Part shown: positions 1 through 51,393 of the stretch, in pieces
How positions within the stretch are numbered: position 1 is the first letter of the stretch
Layout: each line of letters starts with the position of its first letter
Assembly: GCA_017501545.1 (NCBI GenBank)
Contig: JAFVWS010000015.1
Span: 1 to 51,393, forward strand
Direction: 5' to 3'
DNA from: Clostridia bacterium
GTDB taxonomy: Bacteria; Bacillota; Clostridia; Oscillospirales; CAG-272
Length of the DNA stretch: 51,393 nt
Notes under the pieces: model-generated
Database searches by the model: none
What the model saw: the letters and a program-made list of their open reading frames with translations, nothing else
What the model was told of the DNA's origin: nothing
Program-made: the position numbers and the translations under genes

Positions 1-673
1 ATTTTTTTTGCACTTTTTTGTGTGCTTTTGAAAGGATAGGAGCAAATATCTTATCGTCATGAGCATCGGTAGCGACTAAATCAATTAAATGCTTCTTAAG
101 TGCCCATTTAACTATTCGTGCGGTTTTGCCAAGCCCAAATTTTGTAATAGCGCTGGCGTTTGATTGAATGGTTACGCCAGAGCTTTTTAGTTCATTTAAA
201 AGAGAAGGCTTTTTTATGATGCAGTCATATCTTTCAAAATGCGCCAAAACAGGCTTGTACCCTTTGCGAAGTAACTTTTGGGTGGCGTTTGTTAAGTCAA
301 ATTCGCTAATATGGGGAGAAAATTCAATAAGCACGTATTTACCATTATTGAGCATTTTGCAATTTTTATTTAAAAGAGAATCACAAATATCGTTATGATA
401 CATAATTTCATTTCCCAATAACAATTGCATGTCTGGGTGCTTTTCAGCAACATACTTCGCGGCTTTGTTGAAACGGCGCAAAATATGTGCGTTATATTCT
501 TTGATTTCTTCCTCGTCATTAAATCTGTAAATTTTAAAATGTGGAGTAAAGCAGATTGTTTTTATACCATCTTCATACGCTATGTCAAGCATTTTTTCCA
601 TCATTGCTTGATTTTTTGCACCATCATCTATTGAATAGATGAAATGATTGTGCAAATCAATGAAGCTGTACAT
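1..673 (-). CDS. PHP-domain tyrosine-protein phosphatase, CpsB/YwqE family (3' end cut by window edge)
   Basis: This gene reads leftward off the window, so about 224 codons are visible and its stop is missing. The N-terminus has the metal-binding HxH of a PHP fold (DLHNH, residues 6-10) followed by SIDDGAKN, the signature of CpsB/CapC/YwqE manganese-dependent tyrosine phosphatases. Further family motifs follow: LLGNEIMYHND, VLIEFSP, PVLAHFERY and VATDAHD. Family members dephosphorylate BY-kinases or their substrates that control capsule and exopolysaccharide synthesis in the cytoplasm. The ATG at 671-673 is preceded by a good AAGGAG site and by its own promoter, divergent from the radical SAM gene. 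No polysaccharide gene is visible here; any would lie left of the window. The family call is firm; the substrate is not. Confidence 0.85.
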   Translation of the reverse strand, partial: MYSFIDLHNHFIYSIDDGAKNQAMMEKMLDIAYEDGIKTICFTPHFKIYRFNDEEEIKEYNAHILRRFNKAAKYVAEKHPDMQLLLGNEIMYHNDICDSLLNKNCKMLNNGKYVLIEFSPHISEFDLTNATQKLLRKGYKPVLAHFERYDCIIKKPSLLNELKSSGVTIQSNASAITKFGLGKTARIVKWALKKHLIDLVATDAHDDKIFAPILSKAHKKVQKK

Positions 674-708
674 AAAAACACTCCTTACATAAAAAATCAT
701 ACATTGAT

Positions 709-737
709 ATTTTAGCACAACGTATTTATTTTGTCAA
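709..737 (-). promoter_or_regulatory. Sigma-A promoter of the PHP phosphatase gene
   Basis: Read on the minus strand, TTGACA (732-737) and TAAAAT (709-714) are separated by exactly 17 bases. Transcription would start near 702, giving a leader of about 30 bases. Confidence 0.75.
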
Positions 738-784
738 TACAATAATATATAATAAAATAGAAAATTGAATAGCCAGTGTGCAGG

Positions 785-813
785 TTGACAAAATGCAATT
801 TTTTTGCTAAAAT
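785..813 (+). promoter_or_regulatory. Sigma-A promoter of the radical SAM gene
   Basis: TTGACA (785-790), 17-base spacer, TAAAAT (808-813). The predicted start near 820 lies downstream of the in-frame TTG at 804, so translation cannot begin at 804 from this promoter. This supports the start at 846. Confidence 0.75.
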
Positions 814-833
814 CTATTCTTGATACACAAGTG

Positions 834-840
834 GGAGGTG
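834..840 (+). promoter_or_regulatory. Shine-Dalgarno that fixes the TTG start of the radical SAM gene
   Basis: GGAGGTG lies 5 bases before the TTG at 846. It is the only good ribosome-binding site near the start of this frame and sits downstream of the promoter. Confidence 0.75.
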
Positions 841-845
841 AAGAA

Positions 846-2516
846 TTGAAATTTTTATTTTGTGCAGTTAATAGTAAGTTTATACACTCGTCTTTGGCAC
901 CTTGGTACTTATCGGCATCGGTTCAAGCATCAGGCTCTGATTCTACAGCTGAAGTCTTTGAGGCAACGATTAACGAAGCCCCTGAACAAGTGCTTGAAAA
1001 AATAATGAAATATGAATTTGACGTGATAGGCTTTTCTACTTACATTTGGAATAAAAATTACATTATGTCCCTTGCTAAAAAAGTAAAAGAAAAGAGAAAT
1101 GTAACCATAATTTTAGGTGGACCAGAGGTTAGCTATAACGCCTGTGAAATTCTTAGAGAATATGATTTTGTTGACTTTGTTGTTAGCGGAGAAGGAGAAG
1201 AGCCATTTGGGCGCCTTGCACAAGGTGAAAAGGTAGAAGAGATTAATGGTTTTTCTTATAGAAAAAATGGAGAAATAATTATTAGCGAGCCATATATACC
1301 TAAGAGCCCTCCACCATTTCCATATACGAAAGAATATTTCGAAGCTTTAAAGGGGAGAATAGCATATTTGGAAACAAGTAGAGGCTGTCCATTCCACTGC
1401 GCATTTTGCCTTTCTGGCAGATGTGGAGGAGCTAGATTCTTTGACATGGAAGAAAGCAAAAGAAAAATATTGCTTTTAGCCAACAGTGGAGCGCAAACAA
1501 TAAAATTTATTGATAGAACCTTTAATGCAGATAAAAAAAGAGCCAACGAAATATTTCAGTTCATAATAGACAATTACGGCAAAAATGTGCCTACCAGTGT
1601 CTGTTTTCACTTCGAAATAGAAGGAGAACTGGTGGATGAAGCAATGCTAAAGGTTATTGAAAAAGCGCCAAAGGGCTTGTTTCAGTTTGAGATAGGATTA
1701 CAGAGCTTTAACGAAAAAACCCTACTATATATAAATAGAAGAACTAACATAAAGAAGCTTGTCAATTCTATAAAAGCAATGATTAGCCTCGATAATATTC
1801 ATATTCATATTGATTTAATAGCTGGTATGAGCTATGAAAATATTGAAAGTCTTGAAAATAGCTTTAATCGTGCAATAGAATTAAGACCTCATATGCTTCA
1901 ATTTGGTTTTTTAAAGCTTTTACATGGCGCAGAAATGCGCGAAAACAACGAAAAATTCAAATTCGAATTTTCACATAATCCTCCATACGAGGTTATATCA
2001 ACTGAATGGTTAACCAAGGAAGAACTAATTCAACTTCACACTTTTGAAAACACCTTTGAAAAGCTGTATAATTCCTCTAGATTTTATAGAACTTGCGAGT
2101 ATCTTTTTTCATTGACCGAAAGTCCATTTAAGCTAATTTTTGATTTTGCACAGTTCTGTGAAAGAAGAGTAACGGCAAATACGCTTGATGACTTTACAGA
2201 AGCTATTTACAGTTACTTTTCTAAAATGCAAGGCGTTGATGAAAAAATCCTTAGGGACGTGTTAGCAATTGACCGATTAAGCACAAACAAAATGGGTGTG
2301 CTTCCTGAATTTTTAAAGGTACATTCACCATTGATAAAATCACACTTGAATTTACTTGAATCAAGTCCTGAAACAAGAAGAGAAAAGGGAGTAAAAAGAG
2401 CGGCAACGGTTTTGCTTTCTGAACCAAGCTTTGTGTATGTGGATTACAAAAATGCTGATAAAATGAAAAAAACTTACAAAATAAATAAAATTACTATTAA
2501 TTATGACGAAAATTAA
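846..2516 (+). CDS. B12-binding-domain radical SAM protein, DUF4080 type
   Basis: A 556-residue protein in two recognisable parts. The first roughly 150 residues form a cobalamin-binding-like Rossmann domain (FDVIGFSTYIWN, VTIILGGPEVS, VVSGEGEEPF). A radical SAM barrel follows with the 4Fe-4S motif CPFHCAFC (Cys about 181, 185 and 188), then HFEIEGEL and the C-terminal region typical of DUF4080 proteins. Enzymes of this class use SAM and often cobalamin for methylations or rearrangements; the substrate of this subfamily is unknown to me. The start is TTG, chosen from the promoter and Shine-Dalgarno positions; the frame is open to 804 but that stretch overlaps the promoter. It is monocistronic: the next gene has its own promoter. 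Confidence 0.85.
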   Translation: MKFLFCAVNSKFIHSSLAPWYLSASVQASGSDSTAEVFEATINEAPEQVLEKIMKYEFDVIGFSTYIWNKNYIMSLAKKVKEKRNVTIILGGPEVSYNACEILREYDFVDFVVSGEGEEPFGRLAQGEKVEEINGFSYRKNGEIIISEPYIPKSPPPFPYTKEYFEALKGRIAYLETSRGCPFHCAFCLSGRCGGARFFDMEESKRKILLLANSGAQTIKFIDRTFNADKKRANEIFQFIIDNYGKNVPTSVCFHFEIEGELVDEAMLKVIEKAPKGLFQFEIGLQSFNEKTLLYINRRTNIKKLVNSIKAMISLDNIHIHIDLIAGMSYENIESLENSFNRAIELRPHMLQFGFLKLLHGAEMRENNEKFKFEFSHNPPYEVISTEWLTKEELIQLHTFENTFEKLYNSSRFYRTCEYLFSLTESPFKLIFDFAQFCERRVTANTLDDFTEAIYSYFSKMQGVDEKILRDVLAIDRLSTNKMGVLPEFLKVHSPLIKSHLNLLESSPETRREKGVKRAATVLLSEPSFVYVDYKNADKMKKTYKINKITINYDEN

Positions 2517-2534
2517 ATATTATTTAAAAAGGTA

Positions 2535-2563
2535 TTGAAATTATAAATTAAATGTAGTAAAAT
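2535..2563 (+). promoter_or_regulatory. Promoter of the mrp-hydCBA operon
   Basis: TTGAAA (2535-2540), 17-base spacer, TAAAAT (2558-2563), 33 bases before the mrp start. No other promoter or terminator is seen before hydA ends, so the four genes probably share this start. Confidence 0.65.
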
Positions 2564-2596
2564 ATATGCGAAATAAATTAAGGAAGTGAAAAATAG

Positions 2597-3421
2597 ATGT
2601 CAGAATGCACACACGACTGTGCAAGCTGTTCTCAAAAGTGTTCTCAAGGAATACCTAAGGAACAATTGAATCCACTAAGCTCTGTAAAGCATGTTATAGG
2701 TGTAGTTAGTGGAAAGGGTGGCGTTGGAAAATCCATCGTTACATCAATGCTTGCGGTTTTAATGCAAAGAAAAGGTTATAAAACAGCTATCCTTGATGCG
2801 GATATTACTGGTCCATCAATCCCAAGAAACTTTGGAATTAAAGAAAGAGCAATGTCAAATGGTGAATACCTATTGCCAGTTTCCTCAAAGACAGGAATTG
2901 ATGTAATGTCAGTTAATCTTTTGCTTGAGGATGAAACGAGACCGGTTGTTTGGCGTGGTCCAGTTATTGCAGGAACTGTAAAGCAATTTTGGACAGACTG
3001 TGTTTGGAATGATGTTGATTATATGTTTGTGGATATGCCTCCAGGAACTGGTGACGTTCCATTGACTGTTTTTCAGTCATTACCAATAGATGGAATTGTT
3101 GTTGTAACAACACCTCAGGATTTAGTTTCTATGATTGTTGAAAAGGCAACAAAGATGGCACAAATGATGAATATTCCGATTATCGGTATAGTAGAGAATA
3201 TGAGTTATATTCTTTGCCCTGATTGTGGAAAGAAAATTTATATTTTTGGCGAAGAGAAAATTAACAAGGTAGCATCCAAGTACGGCTACGAGCTTCTTGG
3301 TAATTTGCCAATGGATGGCAAGCTTGCTTCACTTTGTGACAAGGGTATTATTGAGCTCATGGAAAATGATTATCTCAATAAGGCTATAGAGGCCATCGAA
3401 AATAAATTTAGTCAAAATTAA
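2597..3421 (+). CDS. Mrp/NBP35-family P-loop Fe-S cluster carrier ATPase
   Basis: A 274-residue protein of the Mrp/ApbC/NBP35 family, cytosolic ATPases that bind and hand over 4Fe-4S clusters. The deviant Walker A GKGGVGKS lies near residue 40, followed by ILDADITGPSIPRN, VDMPPGTGDVP and a C-terminal CPDCGKK whose CxxC pair bridges a cluster between subunits. The N-terminus is cysteine-rich (CTHDCASCSQKC), like eukaryotic NBP35 and a subset of clostridial homologues. An AGGAAG site precedes the ATG. The stop is 23 bases before hydC with no terminator between, so it is probably co-transcribed with an enzyme carrying many Fe-S clusters. A role in supplying clusters to the hydrogenase is inferred from position only. 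Confidence 0.88.
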   Translation: MSECTHDCASCSQKCSQGIPKEQLNPLSSVKHVIGVVSGKGGVGKSIVTSMLAVLMQRKGYKTAILDADITGPSIPRNFGIKERAMSNGEYLLPVSSKTGIDVMSVNLLLEDETRPVVWRGPVIAGTVKQFWTDCVWNDVDYMFVDMPPGTGDVPLTVFQSLPIDGIVVVTTPQDLVSMIVEKATKMAQMMNIPIIGIVENMSYILCPDCGKKIYIFGEEKINKVASKYGYELLGNLPMDGKLASLCDKGIIELMENDYLNKAIEAIENKFSQN

Positions 3422-3444
3422 TATTTATATAAAAGGAGTTCCCT

Positions 3445-3939
3445 ATGAAAAAGAAAATGACAACCGTTGCTTTCAATGGCACAGCTGAGCAGCTTGCACA
3501 GCTTGATGAACTCATTGCAAAGCACAAAGGTGAAAAGGGCGCACTTATGCCAATTCTTCAAGGTGCACAAGGTATCTATGGATACTTACCAATTGAAGTT
3601 CAAAAGCATATCGCACTTTCAATGGATGTTCCTCTTTCCGAGGTTTACGGAGTTGCAACATTCTATTCTCAATTCATTTTGAATCCAAAAGGAGAATATG
3701 CAGTTTCAGTATGTCTTGGTACAGCTTGCTACGTAAAAGGCGCTGGCTTGCTTATGGACAAGCTTGAATCTCTACTTGGAATTAAGAATGGTGAGATTTC
3801 AGATGACAGAAAATTCAGCTTAGACGCTACTCGTTGCATCGGTGCTTGCGGACTTGCGCCAGTGCTTACTGTAAACGAAGAGGTTTATGGCAGACTTACA
3901 CCTGATATGATCAAGGGTATCCTTGACAAATATAACTGA
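3445..3939 (+). CDS. hydC: Electron-bifurcating [FeFe]-hydrogenase, NuoE-like gamma subunit
   Basis: This 164-residue thioredoxin-fold protein of the NuoE/HndA/HydC type carries one 2Fe-2S cluster. The four cluster cysteines appear as CLGTAC (about residues 90 and 95) and CIGAC (about 131 and 135). It is the first of three hydrogenase genes; in the Thermotoga and Acetobacterium complexes this subunit passes electrons between the flavin subunit and the rest. AAAGGAG lies just upstream of the ATG. It could also be called nuoE, but the adjacent hydA and the absence of membrane Nuo genes point to a soluble HydABC complex. Confidence 0.92.
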   Translation: MKKKMTTVAFNGTAEQLAQLDELIAKHKGEKGALMPILQGAQGIYGYLPIEVQKHIALSMDVPLSEVYGVATFYSQFILNPKGEYAVSVCLGTACYVKGAGLLMDKLESLLGIKNGEISDDRKFSLDATRCIGACGLAPVLTVNEEVYGRLTPDMIKGILDKYN

Positions 3940-3957
3940 GAAAGGCGGAAATGAAAG

Positions 3958-5868
3958 ATGATTAAGAATATCGCAGAATTAACAGCTATAAGAGATGCTT
4001 ATGCTGGTAAAATTAATTTCCGTAAACATGATGCAGGAGCAGAAGTATCTGATGGAAACATCAAAAAGCACGTTTTAATTTGTGGTGGCACTGGCTGTAC
4101 ATCATCAAAGAGTGTTCAAATTAAGGCTAAGATGGAGGAGGCTATTAAAGAGGCTGGCATCCAAGATGAGGTACAGGTTGTACTTACAGGATGCTTTGGT
4201 CTTTGTGCTCTCGGTCCAATCGTAATTGTATATCCTGAAGGAACATTCTATTCAAGAATTGAAATTAAGGATGCAGAAACAATCGTTAAGGAGCACTTGG
4301 TTGGTGGCACCCCAGTAAAGAGTCTTCTTTACTCTGAGACAGTAAAGGGTGACGAAATCCTTTCACTTAATGAAACTGCCTTCTATAAGAAGCAAAAGCG
4401 TGTTGCACTTCGTAACTGTGGTGTTATTGACCCTGAGTGCATCAACGAGTACATAGGTACAAATGGTTATTTGGCACTTGCTAAGGTTGTAACAGAAATG
4501 ACACCAGACGATGTTATCAATACCATTCTTGAGTCTGGCATTAGAGGTAGAGGAGGCGGAGGATTCCCAACTGGTAGAAAGTGGATGTTCGCTGCAGCTC
4601 AACCTAAGGGTCAAAAGTACGTTGTATGTAACGGAGACGAGGGTGACCCAGGTGCATTTATGGACCGTTCAATCCTTGAGGGCGACCCACACGCACTTAT
4701 CGAGGCTATGGCTATCGCTGGTTATGCTATCGGTGCTAACCAAGGCTATGTTTACGTTCGTGCAGAGTACCCAATCGCTGTAAATAGACTTCAAGCAGCT
4801 ATTGATGCTGCAAGAAAAGAAGGCTTGCTCGGAAAGAATATTTTCGGCACAGACTTTGAATTTGATATGCAAATTAGACTTGGCGCTGGTGCATTTGTAT
4901 GTGGTGAGGAAACAGCCCTTCTCACATCTATTGAGGGTAACAGAGGTGAACCACGTCCACGTCCTCCATTCCCAGCAGTTAAGGGTCTATTTGGCAAACC
5001 AACAATTATAAACAACGTTGAAACATATGCTAACATCCCACAAATCATCCTTAAGGGTGCAGACTGGTTTAAATCCATGGGTACAGAGAAGTCCAAGGGT
5101 ACAAAGGTATTTGCTCTTGGTGGTAAGATCACAAATACTGGTCTTGTTGAAATTCCTATGGGTACAACACTTCGTGAAGTAGTTGAGGAAATCGGTGGTG
5201 GTATTCCTAACGGCAAGAAGTTTAAGGCTGCTCAAACAGGTGGTCCTTCTGGTGGATGTATCCCAGCTTCTAAGTACGATGTTGAAATCGACTATGATAA
5301 CCTTATCGCTCAAGGCTCAATGATGGGCTCGGGTGGTCTTATTGTTATGGACGAAGACACTTGTATGGTTGACCTTGCAAAGTTCTTCCTTGAATTTACA
5401 GTTGATGAGTCATGTGGTAAATGTGCACCATGCCGTATCGGTACTGTAAGACTTCTTGAAATTCTTACAAAGATTACTGAGGGTAATGGTGAGATGGAAG
5501 ACCTTGATAAGCTTGAAGAGCTTGCTAACTATATTAAGAGCGCTTCACTCTGTGGTCTTGGACAAACAGCTCCAAACCCTGTTCTTTCAACACTTGCTAA
5601 CTTCCGCGATGAGTATATTGCTCACATCGTAGACAAGAAGTGTCCAGCAGGCGTATGTAAGAATCTCTTCACATACAAAATTGATCTTGATAAATGTATG
5701 GGCTGTGGCTTGTGTGCAAAGCAATGTCCAGCAGAGGCTATCTCAAGAACAGACTATGTAGCTGAGGGTCATAAGCTTGCATCAATGCAAATTGACGCTT
5801 CTAAGTGCGTTAAGTGTGGTGCTTGCTTACCAAGCTGTAAGAAATTCAATGCAATTTATAAAGGTTAA
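3958..5868 (+). CDS. hydB: Electron-bifurcating [FeFe]-hydrogenase, NuoF-like flavin beta subunit
   Basis: A 636-residue fusion in the usual HydB order. An N-terminal 2Fe-2S thioredoxin-like domain contains CGGTGCTSS and CFGLCALGP. A NuoF core follows with the FMN/NADH glycine-rich loop RGRGGGGFPTG (near residue 195) and GDEGDPGAFMDR. Next come SLBB and the 4Fe-4S site ESCGKCAPCRIG (near 484) with SLCGLGQTAPNP. Two ferredoxin 4Fe-4S motifs (CMGCGLCAKQCP, CVKCGACLPSC) close the C-terminus. The subunit oxidises NADH and, in characterised homologues, is where electrons are bifurcated or confurcated between NAD and ferredoxin. It starts 18 bases after hydC and its stop abuts the hydA ribosome-binding site. 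Confidence 0.94.
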   Translation: MIKNIAELTAIRDAYAGKINFRKHDAGAEVSDGNIKKHVLICGGTGCTSSKSVQIKAKMEEAIKEAGIQDEVQVVLTGCFGLCALGPIVIVYPEGTFYSRIEIKDAETIVKEHLVGGTPVKSLLYSETVKGDEILSLNETAFYKKQKRVALRNCGVIDPECINEYIGTNGYLALAKVVTEMTPDDVINTILESGIRGRGGGGFPTGRKWMFAAAQPKGQKYVVCNGDEGDPGAFMDRSILEGDPHALIEAMAIAGYAIGANQGYVYVRAEYPIAVNRLQAAIDAARKEGLLGKNIFGTDFEFDMQIRLGAGAFVCGEETALLTSIEGNRGEPRPRPPFPAVKGLFGKPTIINNVETYANIPQIILKGADWFKSMGTEKSKGTKVFALGGKITNTGLVEIPMGTTLREVVEEIGGGIPNGKKFKAAQTGGPSGGCIPASKYDVEIDYDNLIAQGSMMGSGGLIVMDEDTCMVDLAKFFLEFTVDESCGKCAPCRIGTVRLLEILTKITEGNGEMEDLDKLEELANYIKSASLCGLGQTAPNPVLSTLANFRDEYIAHIVDKKCPAGVCKNLFTYKIDLDKCMGCGLCAKQCPAEAISRTDYVAEGHKLASMQIDASKCVKCGACLPSCKKFNAIYKG

Positions 5869-5879
5869 TGGAGGAACTA

Positions 5880-7622
5880 ATGATGGAAAATATGGTAAAT
5901 GTTAAAATTAACGGCAAAGCTTATTCAGTTCCTGCTAATTCAACCATTTTAGAGGCAGCAAGATATGCTGGAATTGATATTCCTACACTTTGCTATTTGA
6001 AAGATATTAACGAAATCGGCGCTTGCCGTCTTTGCCTTGTTGAGGTTAAGGGTGCAAGAGGCCTTTGCGCAGCGTGTGTATATCCTGTAAACGAGGGTAT
6101 GGAAATTCAAACAAACACCCCTGCTATTAGAAAAGCAAGAAAGACAAACCTTGAGCTTGTTCTTTCCGCACATAAAAAGAAATGCTTAACTTGTGTACGT
6201 TCAACAAGCTGTGAGCTTCAAAAGCTCTGCCTTGAATATGGTGTTGATGAAGACCATTTCCAAGGTAATAACAACGTATATCCAATCGATAGCACAACTC
6301 CTTATATCGTAAGAGATAACGAGAAGTGTATTCTTTGTCGTCGTTGCGTTGCCGCTTGTAAGAATATGCAAGCTATAGGTGTTATCGGAGCTAATGACCG
6401 TGGCTTTGATACACACATTGCTTCAGCATTCGAGCAAACACTTGATCAAACATCTTGTATCGGATGTGGACAATGTATCGTTGCTTGTCCTGTTGGCGCT
6501 CTTTATGAAAAGGACGACACACAAAAGGTTCTTGATGCAATTGCAGATCCAACAAAGCACGTTGCTATTTGTGCTGCTCCATCTATTCGCGCTACACTCG
6601 GTGAGTGCTTTGGTTATGAGCCTGGTACAGACGTAGAAGGAAAGATGGTTGCCGCTATGAAGGCTCTTGGCTTTGATGGCGTATATGATATGAACTTAAC
6701 TGCTGACCTTACAATTATGGAAGAGGCAACTGAGTTCCTTGGTAGATTTAAGGAAGGAAAGAACCTCCCACTTATCACATCTTGCTCACCAGGATGGGTT
6801 AAGTATTGTGAGCACTATTTCCCAGAATTTACAGACAATATTTCATCCTGCAAATCTCCACAACAAATGTTTGGTGCTATGTATAAAACATATTACGCAC
6901 AAAAGGTTGGACTTGATCCAAAGGATATCGTATTTGTATCCGCTATCCCTTGTACAGCAAAGAAATTTGAGGTTACAAGAGATCATCAAAATGCTGCTGG
7001 CGTTCCAGACGTTGACATTGCTATCACAACACGTGAGCTTGGAAGAATGATTCAACAAGCAGGCATCGACTTCAAGGCACTTGAGGACGAGAAGTTTGAT
7101 GAACCATTTGGTATCGGTTCAGGTGCTGGCGTTATCTTTGGTGCAACTGGTGGTGTTATGGAGGCTGCACTTCGTACAGCTGCTGAGGTTATCGAGGGTA
7201 AAGAGCTTCAAAAGCTTGAGTTCGAAAACGTTAGAGGTACAGAAGGCATTAAGAAAGCAACATATAAGATTGGTGAAGTTGTTGTTAGAGTGGCAGTAGT
7301 TAGCGGTACAGCTAATGCTAAGAAGCTTCTCACAGCTATTAAGAATGGTGAGGAGAAGTACGATTTCATCGAGGTTATGGCTTGTCCTGGTGGATGTGTA
7401 AATGGTGGTGGACAACCTACACAACCTGCAGTTGTTCGTAACAACGTTGATCTTAAGGCTCTTCGTGCAAGTGTTCTTTACACCGCAGACAAGAATATGG
7501 ACCTTAGAAAGTCACATGAAAACTCTGCAGTTAAGATGCTTTATGATGAATACTTTGGTGCTCCTGCAAGCCACAAGGCTCATGAGATTCTACACACAAA
7601 GTACGTTAAGCGTGGACTTTAA
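5880..7622 (+). CDS. hydA: [FeFe]-hydrogenase catalytic subunit of the bifurcating complex
   Basis: About 580 residues. The N-terminal 2Fe-2S ferredoxin domain (GACRLCLVEV) is followed by a His/Cys 4Fe-4S segment (HKKKCLTC), two 4Fe-4S motifs (CILCRRCVAAC, CIGCGQCIVACPVG) and the H-cluster domain. All three H-cluster signatures are present: TSCSPGWVKYCE near residue 302, PCTAKKFE near 357 and MACPGGCVNGGGQP near 500, with the small-subunit-like tail after them. It makes H2 in the cytoplasm. The frame is open from 5868, but GGAGG at 5870-5874 places the start at the ATG at 5880 (or the adjacent one at 5883). No maturases (HydE, HydF, HydG) are in the window. Tandem terminators follow. Confidence 0.94.
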   Translation: MMENMVNVKINGKAYSVPANSTILEAARYAGIDIPTLCYLKDINEIGACRLCLVEVKGARGLCAACVYPVNEGMEIQTNTPAIRKARKTNLELVLSAHKKKCLTCVRSTSCELQKLCLEYGVDEDHFQGNNNVYPIDSTTPYIVRDNEKCILCRRCVAACKNMQAIGVIGANDRGFDTHIASAFEQTLDQTSCIGCGQCIVACPVGALYEKDDTQKVLDAIADPTKHVAICAAPSIRATLGECFGYEPGTDVEGKMVAAMKALGFDGVYDMNLTADLTIMEEATEFLGRFKEGKNLPLITSCSPGWVKYCEHYFPEFTDNISSCKSPQQMFGAMYKTYYAQKVGLDPKDIVFVSAIPCTAKKFEVTRDHQNAAGVPDVDIAITTRELGRMIQQAGIDFKALEDEKFDEPFGIGSGAGVIFGATGGVMEAALRTAAEVIEGKELQKLEFENVRGTEGIKKATYKIGEVVVRVAVVSGTANAKKLLTAIKNGEEKYDFIEVMACPGGCVNGGGQPTQPAVVRNNVDLKALRASVLYTADKNMDLRKSHENSAVKMLYDEYFGAPASHKAHEILHTKYVKRGL

Positions 7623-7630
7623 TTAAAATT

Positions 7631-7663
7631 AAAAAGCTGGCTTGATTTTGAGCCAGCTTTTTT
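7631..7663 (+). terminator. Intrinsic terminator of the hydrogenase operon
   Basis: A perfect 10-bp stem AAAGCTGGCT (7633-7642) and AGCCAGCTTT (7651-7660) with an 8-base loop runs into a T tract. Confidence 0.85.
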
Positions 7664-7716
7664 AGACGCACATGGTCGCGGGGAATCCCAAAATCGACCT
7701 GTGCGTCTTTTTTTTT
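7664..7716 (+). terminator. Second long hairpin with a T tract: tandem terminator, small RNA end or repeat unit
   Basis: Directly after the first terminator, AGACGCACA-T-GGTCG (7664-7678) pairs with CGACCTGTGCGTCT (7695-7708), a 14-bp stem with one bulged T and a 16-base loop. Nine T follow (7708-7716). It would work as a strong terminator, but its size and GC content differ from the other terminators here. No second copy was noticed in the window. Confidence 0.6.
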
Positions 7717-7734
7717 CAGACAAGTGTTTATGTA

Positions 7735-7763
7735 TTGACAACACTTTTTTAATATGATATAAT
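7735..7763 (+). promoter_or_regulatory. Perfect consensus sigma-A promoter of the DUF2500 gene
   Basis: TTGACA (7735-7740), 17-base spacer, TATAAT (7758-7763), both hexamers matching the consensus exactly. Transcription would start near 7770, 27 bases before the GTG start. Confidence 0.85.
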
Positions 7764-7796
7764 TATTAATAGAAATATGTAAGGGAGAGTGTAAGG

Positions 7797-8264
7797 GTGA
7801 TTTTTTCTTCATTTATCGCTGATTTTTATGATATTTTATTCGAAATAATGAAATTTATTCTTATATTTGGAATACCGATATTTTTATTTTGTTTTGGTGT
7901 GTTTTTTCTTGTAAAAATCTTTTTTATGCCTGCATTTAGAAGTGGAAGAAAGAGGCAAGAAAGAACCGATGAGGCAAAGGTCATAGGCAAAAGAGATGAG
8001 GTTTTATCGAATCCAAGCGGCTTAATTACGTTATACTATGTTACTTTTGATTTAGGAAATGACCTTTTGGAGCTAATGGTCCCTAAGGGAGAATATAAAC
8101 GCTTAAATTATGGGGACTATGGAAAACTGGCACATATGGGAGATAGATTTGAACGATTTGATGTAACAGTAAAATCAACCGAAGAGACAAAGGGACAATC
8201 TGAAATCGTCGGTAGCACGATGAGATCGTCTTTGAATGAAATATTACAGAATAAAAGGGAATAA
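7797..8264 (+). CDS. DUF2500-like membrane-anchored protein of unknown function
   Basis: A 155-residue protein starting at GTG with AAGGGAG nine bases upstream. One hydrophobic segment (about residues 15-40, rich in Ile, Leu and Phe) anchors it, leaving a cytoplasmic or exposed C-terminal domain. That domain contains the pattern typical of DUF2500 proteins: TDEAKVIGKRDEV, then YYVTFDLGNDLLELMVP and DYGKLAHMGDRFERFDV. The family has no known function to my knowledge. The gene is alone between its own consensus promoter and a bidirectional terminator. The fold assignment rests on recalled motif resemblance. Confidence 0.7.
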   Translation: MIFSSFIADFYDILFEIMKFILIFGIPIFLFCFGVFFLVKIFFMPAFRSGRKRQERTDEAKVIGKRDEVLSNPSGLITLYYVTFDLGNDLLELMVPKGEYKRLNYGDYGKLAHMGDRFERFDVTVKSTEETKGQSEIVGSTMRSSLNEILQNKRE

Positions 8265-8292
8265 AAAACGCAAGCATTTGCTTGCGTTTTTT
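8263..8292. terminator. Bidirectional terminator between the convergent DUF2500 and SDR genes
   Basis: AAAAAACGCAAGCA and its complement form a near-perfect hairpin with A and T tracts on the two sides. It overlaps the stop codons of both convergent genes, so it can end transcription from either direction. Confidence 0.85.
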
Positions 8293-9010
8293 ATATTATA
8301 TATCCCCCGTTTACACCTAAAATTTGACCGGTAATAAAGCTGGAAGTATCATCACAAAGAAACAGCATTGCGTTTACAACATCGCTTGCTTTTCCAATTT
8401 TACCGAGGGGAGTGTCCGTTTTTAGTTGTTCTAAATCCTCTTTTGAAAGATTTTTATTCATATCAGTGTCGATAACACCAGGGGTAATACAGTTTACTCT
8501 AATGCCAGATGGACCAACCTCTTTTGCAAGAGCTTTAGTTAGTCCTATTAGCCCAGCTTTTGAAACGGAGTAGTGAACCTCGCATGACGCGCCAACCTCA
8601 CCCCACATAGAGGAAACATTGATAATTACGCCATCTTTTTTCTTAATCATATCAGGTAATACAGAGCGAGAAGCGAAAAATGCACTTGAAAGGTTTGTGT
8701 CAATCATTTTACTCCACATTTCATCAGTTATATCGGTGAAAAGAGAAAACTCATCAATTCCTGCATTGTTTATAAGAATGTCAATGGAACCGAATTGCTC
8801 TTTTGCCTCTAAAATAGCGAGATTTACAGAGTCGCTTCGGGAAACATCACAAAAAATAGCAGAAGCACCAGTTTCTTTGGCTAAATTTAAGGCATTTTCT
8901 TTTGATGAATGATAGGTAAATGCAACTTTATAGCCACATCTTGTAAATTGCTTTACAGCTTCAGCACCAATTCCTTTGCTTCCACCGGTAATAAAGACAG
9001 TTTTATTCAT
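8291..9010 (-). CDS. Short-chain dehydrogenase/reductase, FabG-like
   Basis: This 239-residue classical SDR has the NAD(P)-binding TGGSKGIG near the N-terminus, NNAG in the fourth strand, the catalytic Ser in NVSSMWGE and the YSVSK Tyr/Lys pair, and the end motif ITGQILGVNGG. It resembles 3-oxoacyl-ACP reductases, but no fatty-acid genes are adjacent, so an alcohol, sugar or keto-acid substrate is equally possible. The start at 9010 is chosen because GGAGGAA lies 4-10 bases before that ATG; the frame extends 13 codons further upstream without a ribosome site and into the promoter. It is transcribed divergently from the beta-galactosidase gene. Confidence 0.85.
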   Translation of the reverse strand: MNKTVFITGGSKGIGAEAVKQFTRCGYKVAFTYHSSKENALNLAKETGASAIFCDVSRSDSVNLAILEAKEQFGSIDILINNAGIDEFSLFTDITDEMWSKMIDTNLSSAFFASRSVLPDMIKKKDGVIINVSSMWGEVGASCEVHYSVSKAGLIGLTKALAKEVGPSGIRVNCITPGVIDTDMNKNLSKEDLEQLKTDTPLGKIGKASDVVNAMLFLCDDTSSFITGQILGVNGGYII

Positions 9011-9039
9011 ATATTCCTCCCCAAAAAACTCTTTATGAT

Positions 9040-9068
9040 ATTTTAACATAACCGGATGAAAATGTAAA
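9040..9068 (-). promoter_or_regulatory. Sigma-A promoter of the SDR gene
   Basis: On the minus strand: TTTACA (9063-9068), 17-base spacer ending in TGT (extended -10), TAAAAT (9040-9045). It is divergent from and only 9 bases away from the -35 of the beta-galactosidase promoter. Confidence 0.7.
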
Positions 9069-9076
9069 TATATTTG

Positions 9077-9105
9077 TTGACTTTATTTTATCAATATGAT
9101 AAAAT
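9077..9105 (+). promoter_or_regulatory. Sigma-A promoter of the beta-galactosidase gene
   Basis: TTGACT (9077-9082), 17-base spacer, TAAAAT (9100-9105). The spacer and -10 are occupied by a perfect palindrome, listed separately. Confidence 0.75.
9085..9105. promoter_or_regulatory. Candidate operator: 9-3-9 perfect palindrome over the beta-galactosidase promoter
   Basis: ATTTTATCA, ATA, TGATAAAAT: two 9-base arms that are exact reverse complements around a 3-base centre. It covers the -10 and most of the spacer, the classical position for a repressor that blocks RNA polymerase. No candidate regulator gene is next to it. Confidence 0.55.
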
Positions 9106-9124
9106 TATAATGATAGAATATTGA

Positions 9125-11983
<2,859 letters not shown>

Positions 11984-11988
11984 TTGTC

Positions 11989-12016
11989 AAAGTCCCTGGA
12001 TTTTTCTAGGGACTTT
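11989..12016 (+). terminator. Hairpin after the beta-galactosidase gene
   Basis: AAAGTCCCT (11989-11997) pairs with AGGGACTTT (12008-12016) around a 10-base loop. Only a short T-poor tail follows, so termination may be partial. Confidence 0.55.
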
Positions 12017-12070
12017 CATTTATGCGCATAATATTTCCAAAACGGAATAAAGTAAAACTGAGGTGATAAA

Positions 12071-12781
12071 ATGTTTTTCTATATTGATTGGTTTTATATT
12101 GCTTTGGTTCTACCAGCAGTAATTTTATCAATAGTTGCAAGCGCAAATGTTAATTTGACATTTAAAAAATATTCAAAATTAAACTCGAAATTGGGTGTAA
12201 GTGGGGAAATGGCGGCAAGGCTGATTTTGGACGCAAGCGGATTGAACGATGTTAGGATTGAAAGAGTGAGTGGAAGCTTAACTGACCACTACGATCCATC
12301 ATCTAATGTGATACGCTTATCCAGTACCACGTATGACAATAAATCACCTGCATCAATTGGCGTTGCGGCACATGAGGTTGGACATGCAATTCAGTATCAA
12401 AAGGGCTATTTCCCAATCAAAATTAGACAGGCTATAATACCGATTACTAATTTTGGCTCGCGCCTTGCTATTCCACTTATTTTGATAGGGATTTTGCTGT
12501 CAAGTCTGGGGCAATATTATGCTATTATAGCATATTTGGGAGTGGCACTTTTTTCCCTATGCGTTTTCTTTCAGCTTGTAACCTTGCCGGTTGAGTTTAA
12601 TGCTAGCAAAAGAGCAATAAAATCTCTTGAAAGTGTTGGAGCTTTAACTAAGGAAGAGATACCAATTGCGAAAAAGGTCTTGAGGGCGGCAGCTATGACA
12701 TACCTTGCTGCCTTGCTTGTTTCTGTAGCTCAGTTAATACGTCTTCTCGCGCTTGTTTCGCGCACAAAACGCCGACATTAA
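12071..12781 (+). CDS. YugP-like membrane zinc metallopeptidase
   Basis: A 236-residue protein with an N-terminal transmembrane segment (residues about 5-27) and the zincin motif HEVGHAIQY (His101, Glu102, His105). Two or three hydrophobic segments follow (about residues 125-180 and the C-terminal end). The arrangement and the motifs DPSSNVIRLS and PVEFNASKRAI match the YugP family, distant relatives of HtpX thought to act in membrane protein quality control. GAGGTGA lies upstream of the ATG. No convincing promoter was found in the 55 bases before its Shine-Dalgarno, so some transcription may come through the weak hairpin from the beta-galactosidase gene. Substrates are unknown. Confidence 0.85.
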   Translation: MFFYIDWFYIALVLPAVILSIVASANVNLTFKKYSKLNSKLGVSGEMAARLILDASGLNDVRIERVSGSLTDHYDPSSNVIRLSSTTYDNKSPASIGVAAHEVGHAIQYQKGYFPIKIRQAIIPITNFGSRLAIPLILIGILLSSLGQYYAIIAYLGVALFSLCVFFQLVTLPVEFNASKRAIKSLESVGALTKEEIPIAKKVLRAAAMTYLAALLVSVAQLIRLLALVSRTKRRH

Positions 12782-12812
12782 TGAGATAAATATAAAAATT
12801 TATAAAAAAGTA

Positions 12813-12841
12813 TTGACAACCAAAGTCGCTTGTGATAGAAT
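12813..12841 (+). promoter_or_regulatory. Promoter of the rplU-prp-rpmA operon
   Basis: TTGACA (12813-12818), 17-base spacer, TAGAAT (12836-12841); transcription would start near 12848. Confidence 0.75.
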
Positions 12842-12847
12842 TGATAC

Positions 12848-12925
12848 GCCGCATAATGCTGTAGGTCTCAAATAGTTAAAAGCTTACCCGGCTTAGCGAG
12901 TTCTGGTGAAAGAGAGGTGCTTTTC
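12848..12925 (+). ncRNA. Probable ribosomal protein L21 leader
   Basis: The leader of about 75 bases between the promoter and rplU is unusually GC-rich for this genome and contains ATGCTGTAGGTCTCAAATAG and AGCTTACCCGGCTTAGC. Its position and size match the Firmicute L21 leader, which lets the ribosomal protein repress its own operon. The call rests on position and partial recall of the motif; a covariance-model match would settle it. Confidence 0.55.
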
Positions 12926-13237
12926 GTGTTCGCAATTATTTTAACAGGCGGAAAGCAGTACAAAGTAAACGAAGGAGACGTTATCTTCGTTGAAAAGCTT
13001 GGAGCTGAAGAAGGAGAAGAGGTTGTTTTTGATCAAGTTCTTGCTGTATCAAACGACAACGGCTTCGTAGCAGGCGCTCCATATGTTTCCGGTGCTTCCG
13101 TAACAGCAAAAGTTGTTCGTAACGGTAAAGCTAAGAAAATTTACGTTATGAAGTACAAGGCTAAGAAGAACGAGAAGAAAAAGATCGGTCATAGACAGCC
13201 TTATACAAAAGTACAAATCGAAAAGATTGTTGGCTAA
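12926..13237 (+). CDS. rplU: 50S ribosomal protein L21
   Basis: This 103-residue protein begins [18 protein letters not shown] and contains KRKN-type basic stretches and [10 protein letters not shown] typical of bacterial L21, which binds 23S rRNA. The start is the GTG at 12926 because it aligns with other L21 N-termini and is preceded by AGAGAGGTG; the GTG at 12917 lies inside that ribosome site. First gene of the conserved rplU-prp-rpmA operon. Confidence 0.95.
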
Positions 13238-13251
13238 TTCGGAGAAAATTT

Positions 13252-13620
13252 ATGACAAAAGTCGTATTTTTCAAATCAAACGGAGTTTTTTGGGGCTTTG
13301 AGGAGCAAGGCCATACAGGATTTGCGGACAGTGGAGAAGACATTGTCTGTTCGGCTCTTTCTGCTATGACAATGCTTGTAATCAATGCAATCGAGGTTGC
13401 ATATGCTTCAGAAGCTGACTACGATATTGACGATGAAACAACAAACGTACGCTTAATTGCTCGTGGTGCGTTACCTAACTACGAGAGCGACGAGAAAAAG
13501 AGATATGCTATTTCTGGTCTTATAATGGCGTATTACTACCAATTAAACGATTTGGTAGAAGAGTACTATGATTATCTCGAGGTAGAGGTAATTGAAAAAG
13601 AATACAAGGGTAACAAATAA
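13252..13620 (+). CDS. prp: Ribosomal-processing cysteine protease Prp
   Basis: This 122-residue protein lies between rplU and rpmA, the standard Prp position in Firmicutes. The catalytic pair is visible as His21 in GHTGFADSG and Cys33 in DIVCSALS. Prp removes the N-terminal extension of L27 before it joins the ribosome, and the adjacent L27 carries the matching cleavage site. It starts 14 bases after rplU and is translated from the same message. Confidence 0.93.
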
Positions 13621-13647
13621 ACGTAAAATTTAACGGAGGAACATATA

Positions 13648-13926
13648 ATGTTAAGACTTGGTTTACAGTTCTTCGCACACAAAAAAGGTGTTGGTTCTAC
13701 AAAGAACGGTCGTGACAGTGAATCTAAGCGTCTCGGCGTTAAGAAGGCTGACGGTTCAAAGGTAATCGCTGGCAATATCATTGTTAGACAAAGAGGAACA
13801 AAAATTCATCCCGGTACAAATGTAGGTATCGGAAAAGACGATACACTTTTTGCACTTGTTGATGGTACAGTTAAGTTCGACCATCTTTCAAAGGACAAAA
13901 AGCGTGTAAACGTTGTAGCAGAGTAA
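13648..13926 (+). CDS. rpmA: 50S ribosomal protein L27, Prp-cleavable form
   Basis: A 92-residue L27 beginning [16 protein letters not shown]. The LQFF extension matches the Prp recognition site, with cleavage expected after Phe9 to expose AHKKG, which reaches the peptidyl-transferase centre. The rest ([30 protein letters not shown]) is canonical. GGAGG precedes the ATG. A terminator follows directly, closing the operon. Confidence 0.95.
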
Positions 13927-13933
13927 TTCAAAT

Positions 13934-13967
13934 AAAAAGCACATCCTTGGTGGTGTGCTTTTTATTT
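13934..13967 (+). terminator. Terminator of rplU-prp-rpmA
   Basis: AAAAAGCACATC pairs with GGTGTGCTTTTT (one G-T pair) and leads into a T-rich stretch, starting 8 bases after the rpmA stop. Confidence 0.85.
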
Positions 13968-14049
13968 TATAAAAAATAAACATAATAGCGACAAAAAATC
14001 TCAAATTATTGCACAAATATTATAAAAGTAAAAAAATATAAAAAAATTC

Positions 14050-14078
14050 TTCACAATAGTATAAAACTGTGTTAAAAT
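14050..14078 (+). promoter_or_regulatory. Promoter of the sufCB-adhE operon
   Basis: TTCACA (14050-14055), 17-base spacer ending TGT (extended -10), TAAAAT (14073-14078), about 33 bases before sufC. Confidence 0.55.
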
Positions 14079-14111
14079 AAAATGGATAAAATATATTGAA
14101 AGAGGAACGAT

Positions 14112-14834
14112 ATGCTTGAATTAATAAATGTCTCCTTCAAGGTTTTAGATGACGAGGGAAACGAAAAGGAGATACTTAAAAATATTAATTTGAAAATTGA
14201 AGATAGATTTATTGCAATTACAGGACCAAATGGTGGTGGAAAGTCAACCTTGGCAAAGGTTATTGCTGGAATATATCCTGTAACTGATGGTAAAATTCTT
14301 TTTGATGGTGTCGATATTACTAATAAATCAATAACGGATAGAGCAAAGATGGGAATAAGCTTTGCTTTCCAACAGCCTGTTAGGTTTAAGGGCTTGACTG
14401 TTCGCGACTTGATTACTCTTGCTGCAGGTAAGGAAATTAGCGTATCTGATGCTTGTACTTATCTTTCTGAGGTTGGACTTTGTGCAAGAGATTATATTGA
14501 TAGAGAAATAAATGCCTCGCTTTCGGGTGGAGAGCTTAAAAGAATTGAAATTGCTATGATTATGGCAAGAGGCACAAAGCTTTCTGTTTTTGATGAGCCT
14601 GAGGCTGGAATAGATTTATGGAGCTTCAATAACTTAATTCGCGTATTCCAAAAAATGTACGAAAAAACAAACGGCTCGATAATAATAATTTCACACCAAG
14701 AAAAAATCCTTGATATTGCAGACAAAATTGTGGTTGTCGCAAATGGTAAGGTAAAGAGCTATGGTAAAAAGGACGATATTTTATCTGAGCTTCTTCACAG
14801 AGAAAATTCAGGCTTTGGTTGTGTAAAGCTATAA
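14112..14834 (+). CDS. sufC: SufC-like Fe-S cluster assembly ATPase (SufBC-only, SMS type)
   Basis: This 240-residue ABC ATPase has Walker A GPNGGGKST (near residue 40), a Q-loop in FAFQQPVRFKG, the signature LSGGELKRIEIA, Walker B with LSVFDEPEAGIDLWS and the H-loop SHQEK. The SufC-type LKRIEIA and DEPEAGID strings separate it from transport ATPases, and no membrane subunit is adjacent. The partner is a single SufB-like gene 14 bases downstream, with no sufD, sufS or sufU nearby. This two-gene layout matches the minimal SUF-like systems of anaerobes and archaea. The protein would power cluster assembly on SufB. Confidence 0.87.
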   Translation: MLELINVSFKVLDDEGNEKEILKNINLKIEDRFIAITGPNGGGKSTLAKVIAGIYPVTDGKILFDGVDITNKSITDRAKMGISFAFQQPVRFKGLTVRDLITLAAGKEISVSDACTYLSEVGLCARDYIDREINASLSGGELKRIEIAMIMARGTKLSVFDEPEAGIDLWSFNNLIRVFQKMYEKTNGSIIIISHQEKILDIADKIVVVANGKVKSYGKKDDILSELLHRENSGFGCVKL

Positions 14835-14848
14835 AATTGGAGAGAAAA

Positions 14849-15766
14849 ATGAATACAATAGAGAAGGATTTGCTCGAAAAGGTTGCTGGCTTGCACGAAA
14901 TACCTGAAGGAGCATATAACATTAGAGCTAATGGTGAGCTTGGTGGTCGTAGCACAACTGCTAATATAGATATTGTATCAAAAACCGACAAGCCAGGTAT
15001 TGATATCATAATTAAGCCAAACACTAAAAATGAAAGCGTTCATATACCAGTTATCATTAGTCAATCTGGTCTTGATGATTTGGTATATAATGATTTTTAT
15101 ATTGGTGAAAATGCAGACGTGACAATTATTGCTGGCTGTGGTATTCACAATACAGGAGATAAGAAATCAAGCCACGACGGAATTCACTCATTCCACGTAG
15201 CTAATGGCGCAAAAATAAAGTATGTAGAGCGTCACTATGGTCATGGTGATGGTCTTGGTGAAAATGTGATGAATCCTACCACGGTTATTGAAATCGATGA
15301 TGGTGGATATATGGAAATGGAAACCACACAAATTAAAGGAATTGATTCAACGGTTAGAGTAACTACTGCTAAATTAGGCAATGAGGCTAAGCTTGTAATT
15401 CGTGAAAGCCTAATGACACACGGGAAGCAATATGCTAAAACTGATTTTACTGTTGAACTAAATGGAGAAAACTCTTCAGCTAACGTTATTTCACGCTCTG
15501 TTGCAAAGGATAATTCATACCAAGTATTTTATTCTAACATAAAGGGAAATAACAAATGCGCGGGACATACTGAGTGCGATGCCATTATAATGGATAATGC
15601 AAAGGTAAGTGCTATTCCAGAAATAACCGCAAATCACATAGATGCAAGCTTGATACACGAGGCTGCAATCGGTAAAATAGCTGGAGAACAGCTAATGAAG
15701 CTTATGACGCTCGGCTTGACCGAGGAAGAGGCTGAGGAACAAATAGTTAACGGCTTCTTAAAGTAA
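14849..15766 (+). CDS. sufB: SufB-like Fe-S scaffold subunit (SufBC-only, SMS type)
   Basis: A 305-residue SufB/SufD-family beta-helix protein, much shorter than classical SufB (about 465). It keeps the core: DDLVYNDFYIGENADVTI, HSFHVANGAKIKYVERHYG, and the C-terminal signature AGHTECDAIIMDNAKVSAIPEI and DASLIHEAAIGKI. The reduced size is typical of the SmsB form found with a lone SufC. The start is the ATG at 14849 with GGAGAG upstream; the open frame begins inside sufC. It would build clusters with SufC in the cytoplasm. Its message very likely continues into adhE, 24 bases downstream. Confidence 0.87.
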   Translation: MNTIEKDLLEKVAGLHEIPEGAYNIRANGELGGRSTTANIDIVSKTDKPGIDIIIKPNTKNESVHIPVIISQSGLDDLVYNDFYIGENADVTIIAGCGIHNTGDKKSSHDGIHSFHVANGAKIKYVERHYGHGDGLGENVMNPTTVIEIDDGGYMEMETTQIKGIDSTVRVTTAKLGNEAKLVIRESLMTHGKQYAKTDFTVELNGENSSANVISRSVAKDNSYQVFYSNIKGNNKCAGHTECDAIIMDNAKVSAIPEITANHIDASLIHEAAIGKIAGEQLMKLMTLGLTEEEAEEQIVNGFLK

Positions 15767-15790
15767 TTCTTAAATAATAAAGGAGTAATT

Positions 15791-18403
15791 ATGAAAGATT
15801 ACGAAATTGTAAATAGTGTAGACTCATTCAAAAATGCATTTGAAAGAGTAAAAAAGGCGCAACAACAATTTGCTACCTATTCACAAGAGCAGGTCGATAA
15901 AATTTTCAAGGCCGCTGCGATTGCTGCTAACAAGGCAAGAATTTCATTGGCAAGGCTTGCCGTTGAAGAAACAGGTATGGGCATTTTAGAGGATAAGGTT
16001 ATTAAAAACCACTTTGCGGCTGAATATGTTTACAACAAATACAGAGATACAAAAACCTGCGATGTTATCTATGAGGATGTAAGTGGAGGTATGCAAAAAA
16101 TTGCCGCTCCTGTCGGTGTTATTGCGGCTGTAATTCCTACTACAAACCCAACCTCAACGGCAATTTTCAAAACTCTTTTAGCACTCAAAACCCGTAATGG
16201 AATTATTATTAGTCCTCACCCAAGAGCAAAAAACAGCACAATTGCTGCAGCAAAGCTTGTACTTGAGGCAGCTGTATTGGCTGGCGCACCAGAGGGAATT
16301 ATTGCTTGGATCGATGTGCCAAGCCTCGAATTAACAAACACGCTTATGGCAACAGCTGATATCATTTTAGCAACCGGTGGCCCAGGAATGGTGAGATCTG
16401 CATATTCAAGCGGAAAGCCGGCGCTTGGCGTTGGAGCAGGCAATACACCTGCGATTATTGATGATTCTGCCGATATTGTTTTAGCAGTAAATTCAATTGT
16501 TCATTCTAAAACCTTTGACAATGGTATGATTTGCGCATCAGAGCAATCTGTTATTGTTGGTGAGAAAATATACGATGAGGTAAAGGCTGAATTTATAAAA
16601 AGAGGATGCTATTTCCTCACAGATGAAGAAATTGAAAAGGTAAGAAAAACCATTATTATTAATGGTTCATTAAATGCGCGCATCGTTGGACAAAGCGCTT
16701 GGAAAATCGCATCACTTTCTGGTGTTGATGTGCCACAAAGCACAAAAATACTTATCGGCGAGGTTGAAAGCGTTGATATAACCGAGGAATTTGCCCATGA
16801 AAAGCTTTCGCCAGTGCTTGCAATGTACAAGGTGAAAAGCTTTGACGAGGCGCTTGACAAGGCATATCACCTAATTGAGGATGGTGGTCTTGGACACACC
16901 TCATCTATATATCTGGATGTCAATACTGAAAAGGAAAAGCTTAATAAATTCAATCTTAAAATGAAAACATGCCGTATTCTTGTAAACACACCATCTTCTC
17001 ATGGTGGAATTGGCGATGTTTATAACTTTAGACTTGACCCCTCCTTGACTCTTGGATGTGGAACATGGGGTGGAAACTCAATTTCAGAAAACGTAGGTGT
17101 AAAGCACCTTTTGAACATTAAAACTGTTGCAATTAGGAGAGAGAACATGCTTTGGTTTAGAACGCCTGAAAAGGTTTATATCAAAAAAGGCTGCTTAACA
17201 GTTGCTCTTGATGAATTAAAGAGTGTTATGAATAAGAAAAAGGCATTTATTGTAACAGATAAGTTCCTTTTTGAAAATGGATATACAAAGCCAATTACTG
17301 ATAAGCTTACAGAGATGGGAATTCAATATGCAACATTTTCAAATGTAGAGCCAGATCCAACACTCGCTTGTGCAATTGAAGGCTCGAAGCAGATGTCAAG
17401 CTTTAACCCAGATGTTATCATAGCTCTTGGCGGTGGCTCAGCAATGGATGCAGCCAAGATTATGTGGGTGCTTTACGAGCATCCAGAGGTTGATTTTATG
17501 GATATGGCGATGCGCTTTAGTGATATCAGAAAGCGTATATATACATTTCCTAAGATGGGGGAAAAAGCATATTTTATTGCTATCCCAACCTCAGCAGGAA
17601 CCGGCTCAGAGGTTACACCATTTGCAGTTATTACAGATGGTAATAGTGGTGTTAAATATCCACTTGCTGATTATGAGCTTCTTCCTAATATGGCAATTGT
17701 TGACACAGATTTTCATATGTCAGCACCAAAGGGCTTGACAGCTGCATCTGGTATTGATGCAGTTACACACGCACTTGAGGCATATGCATCAATAATGGCA
17801 ACGGACTATACAGATGGTTTGGCATTACAATCACTTAAAATTATTTTTAAATATTTGCCAAGAGCATATGAAAATGGTGCAAATGACGAGGTTGCAAGAG
17901 AGAAGATGGCTAATGCGGCTACAATGGCTGGCATGGCATTTGCCAATGCATTTCTTGGCGTTTGTCACTCAATGGCTCATAAGCTTGGTGCATTCCACCA
18001 TTTACCACATGGTGTTGCAAATGCACTTATGATTAATGAGGTTATTCGCTTTAATGCAACAGATGCTCCTTGTAAAATGGGAACGTTTTCACAGTACGAT
18101 CACCCAATGGCAATAAAGCGCTATGCTGAGGTTGCAAGTTATCTTGGACTTGATGGGAATAGCGATGAGGAGAAGGTTGAAAGCTTAATTAATGCTATTG
18201 ATGAATTGAAGGCTAAGATTGGTATTAAGGCTACAATTAAGGATTATGGCATTGATGAAAAGCAATTTTTAGATAATCTTGATCAAATGGTTGAGCAAGC
18301 ATTTGATGATCAATGCACTGGTGCAAACCCAAGATACCCTCTTATGAGCGAGATTAAAAAGATGTACCAAAACGCATATTACGGCACTAACGAAAAAGTA
18401 TAA
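15791..18403 (+). CDS. adhE: Bifunctional acetaldehyde-CoA/alcohol dehydrogenase
   Basis: An 870-residue AdhE, close to the usual length. The N-terminal half is a CoA-acylating aldehyde dehydrogenase with PVGVIAAVIPTTNPTSTAIF and the catalytic Cys in NGMICASEQSV (about residue 248). The C-terminal half is an iron-dependent alcohol dehydrogenase with IALGGGSAMDAAK, AGTGSEVTPFAVI, GIDAVTHALEAY and the iron-ligand region CHSMAHKLGAFHHLPHG. It converts acetyl-CoA to ethanol, consuming two NADH, and polymers of it (spirosomes) form in the cytoplasm. AAAGGAG lies before the ATG. It is placed downstream of sufCB with no promoter or terminator in the 24-base gap, so it is probably in the same operon. 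Confidence 0.95.
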   Translation: MKDYEIVNSVDSFKNAFERVKKAQQQFATYSQEQVDKIFKAAAIAANKARISLARLAVEETGMGILEDKVIKNHFAAEYVYNKYRDTKTCDVIYEDVSGGMQKIAAPVGVIAAVIPTTNPTSTAIFKTLLALKTRNGIIISPHPRAKNSTIAAAKLVLEAAVLAGAPEGIIAWIDVPSLELTNTLMATADIILATGGPGMVRSAYSSGKPALGVGAGNTPAIIDDSADIVLAVNSIVHSKTFDNGMICASEQSVIVGEKIYDEVKAEFIKRGCYFLTDEEIEKVRKTIIINGSLNARIVGQSAWKIASLSGVDVPQSTKILIGEVESVDITEEFAHEKLSPVLAMYKVKSFDEALDKAYHLIEDGGLGHTSSIYLDVNTEKEKLNKFNLKMKTCRILVNTPSSHGGIGDVYNFRLDPSLTLGCGTWGGNSISENVGVKHLLNIKTVAIRRENMLWFRTPEKVYIKKGCLTVALDELKSVMNKKKAFIVTDKFLFENGYTKPITDKLTEMGIQYATFSNVEPDPTLACAIEGSKQMSSFNPDVIIALGGGSAMDAAKIMWVLYEHPEVDFMDMAMRFSDIRKRIYTFPKMGEKAYFIAIPTSAGTGSEVTPFAVITDGNSGVKYPLADYELLPNMAIVDTDFHMSAPKGLTAASGIDAVTHALEAYASIMATDYTDGLALQSLKIIFKYLPRAYENGANDEVAREKMANAATMAGMAFANAFLGVCHSMAHKLGAFHHLPHGVANALMINEVIRFNATDAPCKMGTFSQYDHPMAIKRYAEVASYLGLDGNSDEEKVESLINAIDELKAKIGIKATIKDYGIDEKQFLDNLDQMVEQAFDDQCTGANPRYPLMSEIKKMYQNAYYGTNEKV

Positions 18404-18435
18404 TTGCTGTTTAGTTATTGAAAGGATATTTTATT

Positions 18436-19185
18436 ATGAAATATGAAAATGTAATAGCAAAAAGATCCGACAAAACTGTATATAGAGACGGCGATTTGAA
18501 GATTAAGGTTTACGATGAGACAACATCTAAGGTTAACGTTCTTGTTTCTGCATTAAATCAAGCAAAAATTGAGGAAACAGGACTTAACGTACCAAAGCTT
18601 CGTGAGGTTACCACTTATGAAGGAAAATGGGTCGTTGTAACTGACTATATCGAAGGCACACCTCTTGATGTTTTAATGAAAGAGCATCCTGAAAAGCTTG
18701 ATGAATATCTTAAAATGTTTGTAGATTTACAAGCTACTGTTCATACAAAAAGAGCTCCAGGACTGCTAAAAATTAAAGAGAAAATGTCAATGAAGATTTC
18801 TCAAACTGATTTTGATGATGGCTTGAAATATGAGCTTCATGCGCGTCTTGAGGGTATGCCAAATCATGTAAAGCTATGTCACGGAGATTTCAACCCATCA
18901 AATGTAATTGTTAAGGATAATGGTGAGCTTTACATTATCGACTGGTCTCATGCAACACAAGGAAACGCATCAGCTGATGTTGCAAGAACCTATCTAATAT
19001 TTATGCTTGCTGGCGAGGAGAAGATTGCTGAAAAATATCTCAGCCTTTTCTGCGAAAAAACTGGCATTTCAAGAAGCTACTATTTAAGATGGCTTCCAAT
19101 AGTTGCTGCGTCCCAAACGGTTAAAAAGAACGAGAGCGAAAGAGAACTACTTAATAGTTGGGTAAATGTAGTTGATTTTGAGTAA
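18436..19185 (+). CDS. APH/choline-kinase-like phosphotransferase
   Basis: This 249-residue kinase-fold protein of the aminoglycoside phosphotransferase (APH) superfamily has the catalytic loop CHGDFNPSNVIV (near residue 150) and the metal-binding Asp in YIIDWSHATQGNASAD. The N-lobe shows VVVTDYIEGTPLDVL. Relatives phosphorylate small molecules such as choline, thiamine, fructosamine or sugars; a resistance role is not supported by context. The start is the ATG at 18436 with AAAGGA upstream rather than the TTG six codons earlier. It follows adhE by 32 bases, so it is probably the last gene of the sufCB-adhE unit. The substrate is unknown. Confidence 0.75.
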   Translation: MKYENVIAKRSDKTVYRDGDLKIKVYDETTSKVNVLVSALNQAKIEETGLNVPKLREVTTYEGKWVVVTDYIEGTPLDVLMKEHPEKLDEYLKMFVDLQATVHTKRAPGLLKIKEKMSMKISQTDFDDGLKYELHARLEGMPNHVKLCHGDFNPSNVIVKDNGELYIIDWSHATQGNASADVARTYLIFMLAGEEKIAEKYLSLFCEKTGISRSYYLRWLPIVAASQTVKKNESERELLNSWVNVVDFE

Positions 19186-19189
19186 ATAA

Positions 19190-19218
19190 TATTCCCGCGG
19201 GTGTACTTCGCGGGAATA
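19190..19218. terminator. GC-rich hairpin without a T tract between the kinase gene and metF
   Basis: TATTCCCGCG (19190-19199) pairs perfectly with CGCGGGAATA (19209-19218). No run of T follows, so it may be a weak terminator, an RNA stabiliser, or a pause site before metF. No promoter is seen between it and metF. Confidence 0.5.
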
Positions 19219-19234
19219 CAAATTTGAGGAAAAA

Positions 19235-20098
19235 ATGAAAATTATTGATATAATTAAGTCTGGTAAACCATCTATTTCGTTTGAGGTATTTCCACCTAAA
19301 ACAAGTGATTCATTTGAAAGCGTAAAAACGGCCTCAGAGAAGATAGCGACATTAAATCCAGCATTTATGAGCGTTACATATGGTGCAGGCGGTGGAACAA
19401 GTGAATATACGTTGCAAATCGCACAAAATCTGCAGAGCAAGGGTGTAACAGCGCTTGCACATTTAACTTGCGTAAATTCAAGCAAGGAAGAGGTAGAAAT
19501 GCGCCTGAAAAGGCTAAAAGAGTGTGGAATTGAAAACGTTTTAGCACTAAGAGGCGATATTACACCTGAAAATCAAAATAGAGAAAAATGGGATTACCAC
19601 TATGCAAATGAATTAGTAGCACAAATTAAAAAAGAGTATGATTTTTGTGTTGGTGGTGCTTGCTATCCTGAGGGGCATCCAGAGTGCGAAACCCAAAGCT
19701 TAGATATTGCAAATCTAAAAAGAAAGGTTGAGGCAGGCTGTGACTTTTTGACAACGCAAATGTTTTTTGACAACAATATTCTTTACAATTTTCTTTATAA
19801 ATTGAGAGATAATGGCGTAGATGTGCCTGTAATTGCAGGAATTATGCCTGTAACTAATGGAAAGCAAATAAAAAGAACCTGTGCGCTTTGTGGTTCTGTT
19901 TTGCCACCTAGATTCAAAGCAATAGTTGACAAATATTCTGATAATCCCGAGGCTATGAAGCAAGCAGGAATTGCATATGCAACTGAACAAATAATCGATC
20001 TTTTTGCAAATGGAATTAACATTGTTCATGTATATTCAATGAATAAATTTGATGTTGCAAGCAAAATTTGCGATAACATTTCGGAGATAATAAAATGA
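19235..20098 (+). CDS. metF: Methylenetetrahydrofolate reductase
   Basis: This 287-residue MetF begins MKIIDIIKSGKPSISFEVFPPK, with the family Glu in FEVFPPK, then VTYGAGGG, LTCVN, LALRGD, GGACYPEGHPE, AGCDFLTTQMFFDN and VIAGIMPV. It reduces 5,10-methylene-THF to 5-methyl-THF, the methyl donor used by the MetH encoded two genes downstream. GAGG lies before the ATG. The stop overlaps the start of the next gene (ATGA at 20095-20098), so the three genes are translationally coupled. Confidence 0.94.
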   Translation: MKIIDIIKSGKPSISFEVFPPKTSDSFESVKTASEKIATLNPAFMSVTYGAGGGTSEYTLQIAQNLQSKGVTALAHLTCVNSSKEEVEMRLKRLKECGIENVLALRGDITPENQNREKWDYHYANELVAQIKKEYDFCVGGACYPEGHPECETQSLDIANLKRKVEAGCDFLTTQMFFDNNILYNFLYKLRDNGVDVPVIAGIMPVTNGKQIKRTCALCGSVLPPRFKAIVDKYSDNPEAMKQAGIAYATEQIIDLFANGINIVHVYSMNKFDVASKICDNISEIIK

Positions 20099-20685
20099 GT
20101 GAAATTTCGTTTATCTTCCTTCAGGACCTAAAATGCTTGAAGGTTAACTATAACGAGGTTAAAAGATATCTAAAAATAAACGGGTGTACCGAAGCGCTTG
20201 ATGAAATAATGCTTGAGTGTGAAAAAGAGGTGTACAAATTTGCCTCACCAAAGGCGGTTTATTTGGAAACAAGATTTGAAGCCTATGATTCAACGATGGA
20301 TTTTTGCTTTGGCACTGTAAAAAGTGAAAATTTAAGTAAAAATCTATACGGTTGCAAGAAAGCGTATATTTTCTGTGCAACGCTTGGTGCCGAGATTGAC
20401 AGACTTATAAAAAGATATTCGCAGATCGAACCATCAAAGGCGCTGATTATAGATTCTATATCATCGGCATTAGTTGAGTCTTTTTGTGACTATATAAACG
20501 ACTATATGGGAAAAGAGAAGTCTTTATGTCCAAGGTTTTCTTGTGGGTATGGTGACTTCTCAATAGAGCATCAAGGAGCGATTTTAAATGTGCTTGATGC
20601 CAGTCGAAAAATAGGCGTTTCTCTTATGGAGTCGCATATGATGACACCATCTAAAACTGTAACAGCAATAGTAGGAATTAAGTGA
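20095..20685 (+). CDS. Cobalamin-dependent methionine synthase reactivation domain protein
   Basis: This 196-residue stand-alone protein corresponds to the C-terminal activation domain of MetH. It ends with the SAM-binding signature RFSCGYGDFSIEHQ, KIGVSLMESHMMTPSKTVTAIVGI. In E. coli this domain is fused to MetH and remethylates inactivated cob(II)alamin using SAM and flavodoxin; here it is a separate gene between metF and metH, as in many Clostridia. It overlaps metF by 4 bases and nearly abuts metH. Confidence 0.9.
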   Translation: MSEISFIFLQDLKCLKVNYNEVKRYLKINGCTEALDEIMLECEKEVYKFASPKAVYLETRFEAYDSTMDFCFGTVKSENLSKNLYGCKKAYIFCATLGAEIDRLIKRYSQIEPSKALIIDSISSALVESFCDYINDYMGKEKSLCPRFSCGYGDFSIEHQGAILNVLDASRKIGVSLMESHMMTPSKTVTAIVGIK

Positions 20686-20696
20686 TGGAGAACAAA

Positions 20697-23045
20697 ATGA
20701 ACATATTAAATCGAATTTCAAATGAATATGTATTCTTTGATGGCGCTATGGGTACACAGCTTCAAAAATATGGCATTTTGCCAGGTGAAAGCTCGGAGAC
20801 TTGGAACATTACCCATTCTGATATTATTACTAAAATTCACAAAGAATATTTTGAAGCTGGTGCAAACATTGCTACAACAAACACATTTGGTGCAAATCCT
20901 TTGAAAATTGATAATGTAGAAGAGATTGTCTTGCATGCTGTGGAAAATGCAAAAAAAGCGATAACCTCGAATAATCAATATATAGCACTTGATATAGGAC
21001 CAACTGGTAAGCTACTTAAGCCACTTGGCGATCTTGATTTTGAGGATGCTGTAAGGGCATTTTCTGTTACTGTTAAGGCGGGCGTTAAAGCAGGTGTCGA
21101 CTTTGCTTTGATAGAGACAATGTCTGATCCATATGAAATGAAGGCGGCAGCCTTGGCGGTTAAGGAAAATTCAAATTTGCCAATATTTGCGACTTTCGTT
21201 CTTGACGAAAATGGAAAAACCATTACGGGCTGTGATGTCCAAGCTATGGTTGCGCTTTTAGAGGGACTTGGCGTTGATGCCATTGGTCTTAACTGTTCTC
21301 TTGGAGCAGAGCAATTAAAATCTTTTGTTCCAGAGCTTATTAATACAGCGTCAATTCCTGTTATAGTTAATCCTAATGCAGGGTTGCCTGTGATAAGCGA
21401 TGGAAAAACATATTACAAGCAATCTCCAGAAGAATTTGCAAGCCATATGTGTGATATTGCCGATATGGGTGCAAGAGTATTTGGTGGTTGCTGTGGTACA
21501 ACTCCTGAACATATTAAAAAAATGGTGGAGATGGTTAGTAAAAAGACCCCGAAGCCAATTGCTAAAAAGGAAAAAACAGTCGTTTCTTCTTATGCAAGAG
21601 CGTGTTATTTTGACAAAAGAGCAGTTTTAATCGGCGAAAGAATTAATCCTACTGGAAAACCTAAGCTAAAGACGGCATTAAGGGAAAATGATATAAGCTA
21701 TTTAATAAAAGAAGCCATTTTGCAAGAGGAAAATGGTGCAGATATGCTTGACGTAAATGTAGGCTTGCCTGAAATTGATGAAAAAGCAGTTATTTGTAGT
21801 GCAATAAAAGAGATTCAGTCAGTTTGTGGATTGCCTTTACAGGTTGACACATCAAATCCAGTAGCGCTTGAGCAAGCATTAAGAATTTATAACGGAAAAG
21901 CGCTTGTCAACTCAGTAAACGGTAAGGAAGAAAGCATGCAGGCGGTATTTCCAATCGTGAAAAAATATGGTGGAGTTGTAATCGCCTTAACCCTTGACGA
22001 GAATGGAATTCCAAATACTGCAAGAGAAAGAGCGAATATTGCCAAGAAAATAATGCAAAGGGCAAGTGAATACGGTATTGAAAAGCATAATATCATAGTT
22101 GATCCACTTTGTTTAACCGTAAGCTCTGATAAAAATGCGCCAAGTGTAACTCTTGAAGCAATAAAAATTATTAAAAATGAGCTTGGTTTAAAAACCTCTC
22201 TTGGCATTTCAAATGTTTCTTTTGGATTACCAAGCAGAGATTATGTAAACTCTGTTTTCTTTGGTCACGCACTTCAGTGCGGGCTTGATGCAGTAATTAT
22301 GAATCCGTTTTCCAAGGAAATGAAGAAAACCTATTTTGCCCATAATGCGCTTTTGGGACTTGATGAAAATTGTCAAGAGTATATCGCATTTGCATCAGAA
22401 AATGAGCAAGTTGCAAGCAGTGCTTCTGCTGAAAATTTAACATTACAAGAAGCAATAATTAAGGGAATGAAAAACGAAGCAAAGGAGCTTTCTAAATTGC
22501 TTCTTGAAAAGCTTGCTCCTCTTGATGTTGTTGATGGTCACATTATACCAGCGCTTGATGTCGTTGGAAATGATTATGAAAAAGGAAAAATTTTCTTGCC
22601 ACAATTACTTATGAGTGCAGAAACCGCAACTTCTGCCTTTGATGTAATTAAGGATGTAATGCCAAACGATAATGGCGGGAAGGGTGATATTATTTTAGCA
22701 ACGGTTAAAGGTGATATTCACGATATCGGTAAAAACATTGTTAAAGTAATATTGCAAAATTATGGCTACACTGTGCATGATTTAGGCAAGGATGTGAAGC
22801 CACAAGTAATTTTAGATTATGCTAAGGAGCATGAAATAAAGCTTATTGGTCTTTCTGCACTTATGACAACGACTGTTTCGGCTATGCAAGAAACTATTGA
22901 GCTTTTTAAAAGAGAAGGAATAGAGGCTAAATTTGTTGTAGGTGGCGCTGTTTTAACTCCCGAATACGCCAAAATGATAGGCGCAGACAAGTATGCAAAG
23001 GATGCAATGGAAACCGTGCGTTTTGCTCAAGAAATTTTTGAATGA
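20697..23045 (+). CDS. metH: Cobalamin-dependent methionine synthase lacking the activation domain
   Basis: About 782 residues in three modules. The first is a homocysteine-binding barrel (FFDGAMGTQLQKYG, zinc ligands in GLNCSLG and FGGCCGTTPEHI). The second is a pterin-binding domain (IGERINPTGK, EENGADMLDVNVGLPEID, LGISNVSFGLPSR). The third is a B12 cap plus Rossmann domain with the lower-ligand His in KGDIHDIGKN (about residue 675). The activation module of E. coli MetH is absent and is supplied by the preceding gene. The frame allows starts at 20682, 20685 and 20697; I chose 20697 because GGAG lies 6 bases before it, but 20685 is possible. A strong terminator follows. Confidence 0.93.
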   Translation: MNILNRISNEYVFFDGAMGTQLQKYGILPGESSETWNITHSDIITKIHKEYFEAGANIATTNTFGANPLKIDNVEEIVLHAVENAKKAITSNNQYIALDIGPTGKLLKPLGDLDFEDAVRAFSVTVKAGVKAGVDFALIETMSDPYEMKAAALAVKENSNLPIFATFVLDENGKTITGCDVQAMVALLEGLGVDAIGLNCSLGAEQLKSFVPELINTASIPVIVNPNAGLPVISDGKTYYKQSPEEFASHMCDIADMGARVFGGCCGTTPEHIKKMVEMVSKKTPKPIAKKEKTVVSSYARACYFDKRAVLIGERINPTGKPKLKTALRENDISYLIKEAILQEENGADMLDVNVGLPEIDEKAVICSAIKEIQSVCGLPLQVDTSNPVALEQALRIYNGKALVNSVNGKEESMQAVFPIVKKYGGVVIALTLDENGIPNTARERANIAKKIMQRASEYGIEKHNIIVDPLCLTVSSDKNAPSVTLEAIKIIKNELGLKTSLGISNVSFGLPSRDYVNSVFFGHALQCGLDAVIMNPFSKEMKKTYFAHNALLGLDENCQEYIAFASENEQVASSASAENLTLQEAIIKGMKNEAKELSKLLLEKLAPLDVVDGHIIPALDVVGNDYEKGKIFLPQLLMSAETATSAFDVIKDVMPNDNGGKGDIILATVKGDIHDIGKNIVKVILQNYGYTVHDLGKDVKPQVILDYAKEHEIKLIGLSALMTTTVSAMQETIELFKREGIEAKFVVGGAVLTPEYAKMIGADKYAKDAMETVRFAQEIFE

Positions 23046-23048
23046 ATA

Positions 23049-23083
23049 AAAAATCGACTGTTTTTTACAGTCGATTTTTGTTT
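23049..23083. terminator. Bidirectional terminator between metH and the convergent lactate dehydrogenase gene
   Basis: AAAAATCGACTGT (23049-23061) and ACAGTCGATTTTT (23067-23079) form a 13-bp perfect stem with a T5 loop and A/T tracts on the two sides. Confidence 0.88.
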
Positions 23084-24057
23084 TAAATAACTTCGTTTTG
23101 AGATTTTCCGGTCGATAGAAATTCATTAATATTTTGAATTGTGGTTTGTGCGATATTAGAAAGTGCTTCTTTTGTAAAGAAGGCTTGGTGTGAGGTGACA
23201 ATAACGTTTGGCATTGTCATTAGCAATGCAAGGGTATCATCGTTTACTATGAGGTTTGAGTTGTCTTCAAAAAACAGCTCGGATTCCTCCTCGTAAACGT
23301 CAAGGCATGCACCACCTATTTTCTTGTTTCTTATTCCTTCCAAAAGCGCTTCGGCATTAATAAGCGCGCCTCTTGAGGTGTTTATGATGATAGCACCGTT
23401 TTTCATCGAAGAAATAGCGTTTTTATCAATTAAATGGTAGCTTTCCTCAGTGAGTGGGCAATGCAAGGAAATAACGTCACTATTTTCAAACAAATATTCA
23501 AGAGTGGTGTATTCTAAATCTAAGGATTCATTAGGAAATTTATCATATGCAAGCACGTGCATTCCTAAGCCCTTGCATATTTCGGCGAAAATGCTACCTA
23601 TTTTACCTGTACCTATTACACCAACGGTTTTACCTCTTAAGTCGAAGCCTAAAAGTCCATTTAAGCTGAAGTTGAAGCTTTTTGTTCTAACATATGCCTT
23701 GTGTGTGTTTCTGACTAAGGTGAGTAAAAGAGCAATAGTGTGCTCAGCAACGGCGTATGGTGAATAAGCAGGAACTCTAACAACCCCTATTTTACCTTTA
23801 GCGTGCTTTAAATCTACGTTGTTATAACCTGCACAGCGTAGAGCTATTAGTTTTATTCCGAACTCATAAAGCTTGTCGATGACAGTTGCATTAATAGTAT
23901 CGTTTACAAAAGCACAAACAACGTCATATCCTGACGCAAGGGAAACTGTGTCTTCATTTAATTTTGTTTCAAAAAATTTCATTTTTAGGCTTTCATTCGA
24001 ATAAGGGCGGAAAAACTCCTCATCATATGGCTTTGAGTCAAAAAAGGCAACCTTCAT
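23083..24057 (-). CDS. D-lactate dehydrogenase (D-2-hydroxyacid dehydrogenase family)
   Basis: This 324-residue D-isomer 2-hydroxyacid dehydrogenase has the NAD-binding VIGTGKIGSIFAEICKGLG, the catalytic Arg in NTSRGALIN and the His in SHQAFFTKEALSNIA. The AVAEHTIALLLTLVRN stretch and the Gln-Ala-Phe after the catalytic His match LdhA/VanH-type D-lactate dehydrogenases rather than glycerate or phosphoglycerate enzymes. It would reoxidise NADH by reducing pyruvate. The ATG at 24057 has AAGGAG nine bases upstream; the open frame is seven codons longer. Substrate preference is inferred from motif similarity. Confidence 0.85.
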   Translation of the reverse strand: MKVAFFDSKPYDEEFFRPYSNESLKMKFFETKLNEDTVSLASGYDVVCAFVNDTINATVIDKLYEFGIKLIALRCAGYNNVDLKHAKGKIGVVRVPAYSPYAVAEHTIALLLTLVRNTHKAYVRTKSFNFSLNGLLGFDLRGKTVGVIGTGKIGSIFAEICKGLGMHVLAYDKFPNESLDLEYTTLEYLFENSDVISLHCPLTEESYHLIDKNAISSMKNGAIIINTSRGALINAEALLEGIRNKKIGGACLDVYEEESELFFEDNSNLIVNDDTLALLMTMPNVIVTSHQAFFTKEALSNIAQTTIQNINEFLSTGKSQNEVI

Positions 24058-24096
24058 ATCATTACTCCTTCGATGCATAATAATTTAATCAAATTT

Positions 24097-24124
24097 ATTA
24101 TACCAAATTTTTTTATTTTTACAA
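24097..24124 (-). promoter_or_regulatory. Promoter of the D-lactate dehydrogenase gene
   Basis: On the minus strand: TTGTAA (24119-24124), 16-base spacer, TATAAT (24097-24102). Confidence 0.6.
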
Positions 24125-24174
24125 TTGATATTGCAAAATTTGCTAATTTATTTAAGGAATTCTATTATGTTCTA

Positions 24175-24203
24175 TTGACAAGCGCGCACGCACGTGATAA
24201 AAT
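24175..24203 (+). promoter_or_regulatory. Promoter of the purine operon
   Basis: TTGACA (24175-24180), a GC-rich 17-base spacer, TAAAAT (24198-24203). Transcription would start near 24210, just at the beginning of the riboswitch. Confidence 0.8.
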
Positions 24204-24209
24204 ATTAGT

Positions 24210-24288
24210 CGGTGAGGTTTTTGCAACTGACGGAATATGCGGGTAACCGCAAGGGAGCAAAAACAATGTTTGTCGACCGTCTGGGCTG
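24210..24288 (+). promoter_or_regulatory. ZTP (pfl) riboswitch aptamer upstream of purE
   Basis: The leader folds as expected for a ZTP riboswitch, which senses the purine intermediate ZMP/ZTP (AICAR nucleotides). P1 is an exact 8-bp helix GTTTTTGC (24217-24224) with GCAAAAAC (24257-24264). Inside it, TGCGG-GTAA-CCGCA (24238-24251) forms P2, followed by the conserved AGGGAGC. Downstream lies the hallmark GACCGTCTGGGC (24275-24286). ZTP accumulates when 10-formyl-THF is short; the switch would raise expression of the downstream pur genes in that state. Confidence 0.88.
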
Positions 24289-24324
24289 TCCTACCAAATA
24301 GGGTAGAACTGCCCTTATTTTCTT
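24283..24324 (+). terminator. Riboswitch-controlled terminator before purE
   Basis: GGGC-TGTC-CTACC (24283-24295) pairs with GGTAG-AACT-GCCC (24302-24314), followed by TTATTTTCTTTT. Its 5' arm uses the GGGC that the ZTP aptamer needs, so ligand binding and termination are mutually exclusive: ligand should turn the operon on. Confidence 0.82.
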
Positions 24325-24338
24325 TTAAGGAGTATAAA

Positions 24339-24833
24339 ATGAAAAAAGTTGCTATAATTATGGGAAGCGATAGTGACCTTCCAATTGTTGAAAAAGGAAT
24401 TAATGTTTTAAAGGAATATGGTGTACCGTTTGAGGTTCATGTTTATTCCGCTCATAGAACACCAGTACAAACAGCTGAGTTTGTAAAGAGTGCTAAGGAA
24501 AATGGCTTTGGCGCTATTATTGCAGCAGCTGGTATGGCAGCGCATCTTGCAGGCGCAGTGGCAGCAAACACAGTATTACCAGTAATCGGTATTCCTGTTT
24601 CTTGCAAAAACACTGGTGGTGTTGATGCCCTTTGGTCAACAGTTCAAATGCCTTCTGGCATTCCTGTTGCAACAGTTGCTATTGACGGTGCTGCAAATGC
24701 TGCACTTTTGGCAGTTGAGATGCTTGCTTTATCTGATGATGACCTTTATAACAAGCTCGTTGAGGCAAGACGAGCTGGTGAAGAAAAAGTTCTTGAGAAG
24801 AACAAGGCAATCGAAGAAAAATTCAATAAATAA
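24339..24833 (+). CDS. purE: N5-carboxyaminoimidazole ribonucleotide mutase
   Basis: This 164-residue class I PurE begins MKKVAIIMGSDSDLP, with the substrate loop YSAHRTP, the GAIIAAAGMAAHLAGA segment, VIGIPV and a PSGIPVATVAI stretch. It converts N5-CAIR to CAIR. The frame is open upstream through the riboswitch, but AAGGAG at 24327-24332 and the protein alignment place the start at 24339. First gene of the eight-gene pur operon; purK is not in the window. Confidence 0.95.
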   Translation: MKKVAIIMGSDSDLPIVEKGINVLKEYGVPFEVHVYSAHRTPVQTAEFVKSAKENGFGAIIAAAGMAAHLAGAVAANTVLPVIGIPVSCKNTGGVDALWSTVQMPSGIPVATVAIDGAANAALLAVEMLALSDDDLYNKLVEARRAGEEKVLEKNKAIEEKFNK

Positions 24834-24862
24834 CTTTAAGCTCAAATTACAAGGAGAGAAAA

Positions 24863-26272
24863 ATGGGAGTTTTTGGTATAATCGGAAACGAAAGAACTAA
24901 TGTTGCTTCTAGTGTTTACTATGGTCTCTATGCACTTCAGCACAGAGGACAAGAAAGCTGTGGAATATCAGTTAATGATGACGGTATTATTCACACATAC
25001 AAGGATACAGGCTTAGTAAACGATGTCTTTACAAGTCAAAAGCTTGAATCATTAGGCGAAGGAACAATGGCTATTGGTCATGTGCGTTATGGTACTATGG
25101 GTACAAAGGGCCGTGTCAATGCCGAGCCGCTTGTTGTAAATCACACAAAAGGACATTTGGCTATTGCAACTAACGGAAGACTAGTAAACGGTTCAGTTCT
25201 GAAGCAAGAGCTTGAGCTGAAGGGAATGATATTCCACACATCAAGCGATGCTGAAATTGTTTCCTATGTTGTAATTCAAGAACGCTTGAATTCAGTATCA
25301 ATCGAGGAAGCTGTAAATAAGGCAATGGATAAGTTAAAGGGTGGCTTTTGTATGCTTATGATGTCCCCTAAAAAAATTATTGCTGTAAGAGATGAGCAAG
25401 GCTTTCATCCTCTTTGTTATGGAAAGCGCGAAAACGGAGAATATGTAATCGCTAGCGAAAGCTGTGCGCTTGATTCAGTCGGTGCTACGTTTATTAGAGA
25501 GCTTGAGCCTGGAGAGATTCTTGTTTTCTCAAAGGAAGGAATAAAGTCGATTAAAGATCATTGTAATAAAAAACCAGAATCACTTTGTGTATTTGAATAT
25601 GTATATACTGCACGTCCGGATTCTAATATTTCGGGTTGTTCAGTACACGCAGCAAGGAAAAAGGCCGGCGCATATCTTTCAAAAGTTAGACCTGTTGAAG
25701 CAGATGTAGTTGTTGGCGTTCCAGATTCTGGGCTTGATGCAGCGCTCGGATATGCAGAAGCCTCAGGCATTCCATATGGAATAGGCTTGTTAAAAAATAA
25801 ATATATTGGCAGAACGTTCATTGCACCAGGTCAAAACGTAAGAGAAGATAAGGTTAGAATAAAGCTTAATCCAGTAAAAGAAACAGTTAATGGAAAAAGA
25901 GTGGTTTTGGTTGATGACTCGATTGTACGTGGTACTACTTGTGCAAGAATTGTAAAGCTACTGAGAAACGCAGGAGCAACCGAGGTACATCTTCGCTCTT
26001 CCGCTCCGCCATTTATAAATCCTTGTTATTATGGAACAGATATTGATTCAAAAGAAAATTTGATAGCTTGTCTTCATACTGAGGATGAAATCGCAAAAAT
26101 TGTCGGTGTTGATTCAATAGCATACTTAAATCTTGAGGATGTTACAAAAATCGGTGCAAGTGGACATTGCACAGGCTACTGTACAGCTTGCTTTGATGGT
26201 AATTACCCAACAGAAACACCCAAAATGATTATTAATAAATACGAAAATAAATTGTCAGAAAGTGAGAAATAA
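24863..26272 (+). CDS. purF: Amidophosphoribosyltransferase PurF lacking the N-terminal catalytic cysteine
   Basis: A 469-residue PurF of the Fe-S (B. subtilis) type. The phosphoribosyl half looks intact: YIGRTFIAPGQNVRED, the PRPP loop VVLVDDSIVRGTT, and likely cluster cysteines in ESLCVFEY, NPCYYGTD and CTGYCTACFDGNYPTE. The glutaminase half begins MGVFGIIGNE. Normal enzymes have Cys just before GVFG, either after Met or after a cleaved propeptide, and this Cys attacks glutamine. Here AAGGAG lies 6 bases before the ATG, and the upstream in-frame codons to the stop at 24827 contain no Cys. Conserved HNGNL is TNGRL and SSDTE is SSDAE, though the Arg of GHVRYGT, NG and Asp remain. It may use ammonia or a partner glutaminase. 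It sits between purE and purM. Confidence 0.9.
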   Translation: MGVFGIIGNERTNVASSVYYGLYALQHRGQESCGISVNDDGIIHTYKDTGLVNDVFTSQKLESLGEGTMAIGHVRYGTMGTKGRVNAEPLVVNHTKGHLAIATNGRLVNGSVLKQELELKGMIFHTSSDAEIVSYVVIQERLNSVSIEEAVNKAMDKLKGGFCMLMMSPKKIIAVRDEQGFHPLCYGKRENGEYVIASESCALDSVGATFIRELEPGEILVFSKEGIKSIKDHCNKKPESLCVFEYVYTARPDSNISGCSVHAARKKAGAYLSKVRPVEADVVVGVPDSGLDAALGYAEASGIPYGIGLLKNKYIGRTFIAPGQNVREDKVRIKLNPVKETVNGKRVVLVDDSIVRGTTCARIVKLLRNAGATEVHLRSSAPPFINPCYYGTDIDSKENLIACLHTEDEIAKIVGVDSIAYLNLEDVTKIGASGHCTGYCTACFDGNYPTETPKMIINKYENKLSESEK

Positions 26273-26275
26273 GAT

Positions 26276-27322
26276 ATGAAAAATTCTAGATCTGAAAGCT
26301 ACGCAGCAGCGGGCGTTGATATTACAGCAGGTTATAAGGCTGTTGAGCTTATGAAAAAGCATATTGCACGCACCAAAAACGAAGGCTGCGTTGATGACGT
26401 AGGTGGCTTTGGTGGTTGCTTTGGTTTACCAATTGCAGGTATGGAAGAGCCAGTTCTTGTTTCTGGCACTGACGGTTGTGGAACAAAGGTAAAAATGGCA
26501 ATACTTATGGACAAGCACGATACTATCGGTATAGATGCAGTTGCTATGTGCGTTAACGATATTATTTGCTGTGGTGCGAAGCCGTTATTTTTCCTTGACT
26601 ACATAGCATGCGGTAAAAATATTCCTGAAAAGATTGCTGACATTGTTGGTGGTGTTGCTGAGGGATGTGTACAATCGGGTGCAGCTCTTATCGGTGGAGA
26701 AACAGCGGAGCATCCAGGTATGATGCCTGTCGAGGAATATGACTTAGCTGGCTTTGCAGTTGGTATTGTTGATAAGAAAAAGATTCTTGACAATACAAAG
26801 ATGGCAGAGGGTGACGTTGTTATCGCTCTTGCATCTACTGGTGTTCATTCTAATGGATTTTCACTTTGTCGTAAGGTGTTTGACATTGATAACAATCCAG
26901 ATTCACTTTACGTTCCAAACGAGGCACTTGGTGGTGCATCAATCGCGGAAACACTACTTACTCCAACCAAGATTTATGTAAAATCAGTTCTTGCATTGCT
27001 TGAAAAGGTTAATGTTAAGGGCATTTCACATATCACTGGTGGTGGCTTCTATGAGAACATTCCACGTTCTATTCCAAAGGGACTTAGTGCTAAGGTAGAA
27101 AAGTCAGCAGTTAAGGTTCTTCCTATCTTTGATTTAATTCAAAAGACAGGTAACATCCCAGAAAGAGATATGTACAACACATACAATATGGGTGTTGGTA
27201 TGAGTATTGTTGTTCCAAAGGAAGAGGTTGAAACAGCACTTGAAATCCTTAAGGCTAATGGTGAGGACGCATATGTAATTGGCGAAATCATTAAGTCTGA
27301 CGAGGGTGTAATTCTATGCTAA
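26276..27322 (+). CDS. purM: Phosphoribosylformylglycinamidine cyclo-ligase (AIR synthetase)
   Basis: This 348-residue PurM has SESYAAAGVDITAGYKAVE at the N-terminus, GCFGLPIAGMEEPVLVSGTDGCGTK, IGIDAVAMCVNDI, GGETAEHPGMM and the C-terminal HITGGGFYENIPR. It closes FGAM to AIR using ATP. It follows purF by three bases and overlaps purN by seven, so the genes are tightly coupled. Confidence 0.96.
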   Translation: MKNSRSESYAAAGVDITAGYKAVELMKKHIARTKNEGCVDDVGGFGGCFGLPIAGMEEPVLVSGTDGCGTKVKMAILMDKHDTIGIDAVAMCVNDIICCGAKPLFFLDYIACGKNIPEKIADIVGGVAEGCVQSGAALIGGETAEHPGMMPVEEYDLAGFAVGIVDKKKILDNTKMAEGDVVIALASTGVHSNGFSLCRKVFDIDNNPDSLYVPNEALGGASIAETLLTPTKIYVKSVLALLEKVNVKGISHITGGGFYENIPRSIPKGLSAKVEKSAVKVLPIFDLIQKTGNIPERDMYNTYNMGVGMSIVVPKEEVETALEILKANGEDAYVIGEIIKSDEGVILC

Positions 27323-27927
27323 GAGCTAATATAGCAGTTTTAGTTTCTGGTGGTGGCACAAATTTGCAGGCGCTTATAGATGCGCAAAAAAGCGGTATTA
27401 TCAAAAGCGGTGAAATATGCCTTGTTATATCAAACAAGGAAGGTGCTTATGCACTTGAAAGAGCCAAAAATGCAGGCATCAATACTAAAACTATTTTAAA
27501 GAGTGAGCTTGGCTCACAAGAAAAATTTGAAGAAGCGCTAATAAATGAACTTGAAGAGGCAAATACCGATATTATCGTGCTTGCCGGCTTTATGAGTATT
27601 TTGAGTGCAGATTTTACAAACCATTTTAAGGATAGAATAATTAATGTTCACCCATCACTTATTCCTTCATTCTGTGGTAAGGGCTTTTATGGACTAAGGG
27701 TTCACGAGGCGGCACTTGCTTATGGTGTAAAGGTTAGCGGTGCAACAGTGCATTTTGTTAATGAAATTCCTGATGGTGGTAAAATCATTATGCAAAAGGC
27801 AGTAGAAATTAAAGAGGGAGACACTCCTGAAATTCTACAAAAGAGAATAATGCAAGAGGCAGAGTGGAAAATACTCCCACTTTCCGTGGAAAAGGTATGT
27901 TCTGAGATTATTAAGGAGAGAAGCTAA
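27316..27927 (+). CDS. purN: Phosphoribosylglycinamide formyltransferase (GAR transformylase)
   Basis: This 203-residue PurN has the N-terminal VLVSGGGTNLQALIDA and the catalytic region INVHPSLIPSFCGKGFYGLRVHEA, containing the His of the HPSL motif, then SGATVHFVNEIPDGG with the Asp. It uses 10-formyl-THF, linking the operon to folate status, in line with ZTP control. It overlaps purM by 7 bases and its stop shares an A with the next start (TAATG). Confidence 0.95.
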   Translation: MLRANIAVLVSGGGTNLQALIDAQKSGIIKSGEICLVISNKEGAYALERAKNAGINTKTILKSELGSQEKFEEALINELEEANTDIIVLAGFMSILSADFTNHFKDRIINVHPSLIPSFCGKGFYGLRVHEAALAYGVKVSGATVHFVNEIPDGGKIIMQKAVEIKEGDTPEILQKRIMQEAEWKILPLSVEKVCSEIIKERS

Positions 27928-28646
27928 TGAATATTTACAAAATAGATGAAATAGGCGCACTTTTAAAGGACAATACATACCCAGGTCGTGGTATTGTTAT
28001 TGGTAAGAGCGAGGATGGTAAAAAGGCTGTATTTGCTTACTTTATAATGGGTAGAAGTGAAAACAGCAGAAACCGCGTTTTCAAAGAGGTTGATGGTAAC
28101 GTATTTACTGAGCCATTTGATTATTCAAAGGTTGAGGACCCATCACTTATCATTTATGCAGCAATCAGAAACCACGAAAACAAGATGATTGTTACAAATG
28201 GTGATCAAACTGATACAATTTATGAGGCAATTAAGGACTGTGGTTGCTTTAAAAAAGCTCTTAAGACAAGAGAGTTTGAGCCAGATGCGCCAAACTTCAC
28301 CCCTCGTATTAGTGGTATGCTCACATTTAAGGACGATGGATTTAAGTATCAAATGAGTATTTTAAAGAGTGCTGACGAAGTTGGCTCTGCTTGCAATAGA
28401 TATTTCTATGAATACGCTCCACTTAATGGTCTTGGTCACTTTATCCATACTTATGTATGTGACGGAAACCCAATTCCAACCTTCCAGGGTGAGCCTGAAA
28501 GAGTAAAGATTCCAAATAACATCGATGACTTTACAAATGAGATTTGGAACAATTTAAACGAAAACAATAAGATTTCCTTGTATGTTCGTTATATCGACCT
28601 TGAAAGCGGTGTTTACGAAAATAGAATGATTAACAAAAACAAATAA
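27927..28646 (+). CDS. purO: IMP cyclohydrolase, PurO-like
   Basis: This 239-residue protein has GRGIVIGKSEDGKKAVFAYF, FIMGRSENSRNRVF, a central AIRNHENKM and TFKDDGFKYQMS, and a GLGHFIHTYVCDGNPIPTF region. It matches the archaeal-type IMP cyclohydrolase (PurO) family that many Clostridia use in place of the PurH N-terminal domain. It would close FAICAR to IMP, the last step. Its position directly before a PurH protein lacking the cyclohydrolase domain supports this strongly. Confidence 0.88.
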   Translation: MNIYKIDEIGALLKDNTYPGRGIVIGKSEDGKKAVFAYFIMGRSENSRNRVFKEVDGNVFTEPFDYSKVEDPSLIIYAAIRNHENKMIVTNGDQTDTIYEAIKDCGCFKKALKTREFEPDAPNFTPRISGMLTFKDDGFKYQMSILKSADEVGSACNRYFYEYAPLNGLGHFIHTYVCDGNPIPTFQGEPERVKIPNNIDDFTNEIWNNLNENNKISLYVRYIDLESGVYENRMINKNK

Positions 28647-28669
28647 GACAAAGATGTAAGGAGAACATA

Positions 28670-29854
28670 ATGAAAGAGTTTGAACTAAAATATGGCTGTA
28701 ACCCTAACCAAAAGCCATCTAAAATTTATATGGAAAATGGTACTGAGCTTCCAATTGAGATTCTTTGTGGCAGACCAGGATACATAAACTTCCTTGACGC
28801 ATTTAACTCATGGCAGCTTGTAAAAGAGCTTAAGGAGGCAACAGGTATGCCTTGCGCAACCTCTTTTAAGCATGTTAGCCCAACATCCGCTGCTGTAGGC
28901 AAAAAGCTTTCAGATAAGCTAAAGAAGGCTTGCTTTGTTGATGATATAGAGGGTCTTGACGATTCACCACTTGCTTGTGCGTATGCAAGAGCTAGAGGAA
29001 CTGACAGAATGTCATCATTTGGCGACTGGATTGCACTTTCTGATGTTTGTGATGCTACAACTGCAACACTTATTAAAAGAGAAATTTCTGACGGTGTTAT
29101 CGCTCCAGGTTATACAGATGAAGCGCTTGAAATTCTAAAGTCAAAGAGAAAGGGCAATTACAACATAGTTAAGATTGATCCAAGCTATGTTCCTGAGGTC
29201 CAAGAAAAGAAGCAAGTGTTTGGTATTACATTTGAGCAGGGAAGAAATAACTTTGTTATCAATAAGGAGCTTCTTTCCGACATTGTAACAGAGAATAAGA
29301 ACTTTACTGATGATGCAATCACAGACCTTATTATTTCTCTTATTACACTTAAATACACTCAATCAAACTCTGTTTGCTATGCATATGATGGACAGGCTAT
29401 CGGTGTAGGCGCAGGACAACAATCAAGAATTCACTGTACACGTCTTGCTGGTACAAAGGCTGATACTTGGCATCTTCGTCAACACGATAAGGTTCTAAAT
29501 CTTCCTTTCTTACCAACCATCGCACGCCCAGACAGAGATAACGTAATTGATGGTTACATCAACAAGAACGAAGAGGATGTTTGTGCTGATGGAGTATGGC
29601 AAAAATACTTCACACATCAGCCAGAGCCATTAACTGCTGAAGAAATTAGAGCATATCTTGATACTATTACCGGTGTTAGCGTTGGTTCAGATGCATTCTT
29701 CCCATTCAGCGACAATATTGAAAGAGCGCGTCGTAGTGGCGTATCATTTATTGCTGAGCCTGGTGGATCAATTAGAGACGATATCGTAATTGATTGCTGT
29801 AATAAATATGGAATTGTTATGGCATTTACAAAAATGAGACTATTCCACCATTAA
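28670..29854 (+). CDS. purH: AICAR transformylase (PurH lacking the IMP cyclohydrolase domain)
   Basis: This 394-residue protein corresponds to the transformylase half of PurH only (full PurH is about 510-530). It shows KYGCNPNQKPSKIY, the catalytic Lys-His in SFKHVSPTSAAVG, YARARGTDRMSSFGD, AIGVGAGQQSRIHCTRLAG and the end segment VSVGSDAFFPFSDNIERARRSG. It formylates AICAR (ZMP, the riboswitch ligand family) with 10-formyl-THF. AAGGAG lies before the ATG. The cyclohydrolase step is provided by the preceding PurO-like gene. Confidence 0.94.
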   Translation: MKEFELKYGCNPNQKPSKIYMENGTELPIEILCGRPGYINFLDAFNSWQLVKELKEATGMPCATSFKHVSPTSAAVGKKLSDKLKKACFVDDIEGLDDSPLACAYARARGTDRMSSFGDWIALSDVCDATTATLIKREISDGVIAPGYTDEALEILKSKRKGNYNIVKIDPSYVPEVQEKKQVFGITFEQGRNNFVINKELLSDIVTENKNFTDDAITDLIISLITLKYTQSNSVCYAYDGQAIGVGAGQQSRIHCTRLAGTKADTWHLRQHDKVLNLPFLPTIARPDRDNVIDGYINKNEEDVCADGVWQKYFTHQPEPLTAEEIRAYLDTITGVSVGSDAFFPFSDNIERARRSGVSFIAEPGGSIRDDIVIDCCNKYGIVMAFTKMRLFHH

Positions 29855-29866
29855 TGAGGTAAATAA

Positions 29867-31138
29867 ATGAAGGTATTAGTTGTAGGTGGCGGAGGACGTG
29901 AGCACGCCATTATAAGAAAGCTAAAAGAAAGCAAAAAAATAAGCGAAATATATGCACTCCCAGGCAATGGCGGTATGTACAAGGATGCTATACCAGTTGC
30001 TATAGGGGCTAAGGATATAGACGGCATTGTGAAATTTGCCGTTGAGAATAAAATTGATTATGCAGTAGTAGCGCCAGATGATCCATTGGTGCTTGGCTGT
30101 GTAAACGCACTTAATGGTGTTGGCATTCCTTGCTTTGGACCAAGCAAAGAGGCTGCTATTATTGAGGGTAGCAAGGTTTTCTCAAAAAACCTTATGAAAA
30201 AGTATGGCATTCCAACTGCTACATATGAGGTTTTCTCTGATGCTGAAAAAGCGCTTGAGTATGTAAAAACAGGTCCTATTCCAACTGTAATTAAAGCAGA
30301 TGGCTTAGCACTTGGCAAGGGCGTTATTATCGCATTTACAAGAGAAGAGGCAATTGAGGCAGTTAGCTCCATTATGACCGATAAAAAGTTCGGTTCAAGT
30401 GGTGATAACATAGTAATTGAGGAATTTTTGGAAGGGCCTGAGGTATCAGTTCTTGCATTTACCGATGGTAAGGTTGTTAAGCCAATGGTTTCCTCAATGG
30501 ATCACAAGCGTGCGCTTGATGGCGATAAGGGCTTAAATACTGGAGGTATGGGTACAATTGCACCTAACCCATATTACACAAAGGCAGTAGCCGACGAATG
30601 TATGGACAAGATTTTCTTGCCAACAATTGAGGCTATGAAGAACGAGGGCAGAGAATTTAAGGGCTGTCTATACTTTGGCTTAATGCTTACAAAGGATGGA
30701 CCAAAGGTTATCGAATATAACTGTCGTTTTGGCGACCCTGAAACACAGGTTGTTCTTCCTTTGCTTGAAAGTGACCTTTTTGAAATTATGCAAGCTACCA
30801 CTAATGGTACACTTGCAGACTGTGAGGTTAAATTCTCTGACAAATATGCCTGCTGTGTAATTATGGCATCTAAGGGTTATCCAGAAAAGTATCAAAACGG
30901 CTTTGAAATGATTATTCCTGAAAGCATTGAAAAGGACGTTTATGTTGCTGGTGCAAAATACGAGGACGGCAAGATTTATTCAGCTGGGGGACGTGTGCTT
31001 GGTGTTACTGACATTTCAACCTCACTAAAAAGCGCTATTGACGGTGCATATAAAAAAGTAGAACAAATTAAATTTGATAATGCGTTTTATCGCCACGACA
31101 TCGGTGCAAGAGCGCTTATGGCAACGGAGGAAAAATAA
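29867..31138 (+). CDS. purD: Phosphoribosylamine-glycine ligase (GAR synthetase)
   Basis: This 423-residue ATP-grasp enzyme begins MKVLVVGGGGREHAIIRKL, then YAVVAPDDPLVLGCVNALN, TVIKADGLALGKGVIIA, EEFLEGPEVSVLAF and EYNCRFGDPETQVVLPLL. It joins phosphoribosylamine (the PurF product) to glycine. The gene follows purH by 12 bases, and its stop overlaps the start of purL (TAATG). Confidence 0.96.
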   Translation: MKVLVVGGGGREHAIIRKLKESKKISEIYALPGNGGMYKDAIPVAIGAKDIDGIVKFAVENKIDYAVVAPDDPLVLGCVNALNGVGIPCFGPSKEAAIIEGSKVFSKNLMKKYGIPTATYEVFSDAEKALEYVKTGPIPTVIKADGLALGKGVIIAFTREEAIEAVSSIMTDKKFGSSGDNIVIEEFLEGPEVSVLAFTDGKVVKPMVSSMDHKRALDGDKGLNTGGMGTIAPNPYYTKAVADECMDKIFLPTIEAMKNEGREFKGCLYFGLMLTKDGPKVIEYNCRFGDPETQVVLPLLESDLFEIMQATTNGTLADCEVKFSDKYACCVIMASKGYPEKYQNGFEMIIPESIEKDVYVAGAKYEDGKIYSAGGRVLGVTDISTSLKSAIDGAYKKVEQIKFDNAFYRHDIGARALMATEEK

Positions 31139-34100
31139 TGGTTTATCGCATTTACGTTGAAAAGAAGGAAGGACTTCAAAACGAGGCTAACTCTCTCCTT
31201 TCAGAAATCAAAACCTTTCTTGGCATCAAAACCATTGAAGGCGTTAGAATTTTAAATAGATATGATGCTGAAAATATCACAAAGGAGCTTTTTGATTATG
31301 CTGTTAAGACAGTATTTTCAGAGCCACAGCTTGATGATGCATCAGTTAACTTTGACGCAAAGGGTGGAGTAGTATTTGCAACAGAGTATCTTCCAGGTCA
31401 ATTCGACCAAAGAGCTGACTCAGCTGCACAATGTATTCAGCTCATCTCTCAAGGCGAAAAGCCAACTGTACAAAGTGCAAGAGTTTATATTCTTTATGGC
31501 AATTTGTCAAGCGATGAAATTGCTAAGATTAAAAAGCACGTAATTAACCCAGTTGAAGCAAGAGAAGCATCACTTGAGGAAAAAGAAACCTTAAAGGTTG
31601 AATATGATATCCCTACTGAGGTAGCTACTCTTGATGGCTTTATCGAGCTTGATGAAAAGGGACTTGCTGACTTTGTTAAATCATATGGTCTTGCTATGGA
31701 CCTTGACGATATTAAGTTCTGTCAAGCATACTTTAAGACAGAGGGTAGAAACCCAACAATTACTGAAATCAGAATGATTGATACATACTGGTCTGACCAC
31801 TGCCGTCATACAACATTCTCAACAACTATTGATAGTGTTAAGTTTAATGATGAGCTTCTTGAAAAGACCTATAAGGAGTATCTTGATACAAGAAAAGAAT
31901 TAGGCAGAACAAAACCAGTTAACTTAATGGATATCGCAACTCTTGCTGTTAGATATCTAAAGAAGGAAGGAAAGCTTGATAAGCTTGATGAATCAGAGGA
32001 AATCAACGCTTGTACTGTTAAAATCGATGTAGAAATCGATGGTAAGACAGAAAAATGGCTACTTCTTTTCAAGAACGAAACACATAACCACCCAACAGAA
32101 ATTGAGCCATTTGGTGGCGCAGCTACTTGTATTGGTGGTGCTATTCGTGACCCACTTTCGGGTAGATCCTATGTTTATGGTGCTATGCGTCTAACTGGTG
32201 CTGCTAACCCACTAAAGCCAGTTTCTGAAACAATTGAGGGCAAGCTTCCACAAAGAAAGATTGTTACAACTGCAGCTGCTGGTTACTCATCATATGGTAA
32301 CCAAATTGGTTTGGCTACAGGTATAGTTGACGAGATTTATCATGATGGCTATGCAGCTAAGCATATGGAGGTTGGTGCAGTTATTGCAGCAGCTCCAGCA
32401 AAGAACGTAAGACGTGAGGTTCCAGCTGATGGCGACATCGTAGTTTTACTCGGTGGACGTACAGGACGTGACGGCTGTGGTGGTGCTACTGGTTCATCCA
32501 AGTCCCATACAGTTGAATCACTTGAAAGCTGTGGTGCAGAGGTACAAAAGGGTAATGCCCCAGAGGAAAGAAAGCTACAAAGACTATTTAGAAATTACGA
32601 GGCTTGTCGTATGATTAAGCGTTGTAATGACTTTGGTGCTGGTGGTGTTTCTGTTGCTATTGGTGAGCTTGCTGACGGTCTATTTATCGACCTTAATGCA
32701 GTTCCAAAGAAATATGATGGTCTTGACGGCACTGAGCTTGCAATTAGTGAATCTCAAGAGAGAATGGCTGTTGTTATTGAGGCGGAAAACAAGGATAGAT
32801 TCTTAGAGCTTGCAAACAGCGAAAACCTTGAGGCTACAGTTGTAGCAAGAATTACCGAAGAGCCAAGACTAAAAATGGTTTGGAACGGTAAAATTATTTG
32901 TGATATCAGCCGTGAGTTCTTAAACTCAAACGGTGCAGAAAAGCATATAGATATTGAATGTGCAAAGGTTGAGTCCTATGCAAAAGCTATCCCTACTGAT
33001 TTCGAGGCAGGAATGATGGACGTTGTTACTGACTTAAACGTTTGCTCAAAGAGAGGTCTTAGCGAGCGCTTTGACTCTACAATCGGTGCAGGCACAGTTC
33101 TTATGCCATTCGGTGGTAAGAACCAACGTACACCAATTCAAGCAATGGTGCAAAAGGTATCTGTTGAAAAGGCTCACACAGACGATTGCTCATTTATGTC
33201 ATGGGGCTATAACCCATACATTTCAGAAAAGAGCCCATATCATGGTGCATATCTTGCAGTTGTTGAGTCAGTTTCTAAGCTTATCGCAACTGGTGCTAAA
33301 TACGAGGATGTTTACCTAACATTCCAAGAGTACTTTGAAAAGCCAACAAAGGTAGCAACTCGTTGGGGCAAGCCTTTGTCAGCTCTGCTTGGCGCGTTTA
33401 AGGCACAAAAGAACCTCGGTATTGGTTCAATTGGTGGTAAGGACTCAATGAGTGGTTCATTTGAAAAGCTTGACGTTCCACCTACACTTATCTCATTTGC
33501 AGTTACAATGGGTAAAACAAGTGAGGTTATCTCACCTGAATTTAAGAAAGCCGGCAATAAGGTTGTTCTATTAAAACCAGAATATGACGAAAACGGATTA
33601 CCTGTAACAGAGTCACTTATTGCTCTTTATAACAAGGTTACCAGCCTTGCAAGAAGTGGTAAGGCAGTGAGCATTTATACACCAACTATTGGTGGTGTTG
33701 CTGAAGCTGTTTATAAGATGGCTATCGGTAATGGTCTTGGCTTTGAATTTGCTGATGTAGATATTAGCGAAATCTTTGCTTATAACTATGGTTCGTTTAT
33801 CGTTGAGCTTTCTTGTGACGATGAAATCGGTATTAATCTTGGTAAGGTTACAGATAACTTTGCTATTTCATACAAGAATAGCAAGATTTGTATGTGTAAG
33901 CTAAATGAGGGCTATGAAAACAAGCTTGAAAGCGTTTACCCATGCAACATTGCATTTAACGAAGAAAAGCCAGAAACAGTGTCCTACAAGGCTGAAAAGC
34001 GCATAGGTGCCAACATTAAGGTTGCAAAGCCAAAGGTTCTTATTCCTGTATTCCCAGGCACTAACTGTGAGTTTGACTCTGCAAAGGCTGCTATGGACGC

Positions 34101-34824
34101 AGGGGCAGAGAGCGAAATATTTGTTATCAACAACCTAAGTGCTGAGGGCATTAAGAGAAGTGCTGAAGCATTTGCAAAGAAGGTTGGAGAGAGCCAAATC
34201 GTATTTATCCCTGGTGGATTTAGTGGTGGTGATGAGCCGGATGGTTCTGGCAAGTTTATAACAGCGTTCTTCCGTGGAAATGATGTTAAGAACGCAGTTA
34301 CTGAGCTTCTTGACAACCGTGGTGGACTTATGTGTGGTATCTGTAACGGATTCCAGGCTCTTGTTAAGCTCGGTCTTGTTCCTTACGGAAAGATTATTGA
34401 CACAGATGAAAACTGCCCAACTCTTACATTTAACAATATCTCAAGACACCAATCTAAGATTGTAAGAACAAGAATTGCATCGAATATGTCACCTTGGCTT
34501 GCTGAATGCAATGTTGGAGATATTATTAATGTTCCAATTTCACATGGTGAAGGTAAGTTCTTAGCTAACGATGCTACAATTAAGGAATTAATTGCAAACG
34601 GACAAATTGCGACACAATATGTTGACCTTGACGGAAATGCAACATATGATATTCAATACAATCCAAATGGCTCCACTCTTGCTATTGAGGGTATCACATC
34701 CCCAGACGGACGTGTATTTGGTAAGATGGGCCACTCAGAGCGTATTGATAATGGTCTATACAGAAATGTATACGGCGAATACGATATCAAGATGTTTAAA
34801 TCGGCGGTTAAATTCTTTAAATAA
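31138..34824 (+). CDS. purL: Phosphoribosylformylglycinamidine synthase, single-chain PurL
   Basis: This 1228-residue fused PurL contains an N-terminal PurS-like region, two AIRS-like halves (TYWSDHCRHTTFSTT, FKNETHNHPTEIEPFGGAATC, GRTGRDGCGGATGSS, CNDFGAGGVSVAIGEL) and a C-terminal class I glutaminase domain. The glutaminase nucleophile is the Cys in CGICNGFQAL (about residue 1069), with His/Glu in SHGEGKF. So this second glutamine-dependent enzyme of the operon keeps its cysteine, in contrast to PurF. Last gene of the operon; a 12-bp terminator follows. Confidence 0.95.
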   Translation: MVYRIYVEKKEGLQNEANSLLSEIKTFLGIKTIEGVRILNRYDAENITKELFDYAVKTVFSEPQLDDASVNFDAKGGVVFATEYLPGQFDQRADSAAQCIQLISQGEKPTVQSARVYILYGNLSSDEIAKIKKHVINPVEAREASLEEKETLKVEYDIPTEVATLDGFIELDEKGLADFVKSYGLAMDLDDIKFCQAYFKTEGRNPTITEIRMIDTYWSDHCRHTTFSTTIDSVKFNDELLEKTYKEYLDTRKELGRTKPVNLMDIATLAVRYLKKEGKLDKLDESEEINACTVKIDVEIDGKTEKWLLLFKNETHNHPTEIEPFGGAATCIGGAIRDPLSGRSYVYGAMRLTGAANPLKPVSETIEGKLPQRKIVTTAAAGYSSYGNQIGLATGIVDEIYHDGYAAKHMEVGAVIAAAPAKNVRREVPADGDIVVLLGGRTGRDGCGGATGSSKSHTVESLESCGAEVQKGNAPEERKLQRLFRNYEACRMIKRCNDFGAGGVSVAIGELADGLFIDLNAVPKKYDGLDGTELAISESQERMAVVIEAENKDRFLELANSENLEATVVARITEEPRLKMVWNGKIICDISREFLNSNGAEKHIDIECAKVESYAKAIPTDFEAGMMDVVTDLNVCSKRGLSERFDSTIGAGTVLMPFGGKNQRTPIQAMVQKVSVEKAHTDDCSFMSWGYNPYISEKSPYHGAYLAVVESVSKLIATGAKYEDVYLTFQEYFEKPTKVATRWGKPLSALLGAFKAQKNLGIGSIGGKDSMSGSFEKLDVPPTLISFAVTMGKTSEVISPEFKKAGNKVVLLKPEYDENGLPVTESLIALYNKVTSLARSGKAVSIYTPTIGGVAEAVYKMAIGNGLGFEFADVDISEIFAYNYGSFIVELSCDDEIGINLGKVTDNFAISYKNSKICMCKLNEGYENKLESVYPCNIAFNEEKPETVSYKAEKRIGANIKVAKPKVLIPVFPGTNCEFDSAKAAMDAGAESEIFVINNLSAEGIKRSAEAFAKKVGESQIVFIPGGFSGGDEPDGSGKFITAFFRGNDVKNAVTELLDNRGGLMCGICNGFQALVKLGLVPYGKIIDTDENCPTLTFNNISRHQSKIVRTRIASNMSPWLAECNVGDIINVPISHGEGKFLANDATIKELIANGQIATQYVDLDGNATYDIQYNPNGSTLAIEGITSPDGRVFGKMGHSERIDNGLYRNVYGEYDIKMFKSAVKFFK

Positions 34825-34838
34825 TTCAAATTAAAATT

Positions 34839-34868
34839 AAACGAGTGCCAATTTGGCACTCGTTTTGT
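34839..34868 (+). terminator. Terminator of the purine operon
   Basis: AAACGAGTGCCA (34839-34850) and TGGCACTCGTTT (34854-34865) form a perfect 12-bp stem with a 3-base loop. Confidence 0.85.
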
Positions 34869-34890
34869 ATTACATAATTTCTAAACCATT

Positions 34891-34908
34891 AGTTGAGAAA
34901 AATCAACT
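34891..34908. promoter_or_regulatory. Candidate operator upstream of the XRE regulator
   Basis: AGTTGA-GAAAAA-TCAACT is a 6-6-6 inverted repeat ending 9 bases before the -35 of the regulator's promoter. Autoregulation by the XRE protein is a guess from position. Confidence 0.35.
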
Positions 34909-34917
34909 GTTGGTATG

Positions 34918-34946
34918 TTGCCAAATGTGTCATATAATGATATAAT
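34918..34946 (+). promoter_or_regulatory. Promoter of the XRE regulator gene
   Basis: TTGCCA (34918-34923), 17-base spacer, TATAAT (34941-34946), 25 bases before the start codon. Confidence 0.75.
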
Positions 34947-34970
34947 ATCTACAGAGAGGATGGTAAGGTT

Positions 34971-35441
34971 ATGGAAACTAATACAATTTTAGCAAAGAAT
35001 ATTTATATCTTAAGAAAGCAAAAGGGGCTAACTCAAGATCAGCTTGCGGAAATTATGGGCGTATCGTATCAAGCAGTTTCTAAATGGGAAAATGAAAAAT
35101 CTTTACCTGAAGCTTCTATTTTACCTTTACTTGCTGACACACTTGGCTGTAGCATAGATATGTTATTTTCGCGTCAAAACGATGTTTTAATAGGGAATTT
35201 AAAGGAAATTACAATTGAAATGTTGGCATCACTCGCTTATTTAGATGACAAAAAGCGAAGAATACTTGAAATAGCAAGAGATGGGAAGGTTGATGAAAGT
35301 GAGCTTGAGGATTTTGTTTTTATACAAAAGGAGCTTGAACGAATATCAGCGACCGTCGAGGCTTTGCAAATATGGTCAGAAAAAATGATAGCAAATGATA
35401 AAATTAATGTTGAAAAATATAGACAATTGATGAAACGATAA
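34971..35441 (+). CDS. XRE-family HTH transcriptional regulator
   Basis: This 156-residue protein has an N-terminal Cro/C1-type helix-turn-helix (residues about 8-62: LRKQKGLTQDQLAEIMGVS, YQAVSKWENEKSLPEASILP, LADTLGCSIDMLF). The remainder is charged and probably helical (KRRILEIARDGKVDESELED, EKMIANDKINVEKYRQLM), perhaps a dimerisation segment. The VSYQAVSKWE recognition helix is the common Firmicute subtype. AAGG lies before the ATG. The next gene, a small membrane protein, starts 52 bases later with no clear promoter, suggesting a regulator plus membrane-partner unit. The targets are unknown. Confidence 0.85.
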   Translation: METNTILAKNIYILRKQKGLTQDQLAEIMGVSYQAVSKWENEKSLPEASILPLLADTLGCSIDMLFSRQNDVLIGNLKEITIEMLASLAYLDDKKRRILEIARDGKVDESELEDFVFIQKELERISATVEALQIWSEKMIANDKINVEKYRQLMKR

Positions 35442-35493
35442 ATATTATTTGTGTGTTTTAGAATTGACAAATTGTTTTTAATATGGAGTTTAA

Positions 35494-36117
35494 ATGGAAC
35501 TAATAGCTTATTGGATAGTTGTGCTTGTTGCAGGAATTTTATTTTTGCCAAATTATGAGGGTGGAGATTTTCAAAACATTCCCCTATTTATGATTATTTT
35601 ATTAATTGTATTGATTCTTACATTGATTAAAGTGTTGCATTATGTTTTCTTTTTATTAAAAATTAAAAAGCAACTTTTAAAAAACGGATATACTATAAAA
35701 CAAATAAGCTTGGCACCCAATCTTAGAAATAGTAAATGCTACCATTTATCGGGTGAAAAAGAAGGAAAAACTGTGAACATTTATATAGCAAAAAGAAAAA
35801 ATTCTTACTTTACATATCACTTTGAGAATGAGAATAAAGCGGAGCTATATAAACATACAAGATTAGCCATAAAGCCAAGTGTAAGGCAGGCAAATATCAT
35901 TTCTGGGCATGTCGAAACGAGAAGTAAAGGTGAGGTGAATTTCTTTTGGCATGAAGAAGATTTCAAAGATAACATAAAAAACATTTTATTATTTAAGAAA
36001 ATGCCAAATAATGTAACAGATATATGTCATCAATATTCTCTTGGTAATGGCGATAAAATTTGTGATAAGGTTATCTTATGTGACAAAAATGGATTTGAAA
36101 GAGTGATAAATAATTAA
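35494..36117 (+). CDS. Membrane protein of unknown function with two N-terminal transmembrane segments
   Basis: I do not recognise this 207-residue protein. It has two hydrophobic segments (about residues 3-19 and 30-58, the second very rich in Ile, Leu and Val) and then a hydrophilic domain of about 150 residues with several Cys and many Lys. The soluble part has alternating beta-like stretches (KCYHLSGEKEGKTVNIYIA, KNSYFTYHFENENKAELY). GGAG lies before the ATG. It follows the XRE gene and is closed by its own terminator, so the two probably form one transcription unit. No catalytic motif is evident. Confidence 0.7.
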   Translation: MELIAYWIVVLVAGILFLPNYEGGDFQNIPLFMIILLIVLILTLIKVLHYVFFLLKIKKQLLKNGYTIKQISLAPNLRNSKCYHLSGEKEGKTVNIYIAKRKNSYFTYHFENENKAELYKHTRLAIKPSVRQANIISGHVETRSKGEVNFFWHEEDFKDNIKNILLFKKMPNNVTDICHQYSLGNGDKICDKVILCDKNGFERVINN

Positions 36118-36148
36118 ATTGAGTGCAGTTTTGCACTCAATTTTTTGT
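36117..36148 (+). terminator. Terminator after the XRE/membrane protein pair
   Basis: AATTGAGTGCA (36117-36127) and TGCACTCAATT (36132-36142) form an 11-bp stem with a GTTT loop, followed by T residues. It overlaps the stop codon. Confidence 0.88.
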
Positions 36149-36212
36149 TTATAAGTATTAAATAATCAAAAAAGAAAAGAATAACCATTGAAAACTTGAA
36201 AAGGAGAGAAAG

Positions 36213-37937
36213 ATGAGTAGTAATACAAAAAGTGAAACTTCTATAATAAAAAGAAGATTTTCGCGTGATAATAAGGTTTTTGATTTCTTGCAAAAGTTTG
36301 GCAAGGTTTTGATGGTTGTAATTGCTGTTATGCCTGCTGCAGGAATTATGATAAGCTTGGGAAAGCTTATTGGCATGGCAGATTGGTCATGGCTTATATC
36401 AGTTGGCTCAATTATAGAAAATATTGGTTGGGCTGTTATAACTAATCTAAGCATATTGTTTGCTGTTGCAATAGGAGGCTCATGGGCTAAGGACAGGGCA
36501 GGTGGTGCATTTGCTGCACTTTTGTCGTATATTTTAATTAATAATATTACAGGTAGTATTTTTGGAGTTACCAACGAAATGCTATCCGACCCTAATGCAG
36601 TAGTACACACCATTTTTGGACAAGAAATTGCAGTTGAGGGATATTTCACCTCGGTTCTTGGTTCGCCAGCTTTAAATACTGGCGTATTTGTTGGAATTAT
36701 AGCAGGCTTTGTCGGCGGTGTAGTGTATAATAAATTTTATAATTTTAGAAAGCTACCTGATGCATTATCATTTTTTAATGGTAAGCGATTTGTTCCATTA
36801 GTAGTAATTGGCGTTTCTCTTATAATAGCGTTTTTATTCGCACTTATTTGGCCACTCATACAATACGGAATAAATGCCTTTGGCATTTGGATTGCTAATT
36901 CGGCTGACACCTCACCAGTTTTAGCACCGTTTATATATGGAACGCTGGAAAGACTTCTATTGCCGTTTGGATTACATCATATGCTGACAATACCAATGAA
37001 CTACACTTCATTCGGTGGCACGTATATAATTCAAACTGGCGCCAATGCAGGTAGCACAGTTTATGGTCAAGACCCACTTTGGTTTGCTTGGATAAATGAC
37101 CTTATCAATTACAAAAATGCAGGCAATACAGAAGCGTATGAAGCATTACTAAATGGCGTAACACCAGCACGCTTTAAGGTTGGACAAATGATAGGCTCGA
37201 TGGGATTACTACTTGGCGTGGGACTTGCAATGTATAAAAGAATAGATATTGATAAGCGTAAAAGGTATCGCTCAATGTTTCTTTCTACTGCTTTAGCAGT
37301 ATTCCTGACGGGAGTAACTGAGCCATTTGAATATATGTTTATGTTTTCAGCTATTCCTCTTTATATTGTTTATGCAATCATACAAGGACTTGCATTTGCG
37401 TCGGCAGGAATTTTAAATCAACGACTGCATTCATTTGGAAGTATAGAGCTATTTACAAGACTGCCGATGTCCTTTCAGGCAGGTCTTGGTTGGGATATTT
37501 TAAATTTTGTATTAATGTGTATTTTATTTTTTGTAATAGGCTATTTTATTGCATATTTCATGATTGGAAAATTCAAATATGCAACACCAGGAAGACTTGG
37601 AAATTATTCAGATATAACAAGTGACAGCGAGACAGAATCAGACTTGAAAACAGAGACAAGCACAACAACTATAACTACAACTAAAACCACCACAAAAACA
37701 GTATCATCACAAGCGGAAAAAATAATAGACCTCTTAGGCGGAAGAGATAACATTGAGCTTGTTGATGCATGTATGACAAGACTACGTGTTACTGTTAAGG
37801 ACCCGGAAAAGGTGGCAAGTATAGATGCATGGCGTGAAAATGGTGCTCTGGGATTATTTAAAAAAGGTAATGGAATTCAAGCTGTATATGGACCTAAGGC
37901 AGATGTGCTAAAATCTGATATTAATGATATATTATGA
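36213..37937 (+). CDS. PTS transporter subunit IICB, maltose/glucose type
   Basis: A 574-residue permease. The EIIC domain (about residues 25-460) has some ten hydrophobic segments and the motifs MPAAGIMISLGKLIG, LPFGLHHMLTIPMNY and LTGVTEPFEYMFMF. A Thr/Ser-rich linker (about 470-500) leads to an EIIB domain whose phosphorylated Cys lies in DACMTRLRVTV (about residue 520). No EIIA domain is attached; one must come from elsewhere. It sits in the cytoplasmic membrane and phosphorylates sugar during import. Coupling with a MapP-like phosphatase and MalQ suggests maltose or a related glucoside. AAGGAGAG lies before the ATG; no convincing promoter or cre site was found. Confidence 0.88.
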   Translation: MSSNTKSETSIIKRRFSRDNKVFDFLQKFGKVLMVVIAVMPAAGIMISLGKLIGMADWSWLISVGSIIENIGWAVITNLSILFAVAIGGSWAKDRAGGAFAALLSYILINNITGSIFGVTNEMLSDPNAVVHTIFGQEIAVEGYFTSVLGSPALNTGVFVGIIAGFVGGVVYNKFYNFRKLPDALSFFNGKRFVPLVVIGVSLIIAFLFALIWPLIQYGINAFGIWIANSADTSPVLAPFIYGTLERLLLPFGLHHMLTIPMNYTSFGGTYIIQTGANAGSTVYGQDPLWFAWINDLINYKNAGNTEAYEALLNGVTPARFKVGQMIGSMGLLLGVGLAMYKRIDIDKRKRYRSMFLSTALAVFLTGVTEPFEYMFMFSAIPLYIVYAIIQGLAFASAGILNQRLHSFGSIELFTRLPMSFQAGLGWDILNFVLMCILFFVIGYFIAYFMIGKFKYATPGRLGNYSDITSDSETESDLKTETSTTTITTTKTTTKTVSSQAEKIIDLLGGRDNIELVDACMTRLRVTVKDPEKVASIDAWRENGALGLFKKGNGIQAVYGPKADVLKSDINDIL

Positions 37938-38728
37938 AGCTTTTAACTTTAAACACGCATAGTATAATTGATGAAAGCTATGATGATAAGATCAAGGTCT
38001 TTTGTGAAGCAATAATCAAATATGAGCCAGACGTAATTGCGCTTCAGGAGGTAATGCAGCCGATTACAGGTGAAAAAGCCGAAAAGGAAGAGCTTTTAAA
38101 AGGATTGGGACAAATTCCCGTGAAAAGTGGAAACTTCGCCTATAGCGTCTTAAAATGCCTTGAAAAGCATAATTTAAATTACCGTGGTGTTTATTTTGGC
38201 TTAAAAAAAGCCTACGATAAATATGATGAGGGCTTGGCTGTACTTTCAAACAAAGAAATAAATGCGACTGAAATAACACAGCTGACTAAGTTTAATGATT
38301 ACAACAATTGGAAAACGAGATTTTCTCTTGGTGTGCGTATAGGAGAGTATTGGTTTTATTCATTGCATTTTAACTGGTGGGACGATGGTGATTCTTCCTT
38401 TCAAGATGAATGGGTTAGATTGCAGGAAACCTTAAGAAGTAAGAAAAGGGTTTGGCTAATGGGGGATTTTAACGTAACGCCAAGAAGCCAAGGATACGAA
38501 TTGATAACAAAAGCTTATTTTGACACCTATATGCTTGCAAAAGATATAGATAACGGAATAACCGTAAGGGGCAAAATAGATGGTTGGGAGAAAAGCCCAC
38601 TGGATAAACGCATAGATTATATTTTTACTGATGGTAACGTAAGAATTAAATCATCAAAAACAATTTTCAACTCTAAAACAGAAGAAATGATTTCTGACCA
38701 TTTTGGTGTTTTAGTAGAAAGGGAGTAA
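37934..38728 (+). CDS. EEP-superfamily phosphatase, probable maltose-6'-phosphate phosphatase (MapP-like)
   Basis: This 264-residue member of the endonuclease/exonuclease/phosphatase superfamily shows LNTHSIID and VIALQEVMQP (metal-binding Asn and Glu) near the N-terminus, LHFNWWDDGD in the middle, WLMGDFNVTPRSQGY, and DKRIDYIFTDG plus ISDHFGVLVE at the end. No signal peptide. Its start overlaps the PTS stop (ATGA at 37934-37937) and malQ begins 2 bases after its stop. Known MapP of Enterococcus faecalis belongs to this fold, is encoded with a maltose PTS, and removes the phosphate so that free maltose can be metabolised. The same role is inferred here. Confidence 0.72.
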   Translation: MKLLTLNTHSIIDESYDDKIKVFCEAIIKYEPDVIALQEVMQPITGEKAEKEELLKGLGQIPVKSGNFAYSVLKCLEKHNLNYRGVYFGLKKAYDKYDEGLAVLSNKEINATEITQLTKFNDYNNWKTRFSLGVRIGEYWFYSLHFNWWDDGDSSFQDEWVRLQETLRSKKRVWLMGDFNVTPRSQGYELITKAYFDTYMLAKDIDNGITVRGKIDGWEKSPLDKRIDYIFTDGNVRIKSSKTIFNSKTEEMISDHFGVLVERE

Positions 38729-38730
38729 GA

Positions 38731-40227
38731 ATGAGAGAGACAGGAATTTTATTACCCGTTAGTGCGCTTAATTCCAAATATGGAATAGGAAGCTTTTCCA
38801 AGGAAGCATACAAGTTTATCGATTGGATGAAGGAAGCAGGACAAGGCTATTGGCAAATTCTGCCCATGGGACCAACCAGCTTTGGAGATTCACCATACCA
38901 GTCCTTTTCCTCATTTGCAGGAAATCCCTACTATATTGATTTAGATACTCTTGTAGAGGAGGGGCTTTTAAACGTGGATGACTGCCTTGTAGATTTTGGC
39001 AAGGATGAGAGAATGGTCGATTATTCTAAAATATATAATAATAGAATTCCACTTTTGAAAAAATCCTTTCTAAGGTTTAAAAAGGATGAAAGCTATTATA
39101 GTTTTTTATCTAAAAATGCGTTTTGGATAGATGATTATGCGTTATTTATGACAATTAAAGAGGAAAATGGTGGTAAAAGCTGGCAGTATTGGGACAAGGA
39201 CTATAAAAACAGAGAAAAAGAAGCTATTAAAAAAATTAGAGAAAAATATAGTGATAAAATTGAATTTTGGAAATATCTACAATATAAGTTTTTTCAAGGC
39301 TGGAATAAGCTTAAGTCATATGCTAATAAGCAAGGAATAAAAATAATCGGTGATATACCTATATATACTGCCTTAGACAGTGCTGACGTATGGTCACTGC
39401 CAGAGCTTTTTCAGCTTGATGAAAATAAAACACCTACAAGCGTGGCGGGCTGTCCACCAGATGGTTTTTCGGAAAAGGGTCAGCTTTGGGGAAATCCACT
39501 TTATAAATGGGAAACACACCAAAGAAGTAACTATGATTGGTGGAAAAAGCGCATTCGAAACGCATTTGAAATGTATGATGTGTTGCGTATTGACCATTTT
39601 AGAGGATTTGACGAGTATTATTCAATTAATTATGGTGATCCCGATGCGACTAATGGTAAATGGGAAAAAGGTCCAAAAAACGAGCTGTTTTTAGAGATTA
39701 AAAGGTCAGAGGGTGAAAAATCTATAATTGCCGAGGACCTTGGCTTTATGACTGATAGTGTTAAGGAGCTACTTAAAAAAACAAGCTTTCCAGGAATGAG
39801 GGTCTTTCAATTTGGCTTTGATGCACGTGATACAGGTGCCCAAAGTGATTATTTACCTCATAACTATATAAAAAACTGTGTAGCATATACAGGAACACAC
39901 GATAATCCAACAATTGTATCTTGGTTTTTTGAAATTACAGAAGAGGAAAGAAAAATGGTCAGGGCATATCTTTGTGATGAATATACACCTGACTCAGAGA
40001 TAAATAAGCCGATAATCGGGGCGGTAATGCGCAGTCAAGCAAGCTTAGTGATAATTCCTTTACAGGACTATTTAGGCTATGATAGTAGAGCAAGAATTAA
40101 TACACCATCAACTCAAGCAGGTAACTGGCTATGGAGAATAAGTAAAAATGATTTAAACGATGAATTAAAGGAATATATTTTAAAAATAACCTCTATAACA
40201 GGTAGAAAAAACAAAAAAGCCATATAG
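38731..40227 (+). CDS. malQ: 4-alpha-glucanotransferase (amylomaltase)
   Basis: This 498-residue GH77 enzyme shows GIGSFSKEAYKFIDWM, YWQILPMGPTSFGDSPYQ, GDIPIYTALDSADVW, the family loop GCPPDGFSEKGQLWGNPLY, the nucleophile Asp in LRIDHFRGF (about residue 288), the acid/base Glu in IIAEDLG (about 335) and TGTHDNPTIVSWF. It transfers glucan units between maltose and maltodextrins and releases glucose in the cytoplasm. AAAGGGAG precedes the ATG. Adjacent MapP and PTS genes suggest that it handles maltose freed from its phosphate. Its stop codon lies in the stem of a bidirectional terminator. Confidence 0.95.
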   Translation: MRETGILLPVSALNSKYGIGSFSKEAYKFIDWMKEAGQGYWQILPMGPTSFGDSPYQSFSSFAGNPYYIDLDTLVEEGLLNVDDCLVDFGKDERMVDYSKIYNNRIPLLKKSFLRFKKDESYYSFLSKNAFWIDDYALFMTIKEENGGKSWQYWDKDYKNREKEAIKKIREKYSDKIEFWKYLQYKFFQGWNKLKSYANKQGIKIIGDIPIYTALDSADVWSLPELFQLDENKTPTSVAGCPPDGFSEKGQLWGNPLYKWETHQRSNYDWWKKRIRNAFEMYDVLRIDHFRGFDEYYSINYGDPDATNGKWEKGPKNELFLEIKRSEGEKSIIAEDLGFMTDSVKELLKKTSFPGMRVFQFGFDARDTGAQSDYLPHNYIKNCVAYTGTHDNPTIVSWFFEITEEERKMVRAYLCDEYTPDSEINKPIIGAVMRSQASLVIIPLQDYLGYDSRARINTPSTQAGNWLWRISKNDLNDELKEYILKITSITGRKNKKAI

Positions 40228-40252
40228 CACGCGCTATATGGCTTTTAATTTT
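40215..40252. terminator. Bidirectional terminator between malQ and the HtrA-like gene
   Basis: GCCATATAGC (40219-40228) and GCTATATGGC (40233-40242) form a 10-bp stem with an ACGC loop and flanking A4 and T4. The malQ stop (40225-40227) lies in the stem; the convergent gene ends 9 bases after it. Confidence 0.85.
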
Positions 40253-41612
40253 ATGTGTTGGAGATACATTCCTCTGTGATAATTACGTATGCTGTTAAAA
40301 TTACTCCCTCGCGTTCGATTGTTAGAGTGACGACATCGCCAACTTTTGCATAGAGTAAGGCGTCAAGCAACTGATATTGTCTTGTAATTTGGACGTTATC
40401 ACGACCACTCACCTTGATTCCACGGATAATGTCACCCTCGAAAAGCTTGCCATATGCAATTGAGCTTTCACTTGTTATTTCAACAACAGTTGAATCCTCA
40501 AACAAGTCAACGTAACCTGTTTCAGAGTTGTATTTTGCGTATGGATTTTGAACCTGTACCATAATACCAAGTAATGGTCTCTTAATAGTATCAAAATTCT
40601 TATCTAAACAGTTATCAATGAGATTTTGTGTTATTGCTACAACAGTGCTTGATGGAATTGCATATCCAATATTTTCAATTTTAGAGTCGGAATACTTGGC
40701 ATTTACAATACCAATTAAATTACCGTTTTCATCAAACAATCCACCACCGCTATTTCCAGAGTTTACAGGTGTATCAATACGCATGACACGCATAGTTCCT
40801 TTTGTTTGCTCATCGGCAAGCGTCATTTCAATAGTTTCCGAGTCAACGCTTACAATTCCAGAGGTAACAGAGAAGCCTTCAGCACGTGGATTTCCTATCG
40901 CAAATGCAGTGTCACCTACGTGTACCTTGGAGGAATCCTTGATATTAACAGCTGAAACCTCTGAATTTTTAATTATATCACTGCTTGACACCTTTAAAAC
41001 CGCTAAATCATAATGCATTGTGCCACCTACGTAAGTTGCAGGAATAGCTTGCTCAGTAGTAACTGAACCATAAATATATACGGATATATCGTCACTAACC
41101 TTTCCAGCGTCAGGTCCAAAAACAACGTGATAGTTTGTTATTATAAGTGCATCTCCTGTGTTTTTATTGCAAGAATAGATTACACCAGCACCAGAGGAGT
41201 AGGAAGGGGTAGCTGGGTCGCTTTCATTGACAAACGCTGATTGTACTAAAACAGTGCTTTGAATAGCATTTGCAACGGCATAAGAGGTTGATATAGAGCC
41301 TGTTTCACTTCCACCAGAAATGATGCTTCCGTCCTTACCATCTTGACCGTCTTTACCATCCTCGCCATCTTTACCATCGGTGCCGTCTTTTCCGTCTACG
41401 CCGTCTTTGCCAACAACTAAGCCAAGATTTTGTGATGTTTTGTCTGAGTATTCAATAATCAATTCGCCATCTTCGTTTATGTAGGTCTTTTCAATTGATT
41501 TAGCCTCATCTGTGCTTGCAATAAAGTCATCAATAGAGCAGGCTGAAAAGGTAAGCGCTAAGAAGATTGATAGAAATAAAACAGAAACCTTAATTAACTT
41601 TTTTAATTTCAT
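40251..41612 (-). CDS. HtrA-like trypsin-family protease, lipoprotein with a collagen-like tract and PDZ domain
   Basis: A 453-residue predicted lipoprotein. The signal sequence with lipobox FSAC puts the lipidated Cys at residue 25, anchoring it outside the membrane. After a short segment (YINEDGELIIEYSD) come nine Gly-X-Asp triplets (about residues 68-95). The S1C protease domain has His162 (TNYHVV), Asp202 (HYDLAVLKV) and Ser288 (GNSGGGLF). A C-terminal PDZ-like domain follows (GKLFEGDIIRGIKVSG, LLDALLYAKVGDVVTLTIER). HtrA proteases clear misfolded exported proteins. The collagen-like spacer probably holds the protease away from the membrane. The gene has its own promoter and is not in an operon. 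Confidence 0.88.
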   Translation of the reverse strand: MKLKKLIKVSVLFLSIFLALTFSACSIDDFIASTDEAKSIEKTYINEDGELIIEYSDKTSQNLGLVVGKDGVDGKDGTDGKDGEDGKDGQDGKDGSIISGGSETGSISTSYAVANAIQSTVLVQSAFVNESDPATPSYSSGAGVIYSCNKNTGDALIITNYHVVFGPDAGKVSDDISVYIYGSVTTEQAIPATYVGGTMHYDLAVLKVSSSDIIKNSEVSAVNIKDSSKVHVGDTAFAIGNPRAEGFSVTSGIVSVDSETIEMTLADEQTKGTMRVMRIDTPVNSGNSGGGLFDENGNLIGIVNAKYSDSKIENIGYAIPSSTVVAITQNLIDNCLDKNFDTIKRPLLGIMVQVQNPYAKYNSETGYVDLFEDSTVVEITSESSIAYGKLFEGDIIRGIKVSGRDNVQITRQYQLLDALLYAKVGDVVTLTIEREGVILTAYVIITEECISNT

Positions 41613-41643
41613 AATAAATCCTTTCGTTTCAGCTTTCTATTTT

Positions 41644-41672
41644 ATTATATACTAAAAATTTAACTTTTTCAA
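41644..41672 (-). promoter_or_regulatory. Promoter of the HtrA-like gene
   Basis: On the minus strand: TTGAAA (41667-41672), 17-base spacer, TATAAT (41644-41649), about 30 bases before the start codon. Confidence 0.75.
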
Positions 41673-41704
41673 TTAATTAATTCAACAAATGGAAAATTTA
41701 TCGC

Positions 41705-41737
41705 AAAAAGCAGATAGATTTCCTATCTGCTTTTTTG
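41705..41737. terminator. Terminator after the tRNA-Leu gene
   Basis: AAAAAGCAGATAG (41705-41717) and CTATCTGCTTTTT (41723-41735) form a 13-bp stem. It is symmetrical and lies downstream of tRNA-Leu on the minus strand, 6 bases from the encoded CCA end. Confidence 0.88.
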
Positions 41738-41743
41738 TCAGTA

Positions 41744-41829
41744 TGGTGCAGACGATGAGACTCGAACTCACAAGAACTAAGTTCATTGGCTTCTGAGACC
41801 AACGCGTATACCAATTCCGCCACGTCTGC
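41744..41829 (-). tRNA. tRNA-Leu (anticodon CAG)
   Basis: An 86-base class II tRNA on the minus strand with encoded CCA. The acceptor arm pairs GCAGACG with CGTCTGC plus discriminator A. The anticodon arm TTGGT-CTCAGAA-GCCAA gives anticodon CAG, reading CUG. A long variable arm around GAACTTAGTTC and the T-loop GTTCGAGTC confirm leucine class. The 5' end is only 27 bases from the ppa stop, too close for its own promoter, so it is probably transcribed with ppa. Confidence 0.92.
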
Positions 41830-41832
41830 ATA

Positions 41833-41851
41833 AAAGGGCAGTTAGCCCTTT
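41833..41851. terminator. Small hairpin between ppa and tRNA-Leu
   Basis: AAAGGGC (41833-41839) and GCCCTTT (41845-41851) form a 7-bp stem with a 5-base loop. With only three or four T after it on the minus strand and a tRNA three bases later, it may act as a processing signal or leaky terminator rather than a full stop. Confidence 0.5.
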
Positions 41852-41856
41852 AATTA

Positions 41857-42390
41857 TTAAATTAATGGAAACCTATGCTTGTAGGCTAACTTGCATTTTT
41901 CAATTGTTTCTACAGCCTCGCGTCTGCCAACGATTTTGTCAACACGAGTTTCTTTGTTTTCAAGAAATTTATAAACCTCAAAAAAGTGCTTAATTTCGTG
42001 AAACTGATGCTGCGGAAGCTCAGATATGTCGTTGTAAGAATTCAAAAAAGGATCGTTTATTGGTATAGCAACGATTTTCTCATCAGCCTCGTCCTCATCG
42101 ATCATAGTTATCATACCGATAGGATAACATTCTATTATTGAAAGAGGCTCAAGCTTTTCTTGGCAAAGCACCAAAACATCAAGTGGGTCTCCATCCTCGG
42201 ATAGTGTACGAGGAATAAATCCATAGTTTGCAGGGTAGTGGGTTGATGTATATAGGATTCTATCAAGAATTAAAAGACCGCTTTCCTTATCAAGCTCATA
42301 TTTATTTTTACTGCCTTTAGGAATTTCAATTACTGAGATAAATCTTTCAGGCTTAATTCTTTCATCTCTGAAATCATGCCATGGATTCAT
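41857..42390 (-). CDS. ppa: Inorganic pyrophosphatase, family I
   Basis: This 177-residue soluble family I enzyme has ISVIEIPKGSKNKYELDKE near the N-terminus, YPANYGFIPRTLSEDGDPLDVLVL with the metal-binding acidic triad DGDPLD, and the C-terminal segment HEIKHFFEVYKFLENK. It hydrolyses pyrophosphate released by biosynthesis. The ATG at 42390 has GGAGGTG six bases upstream; the frame extends 16 codons further but into the promoter palindrome. tRNA-Leu lies directly downstream. The promoter carries a strong inverted repeat, suggesting regulation of a gene usually considered constitutive. Confidence 0.93.
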   Translation of the reverse strand: MNPWHDFRDERIKPERFISVIEIPKGSKNKYELDKESGLLILDRILYTSTHYPANYGFIPRTLSEDGDPLDVLVLCQEKLEPLSIIECYPIGMITMIDEDEADEKIVAIPINDPFLNSYNDISELPQHQFHEIKHFFEVYKFLENKETRVDKIVGRREAVETIEKCKLAYKHRFPLI

Positions 42391-42405
42391 AAAAGCACCT
42401 CCAAA

Positions 42406-42432
42406 TTGATGTATAGTTATATTATACATCAA
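42406..42432. promoter_or_regulatory. Candidate operator: 10-7-10 perfect palindrome over the ppa promoter
   Basis: TTGATGTATA (42406-42415) and TATACATCAA (42423-42432) are exact reverse complements separated by 7 bases. The repeat covers the -10 and start point, so it lies mostly outside the transcript and is better explained as a protein-binding site than an RNA hairpin. Confidence 0.6.
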
Positions 42433-42449
42433 TAGCATTTGTCTGTCAA
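42421..42449 (-). promoter_or_regulatory. Perfect consensus promoter of ppa
   Basis: On the minus strand: TTGACA (42444-42449), 17-base spacer, TATAAT (42421-42426), both hexamers exact. Confidence 0.88.
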
Positions 42450-42543
42450 TTAATATTGATGCAAATTTTAATGAAATAATTCCCTCGTATAGTCTTATTT
42501 ATTCTCACAAATTCTATATAAAAGTATTAAATTAAGGAGAATT

Positions 42544-42834
42544 ATGAAAGAGAAAAGAATCAATTCTAAAAAACAAAGCGAAAAAAGAGATATAATAGGG
42601 CTTGTATGTGAGGATTCATACGAGGTTTGCGAGAATACAATGCAAATAAGTAGAAAATCTGAGGCTGAAAAAGCAGAATACGGCATATCATCAACACAGT
42701 GTGATAATGGAACCCCGTTTGACTGTGGTCCAAGTGGTGGCGCGATTTCGCCATATACAGAGGTTAATGCAGATAGTCAAGGTGTGGTAAGCGAGGTGCC
42801 AAGAAAGCCTGAATTTAGTCCTGACAAAAAATAA
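42544..42834 (+). CDS. Small protein of unknown function with four cysteines
   Basis: I do not recognise this 96-residue protein. AAGGAG lies 4 bases before the ATG, which supports real translation. The first 16 residues are very basic (KEKRINSKKQSEKR), and the C-terminal half is Gly/Pro/Ser-rich and probably unstructured (DCGPSGGAISPYTEVNADSQ). Cysteines lie at 22, 29, 53 and 61, as two pairs that could bind a metal or form disulphides. There is no signal peptide or membrane segment. The gene stands alone between the ppa promoter and a bidirectional terminator that contains its stop codon. No sigma-A-like promoter is obvious upstream, so an alternative sigma factor is possible. Confidence 0.6.
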   Translation: MKEKRINSKKQSEKRDIIGLVCEDSYEVCENTMQISRKSEAEKAEYGISSTQCDNGTPFDCGPSGGAISPYTEVNADSQGVVSEVPRKPEFSPDKK

Positions 42835-42860
42835 AAGCAATGCATGAGCATTGCTTTTAT
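42831..42860. terminator. Bidirectional terminator between the small orphan gene and the rRNA methylase
   Basis: ATAAAAGCAATGC (42831-42843) and GCATTGCTTTTAT (42848-42860) form a perfect 13-bp stem with an ATGA loop, overlapping both stop codons. Confidence 0.88.
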
Positions 42861-43627
42861 CTGTTATTTTTATATACCTCGAATGCAAGTATAGTAGAAG
42901 CAGAGGCAGCAGAGAGTGCTGCATCAAAGCGTCTGCCATAGTCAATTCTTACAATTTGGTCAGCTTCCTTTAAAATAGAGGATGAAATGCCTCTTTTTTC
43001 CCCACCAACGATAAGTAAAATAGGCTTTTTAAGGTCTGCCTCATATACGCTGACTGAGTTTTTTATATCGGCACAAACGACCTTGTAGCCACATTCCTTA
43101 AATAGCTTTATAAAATCATCATTTTCGATAAAAATACTTAGTCTTTCACTTGCCCCAGCAGAGGAACGGCAAACAACACCAGCGGCACTTAGCCAGTTGC
43201 GCTCTGAGAGTATTATTCCGTCAGCACCAGAGGCGTAAATTGAGCGTAGAGCATATCCAAAGTTATATGGGTCCTCAATACCCTCAATCATTACATAAAA
43301 GCCGTCTTTAATTATATTTTCTTTAGATATTTTTTCATATTGTCTTTCACCACAAATTGCAACAATGCCACCATGAGATGCACCAACTGTAATTTTGTCA
43401 ATTTCTGCTTTATCAACAGTTGATATCTCATATTTAAACAGTTCTGCCATTTTGGTAAGATAATTAAAGTCCTTTTCCTTTGTCTTTATCTTGCCCTTGT
43501 CGAATAGGATTTTTTCTATTTTTCTTGCATTTTCTACGTTGTTTTTTAGGTTGTCAAGTAAAGCCCTTATTGAAGTCATACCTTCAAAAACAGTAGAAGA
43601 GGTAAATCTTGTTTCTTCTTTAATCAT
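42857..43627 (-). CDS. TrmH/SpoU-family RNA 2'-O-methyltransferase
   Basis: This 256-residue SPOUT methylase has an N-terminal L30e-like substrate-binding region (about residues 1-90) and the catalytic knot. Knot motifs are MIEGIEDPYNFGYALRSIYAS (motif 1, Asn and Arg), CRSSAGASE, LLIVGGEKRGIS (motif 2) and IRIDYGRRFDAALSAASAST (motif 3). Motif 3 is unusual: the common SLNVSVAAA core reads DAALSAASA. It probably methylates rRNA or tRNA ribose using SAM. Its ATGA start overlaps the prfB stop, so it is translated with release factor 2; both act on the translation machinery. Confidence 0.86.
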   Translation of the reverse strand: MIKEETRFTSSTVFEGMTSIRALLDNLKNNVENARKIEKILFDKGKIKTKEKDFNYLTKMAELFKYEISTVDKAEIDKITVGASHGGIVAICGERQYEKISKENIIKDGFYVMIEGIEDPYNFGYALRSIYASGADGIILSERNWLSAAGVVCRSSAGASERLSIFIENDDFIKLFKECGYKVVCADIKNSVSVYEADLKKPILLIVGGEKRGISSSILKEADQIVRIDYGRRFDAALSAASASTILAFEVYKNNR

Positions 43628-44733
43628 TTGCCTGCATTTTCCTTAAGATATGCATTTATAAAGCCATCAATTTCGCCATCCATAACAGCTTGGATATTAC
43701 CATCCTCGTAGCCTGTACGGGTATCCTTTGCAAGAGTATATGGCATAAATACGTAGGAACGGATTTGTGAGCCCCATTCAATGTTAGTTTTGTTACCCTT
43801 AATATCCTCAATTCTGTCAAGCTTTTCGCGCTGTTTAATTTCCATAAGCTTGGATTTGAGCATTTTCATGGCTGTTTCCTTATTTTGAAGCTGGCTTCTT
43901 TCAGTTTGACAGCCAACAACAATACCGGTTGGAATATGCACAATTCTAATAGCAGAGTCAGTCTTGTTTACGTGCTGTCCACCTGCACCAGATGAGCGGT
44001 GAGCAGTGATTTCAAGGTCAGCCTCATTAATTTCAATAGAGTTGTCATCATCAAATTCAGGCATTACCTCAACGGAAGCAAACGAGGTGTGTCTACGTCC
44101 TGATGAGTCGAACGGAGAAACACGAACCAAACGGTGTACGCCATTTTCACTCTTTAAATAGCCATATGCATTAAGACCCTCAACTAAAATTGTTGCGCTT
44201 TTAAGTCCAGCCTCTTCGCCATCAAGCCAGTCAATTAGCTTAACGTTGTAGCCATGCTTTTCGCCCCATCTTGTGTATAGACGATAGAGCATAAGTGCCC
44301 AGTCCTGCGCTTCAGTACCACCTGCACCTGGGTGGAATGAAATGATAGCATTATTTTTGTCGTATTCGCCAGAGAGAAGCACCTCAATTCTTTGCTTTTC
44401 CTCTTCGGCAACAATAGCCCTTTGTTCAGCCAAAATCTCTTCTACTAAGCTTTCATCGTTTTCTTCAATTGCCATTTCAGTTAAGGTGATTGTGTCCTCA
44501 AGCTTAGACTCAAGCGCATCAAAGTTTTCAATCTTCGACTTCATTTGCTTGATTTTTTGTAAAACTTTTGTAGAGTTTTCTTGGTCAGACCAAAAATCAG
44601 GGTCAAAGGTGGTCTTTTCAAGCTCTTCAACTTGGGTTCTTAGTTCGTCAATTTTAAGTGAGCTGTGTAGCTCTTTGATATTCTCACGAAAATTTTGTAA
44701 TTCGTACTTTGCGTTTTCAAGTGCGATAATCAA
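43624..44733 (-). CDS. prfB: Peptide chain release factor 2, without programmed frameshift
   Basis: This 369-residue RF2 has an N-terminal helical domain, the UGA-recognition SPF in RVSPFDSSGRRHTSF, the GGQ catalytic loop RSSGAGGQHVNKTDSAIRI and the family string GYEDGNIQAVMDGEIDGF. It releases peptides at UGA and UAA. The usual autoregulatory in-frame UGA near codon 25 is absent: the frame is continuous through residues 10-45. The start is taken as TTG at 44733, 8 bases after GGAGG; the frame reaches another TTG at 44748, but that overlaps the ribosome site. Confidence 0.93.
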   Translation of the reverse strand: MIIALENAKYELQNFRENIKELHSSLKIDELRTQVEELEKTTFDPDFWSDQENSTKVLQKIKQMKSKIENFDALESKLEDTITLTEMAIEENDESLVEEILAEQRAIVAEEEKQRIEVLLSGEYDKNNAIISFHPGAGGTEAQDWALMLYRLYTRWGEKHGYNVKLIDWLDGEEAGLKSATILVEGLNAYGYLKSENGVHRLVRVSPFDSSGRRHTSFASVEVMPEFDDDNSIEINEADLEITAHRSSGAGGQHVNKTDSAIRIVHIPTGIVVGCQTERSQLQNKETAMKMLKSKLMEIKQREKLDRIEDIKGNKTNIEWGSQIRSYVFMPYTLAKDTRTGYEDGNIQAVMDGEIDGFINAYLKENAGK

Positions 44734-44741
44734 GGAATTTT

Positions 44742-44746
44742 CCTCC
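44742..44746 (-). promoter_or_regulatory. Shine-Dalgarno that fixes the TTG start of prfB
   Basis: GGAGG on the minus strand lies 8 bases before TTG (44733-44731), the optimal spacing. It overlaps the upstream in-frame TTG at 44748 and so rules that codon out. Confidence 0.7.
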
Positions 44747-44777
44747 AAAATATAGTAATTATATTATTTACGCAAAT

Positions 44778-44806
44778 AGTATAACATAAACACGCGTAAA
44801 ATACAA
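44778..44806 (-). promoter_or_regulatory. Probable promoter of prfB
   Basis: On the minus strand: TTGTAT (44801-44806), 17-base spacer ending TGT (extended -10), TATACT (44778-44783). Confidence 0.55.
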
Positions 44807-44893
44807 ATGTTTTTTGATATAAATACATAATTGTTATGGCTACACAGCACCGATAAGCAATTATAACAATATAGGTGGTAGCTCAAGAACAAT

Positions 44894-44924
44894 AAAAGGC
44901 TATCGCAAATTGCGATAGCCTTAA
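44894..44924. terminator. Terminator of ileS
   Basis: AAGGCTATCGCA (44896-44907) and TGCGATAGCCTT (44911-44922) form a perfect 12-bp stem with a 3-base loop, followed on the minus strand by TTATT. Confidence 0.85.
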
Positions 44925-44926
44925 AT

Positions 44927-47900
44927 TTATAGCTTTTCAACGGATAGGTTAACCTTTTCACCATTGATGTCCCAAGATTTTGCGTTTGCTCCGTCTTGTG
45001 CGTAAACAAACTCGTCGCCGAGAACAATTTTAGCAATTTCTGCCTCATTATTCTTAACAACCTCGGCAATTTTATCATTGTTGTTTACGTAAACCTTAAT
45101 GTGGTCAGTAACGTCAAAGTCAGAATCCTTACGCATTGTTTGTAGCTTGCTGATAACCTCATTTACAAAGCCTTCCTCAATTAGCTCGGCTGTGAGAGTT
45201 GTATCAATAGCAACTGTTGTATATTTATCGGAAAGAGAATAGTAGCCTTCCTTTTGCTTAATGTCGATAAGTAAATCTTCCTCTGTGAGTACAATTTCAT
45301 TTCCATCAACGTCAAACTTAATAGCTCCTGTTTCGTCAAGCTCCTTCTTTGCCTTGTTTCCGTCAACCTCGGAAAGAAGTGTTCTAATAGAGCCTAAGAA
45401 CTTACCATACTTAGGGCCAACGGTTTTAAGCTGTGGCTTGAATGAGTAAGAGGAGAATTCTGACATATCACTAACAAATTTAACATTTTTAATGTTAAGC
45501 TCGTCCTCGATAATCTCAACACAGTAGCTTGGAAGCTCCTTCTTTGCTTGAACATACATTGTGGAAAGTGGCTGACGGTTCTTCATTGAAGCGCCGTTTC
45601 TTGCAGCACGTCCCATAACAACAATGTCAAGTAGCTCTTCCATATTTTCCTCAAGCTCAGTATCAATTGCGCTTTCGTCAACAACTGGGAACTCACATAG
45701 ATGTACGCTTTCTGGAGCATCCTTGTAGATATTGCAAACGAGGTTTCTGTATATGTCCTCAGCCATAAATGGAATCATAGGAGCACTTGCTTTAGCAACA
45801 GTAACAAGGGCAGTGTATAGAGTCATATAAGCGCTAATCTTATCATCTGTCATTGTTTGTGCCCAGTATCTTTCACGGCCACGTCTTACATACCAGTTAG
45901 AAAGCTCGTCAACAAAGGAGTCAAGTGCCTTTGCAGCCTCTGGAATCTTGTAGTTTTCAAGGCAAGAATCAACGTCCTTAACCATCGTGTTCATTCTTGA
46001 AAGAAGCCATTTGTCCATAACGGAAAGCTTGCAATCCTTCAAGTTATATTTGCTTGGGTCAAATTTATCAATGTTAGCATAGAGAACATAGAATGCGTAA
46101 GTGTTCCAAAGAGTACCCATAAACTTTCTTTGCCCCTCGATAACTGCCTTGCCGTGAAAACGGTTTGGTAGCCATGGTGCTGAGTTAGTGTAGAAATACC
46201 ATCTGATTGCATCTGCACCATATGTTTGTAGAGCATCAAATGGGTCAACTGCGTTACCCTTAGATTTAGACATCTTTTGTCCGTTTTCGTCTTGAACGTG
46301 GCCAAGAACGATAACGTTTTTATAAGGAGCCTTATCAAAGATAAGAGTTGAAATAGCAAGAAGGGAATAGAACCAACCTCTTGTTTGGTCAACAGCCTCT
46401 GAAATGAAGTCAGCAGGGAATTGAGCATCAAATAGGTCCTTGTTCTCAAATGGGTAATGGTGTTGTGCAAATGGCATCGCGCCTGAGTCGAACCAACAGT
46501 CGATAACCTCAGGAACACGCTTCATTTGTCCGCCACACTTTTCACATTTTATAGTTACATTATCAACAAATGGTCTGTGTAGCTCTACATCGTCTGGACA
46601 GTTGTCAGACATTGATTTTAGCTCTTCAATTGAGCCAATTGAGTGCTTATGACCACATTCACATTCCCAAATGTTAAGCGGAGTACCCCAGTATCTATTA
46701 CGGCTCAAGCCCCAGTCTTGAACATTTGCAATCCAAGAGCCAAAGCGGCCCTTACCGATAGATTCAGGAATCCAGTTGATTGTATTGTTATTTTTAATAA
46801 GATTATCACGAACAGCGCTCATCTTAATAAACCAAGACTCACGAGCGTAGTAGATAAGTGGAGAATCACATCTCCAGCAGAATGGATAATCGTGCTCAAA
46901 CTTAGGAGCATCAAATAGCTTGCCCTCTTTTGAAAGGTCGCTAAGAATCATTGGGTCAGCTTTCTTGCAGAAAACGCCGGCATAATCAGTATCCTCAGTC
47001 ATTTCGCCCTTGCCGTTAACAAATTGAACAAATGGCAAGTCGTAGTTTCTGCCAATACGTGAGTCGTCTTCACCAAAAGCAGGAGCAATATGAACAATAC
47101 CTGTACCATCTTCCATTGTTACATAGCTATCACAGGTAACAAAGTGAGCTTTCTTGTTTTGCTTTTTAGCACTTGCACCAGCACAAGCAAATAGTGGCTC
47201 ATATTCCTTGTATTCAAGGTCTTTACCCTTGTATTCTTCAATTATTTCATAAGCCTTTTCGCCCTCTTCCTTGCAAAGTGCGCCAAGCACCTTGTCAAGT
47301 AGAGCCTTAGCCATATAATATGTGTAACCATCAATTGCCTTAACCTTGCAATATGCTTCCTCTGGGTTTACACAGAGTGCAACGTTTGATGGAAGAGTCC
47401 AAGGAGTTGTTGTCCAAGCAAGGAAGTATGCATCCTCGCCTACAATCTTAAATCTAACAACTGCAGATTTTTCTTTAACAGTCTTATAGCCTTGAGCAAC
47501 CTCGTGTGAAGAAAGAGGAGTGCCACAGCGTGGGCAGTATGGAACTATCTTAAAGCCTTTGTAGAGAAGTCCCTTGTCCCAAATTTGCTTGAGAGCCCAC
47601 CATTCAGACTCAATAAAGTTGTTACTATATGTTACATATGGGTGGTCCATATCAGCCCAGAAGCCAACTGTTGAGGAGAAGTCCTCCCACATGCCCTTGT
47701 ACTTCCAAACGCTTTCCTTACATTTTGCGATAAATGGCTCAAGACCATATTCTTCAATTTGCTCCTTGCCGTCAAGACCAAGAAGCTTTTCGACCTCAAG
47801 CTCAACAGGAAGACCGTGTGTGTCCCAGCCAGCCTTTCTTGGAACCATATAGCCCTTCATAGTTCTGTATCTTGGAATCATATCCTTTATAACACGTGTC

Positions 47901-48079
47901 AAAACGTGACCGATATGAGGCTTACCATTAGCTGTTGGAGGTCCATCATAAAATGTGTAGGAAGGAGCACTCTCTCTGATTTTTATGCTTTTTTCAAAAA
48001 TTTGGTTTTCCTTCCAAAATTGCTCAGTTGCTTTTTCTCTCTCAACAAAGTTGAGGTTAGTAGAAACCTTGTTATACAT
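44927..48079 (-). CDS. ileS: Isoleucyl-tRNA synthetase, long eukaryotic-like type
   Basis: A 1050-residue class I synthetase, about 110 residues longer than the common bacterial form. The HIGH region reads PPTANGKPHIGHVLTRVIKD, with WDTHGLPVELEVEKLLGL after it, and the KMSKS loop reads GQKMSKSKGNAVDPFDAL. The editing domain has WTTTPWTLPSN. These strings and the C-terminal extension without a terminal zinc finger match the type 2 (eukaryotic-like) IleRS, which in other bacteria is intrinsically less sensitive to mupirocin. The ATG at 48079 has AAAGGA upstream. Expression is controlled by the T-box leader. Confidence 0.94.
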   Translation of the reverse strand: MYNKVSTNLNFVEREKATEQFWKENQIFEKSIKIRESAPSYTFYDGPPTANGKPHIGHVLTRVIKDMIPRYRTMKGYMVPRKAGWDTHGLPVELEVEKLLGLDGKEQIEEYGLEPFIAKCKESVWKYKGMWEDFSSTVGFWADMDHPYVTYSNNFIESEWWALKQIWDKGLLYKGFKIVPYCPRCGTPLSSHEVAQGYKTVKEKSAVVRFKIVGEDAYFLAWTTTPWTLPSNVALCVNPEEAYCKVKAIDGYTYYMAKALLDKVLGALCKEEGEKAYEIIEEYKGKDLEYKEYEPLFACAGASAKKQNKKAHFVTCDSYVTMEDGTGIVHIAPAFGEDDSRIGRNYDLPFVQFVNGKGEMTEDTDYAGVFCKKADPMILSDLSKEGKLFDAPKFEHDYPFCWRCDSPLIYYARESWFIKMSAVRDNLIKNNNTINWIPESIGKGRFGSWIANVQDWGLSRNRYWGTPLNIWECECGHKHSIGSIEELKSMSDNCPDDVELHRPFVDNVTIKCEKCGGQMKRVPEVIDCWFDSGAMPFAQHHYPFENKDLFDAQFPADFISEAVDQTRGWFYSLLAISTLIFDKAPYKNVIVLGHVQDENGQKMSKSKGNAVDPFDALQTYGADAIRWYFYTNSAPWLPNRFHGKAVIEGQRKFMGTLWNTYAFYVLYANIDKFDPSKYNLKDCKLSVMDKWLLSRMNTMVKDVDSCLENYKIPEAAKALDSFVDELSNWYVRRGRERYWAQTMTDDKISAYMTLYTALVTVAKASAPMIPFMAEDIYRNLVCNIYKDAPESVHLCEFPVVDESAIDTELEENMEELLDIVVMGRAARNGASMKNRQPLSTMYVQAKKELPSYCVEIIEDELNIKNVKFVSDMSEFSSYSFKPQLKTVGPKYGKFLGSIRTLLSEVDGNKAKKELDETGAIKFDVDGNEIVLTEEDLLIDIKQKEGYYSLSDKYTTVAIDTTLTAELIEEGFVNEVISKLQTMRKDSDFDVTDHIKVYVNNNDKIAEVVKNNEAEIAKIVLGDEFVYAQDGANAKSWDINGEKVNLSVEKL

Positions 48080-48101
48080 TTTAAAATCCTTTCTAAAGAA
48101 A

Positions 48102-48133
48102 AAATCTCGCCCTGTATGAACAGGACGAGATAA
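48102..48133 (-). terminator. T-box controlled terminator upstream of ileS
   Basis: In the RNA, ATCTCGTCCTG (48131-48121) pairs with CAGGGCGAGAT (48114-48104, one G-U pair), followed by six T. The T-box sequence lies just upstream, so an alternative antiterminator can form when uncharged tRNA-Ile binds. Confidence 0.88.
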
Positions 48134-48332
48134 AAATTATTCGTTACCACCTATTCAACATACAAATCTATATGCGTCTCAGATAACGGTGAGATTCCGT
48201 CGTTGACTACTAAATTCGCCAAGAAACTCGGGAGTGATATTCACATTTCGGCTACTTGCACTGGGCTTGCACCATCCCCAATTCGCTAAAGCGTTTACCG
48301 AAGGCTACTGTCTCCGTCATAGTTTTTATATT
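48104..48332 (-). promoter_or_regulatory. T-box riboswitch of ileS (isoleucine specifier)
   Basis: The leader of about 225 bases on the minus strand has the typical T-box parts. Stem I carries the distal-loop sequence GGGGATGGTGCAAGCCCAG, then a specifier loop GTGAATATCACTCCCGAG with candidate specifier AUC (plus strand 48236-48238). The T-box GAATAGGTGGTAACG (about 48142-48156) has the UGG that pairs with the tRNA NCCA end. A terminator closes it. When uncharged tRNA-Ile is abundant, it binds and permits transcription of ileS. The match of AUC to isoleucine agrees with the downstream gene. Confidence 0.9.
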
Positions 48333-48338
48333 ATAGTT

Positions 48339-48367
48339 ATTCTAACATTAAGTTTTTGATTTGTCAA
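48339..48367 (-). promoter_or_regulatory. Promoter of the ileS T-box leader
   Basis: On the minus strand: TTGACA (48362-48367), 17-base spacer, TAGAAT (48339-48344). Its -35 ends 2 bases from the glyS stop codon. Confidence 0.8.
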
Positions 48368-48369
48368 GA

Positions 48370-49761
48370 TTAAAACATCAATTTTTCTTCGATGTAATTC
48401 TTAAGCTCGGAAATAGGAAGTCTTACTTGCTCCATTGTGTCTCTGTCACGTACAGTTACGCAACCATCATTTTCTGACTCAAAGTCGTATGTGATGCAGT
48501 ATGGAGTACCAATTTCGTCTTGACGACGATATCTCTTACCAATTGAGCCTGTTTCGTCAAAGTCAACGCTGAAATGCTTTGAAAGATCTTCCCAAATAGC
48601 CTCAGCCTTGTCAGAAAGCTTCTTTGAAAGAGGAAGAACTGCTGCCTTGAAAGGAGCAAGAGCAGGGTGAAAGTGAAGAACAACACGGGTGTCGTTTTCG
48701 CCAACTGCCTCCTCATCGTAGGCTTCTACCAAGAATGCAAGTGTTACACGGTCAGCGCCAAGTGATGGCTCAATAACGTAAGGAACATATTTTTCGTTTG
48801 TTTCTGGGTCGAAATATTCCATAGCCTCACCAGAAAGGTTAGCATGCTGAGTGAGGTCATAGTCTGTACGGTCAGCAATGCCCCAAAGCTCACCCCAACC
48901 GAATGGGAACATATATTCAAAGTCAGTTGTAGCCTTTGAGTAGAAGCAAAGCTCCTCTGGGTCATGGTCTCTTAGACGAAGATTTTCCTTCTTCATGCCA
49001 AGATTGTATAGGAAGTTCGCGCAGTAATCCTTCCAGAATGCAAACCATTCAAGATCAGTGCCAGGCTTGCAGAAAAATTCAAGCTCCATTTGCTCAAACT
49101 CACGGATACGGAAAATGAAGTTACCTGGGGTGATTTCATTTCTAAATGATTTACCAATTTGACCAACGCCAAACGGTAGCTTTTTACGTGTAGTTCTTGC
49201 AATGTTTTTAAAGTTTACAAATATACCTTGTGCAGTTTCTGGGCGAAGGTATAATTCAGAGGTTGAGTCCTCGGTTACACCTTGGAATGTCTTAAACATT
49301 AGGTTGAATTTTCTGATATCAGTAAAATCACCACTACCACATGATGGGCAAACAATTTTATGCTCTTTAATAAAGCTAAACATTTCCTCATTTGACATTG
49401 TAGCTGGGTTTACTGCCTCATTGTTTTCGGCGGCCCAGTCCTCGATAAGCTTGTCAGCACGGTGTCTTGTTTTGCATTGCTTGCAGTCCATAAGTGGGTC
49501 AGAGAAGCCACCAACGTGACCAGAAGCCACCCAAACCTGTGGATTCATAAGAATAGCACTGTCAAGACCTACGTTATACTTAGACTCAGTAACAAATTTT
49601 TTCCACCAAGCCTTCTTTATGTTATTTTTGAATTCTACACCTAAAGGTCCAAAGTCCCAAGAGTTAGCAAGACCGCCATAAATCTCTGAGCCAGGATAAA
49701 CAAATCCACGTGTCTTGCAAAGGGCAACAACCTTTTCCATGGTTTTTTCTGTGTTGTTCAT
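48370..49761 (-). CDS. glyS: Glycyl-tRNA synthetase, single-chain alpha2 type
   Basis: This 463-residue class II synthetase of the homodimeric type begins with [20 protein letters not shown] (motif 1 area). A zinc-like CKQCKTRH and CPSCGSGDF insert follows, then [29 protein letters not shown] (motif 2), and [20 protein letters not shown] (motif 3) before the anticodon-binding domain. It charges tRNA-Gly. TAGGAG lies before the ATG. Unlike ileS it has no T-box in its leader. No separate terminator is present, since the ileS promoter starts directly after its stop. Confidence 0.95.
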
Positions 49762-49816
49762 AATATTCTCCTAAATTATGATAGCTATTTGGGAAACAAT
49801 CCCACATATCCACATT

Positions 49817-49845
49817 ATTATATATTATTCGCGTGAAAATTGCAA
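49817..49845 (-). promoter_or_regulatory. Promoter of glyS
   Basis: On the minus strand: TTGCAA (49840-49845), 17-base spacer, TATAAT (49817-49822). A small TGGGA/TCCCA hairpin lies in the leader, about 20 bases before the Shine-Dalgarno. Confidence 0.75.
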
Positions 49846-49965
49846 GAGTTTTAACAACAAATAAAAAAATATAAAAAAATTTGTGGAATTTTTATTAAAA
49901 TCACTTAAAAAAACAACCTTATATTGGACAGTACATAAAATTTTAAAATAAATTTAATAAAAGTA

Positions 49966-49994
49966 TTGATTTTTGCAATAAAGTTTGTTATAAT
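49966..49994 (+). promoter_or_regulatory. Promoter of the HPr gene
   Basis: TTGATT (49966-49971), 17-base spacer, TATAAT (49989-49994). The AT-rich stretch 49846-49965 between the divergent promoters shows no other signal I can support. Confidence 0.75.
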
Positions 49995-50038
49995 TACCTC
50001 ATATTTTAGAAGTCCTTATATTTGAAGGGGAGATTTTT

Positions 50039-50308
50039 ATGTTATCACGTGAAGTTACAGTTATGAATGTTGTTGGGTTGCATGCAAGACCAGCTACGTT
50101 TTTTATTCAAAAGGCAAATTCTTATAAGTCTTCCATATGGGTAGGCAAGGACGACAGAAGAGTTAATGCTAAAAGCTTGCTTGGAGTTCTTTCAATGGGC
50201 ATTGTAAAAGGAACAGTAGTTACTCTTATTGCTGATGGAGAAGATGAAAAGGAAGCGCTTGACGGACTTGAAGAGCTTATCACAACAGGTCTTGATAGCT
50301 GCGAATAA
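50039..50308 (+). CDS. ptsH: HPr-family phosphocarrier protein
   Basis: This 89-residue HPr has the active His15 in VGLHARPATFF, phosphorylated by enzyme I, and the regulatory Ser46 in VNAKSLLGVLSMG, the target of HPr kinase in Firmicutes. It delivers phosphate to PTS permeases such as the IICB protein in this window, and Ser46-P HPr acts with CcpA in catabolite repression. AGGGGAG precedes the ATG. Enzyme I is not adjacent. Because both His15 and Ser46 are present, it is HPr rather than Crh. Confidence 0.9.
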   Translation: MLSREVTVMNVVGLHARPATFFIQKANSYKSSIWVGKDDRRVNAKSLLGVLSMGIVKGTVVTLIADGEDEKEALDGLEELITTGLDSCE

Positions 50309-50318
50309 TACATATTTC

Positions 50319-50350
50319 GGCGATAGTCAGTGACTGTCGCCTATTTTATT
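50319..50350 (+). terminator. Terminator after the HPr gene
   Basis: GGCGATAGTCA (50319-50329) pairs with TGACTGTCGCC (50331-50341, one G-T pair), followed by TATTTTATT. Confidence 0.75.
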
Positions 50351-50368
50351 CTAAATTTGGAGGGAATT

Positions 50369-51393
50369 ATGACGGACGCAAGGCTCGAATATTTACGTGC
50401 AAAAGCATCAAGCTTGCCATATAGACCTGGCGTCTATATAATGAAGGATAAAGCGGGCAAGGTTATTTATGTTGGCAAATCACGTGCGCTAAGAGACCGT
50501 GTTTCGCAATATTTCCATCTTTCTTCAGATGCAGGGATAAAAACTGTAAGAATGGTTTCATTAATTGATGATTTTGATACCATTTTATGCGATACGGAAA
50601 TGGAAGCGCTTGCACTTGAAAATACAAAAATCAAGCAATATAACCCAAAGTACAATATTCTTTTGAAGGATGCAAAATCTTATCCTTATATAAAGCTTAC
50701 AATGAATGAGGAATATCCAAGGCTTCAAATGACAAGAAAGCGCTTAAATGATGGCGCAAAGTATTATGGTCCTTATTCTGGTGCGTCGGTTGTTTATTCA
50801 GTTATAAACACGCTTGAAAGGACGTTTGGTATTCCAAAATGCAAGCTGGTATTTCCAAGGGATATTGGTAAGGTGCGTCCATGCATATATAAGCAAATGG
50901 GCAGATGTGTAGCCCCATGTGATGGTTCAATTTCTCAAAGCGATTATTACACCACAATGCAGTGTGTTTCTGATGTACTAAGAGGAAATATAAAGAAGGC
51001 GGTTGACACCTTAAACAATCAAATGCTTGACTTTGCAGAAAGTGAGAAATATGAAGAGGCTGCAAGATGCCGTGATGGAATTGAATCATTAAAAAGGCTA
51101 CGAGAAAAGCAAAAGGTTGTTGGCGCACCAAACGATGAATACGATATCATTGCAGTTTACAGTGACGAGCTTTCAACGGCTATTTCAGTTTTCTACGTAA
51201 GAAGTGGAATTATAAGTGACTTTGATACCTATGTCTACGGCGCAAACGAGCTTTCGGTTGATAAGGACTATGAATACATGACTCCTTTCATAACCGAGCT
51301 TTACACTCGTCGTGAATATATTCCCAAGGAAATATTATTGTCATTTGACTATTCTCAAAGCGAGTTAACCCTTGCTGAAGAATATATAAGTAA
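50369..51393 (+). CDS. uvrC: UvrABC excinuclease subunit C (3' end cut by window edge)
   Basis: The visible 341 codons begin MTDARLEYLRAKASSLPYRP with the GIY-YIG nuclease domain (GVYIMKDKAGKVIYVGKS, ALRDRVSQYF, ALALENTKIKQYNPKYNILL) and YYGPYSGASVVYSVI. A cysteine cluster (CKLVF, CIYKQMGRCVAPCDG) and the UVR motif SEKYEEAARCRDGIESLK (about residues 225-242), which contacts UvrB, follow. UvrC cuts DNA on both sides of a lesion in nucleotide excision repair. The C-terminal RNase H-like and HhH domains lie beyond the window. GGAGG precedes the ATG. A hairpin separates it from the HPr gene; no separate promoter was identified. Confidence 0.93.
   Translation, partial: MTDARLEYLRAKASSLPYRPGVYIMKDKAGKVIYVGKSRALRDRVSQYFHLSSDAGIKTVRMVSLIDDFDTILCDTEMEALALENTKIKQYNPKYNILLKDAKSYPYIKLTMNEEYPRLQMTRKRLNDGAKYYGPYSGASVVYSVINTLERTFGIPKCKLVFPRDIGKVRPCIYKQMGRCVAPCDGSISQSDYYTTMQCVSDVLRGNIKKAVDTLNNQMLDFAESEKYEEAARCRDGIESLKRLREKQKVVGAPNDEYDIIAVYSDELSTAISVFYVRSGIISDFDTYVYGANELSVDKDYEYMTPFITELYTRREYIPKEILLSFDYSQSELTLAEEYIS

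Follow-up and report, generated by a model that had tools for sequence, protein, structure and literature searches.

By the textbook account, the amidophosphoribosyltransferase PurF is a glutamine enzyme. Replacement of its N-terminal Cys1 by Ala or Ser in Escherichia coli abolished the use of glutamine and left that of ammonia, according to a passage of a later paper (PMC3261824, citing Mei and Zalkin 1989). The same paper remarks in passing on Mlab_0150 of Methanocorpusculum labreanum, a PurF copy whose nucleophile is replaced by Ser, that stands beside a normal PurF and that its authors suspect not to be a PurF (PMC3261824). Among related enzyme families, the NAD synthetases provide a tested precedent for the use of free ammonia in vivo, as some members are ammonia-utilising, single-domain proteins without a glutaminase domain and others are glutaminase-bearing, as described in PMC3376133. 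Apart from the remark on Mlab_0150 (PMC3261824), the titles and abstracts of the open-licence literature yielded neither a natural Cys-less PurF nor a genome-wide switch to ammonia.

Here we describe a PurF without Cys1 that is encoded in a 51,393-nucleotide stretch of DNA from a Clostridia bacterium (contig JAFVWS010000015.1), hereafter called the window. This protein shares with known PurFs (TIGR01134) the two-domain length, the PRPP loop, four cysteines, the place in a pur operon and a score above the cut-off, but differs from them by the missing Cys1, the missing propeptide and a changed oxyanion stretch together with several other changed residues of the glutaminase site. The nearest solved structures by sequence are those of Bacillus subtilis type PurF (1gph and 1ao0). 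It lacks the same nucleophile as the E. coli Cys1 mutants, but its state is natural, is found clade-wide and comes with further changes (Q88E, H103x, N106x, R182H and F249T). Unlike Mlab_0150, it has no other PurF copy detected in its genome, and unlike the single-domain NAD synthetases it has kept its glutaminase domain in a disarmed form.

The window PurF and its purine operon

The purF gene lies in an operon of the order purE-purF-purM-purN-purO-AICAR formyltransferase-purD-purL (Table 1), and its product matches the PurF model TIGR01134 with 489.9 bits (cut-off 350) over residues 2-449. The protein begins MGVFGIIGNER, where Cys-bearing PurFs read CGVFG after their propeptide; the N-terminal catalytic Cys of glutamine-dependent Ntn amidotransferases is thus replaced by Met1, as in all 26 members of the clade described below. 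The 11 in-frame codons between the upstream stop and the ATG contain neither a start codon nor a Cys codon. At the positions of TNGRL and SSDAE, the aligned Cys-bearing PurFs mostly show HNGNL, a stretch that we take to be the oxyanion hole, and SDTE; Asn104 and Gly105 of this stretch are retained in the window PurF. Also kept are the PRPP loop and Asp pair, presumably the PRPP-binding site, and C242, C388, C440 and C443, which we take to be Fe-S ligands. These readings bear out the initial annotation, made from the letters of the window, which had reported Met-Gly-Val-Phe-Gly in place of Cys1, an AAGGAG ahead of the ATG with no Cys upstream, the changes from HNGNL to TNGRL and from SSDTE to SSDAE, and the persistence of the PRPP loop and likely Fe-S cysteines.

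Table 1. Coordinates of purF, its sequence elements and the neighbouring purine genes in the window
Feature	Positions	Strand	Evidence
purE, start at inner ATG (ORF from 24237)	24339..24833	+	name by recognition
Ribosome-binding site AAGGAG, six bases 5' of purF ATG	24851..24856	+	sequence reading
purF, amidophosphoribosyltransferase without Cys1, 469 aa	24863..26272	+	ORF; TIGR01134 match
ATG (Met1) where the catalytic Cys1 codon belongs	24863..24865	+	alignment with 37 Cys-bearing PurFs
Class II GATase (glutaminase) domain at the N-terminus, about residues 1-230, without its nucleophile	24863..25552	+	GATase_6 and GATase_7 matches; border approximate
TNGRL, changed from HNGNL	25169..25183	+	alignment with Cys-bearing PurFs
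SSDAE, changed from SSDTE, Asp retained	25241..25255	+	alignment with Cys-bearing PurFs
Thr249 in motif FEYVY(F/T)ARPDS	25607..25609	+	Phe in 35/37 Cys-bearing, Thr in 26/26 Cys-less
PRPP loop VVLVDDSIVRGTT, intact	25901..25939	+	sequence reading
purM	26276..27322	+	ORF, operon order; name by recognition
purN	27316..27927	+	ORF, operon order; name by recognition
purO-like IMP cyclohydrolase	27927..28646	+	NF003167, 58.8 bits, well below cut-off 150
Stand-alone AICAR formyltransferase, adjoining the purO-like gene	28670..29854	+	NF005492, 676.2 bits, cut-off 415
purD	29867..31138	+	ORF, operon order; name by recognition
purL, with intact class I glutaminase motifs of its own, CGICNGFQ and SHGEGKF	31138..34824	+	TIGR01857, 1870.8 bits; motif check

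In other loci with a Cys-less PurF, the pur operon is retained as far as the contigs extend. In 13 loci of genus g1, purE lies directly 5' of purF, a place taken by purC in many Cys-bearing relatives, and a deletion reaching into the first purF codons may be a simple candidate for the origin of the Cys loss. Note also that the purC preceding purF in many of these relatives is of a YEGKAKK type that is absent from this place in the Cys-less g1 loci, and that some members of the Cys-less clade carry a YxGKTKDV-type purC elsewhere in the genome (loci L071, L162-L168, L170-L175 and L283).

The clade of Cys-less PurFs

The survey covered 57 genomes of relatives and 395 drawn from the family, 138 of the latter having a match at E 1e-60 or better. 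Met stands in the place of Cys1 in 26 genomes, of which 19 belong to genus g1, six to g46 and one to g82; among the 138 genomes, the 22 whose alignment begins at residue 1 are all within the 26, the first residue of most others being unread. All 26 Cys-less PurFs form a single clade with an SH support of 1.0 in a tree of 63 sequences, and the 19 from g1 are united with a support of 100/100 in a tree of 47 sequences. The larger tree and the residue comparison given below leave out six GGFFG/SGFFG sequences (see below) and the mis-trimmed L165, and do not contain L042, of which the start is missing. Two members of g1, G014 and G028, retain Cys1 and branch beside the Cys-less clade (support 0.72). 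When public genomes were scanned, 78 of the 79 related PurFs read among the best 80 of 586 candidates had Cys1 (the 80th, L113, was left out); the only Met-bearing one, SIG661, is on a contig of identical DNA to G015. G015 and G004 are metagenome assemblies, and the latter is Clostridia bacterium RGIG4685, from roe deer rectum according to its title.

The loss of Cys1 in the window PurF is confirmed as real and as more than chance, because 26 genomes share Met1 as one clade that is under purifying selection. The earlier reasoning, by which several linked changes count against a single base error, holds. A base error, a wrong start codon or a frameshift concealing the Cys could be invoked for the window as a single assembly, but across the whole clade this explanation has already been refuted, and we give it practically no chance. 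Upstream of purF, an in-frame ATG, GTG or TTG is absent in 25 of the 26 genomes (in G298 an ATG lies nine codons before the start, and in G020 a CTG lies eight codons before it), and where in-frame Cys codons do occur upstream (G004, G018, G305 and G135), none is found behind a start codon.

Residues that set the clade apart were sought as columns with at least 85% of one residue in the 37 Cys-bearing sequences and at most 15% of that residue in the 26 Cys-less ones. Six columns were found: C1M, Q88E, H103 changed mostly to T, N106 changed mostly to R or K, R182H and F249T. C1M, Q88E, R182H and F249T are each present in 26/26 Cys-less sequences, and H103 is lost from all of them. F249T is the only one of these changes outside the glutaminase domain; it adjoins Tyr248 in FEYVYFARPDS, a stretch presumably near the ammonia channel, and Thr249 is also found in one Cys-bearing PurF (G049). 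The clade retains Asn104 in 13 of 26 sequences (lost in 13), Gly105 in 23 (lost in three) and Asp129, which we assume to be the glutamine-binding Asp, in 24. Within the clade R75, Y76, the four Cys and the PRPP Asp pair are invariant, the Cys and the Asp pair being invariant also across the 37 Cys-bearing sequences. With R75 kept in all 26 sequences and Asp129 in nearly all, the glutaminase domain may still bind glutamine; a glutamine-binding role is attributed to R73 of E. coli PurF in PMC7953260.

Among 11 Cys-less pairs, all computable dN/dS ratios were approximately 0.02-0.10, for either domain (synonymous sites being often near saturation), indicating that the Cys-less PurF is under constraint, glutaminase domain included. 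Decay of the glutaminase domain was rejected on these grounds. The same values bear on whether the PurF might be inactive, with purines coming from salvage, or the protein be purely regulatory. The tested genomes do lack other nucleotide genes, for instance pyrG, which would fit such a loss of function, but purifying selection acts on both domains, the PRPP Asp pair and the four Cys are retained, the pur operon has been kept over the extent of the contigs and the window's genome has no other detected PurF, so that we regard an inactive or regulatory protein as very unlikely.

Another residue could in principle have taken over from Cys1. Residue 2 is small in every Cys-less PurF (17 Gly, six Ser and three Ala), so Met is probably removed, and an N-terminal Ser, Gly or Ala would then be exposed to cleave glutamine. 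However, neither Gly nor Ala offers a nucleophile in its side chain, the position of residue 2 is off by one and the Asn104 of the oxyanion stretch is lost in half of the sequences; moreover, the Cys to Ser change in the E. coli enzyme is stated in a passage of PMC3261824 to give no detectable glutamine activity. We consider such a replacement extremely improbable.

We would also like to mention a second, distant PurF-like family without Cys1 from the same order, of which the members start with GGFFG or SGFFG (L047-L053, from G030, G031, G044, G050, G048, G052 and G046). In G048, G050 and G052 (loci L050-L052; 98, 97 and 99% complete) a GGFFG PurF lies between purE and purM, and no canonical PurF was matched in these three genomes. 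This family shares with the window PurF the absent Cys1 and, in the three loci, the purE-purM setting, but is only about 30-32% identical to it, and the one member scored reaches 196.4 bits against the PurF cut-off of 350. Placement of the window PurF in this family was rejected, as the tree of 47 sequences (19 Cys-less and six GGFFG/SGFFG) separates the two groups with 100/100 support each. The nucleophile may thus have been lost in a working purine operon more than once. A link between GGFFG-type PurF and a short GuaA was noticed by eye only.

Nitrogen-handling genes of Cys-less genomes

Other nitrogen-handling genes were compared between 13 of the 26 Cys-less genomes and nine Cys-bearing ones, a set of our own choosing from which the cluster-carrying G004 and G027 (see below) were left out. 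Judged by family models on incomplete assemblies, pyrG is found in 0/13 Cys-less versus 8/9 Cys-bearing genomes, a GATase-bearing guaA in 0/13 versus 8/9, carA in 0/13 versus 5/9, and carB without carA in 13/13 versus 1/9; these associations rest on one clade, and hence on few independent events, and their significance values ignore kinship. The Cys-bearing G014, G028 and G178 lack both carA and carB. G335, the only one of the nine without pyrG, has partly altered sites (NNGT, SDAE, HPLC); it retains Cys1 yet lacks pyrG, carA and a full GuaA, and the losses are therefore not strictly tied to that of the nucleophile.

The GMP synthase of the window's genome is a protein of 332 aa without a GATase domain (TIGR00884, 445.4 bits). 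This short form is seen in 11 of the 13 Cys-less genomes by size, the GuaA of G002 and G361 being fragments, and in 13/13 by the absent GATase match. GATase-less GuaA occurs widely in the family, frequently accompanied by a full-length GuaA. The two forms are adjacent in L304, L311 and L312 (G057, G421 and G078), which suggests paired glutamine and ammonia versions. At L260 and L298 (G391:C96), a GuaA-like protein of 421-429 aa, with what appears to be a decayed N-terminal GATase remnant, lies 3' of a full-length GuaA. In the nine Cys-less genomes in which the context of CarB was read, the order is pyrC-carB-pyrK-pyrD without carA, with pyrE and mostly also pyrF and pyrB nearby (names by recognition).

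CTP synthase (PF06418) was found neither in the 13 Cys-less genomes nor in G335; UMP operons are present where read (for example, the pyr operon at L282). A change of nitrogen donor does not account for the loss of PyrG. The gene glmS, whose product would supply glucosamine-6-phosphate, was not found in 8/13 Cys-less genomes, the window's and seven others.

Glutamine use as such has not disappeared. A glutamine synthetase match is present in 22/22 genomes, and the glutaminase motifs of PurL are intact in all 16 Cys-less genomes in which PurL is covered to the end of the gene (PurL matched in 18 of 24 loci, the other six, L062, L064 and L176-L179, ending before the glutaminase domain). The PF00117 (class I GATase) matches in the 13 Cys-less genomes are frames of 204-267 aa, none of them of the size of CarA, GuaA or PyrG. 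In the four genomes whose small matches were read (G000, which is the window's genome, G002, G011 and G015), all are HisH in his operons, intact in 4/4, and are the only class I match. The class II matches by PF13522 in the window's genome are AsnB, which keeps MCSICGE, and PurF. PurL, HisH and AsnB, intact where read, and the glutamine synthetase matches indicate that these bacteria have not given up glutamine across the board.

The same inventory weighs on a further explanation, namely that the window PurF receives its ammonia in trans from a separate glutaminase, on the pattern of two-subunit amidotransferases. Such partnerships exist for GMP and NAD synthetases (PMC10526850 and PMC3376133), and the retained glutaminase domain, with R75, Y76 and Y248, could have preserved a docking surface. 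However, HisH, AsnB and PurF itself are the only matches in the window's genome by PF00117 and PF13522, and a GlsA-type glutaminase (PF04960) is absent from it and present in just 1/22 genomes. HisH is likewise the only class I match in G002, G011 and G015, the other three of the 13 genomes in which the small matches were read, and no shared new gene adjoins purF in the 13 g1 loci. The partner suggested by the initial annotation was thus not found with these models in the 94% complete assembly of the window, and we judge this explanation unlikely.

In G004 and G027, both of them assemblies from the clade, the Cys-less PurF is accompanied by a Cys-bearing one (PurF-b). The second, normal purF that had been proposed is found in these two assemblies; in the window's genome itself (1.86 Mb, 49 contigs, 94% complete) none was found. 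PurF-b is encoded in a nitrogen-assimilation cluster, within a purC-purA-purB-guaA-pyrG-purF-carA-carB-dapF-dapL-nadE run that adjoins genes for an ANTAR regulator, glutamine synthetase (GlnA), glutamate synthase parts, GSIII and asparagine synthase (asnB), and, in G004, an AmtB-PII fusion (ten genes were named by Pfam, the remainder by recognition). G004 (L316, L322, L317; G004:C30) and G027 (L318, L325, L326; G027:C47) share the gene order of the cluster, which includes every function missing from the 13 genomes except glmS, including a full GuaA, PyrG, CarAB and a normal PurF.

The cluster was likely transferred into these two genomes. Its genes have closer counterparts in other genera of the family than in the g1 loci compared; the flanking genes gave almost no match to these loci by which kinship could be established (one of 59%). 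The PurF-b may alternatively be carried by misbinned DNA or a chimeric contig, as the GC content of the PurF-b contigs is 0.45-0.47 against 0.39-0.41 (0.41-0.49 in the cluster itself), and no return to low GC was seen on the side away from nadE; just past nadE, however, and only on that side, the GC content drops to genus-like values (0.34-0.42) in both contigs. Portions of the cluster are also present in G425, G057, G059, G126, G396, G285, G178, G110, G103, G242, G036 and G055. At ten compared sites, the cluster PurF copy is canonical in 7/7 genomes with both copies read and the operon copy departs in 4/7: G059, G126 and G396 have a canonical operon copy, G057 and G036 an altered one, and G004 and G027 a Cys-less one (the operon copy of G110 was not picked up). 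A canonical cluster copy next to a departing operon copy is what would be expected if the operon copy had been freed to specialise on ammonia, and we infer that the latter may have become an ammonia-dependent isozyme beside the glutamine-dependent cluster PurF. The cluster copy would cover low-nitrogen conditions, and other members would have lost the cluster or never had it.

The nitrogen donor and its implications

We consider it likely that the window PurF converts PRPP into phosphoribosylamine with free ammonia in place of glutamine. The enzyme would be part of an ammonia-dependent set, with an optional glutamine-dependent one, and the parallel losses in these genomes suggest that free ammonia enters their nucleotide synthesis directly. 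The reaction would take place on the intact phosphoribosyltransferase domain, and the disarmed glutaminase domain would be kept for folding, subunit contacts or signalling; we infer an active enzyme with bulk ammonia as its probable donor and with a glutaminase domain that may now be structural or signalling. Free ammonia was one of the donors put forward initially, and it is favoured, indirectly, by the 13/13 tested genomes that have CarB and the synthetase part of GuaA and lack CarA, the GuaA GATase and PyrG. Passages in the literature indicate that ATPPase units of GMP synthetase accept external ammonia in vitro (PMC10526850) and that E. coli CarB forms carbamoyl phosphate from ammonia, at a level that is likely physiologically irrelevant for the E. 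coli carbamoyl-phosphate synthetase (PMC6245113). The latter point is the chief doubt about the use of ammonia by the window PurF, which would call for either a high-ammonia habitat or adapted enzymes.

A more far-reaching proposal, which we put forward tentatively and regard as possible rather than probable, divides these enzymes into two sets by nitrogen donor: an ammonia-using housekeeping set (Cys-less PurF, lone CarB and GATase-less GuaA) and an optional glutamine-using cluster that is linked to glutamine synthetases, glutamate synthase and an ammonium transporter. Members without the cluster would then depend on ammonia; as PyrG is found only in cluster-carrying or Cys-bearing genomes, they would need to obtain CTP by an undescribed route, perhaps an ammonia-dependent CTP synthase, or to import cytidine.

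If the preferred reading of the window PurF is true, nature offers a case in which free ammonia can sustain the committed first step of purine synthesis, through an enzyme that is fixed in a clade and is apparently the only PurF copy in most genomes looked at. Annotation by family models (purF, guaA, carB) conceals the nitrogen donor, and the PyrG-less genomes point to a possible gap in our knowledge of CTP synthesis. With CarA, the GuaA GATase and PyrG absent together, the choice of donor would be a matter of lifestyle that goes beyond one enzyme, and these bacteria would serve as a natural experiment on what cells gain by channelling ammonia from glutamine.
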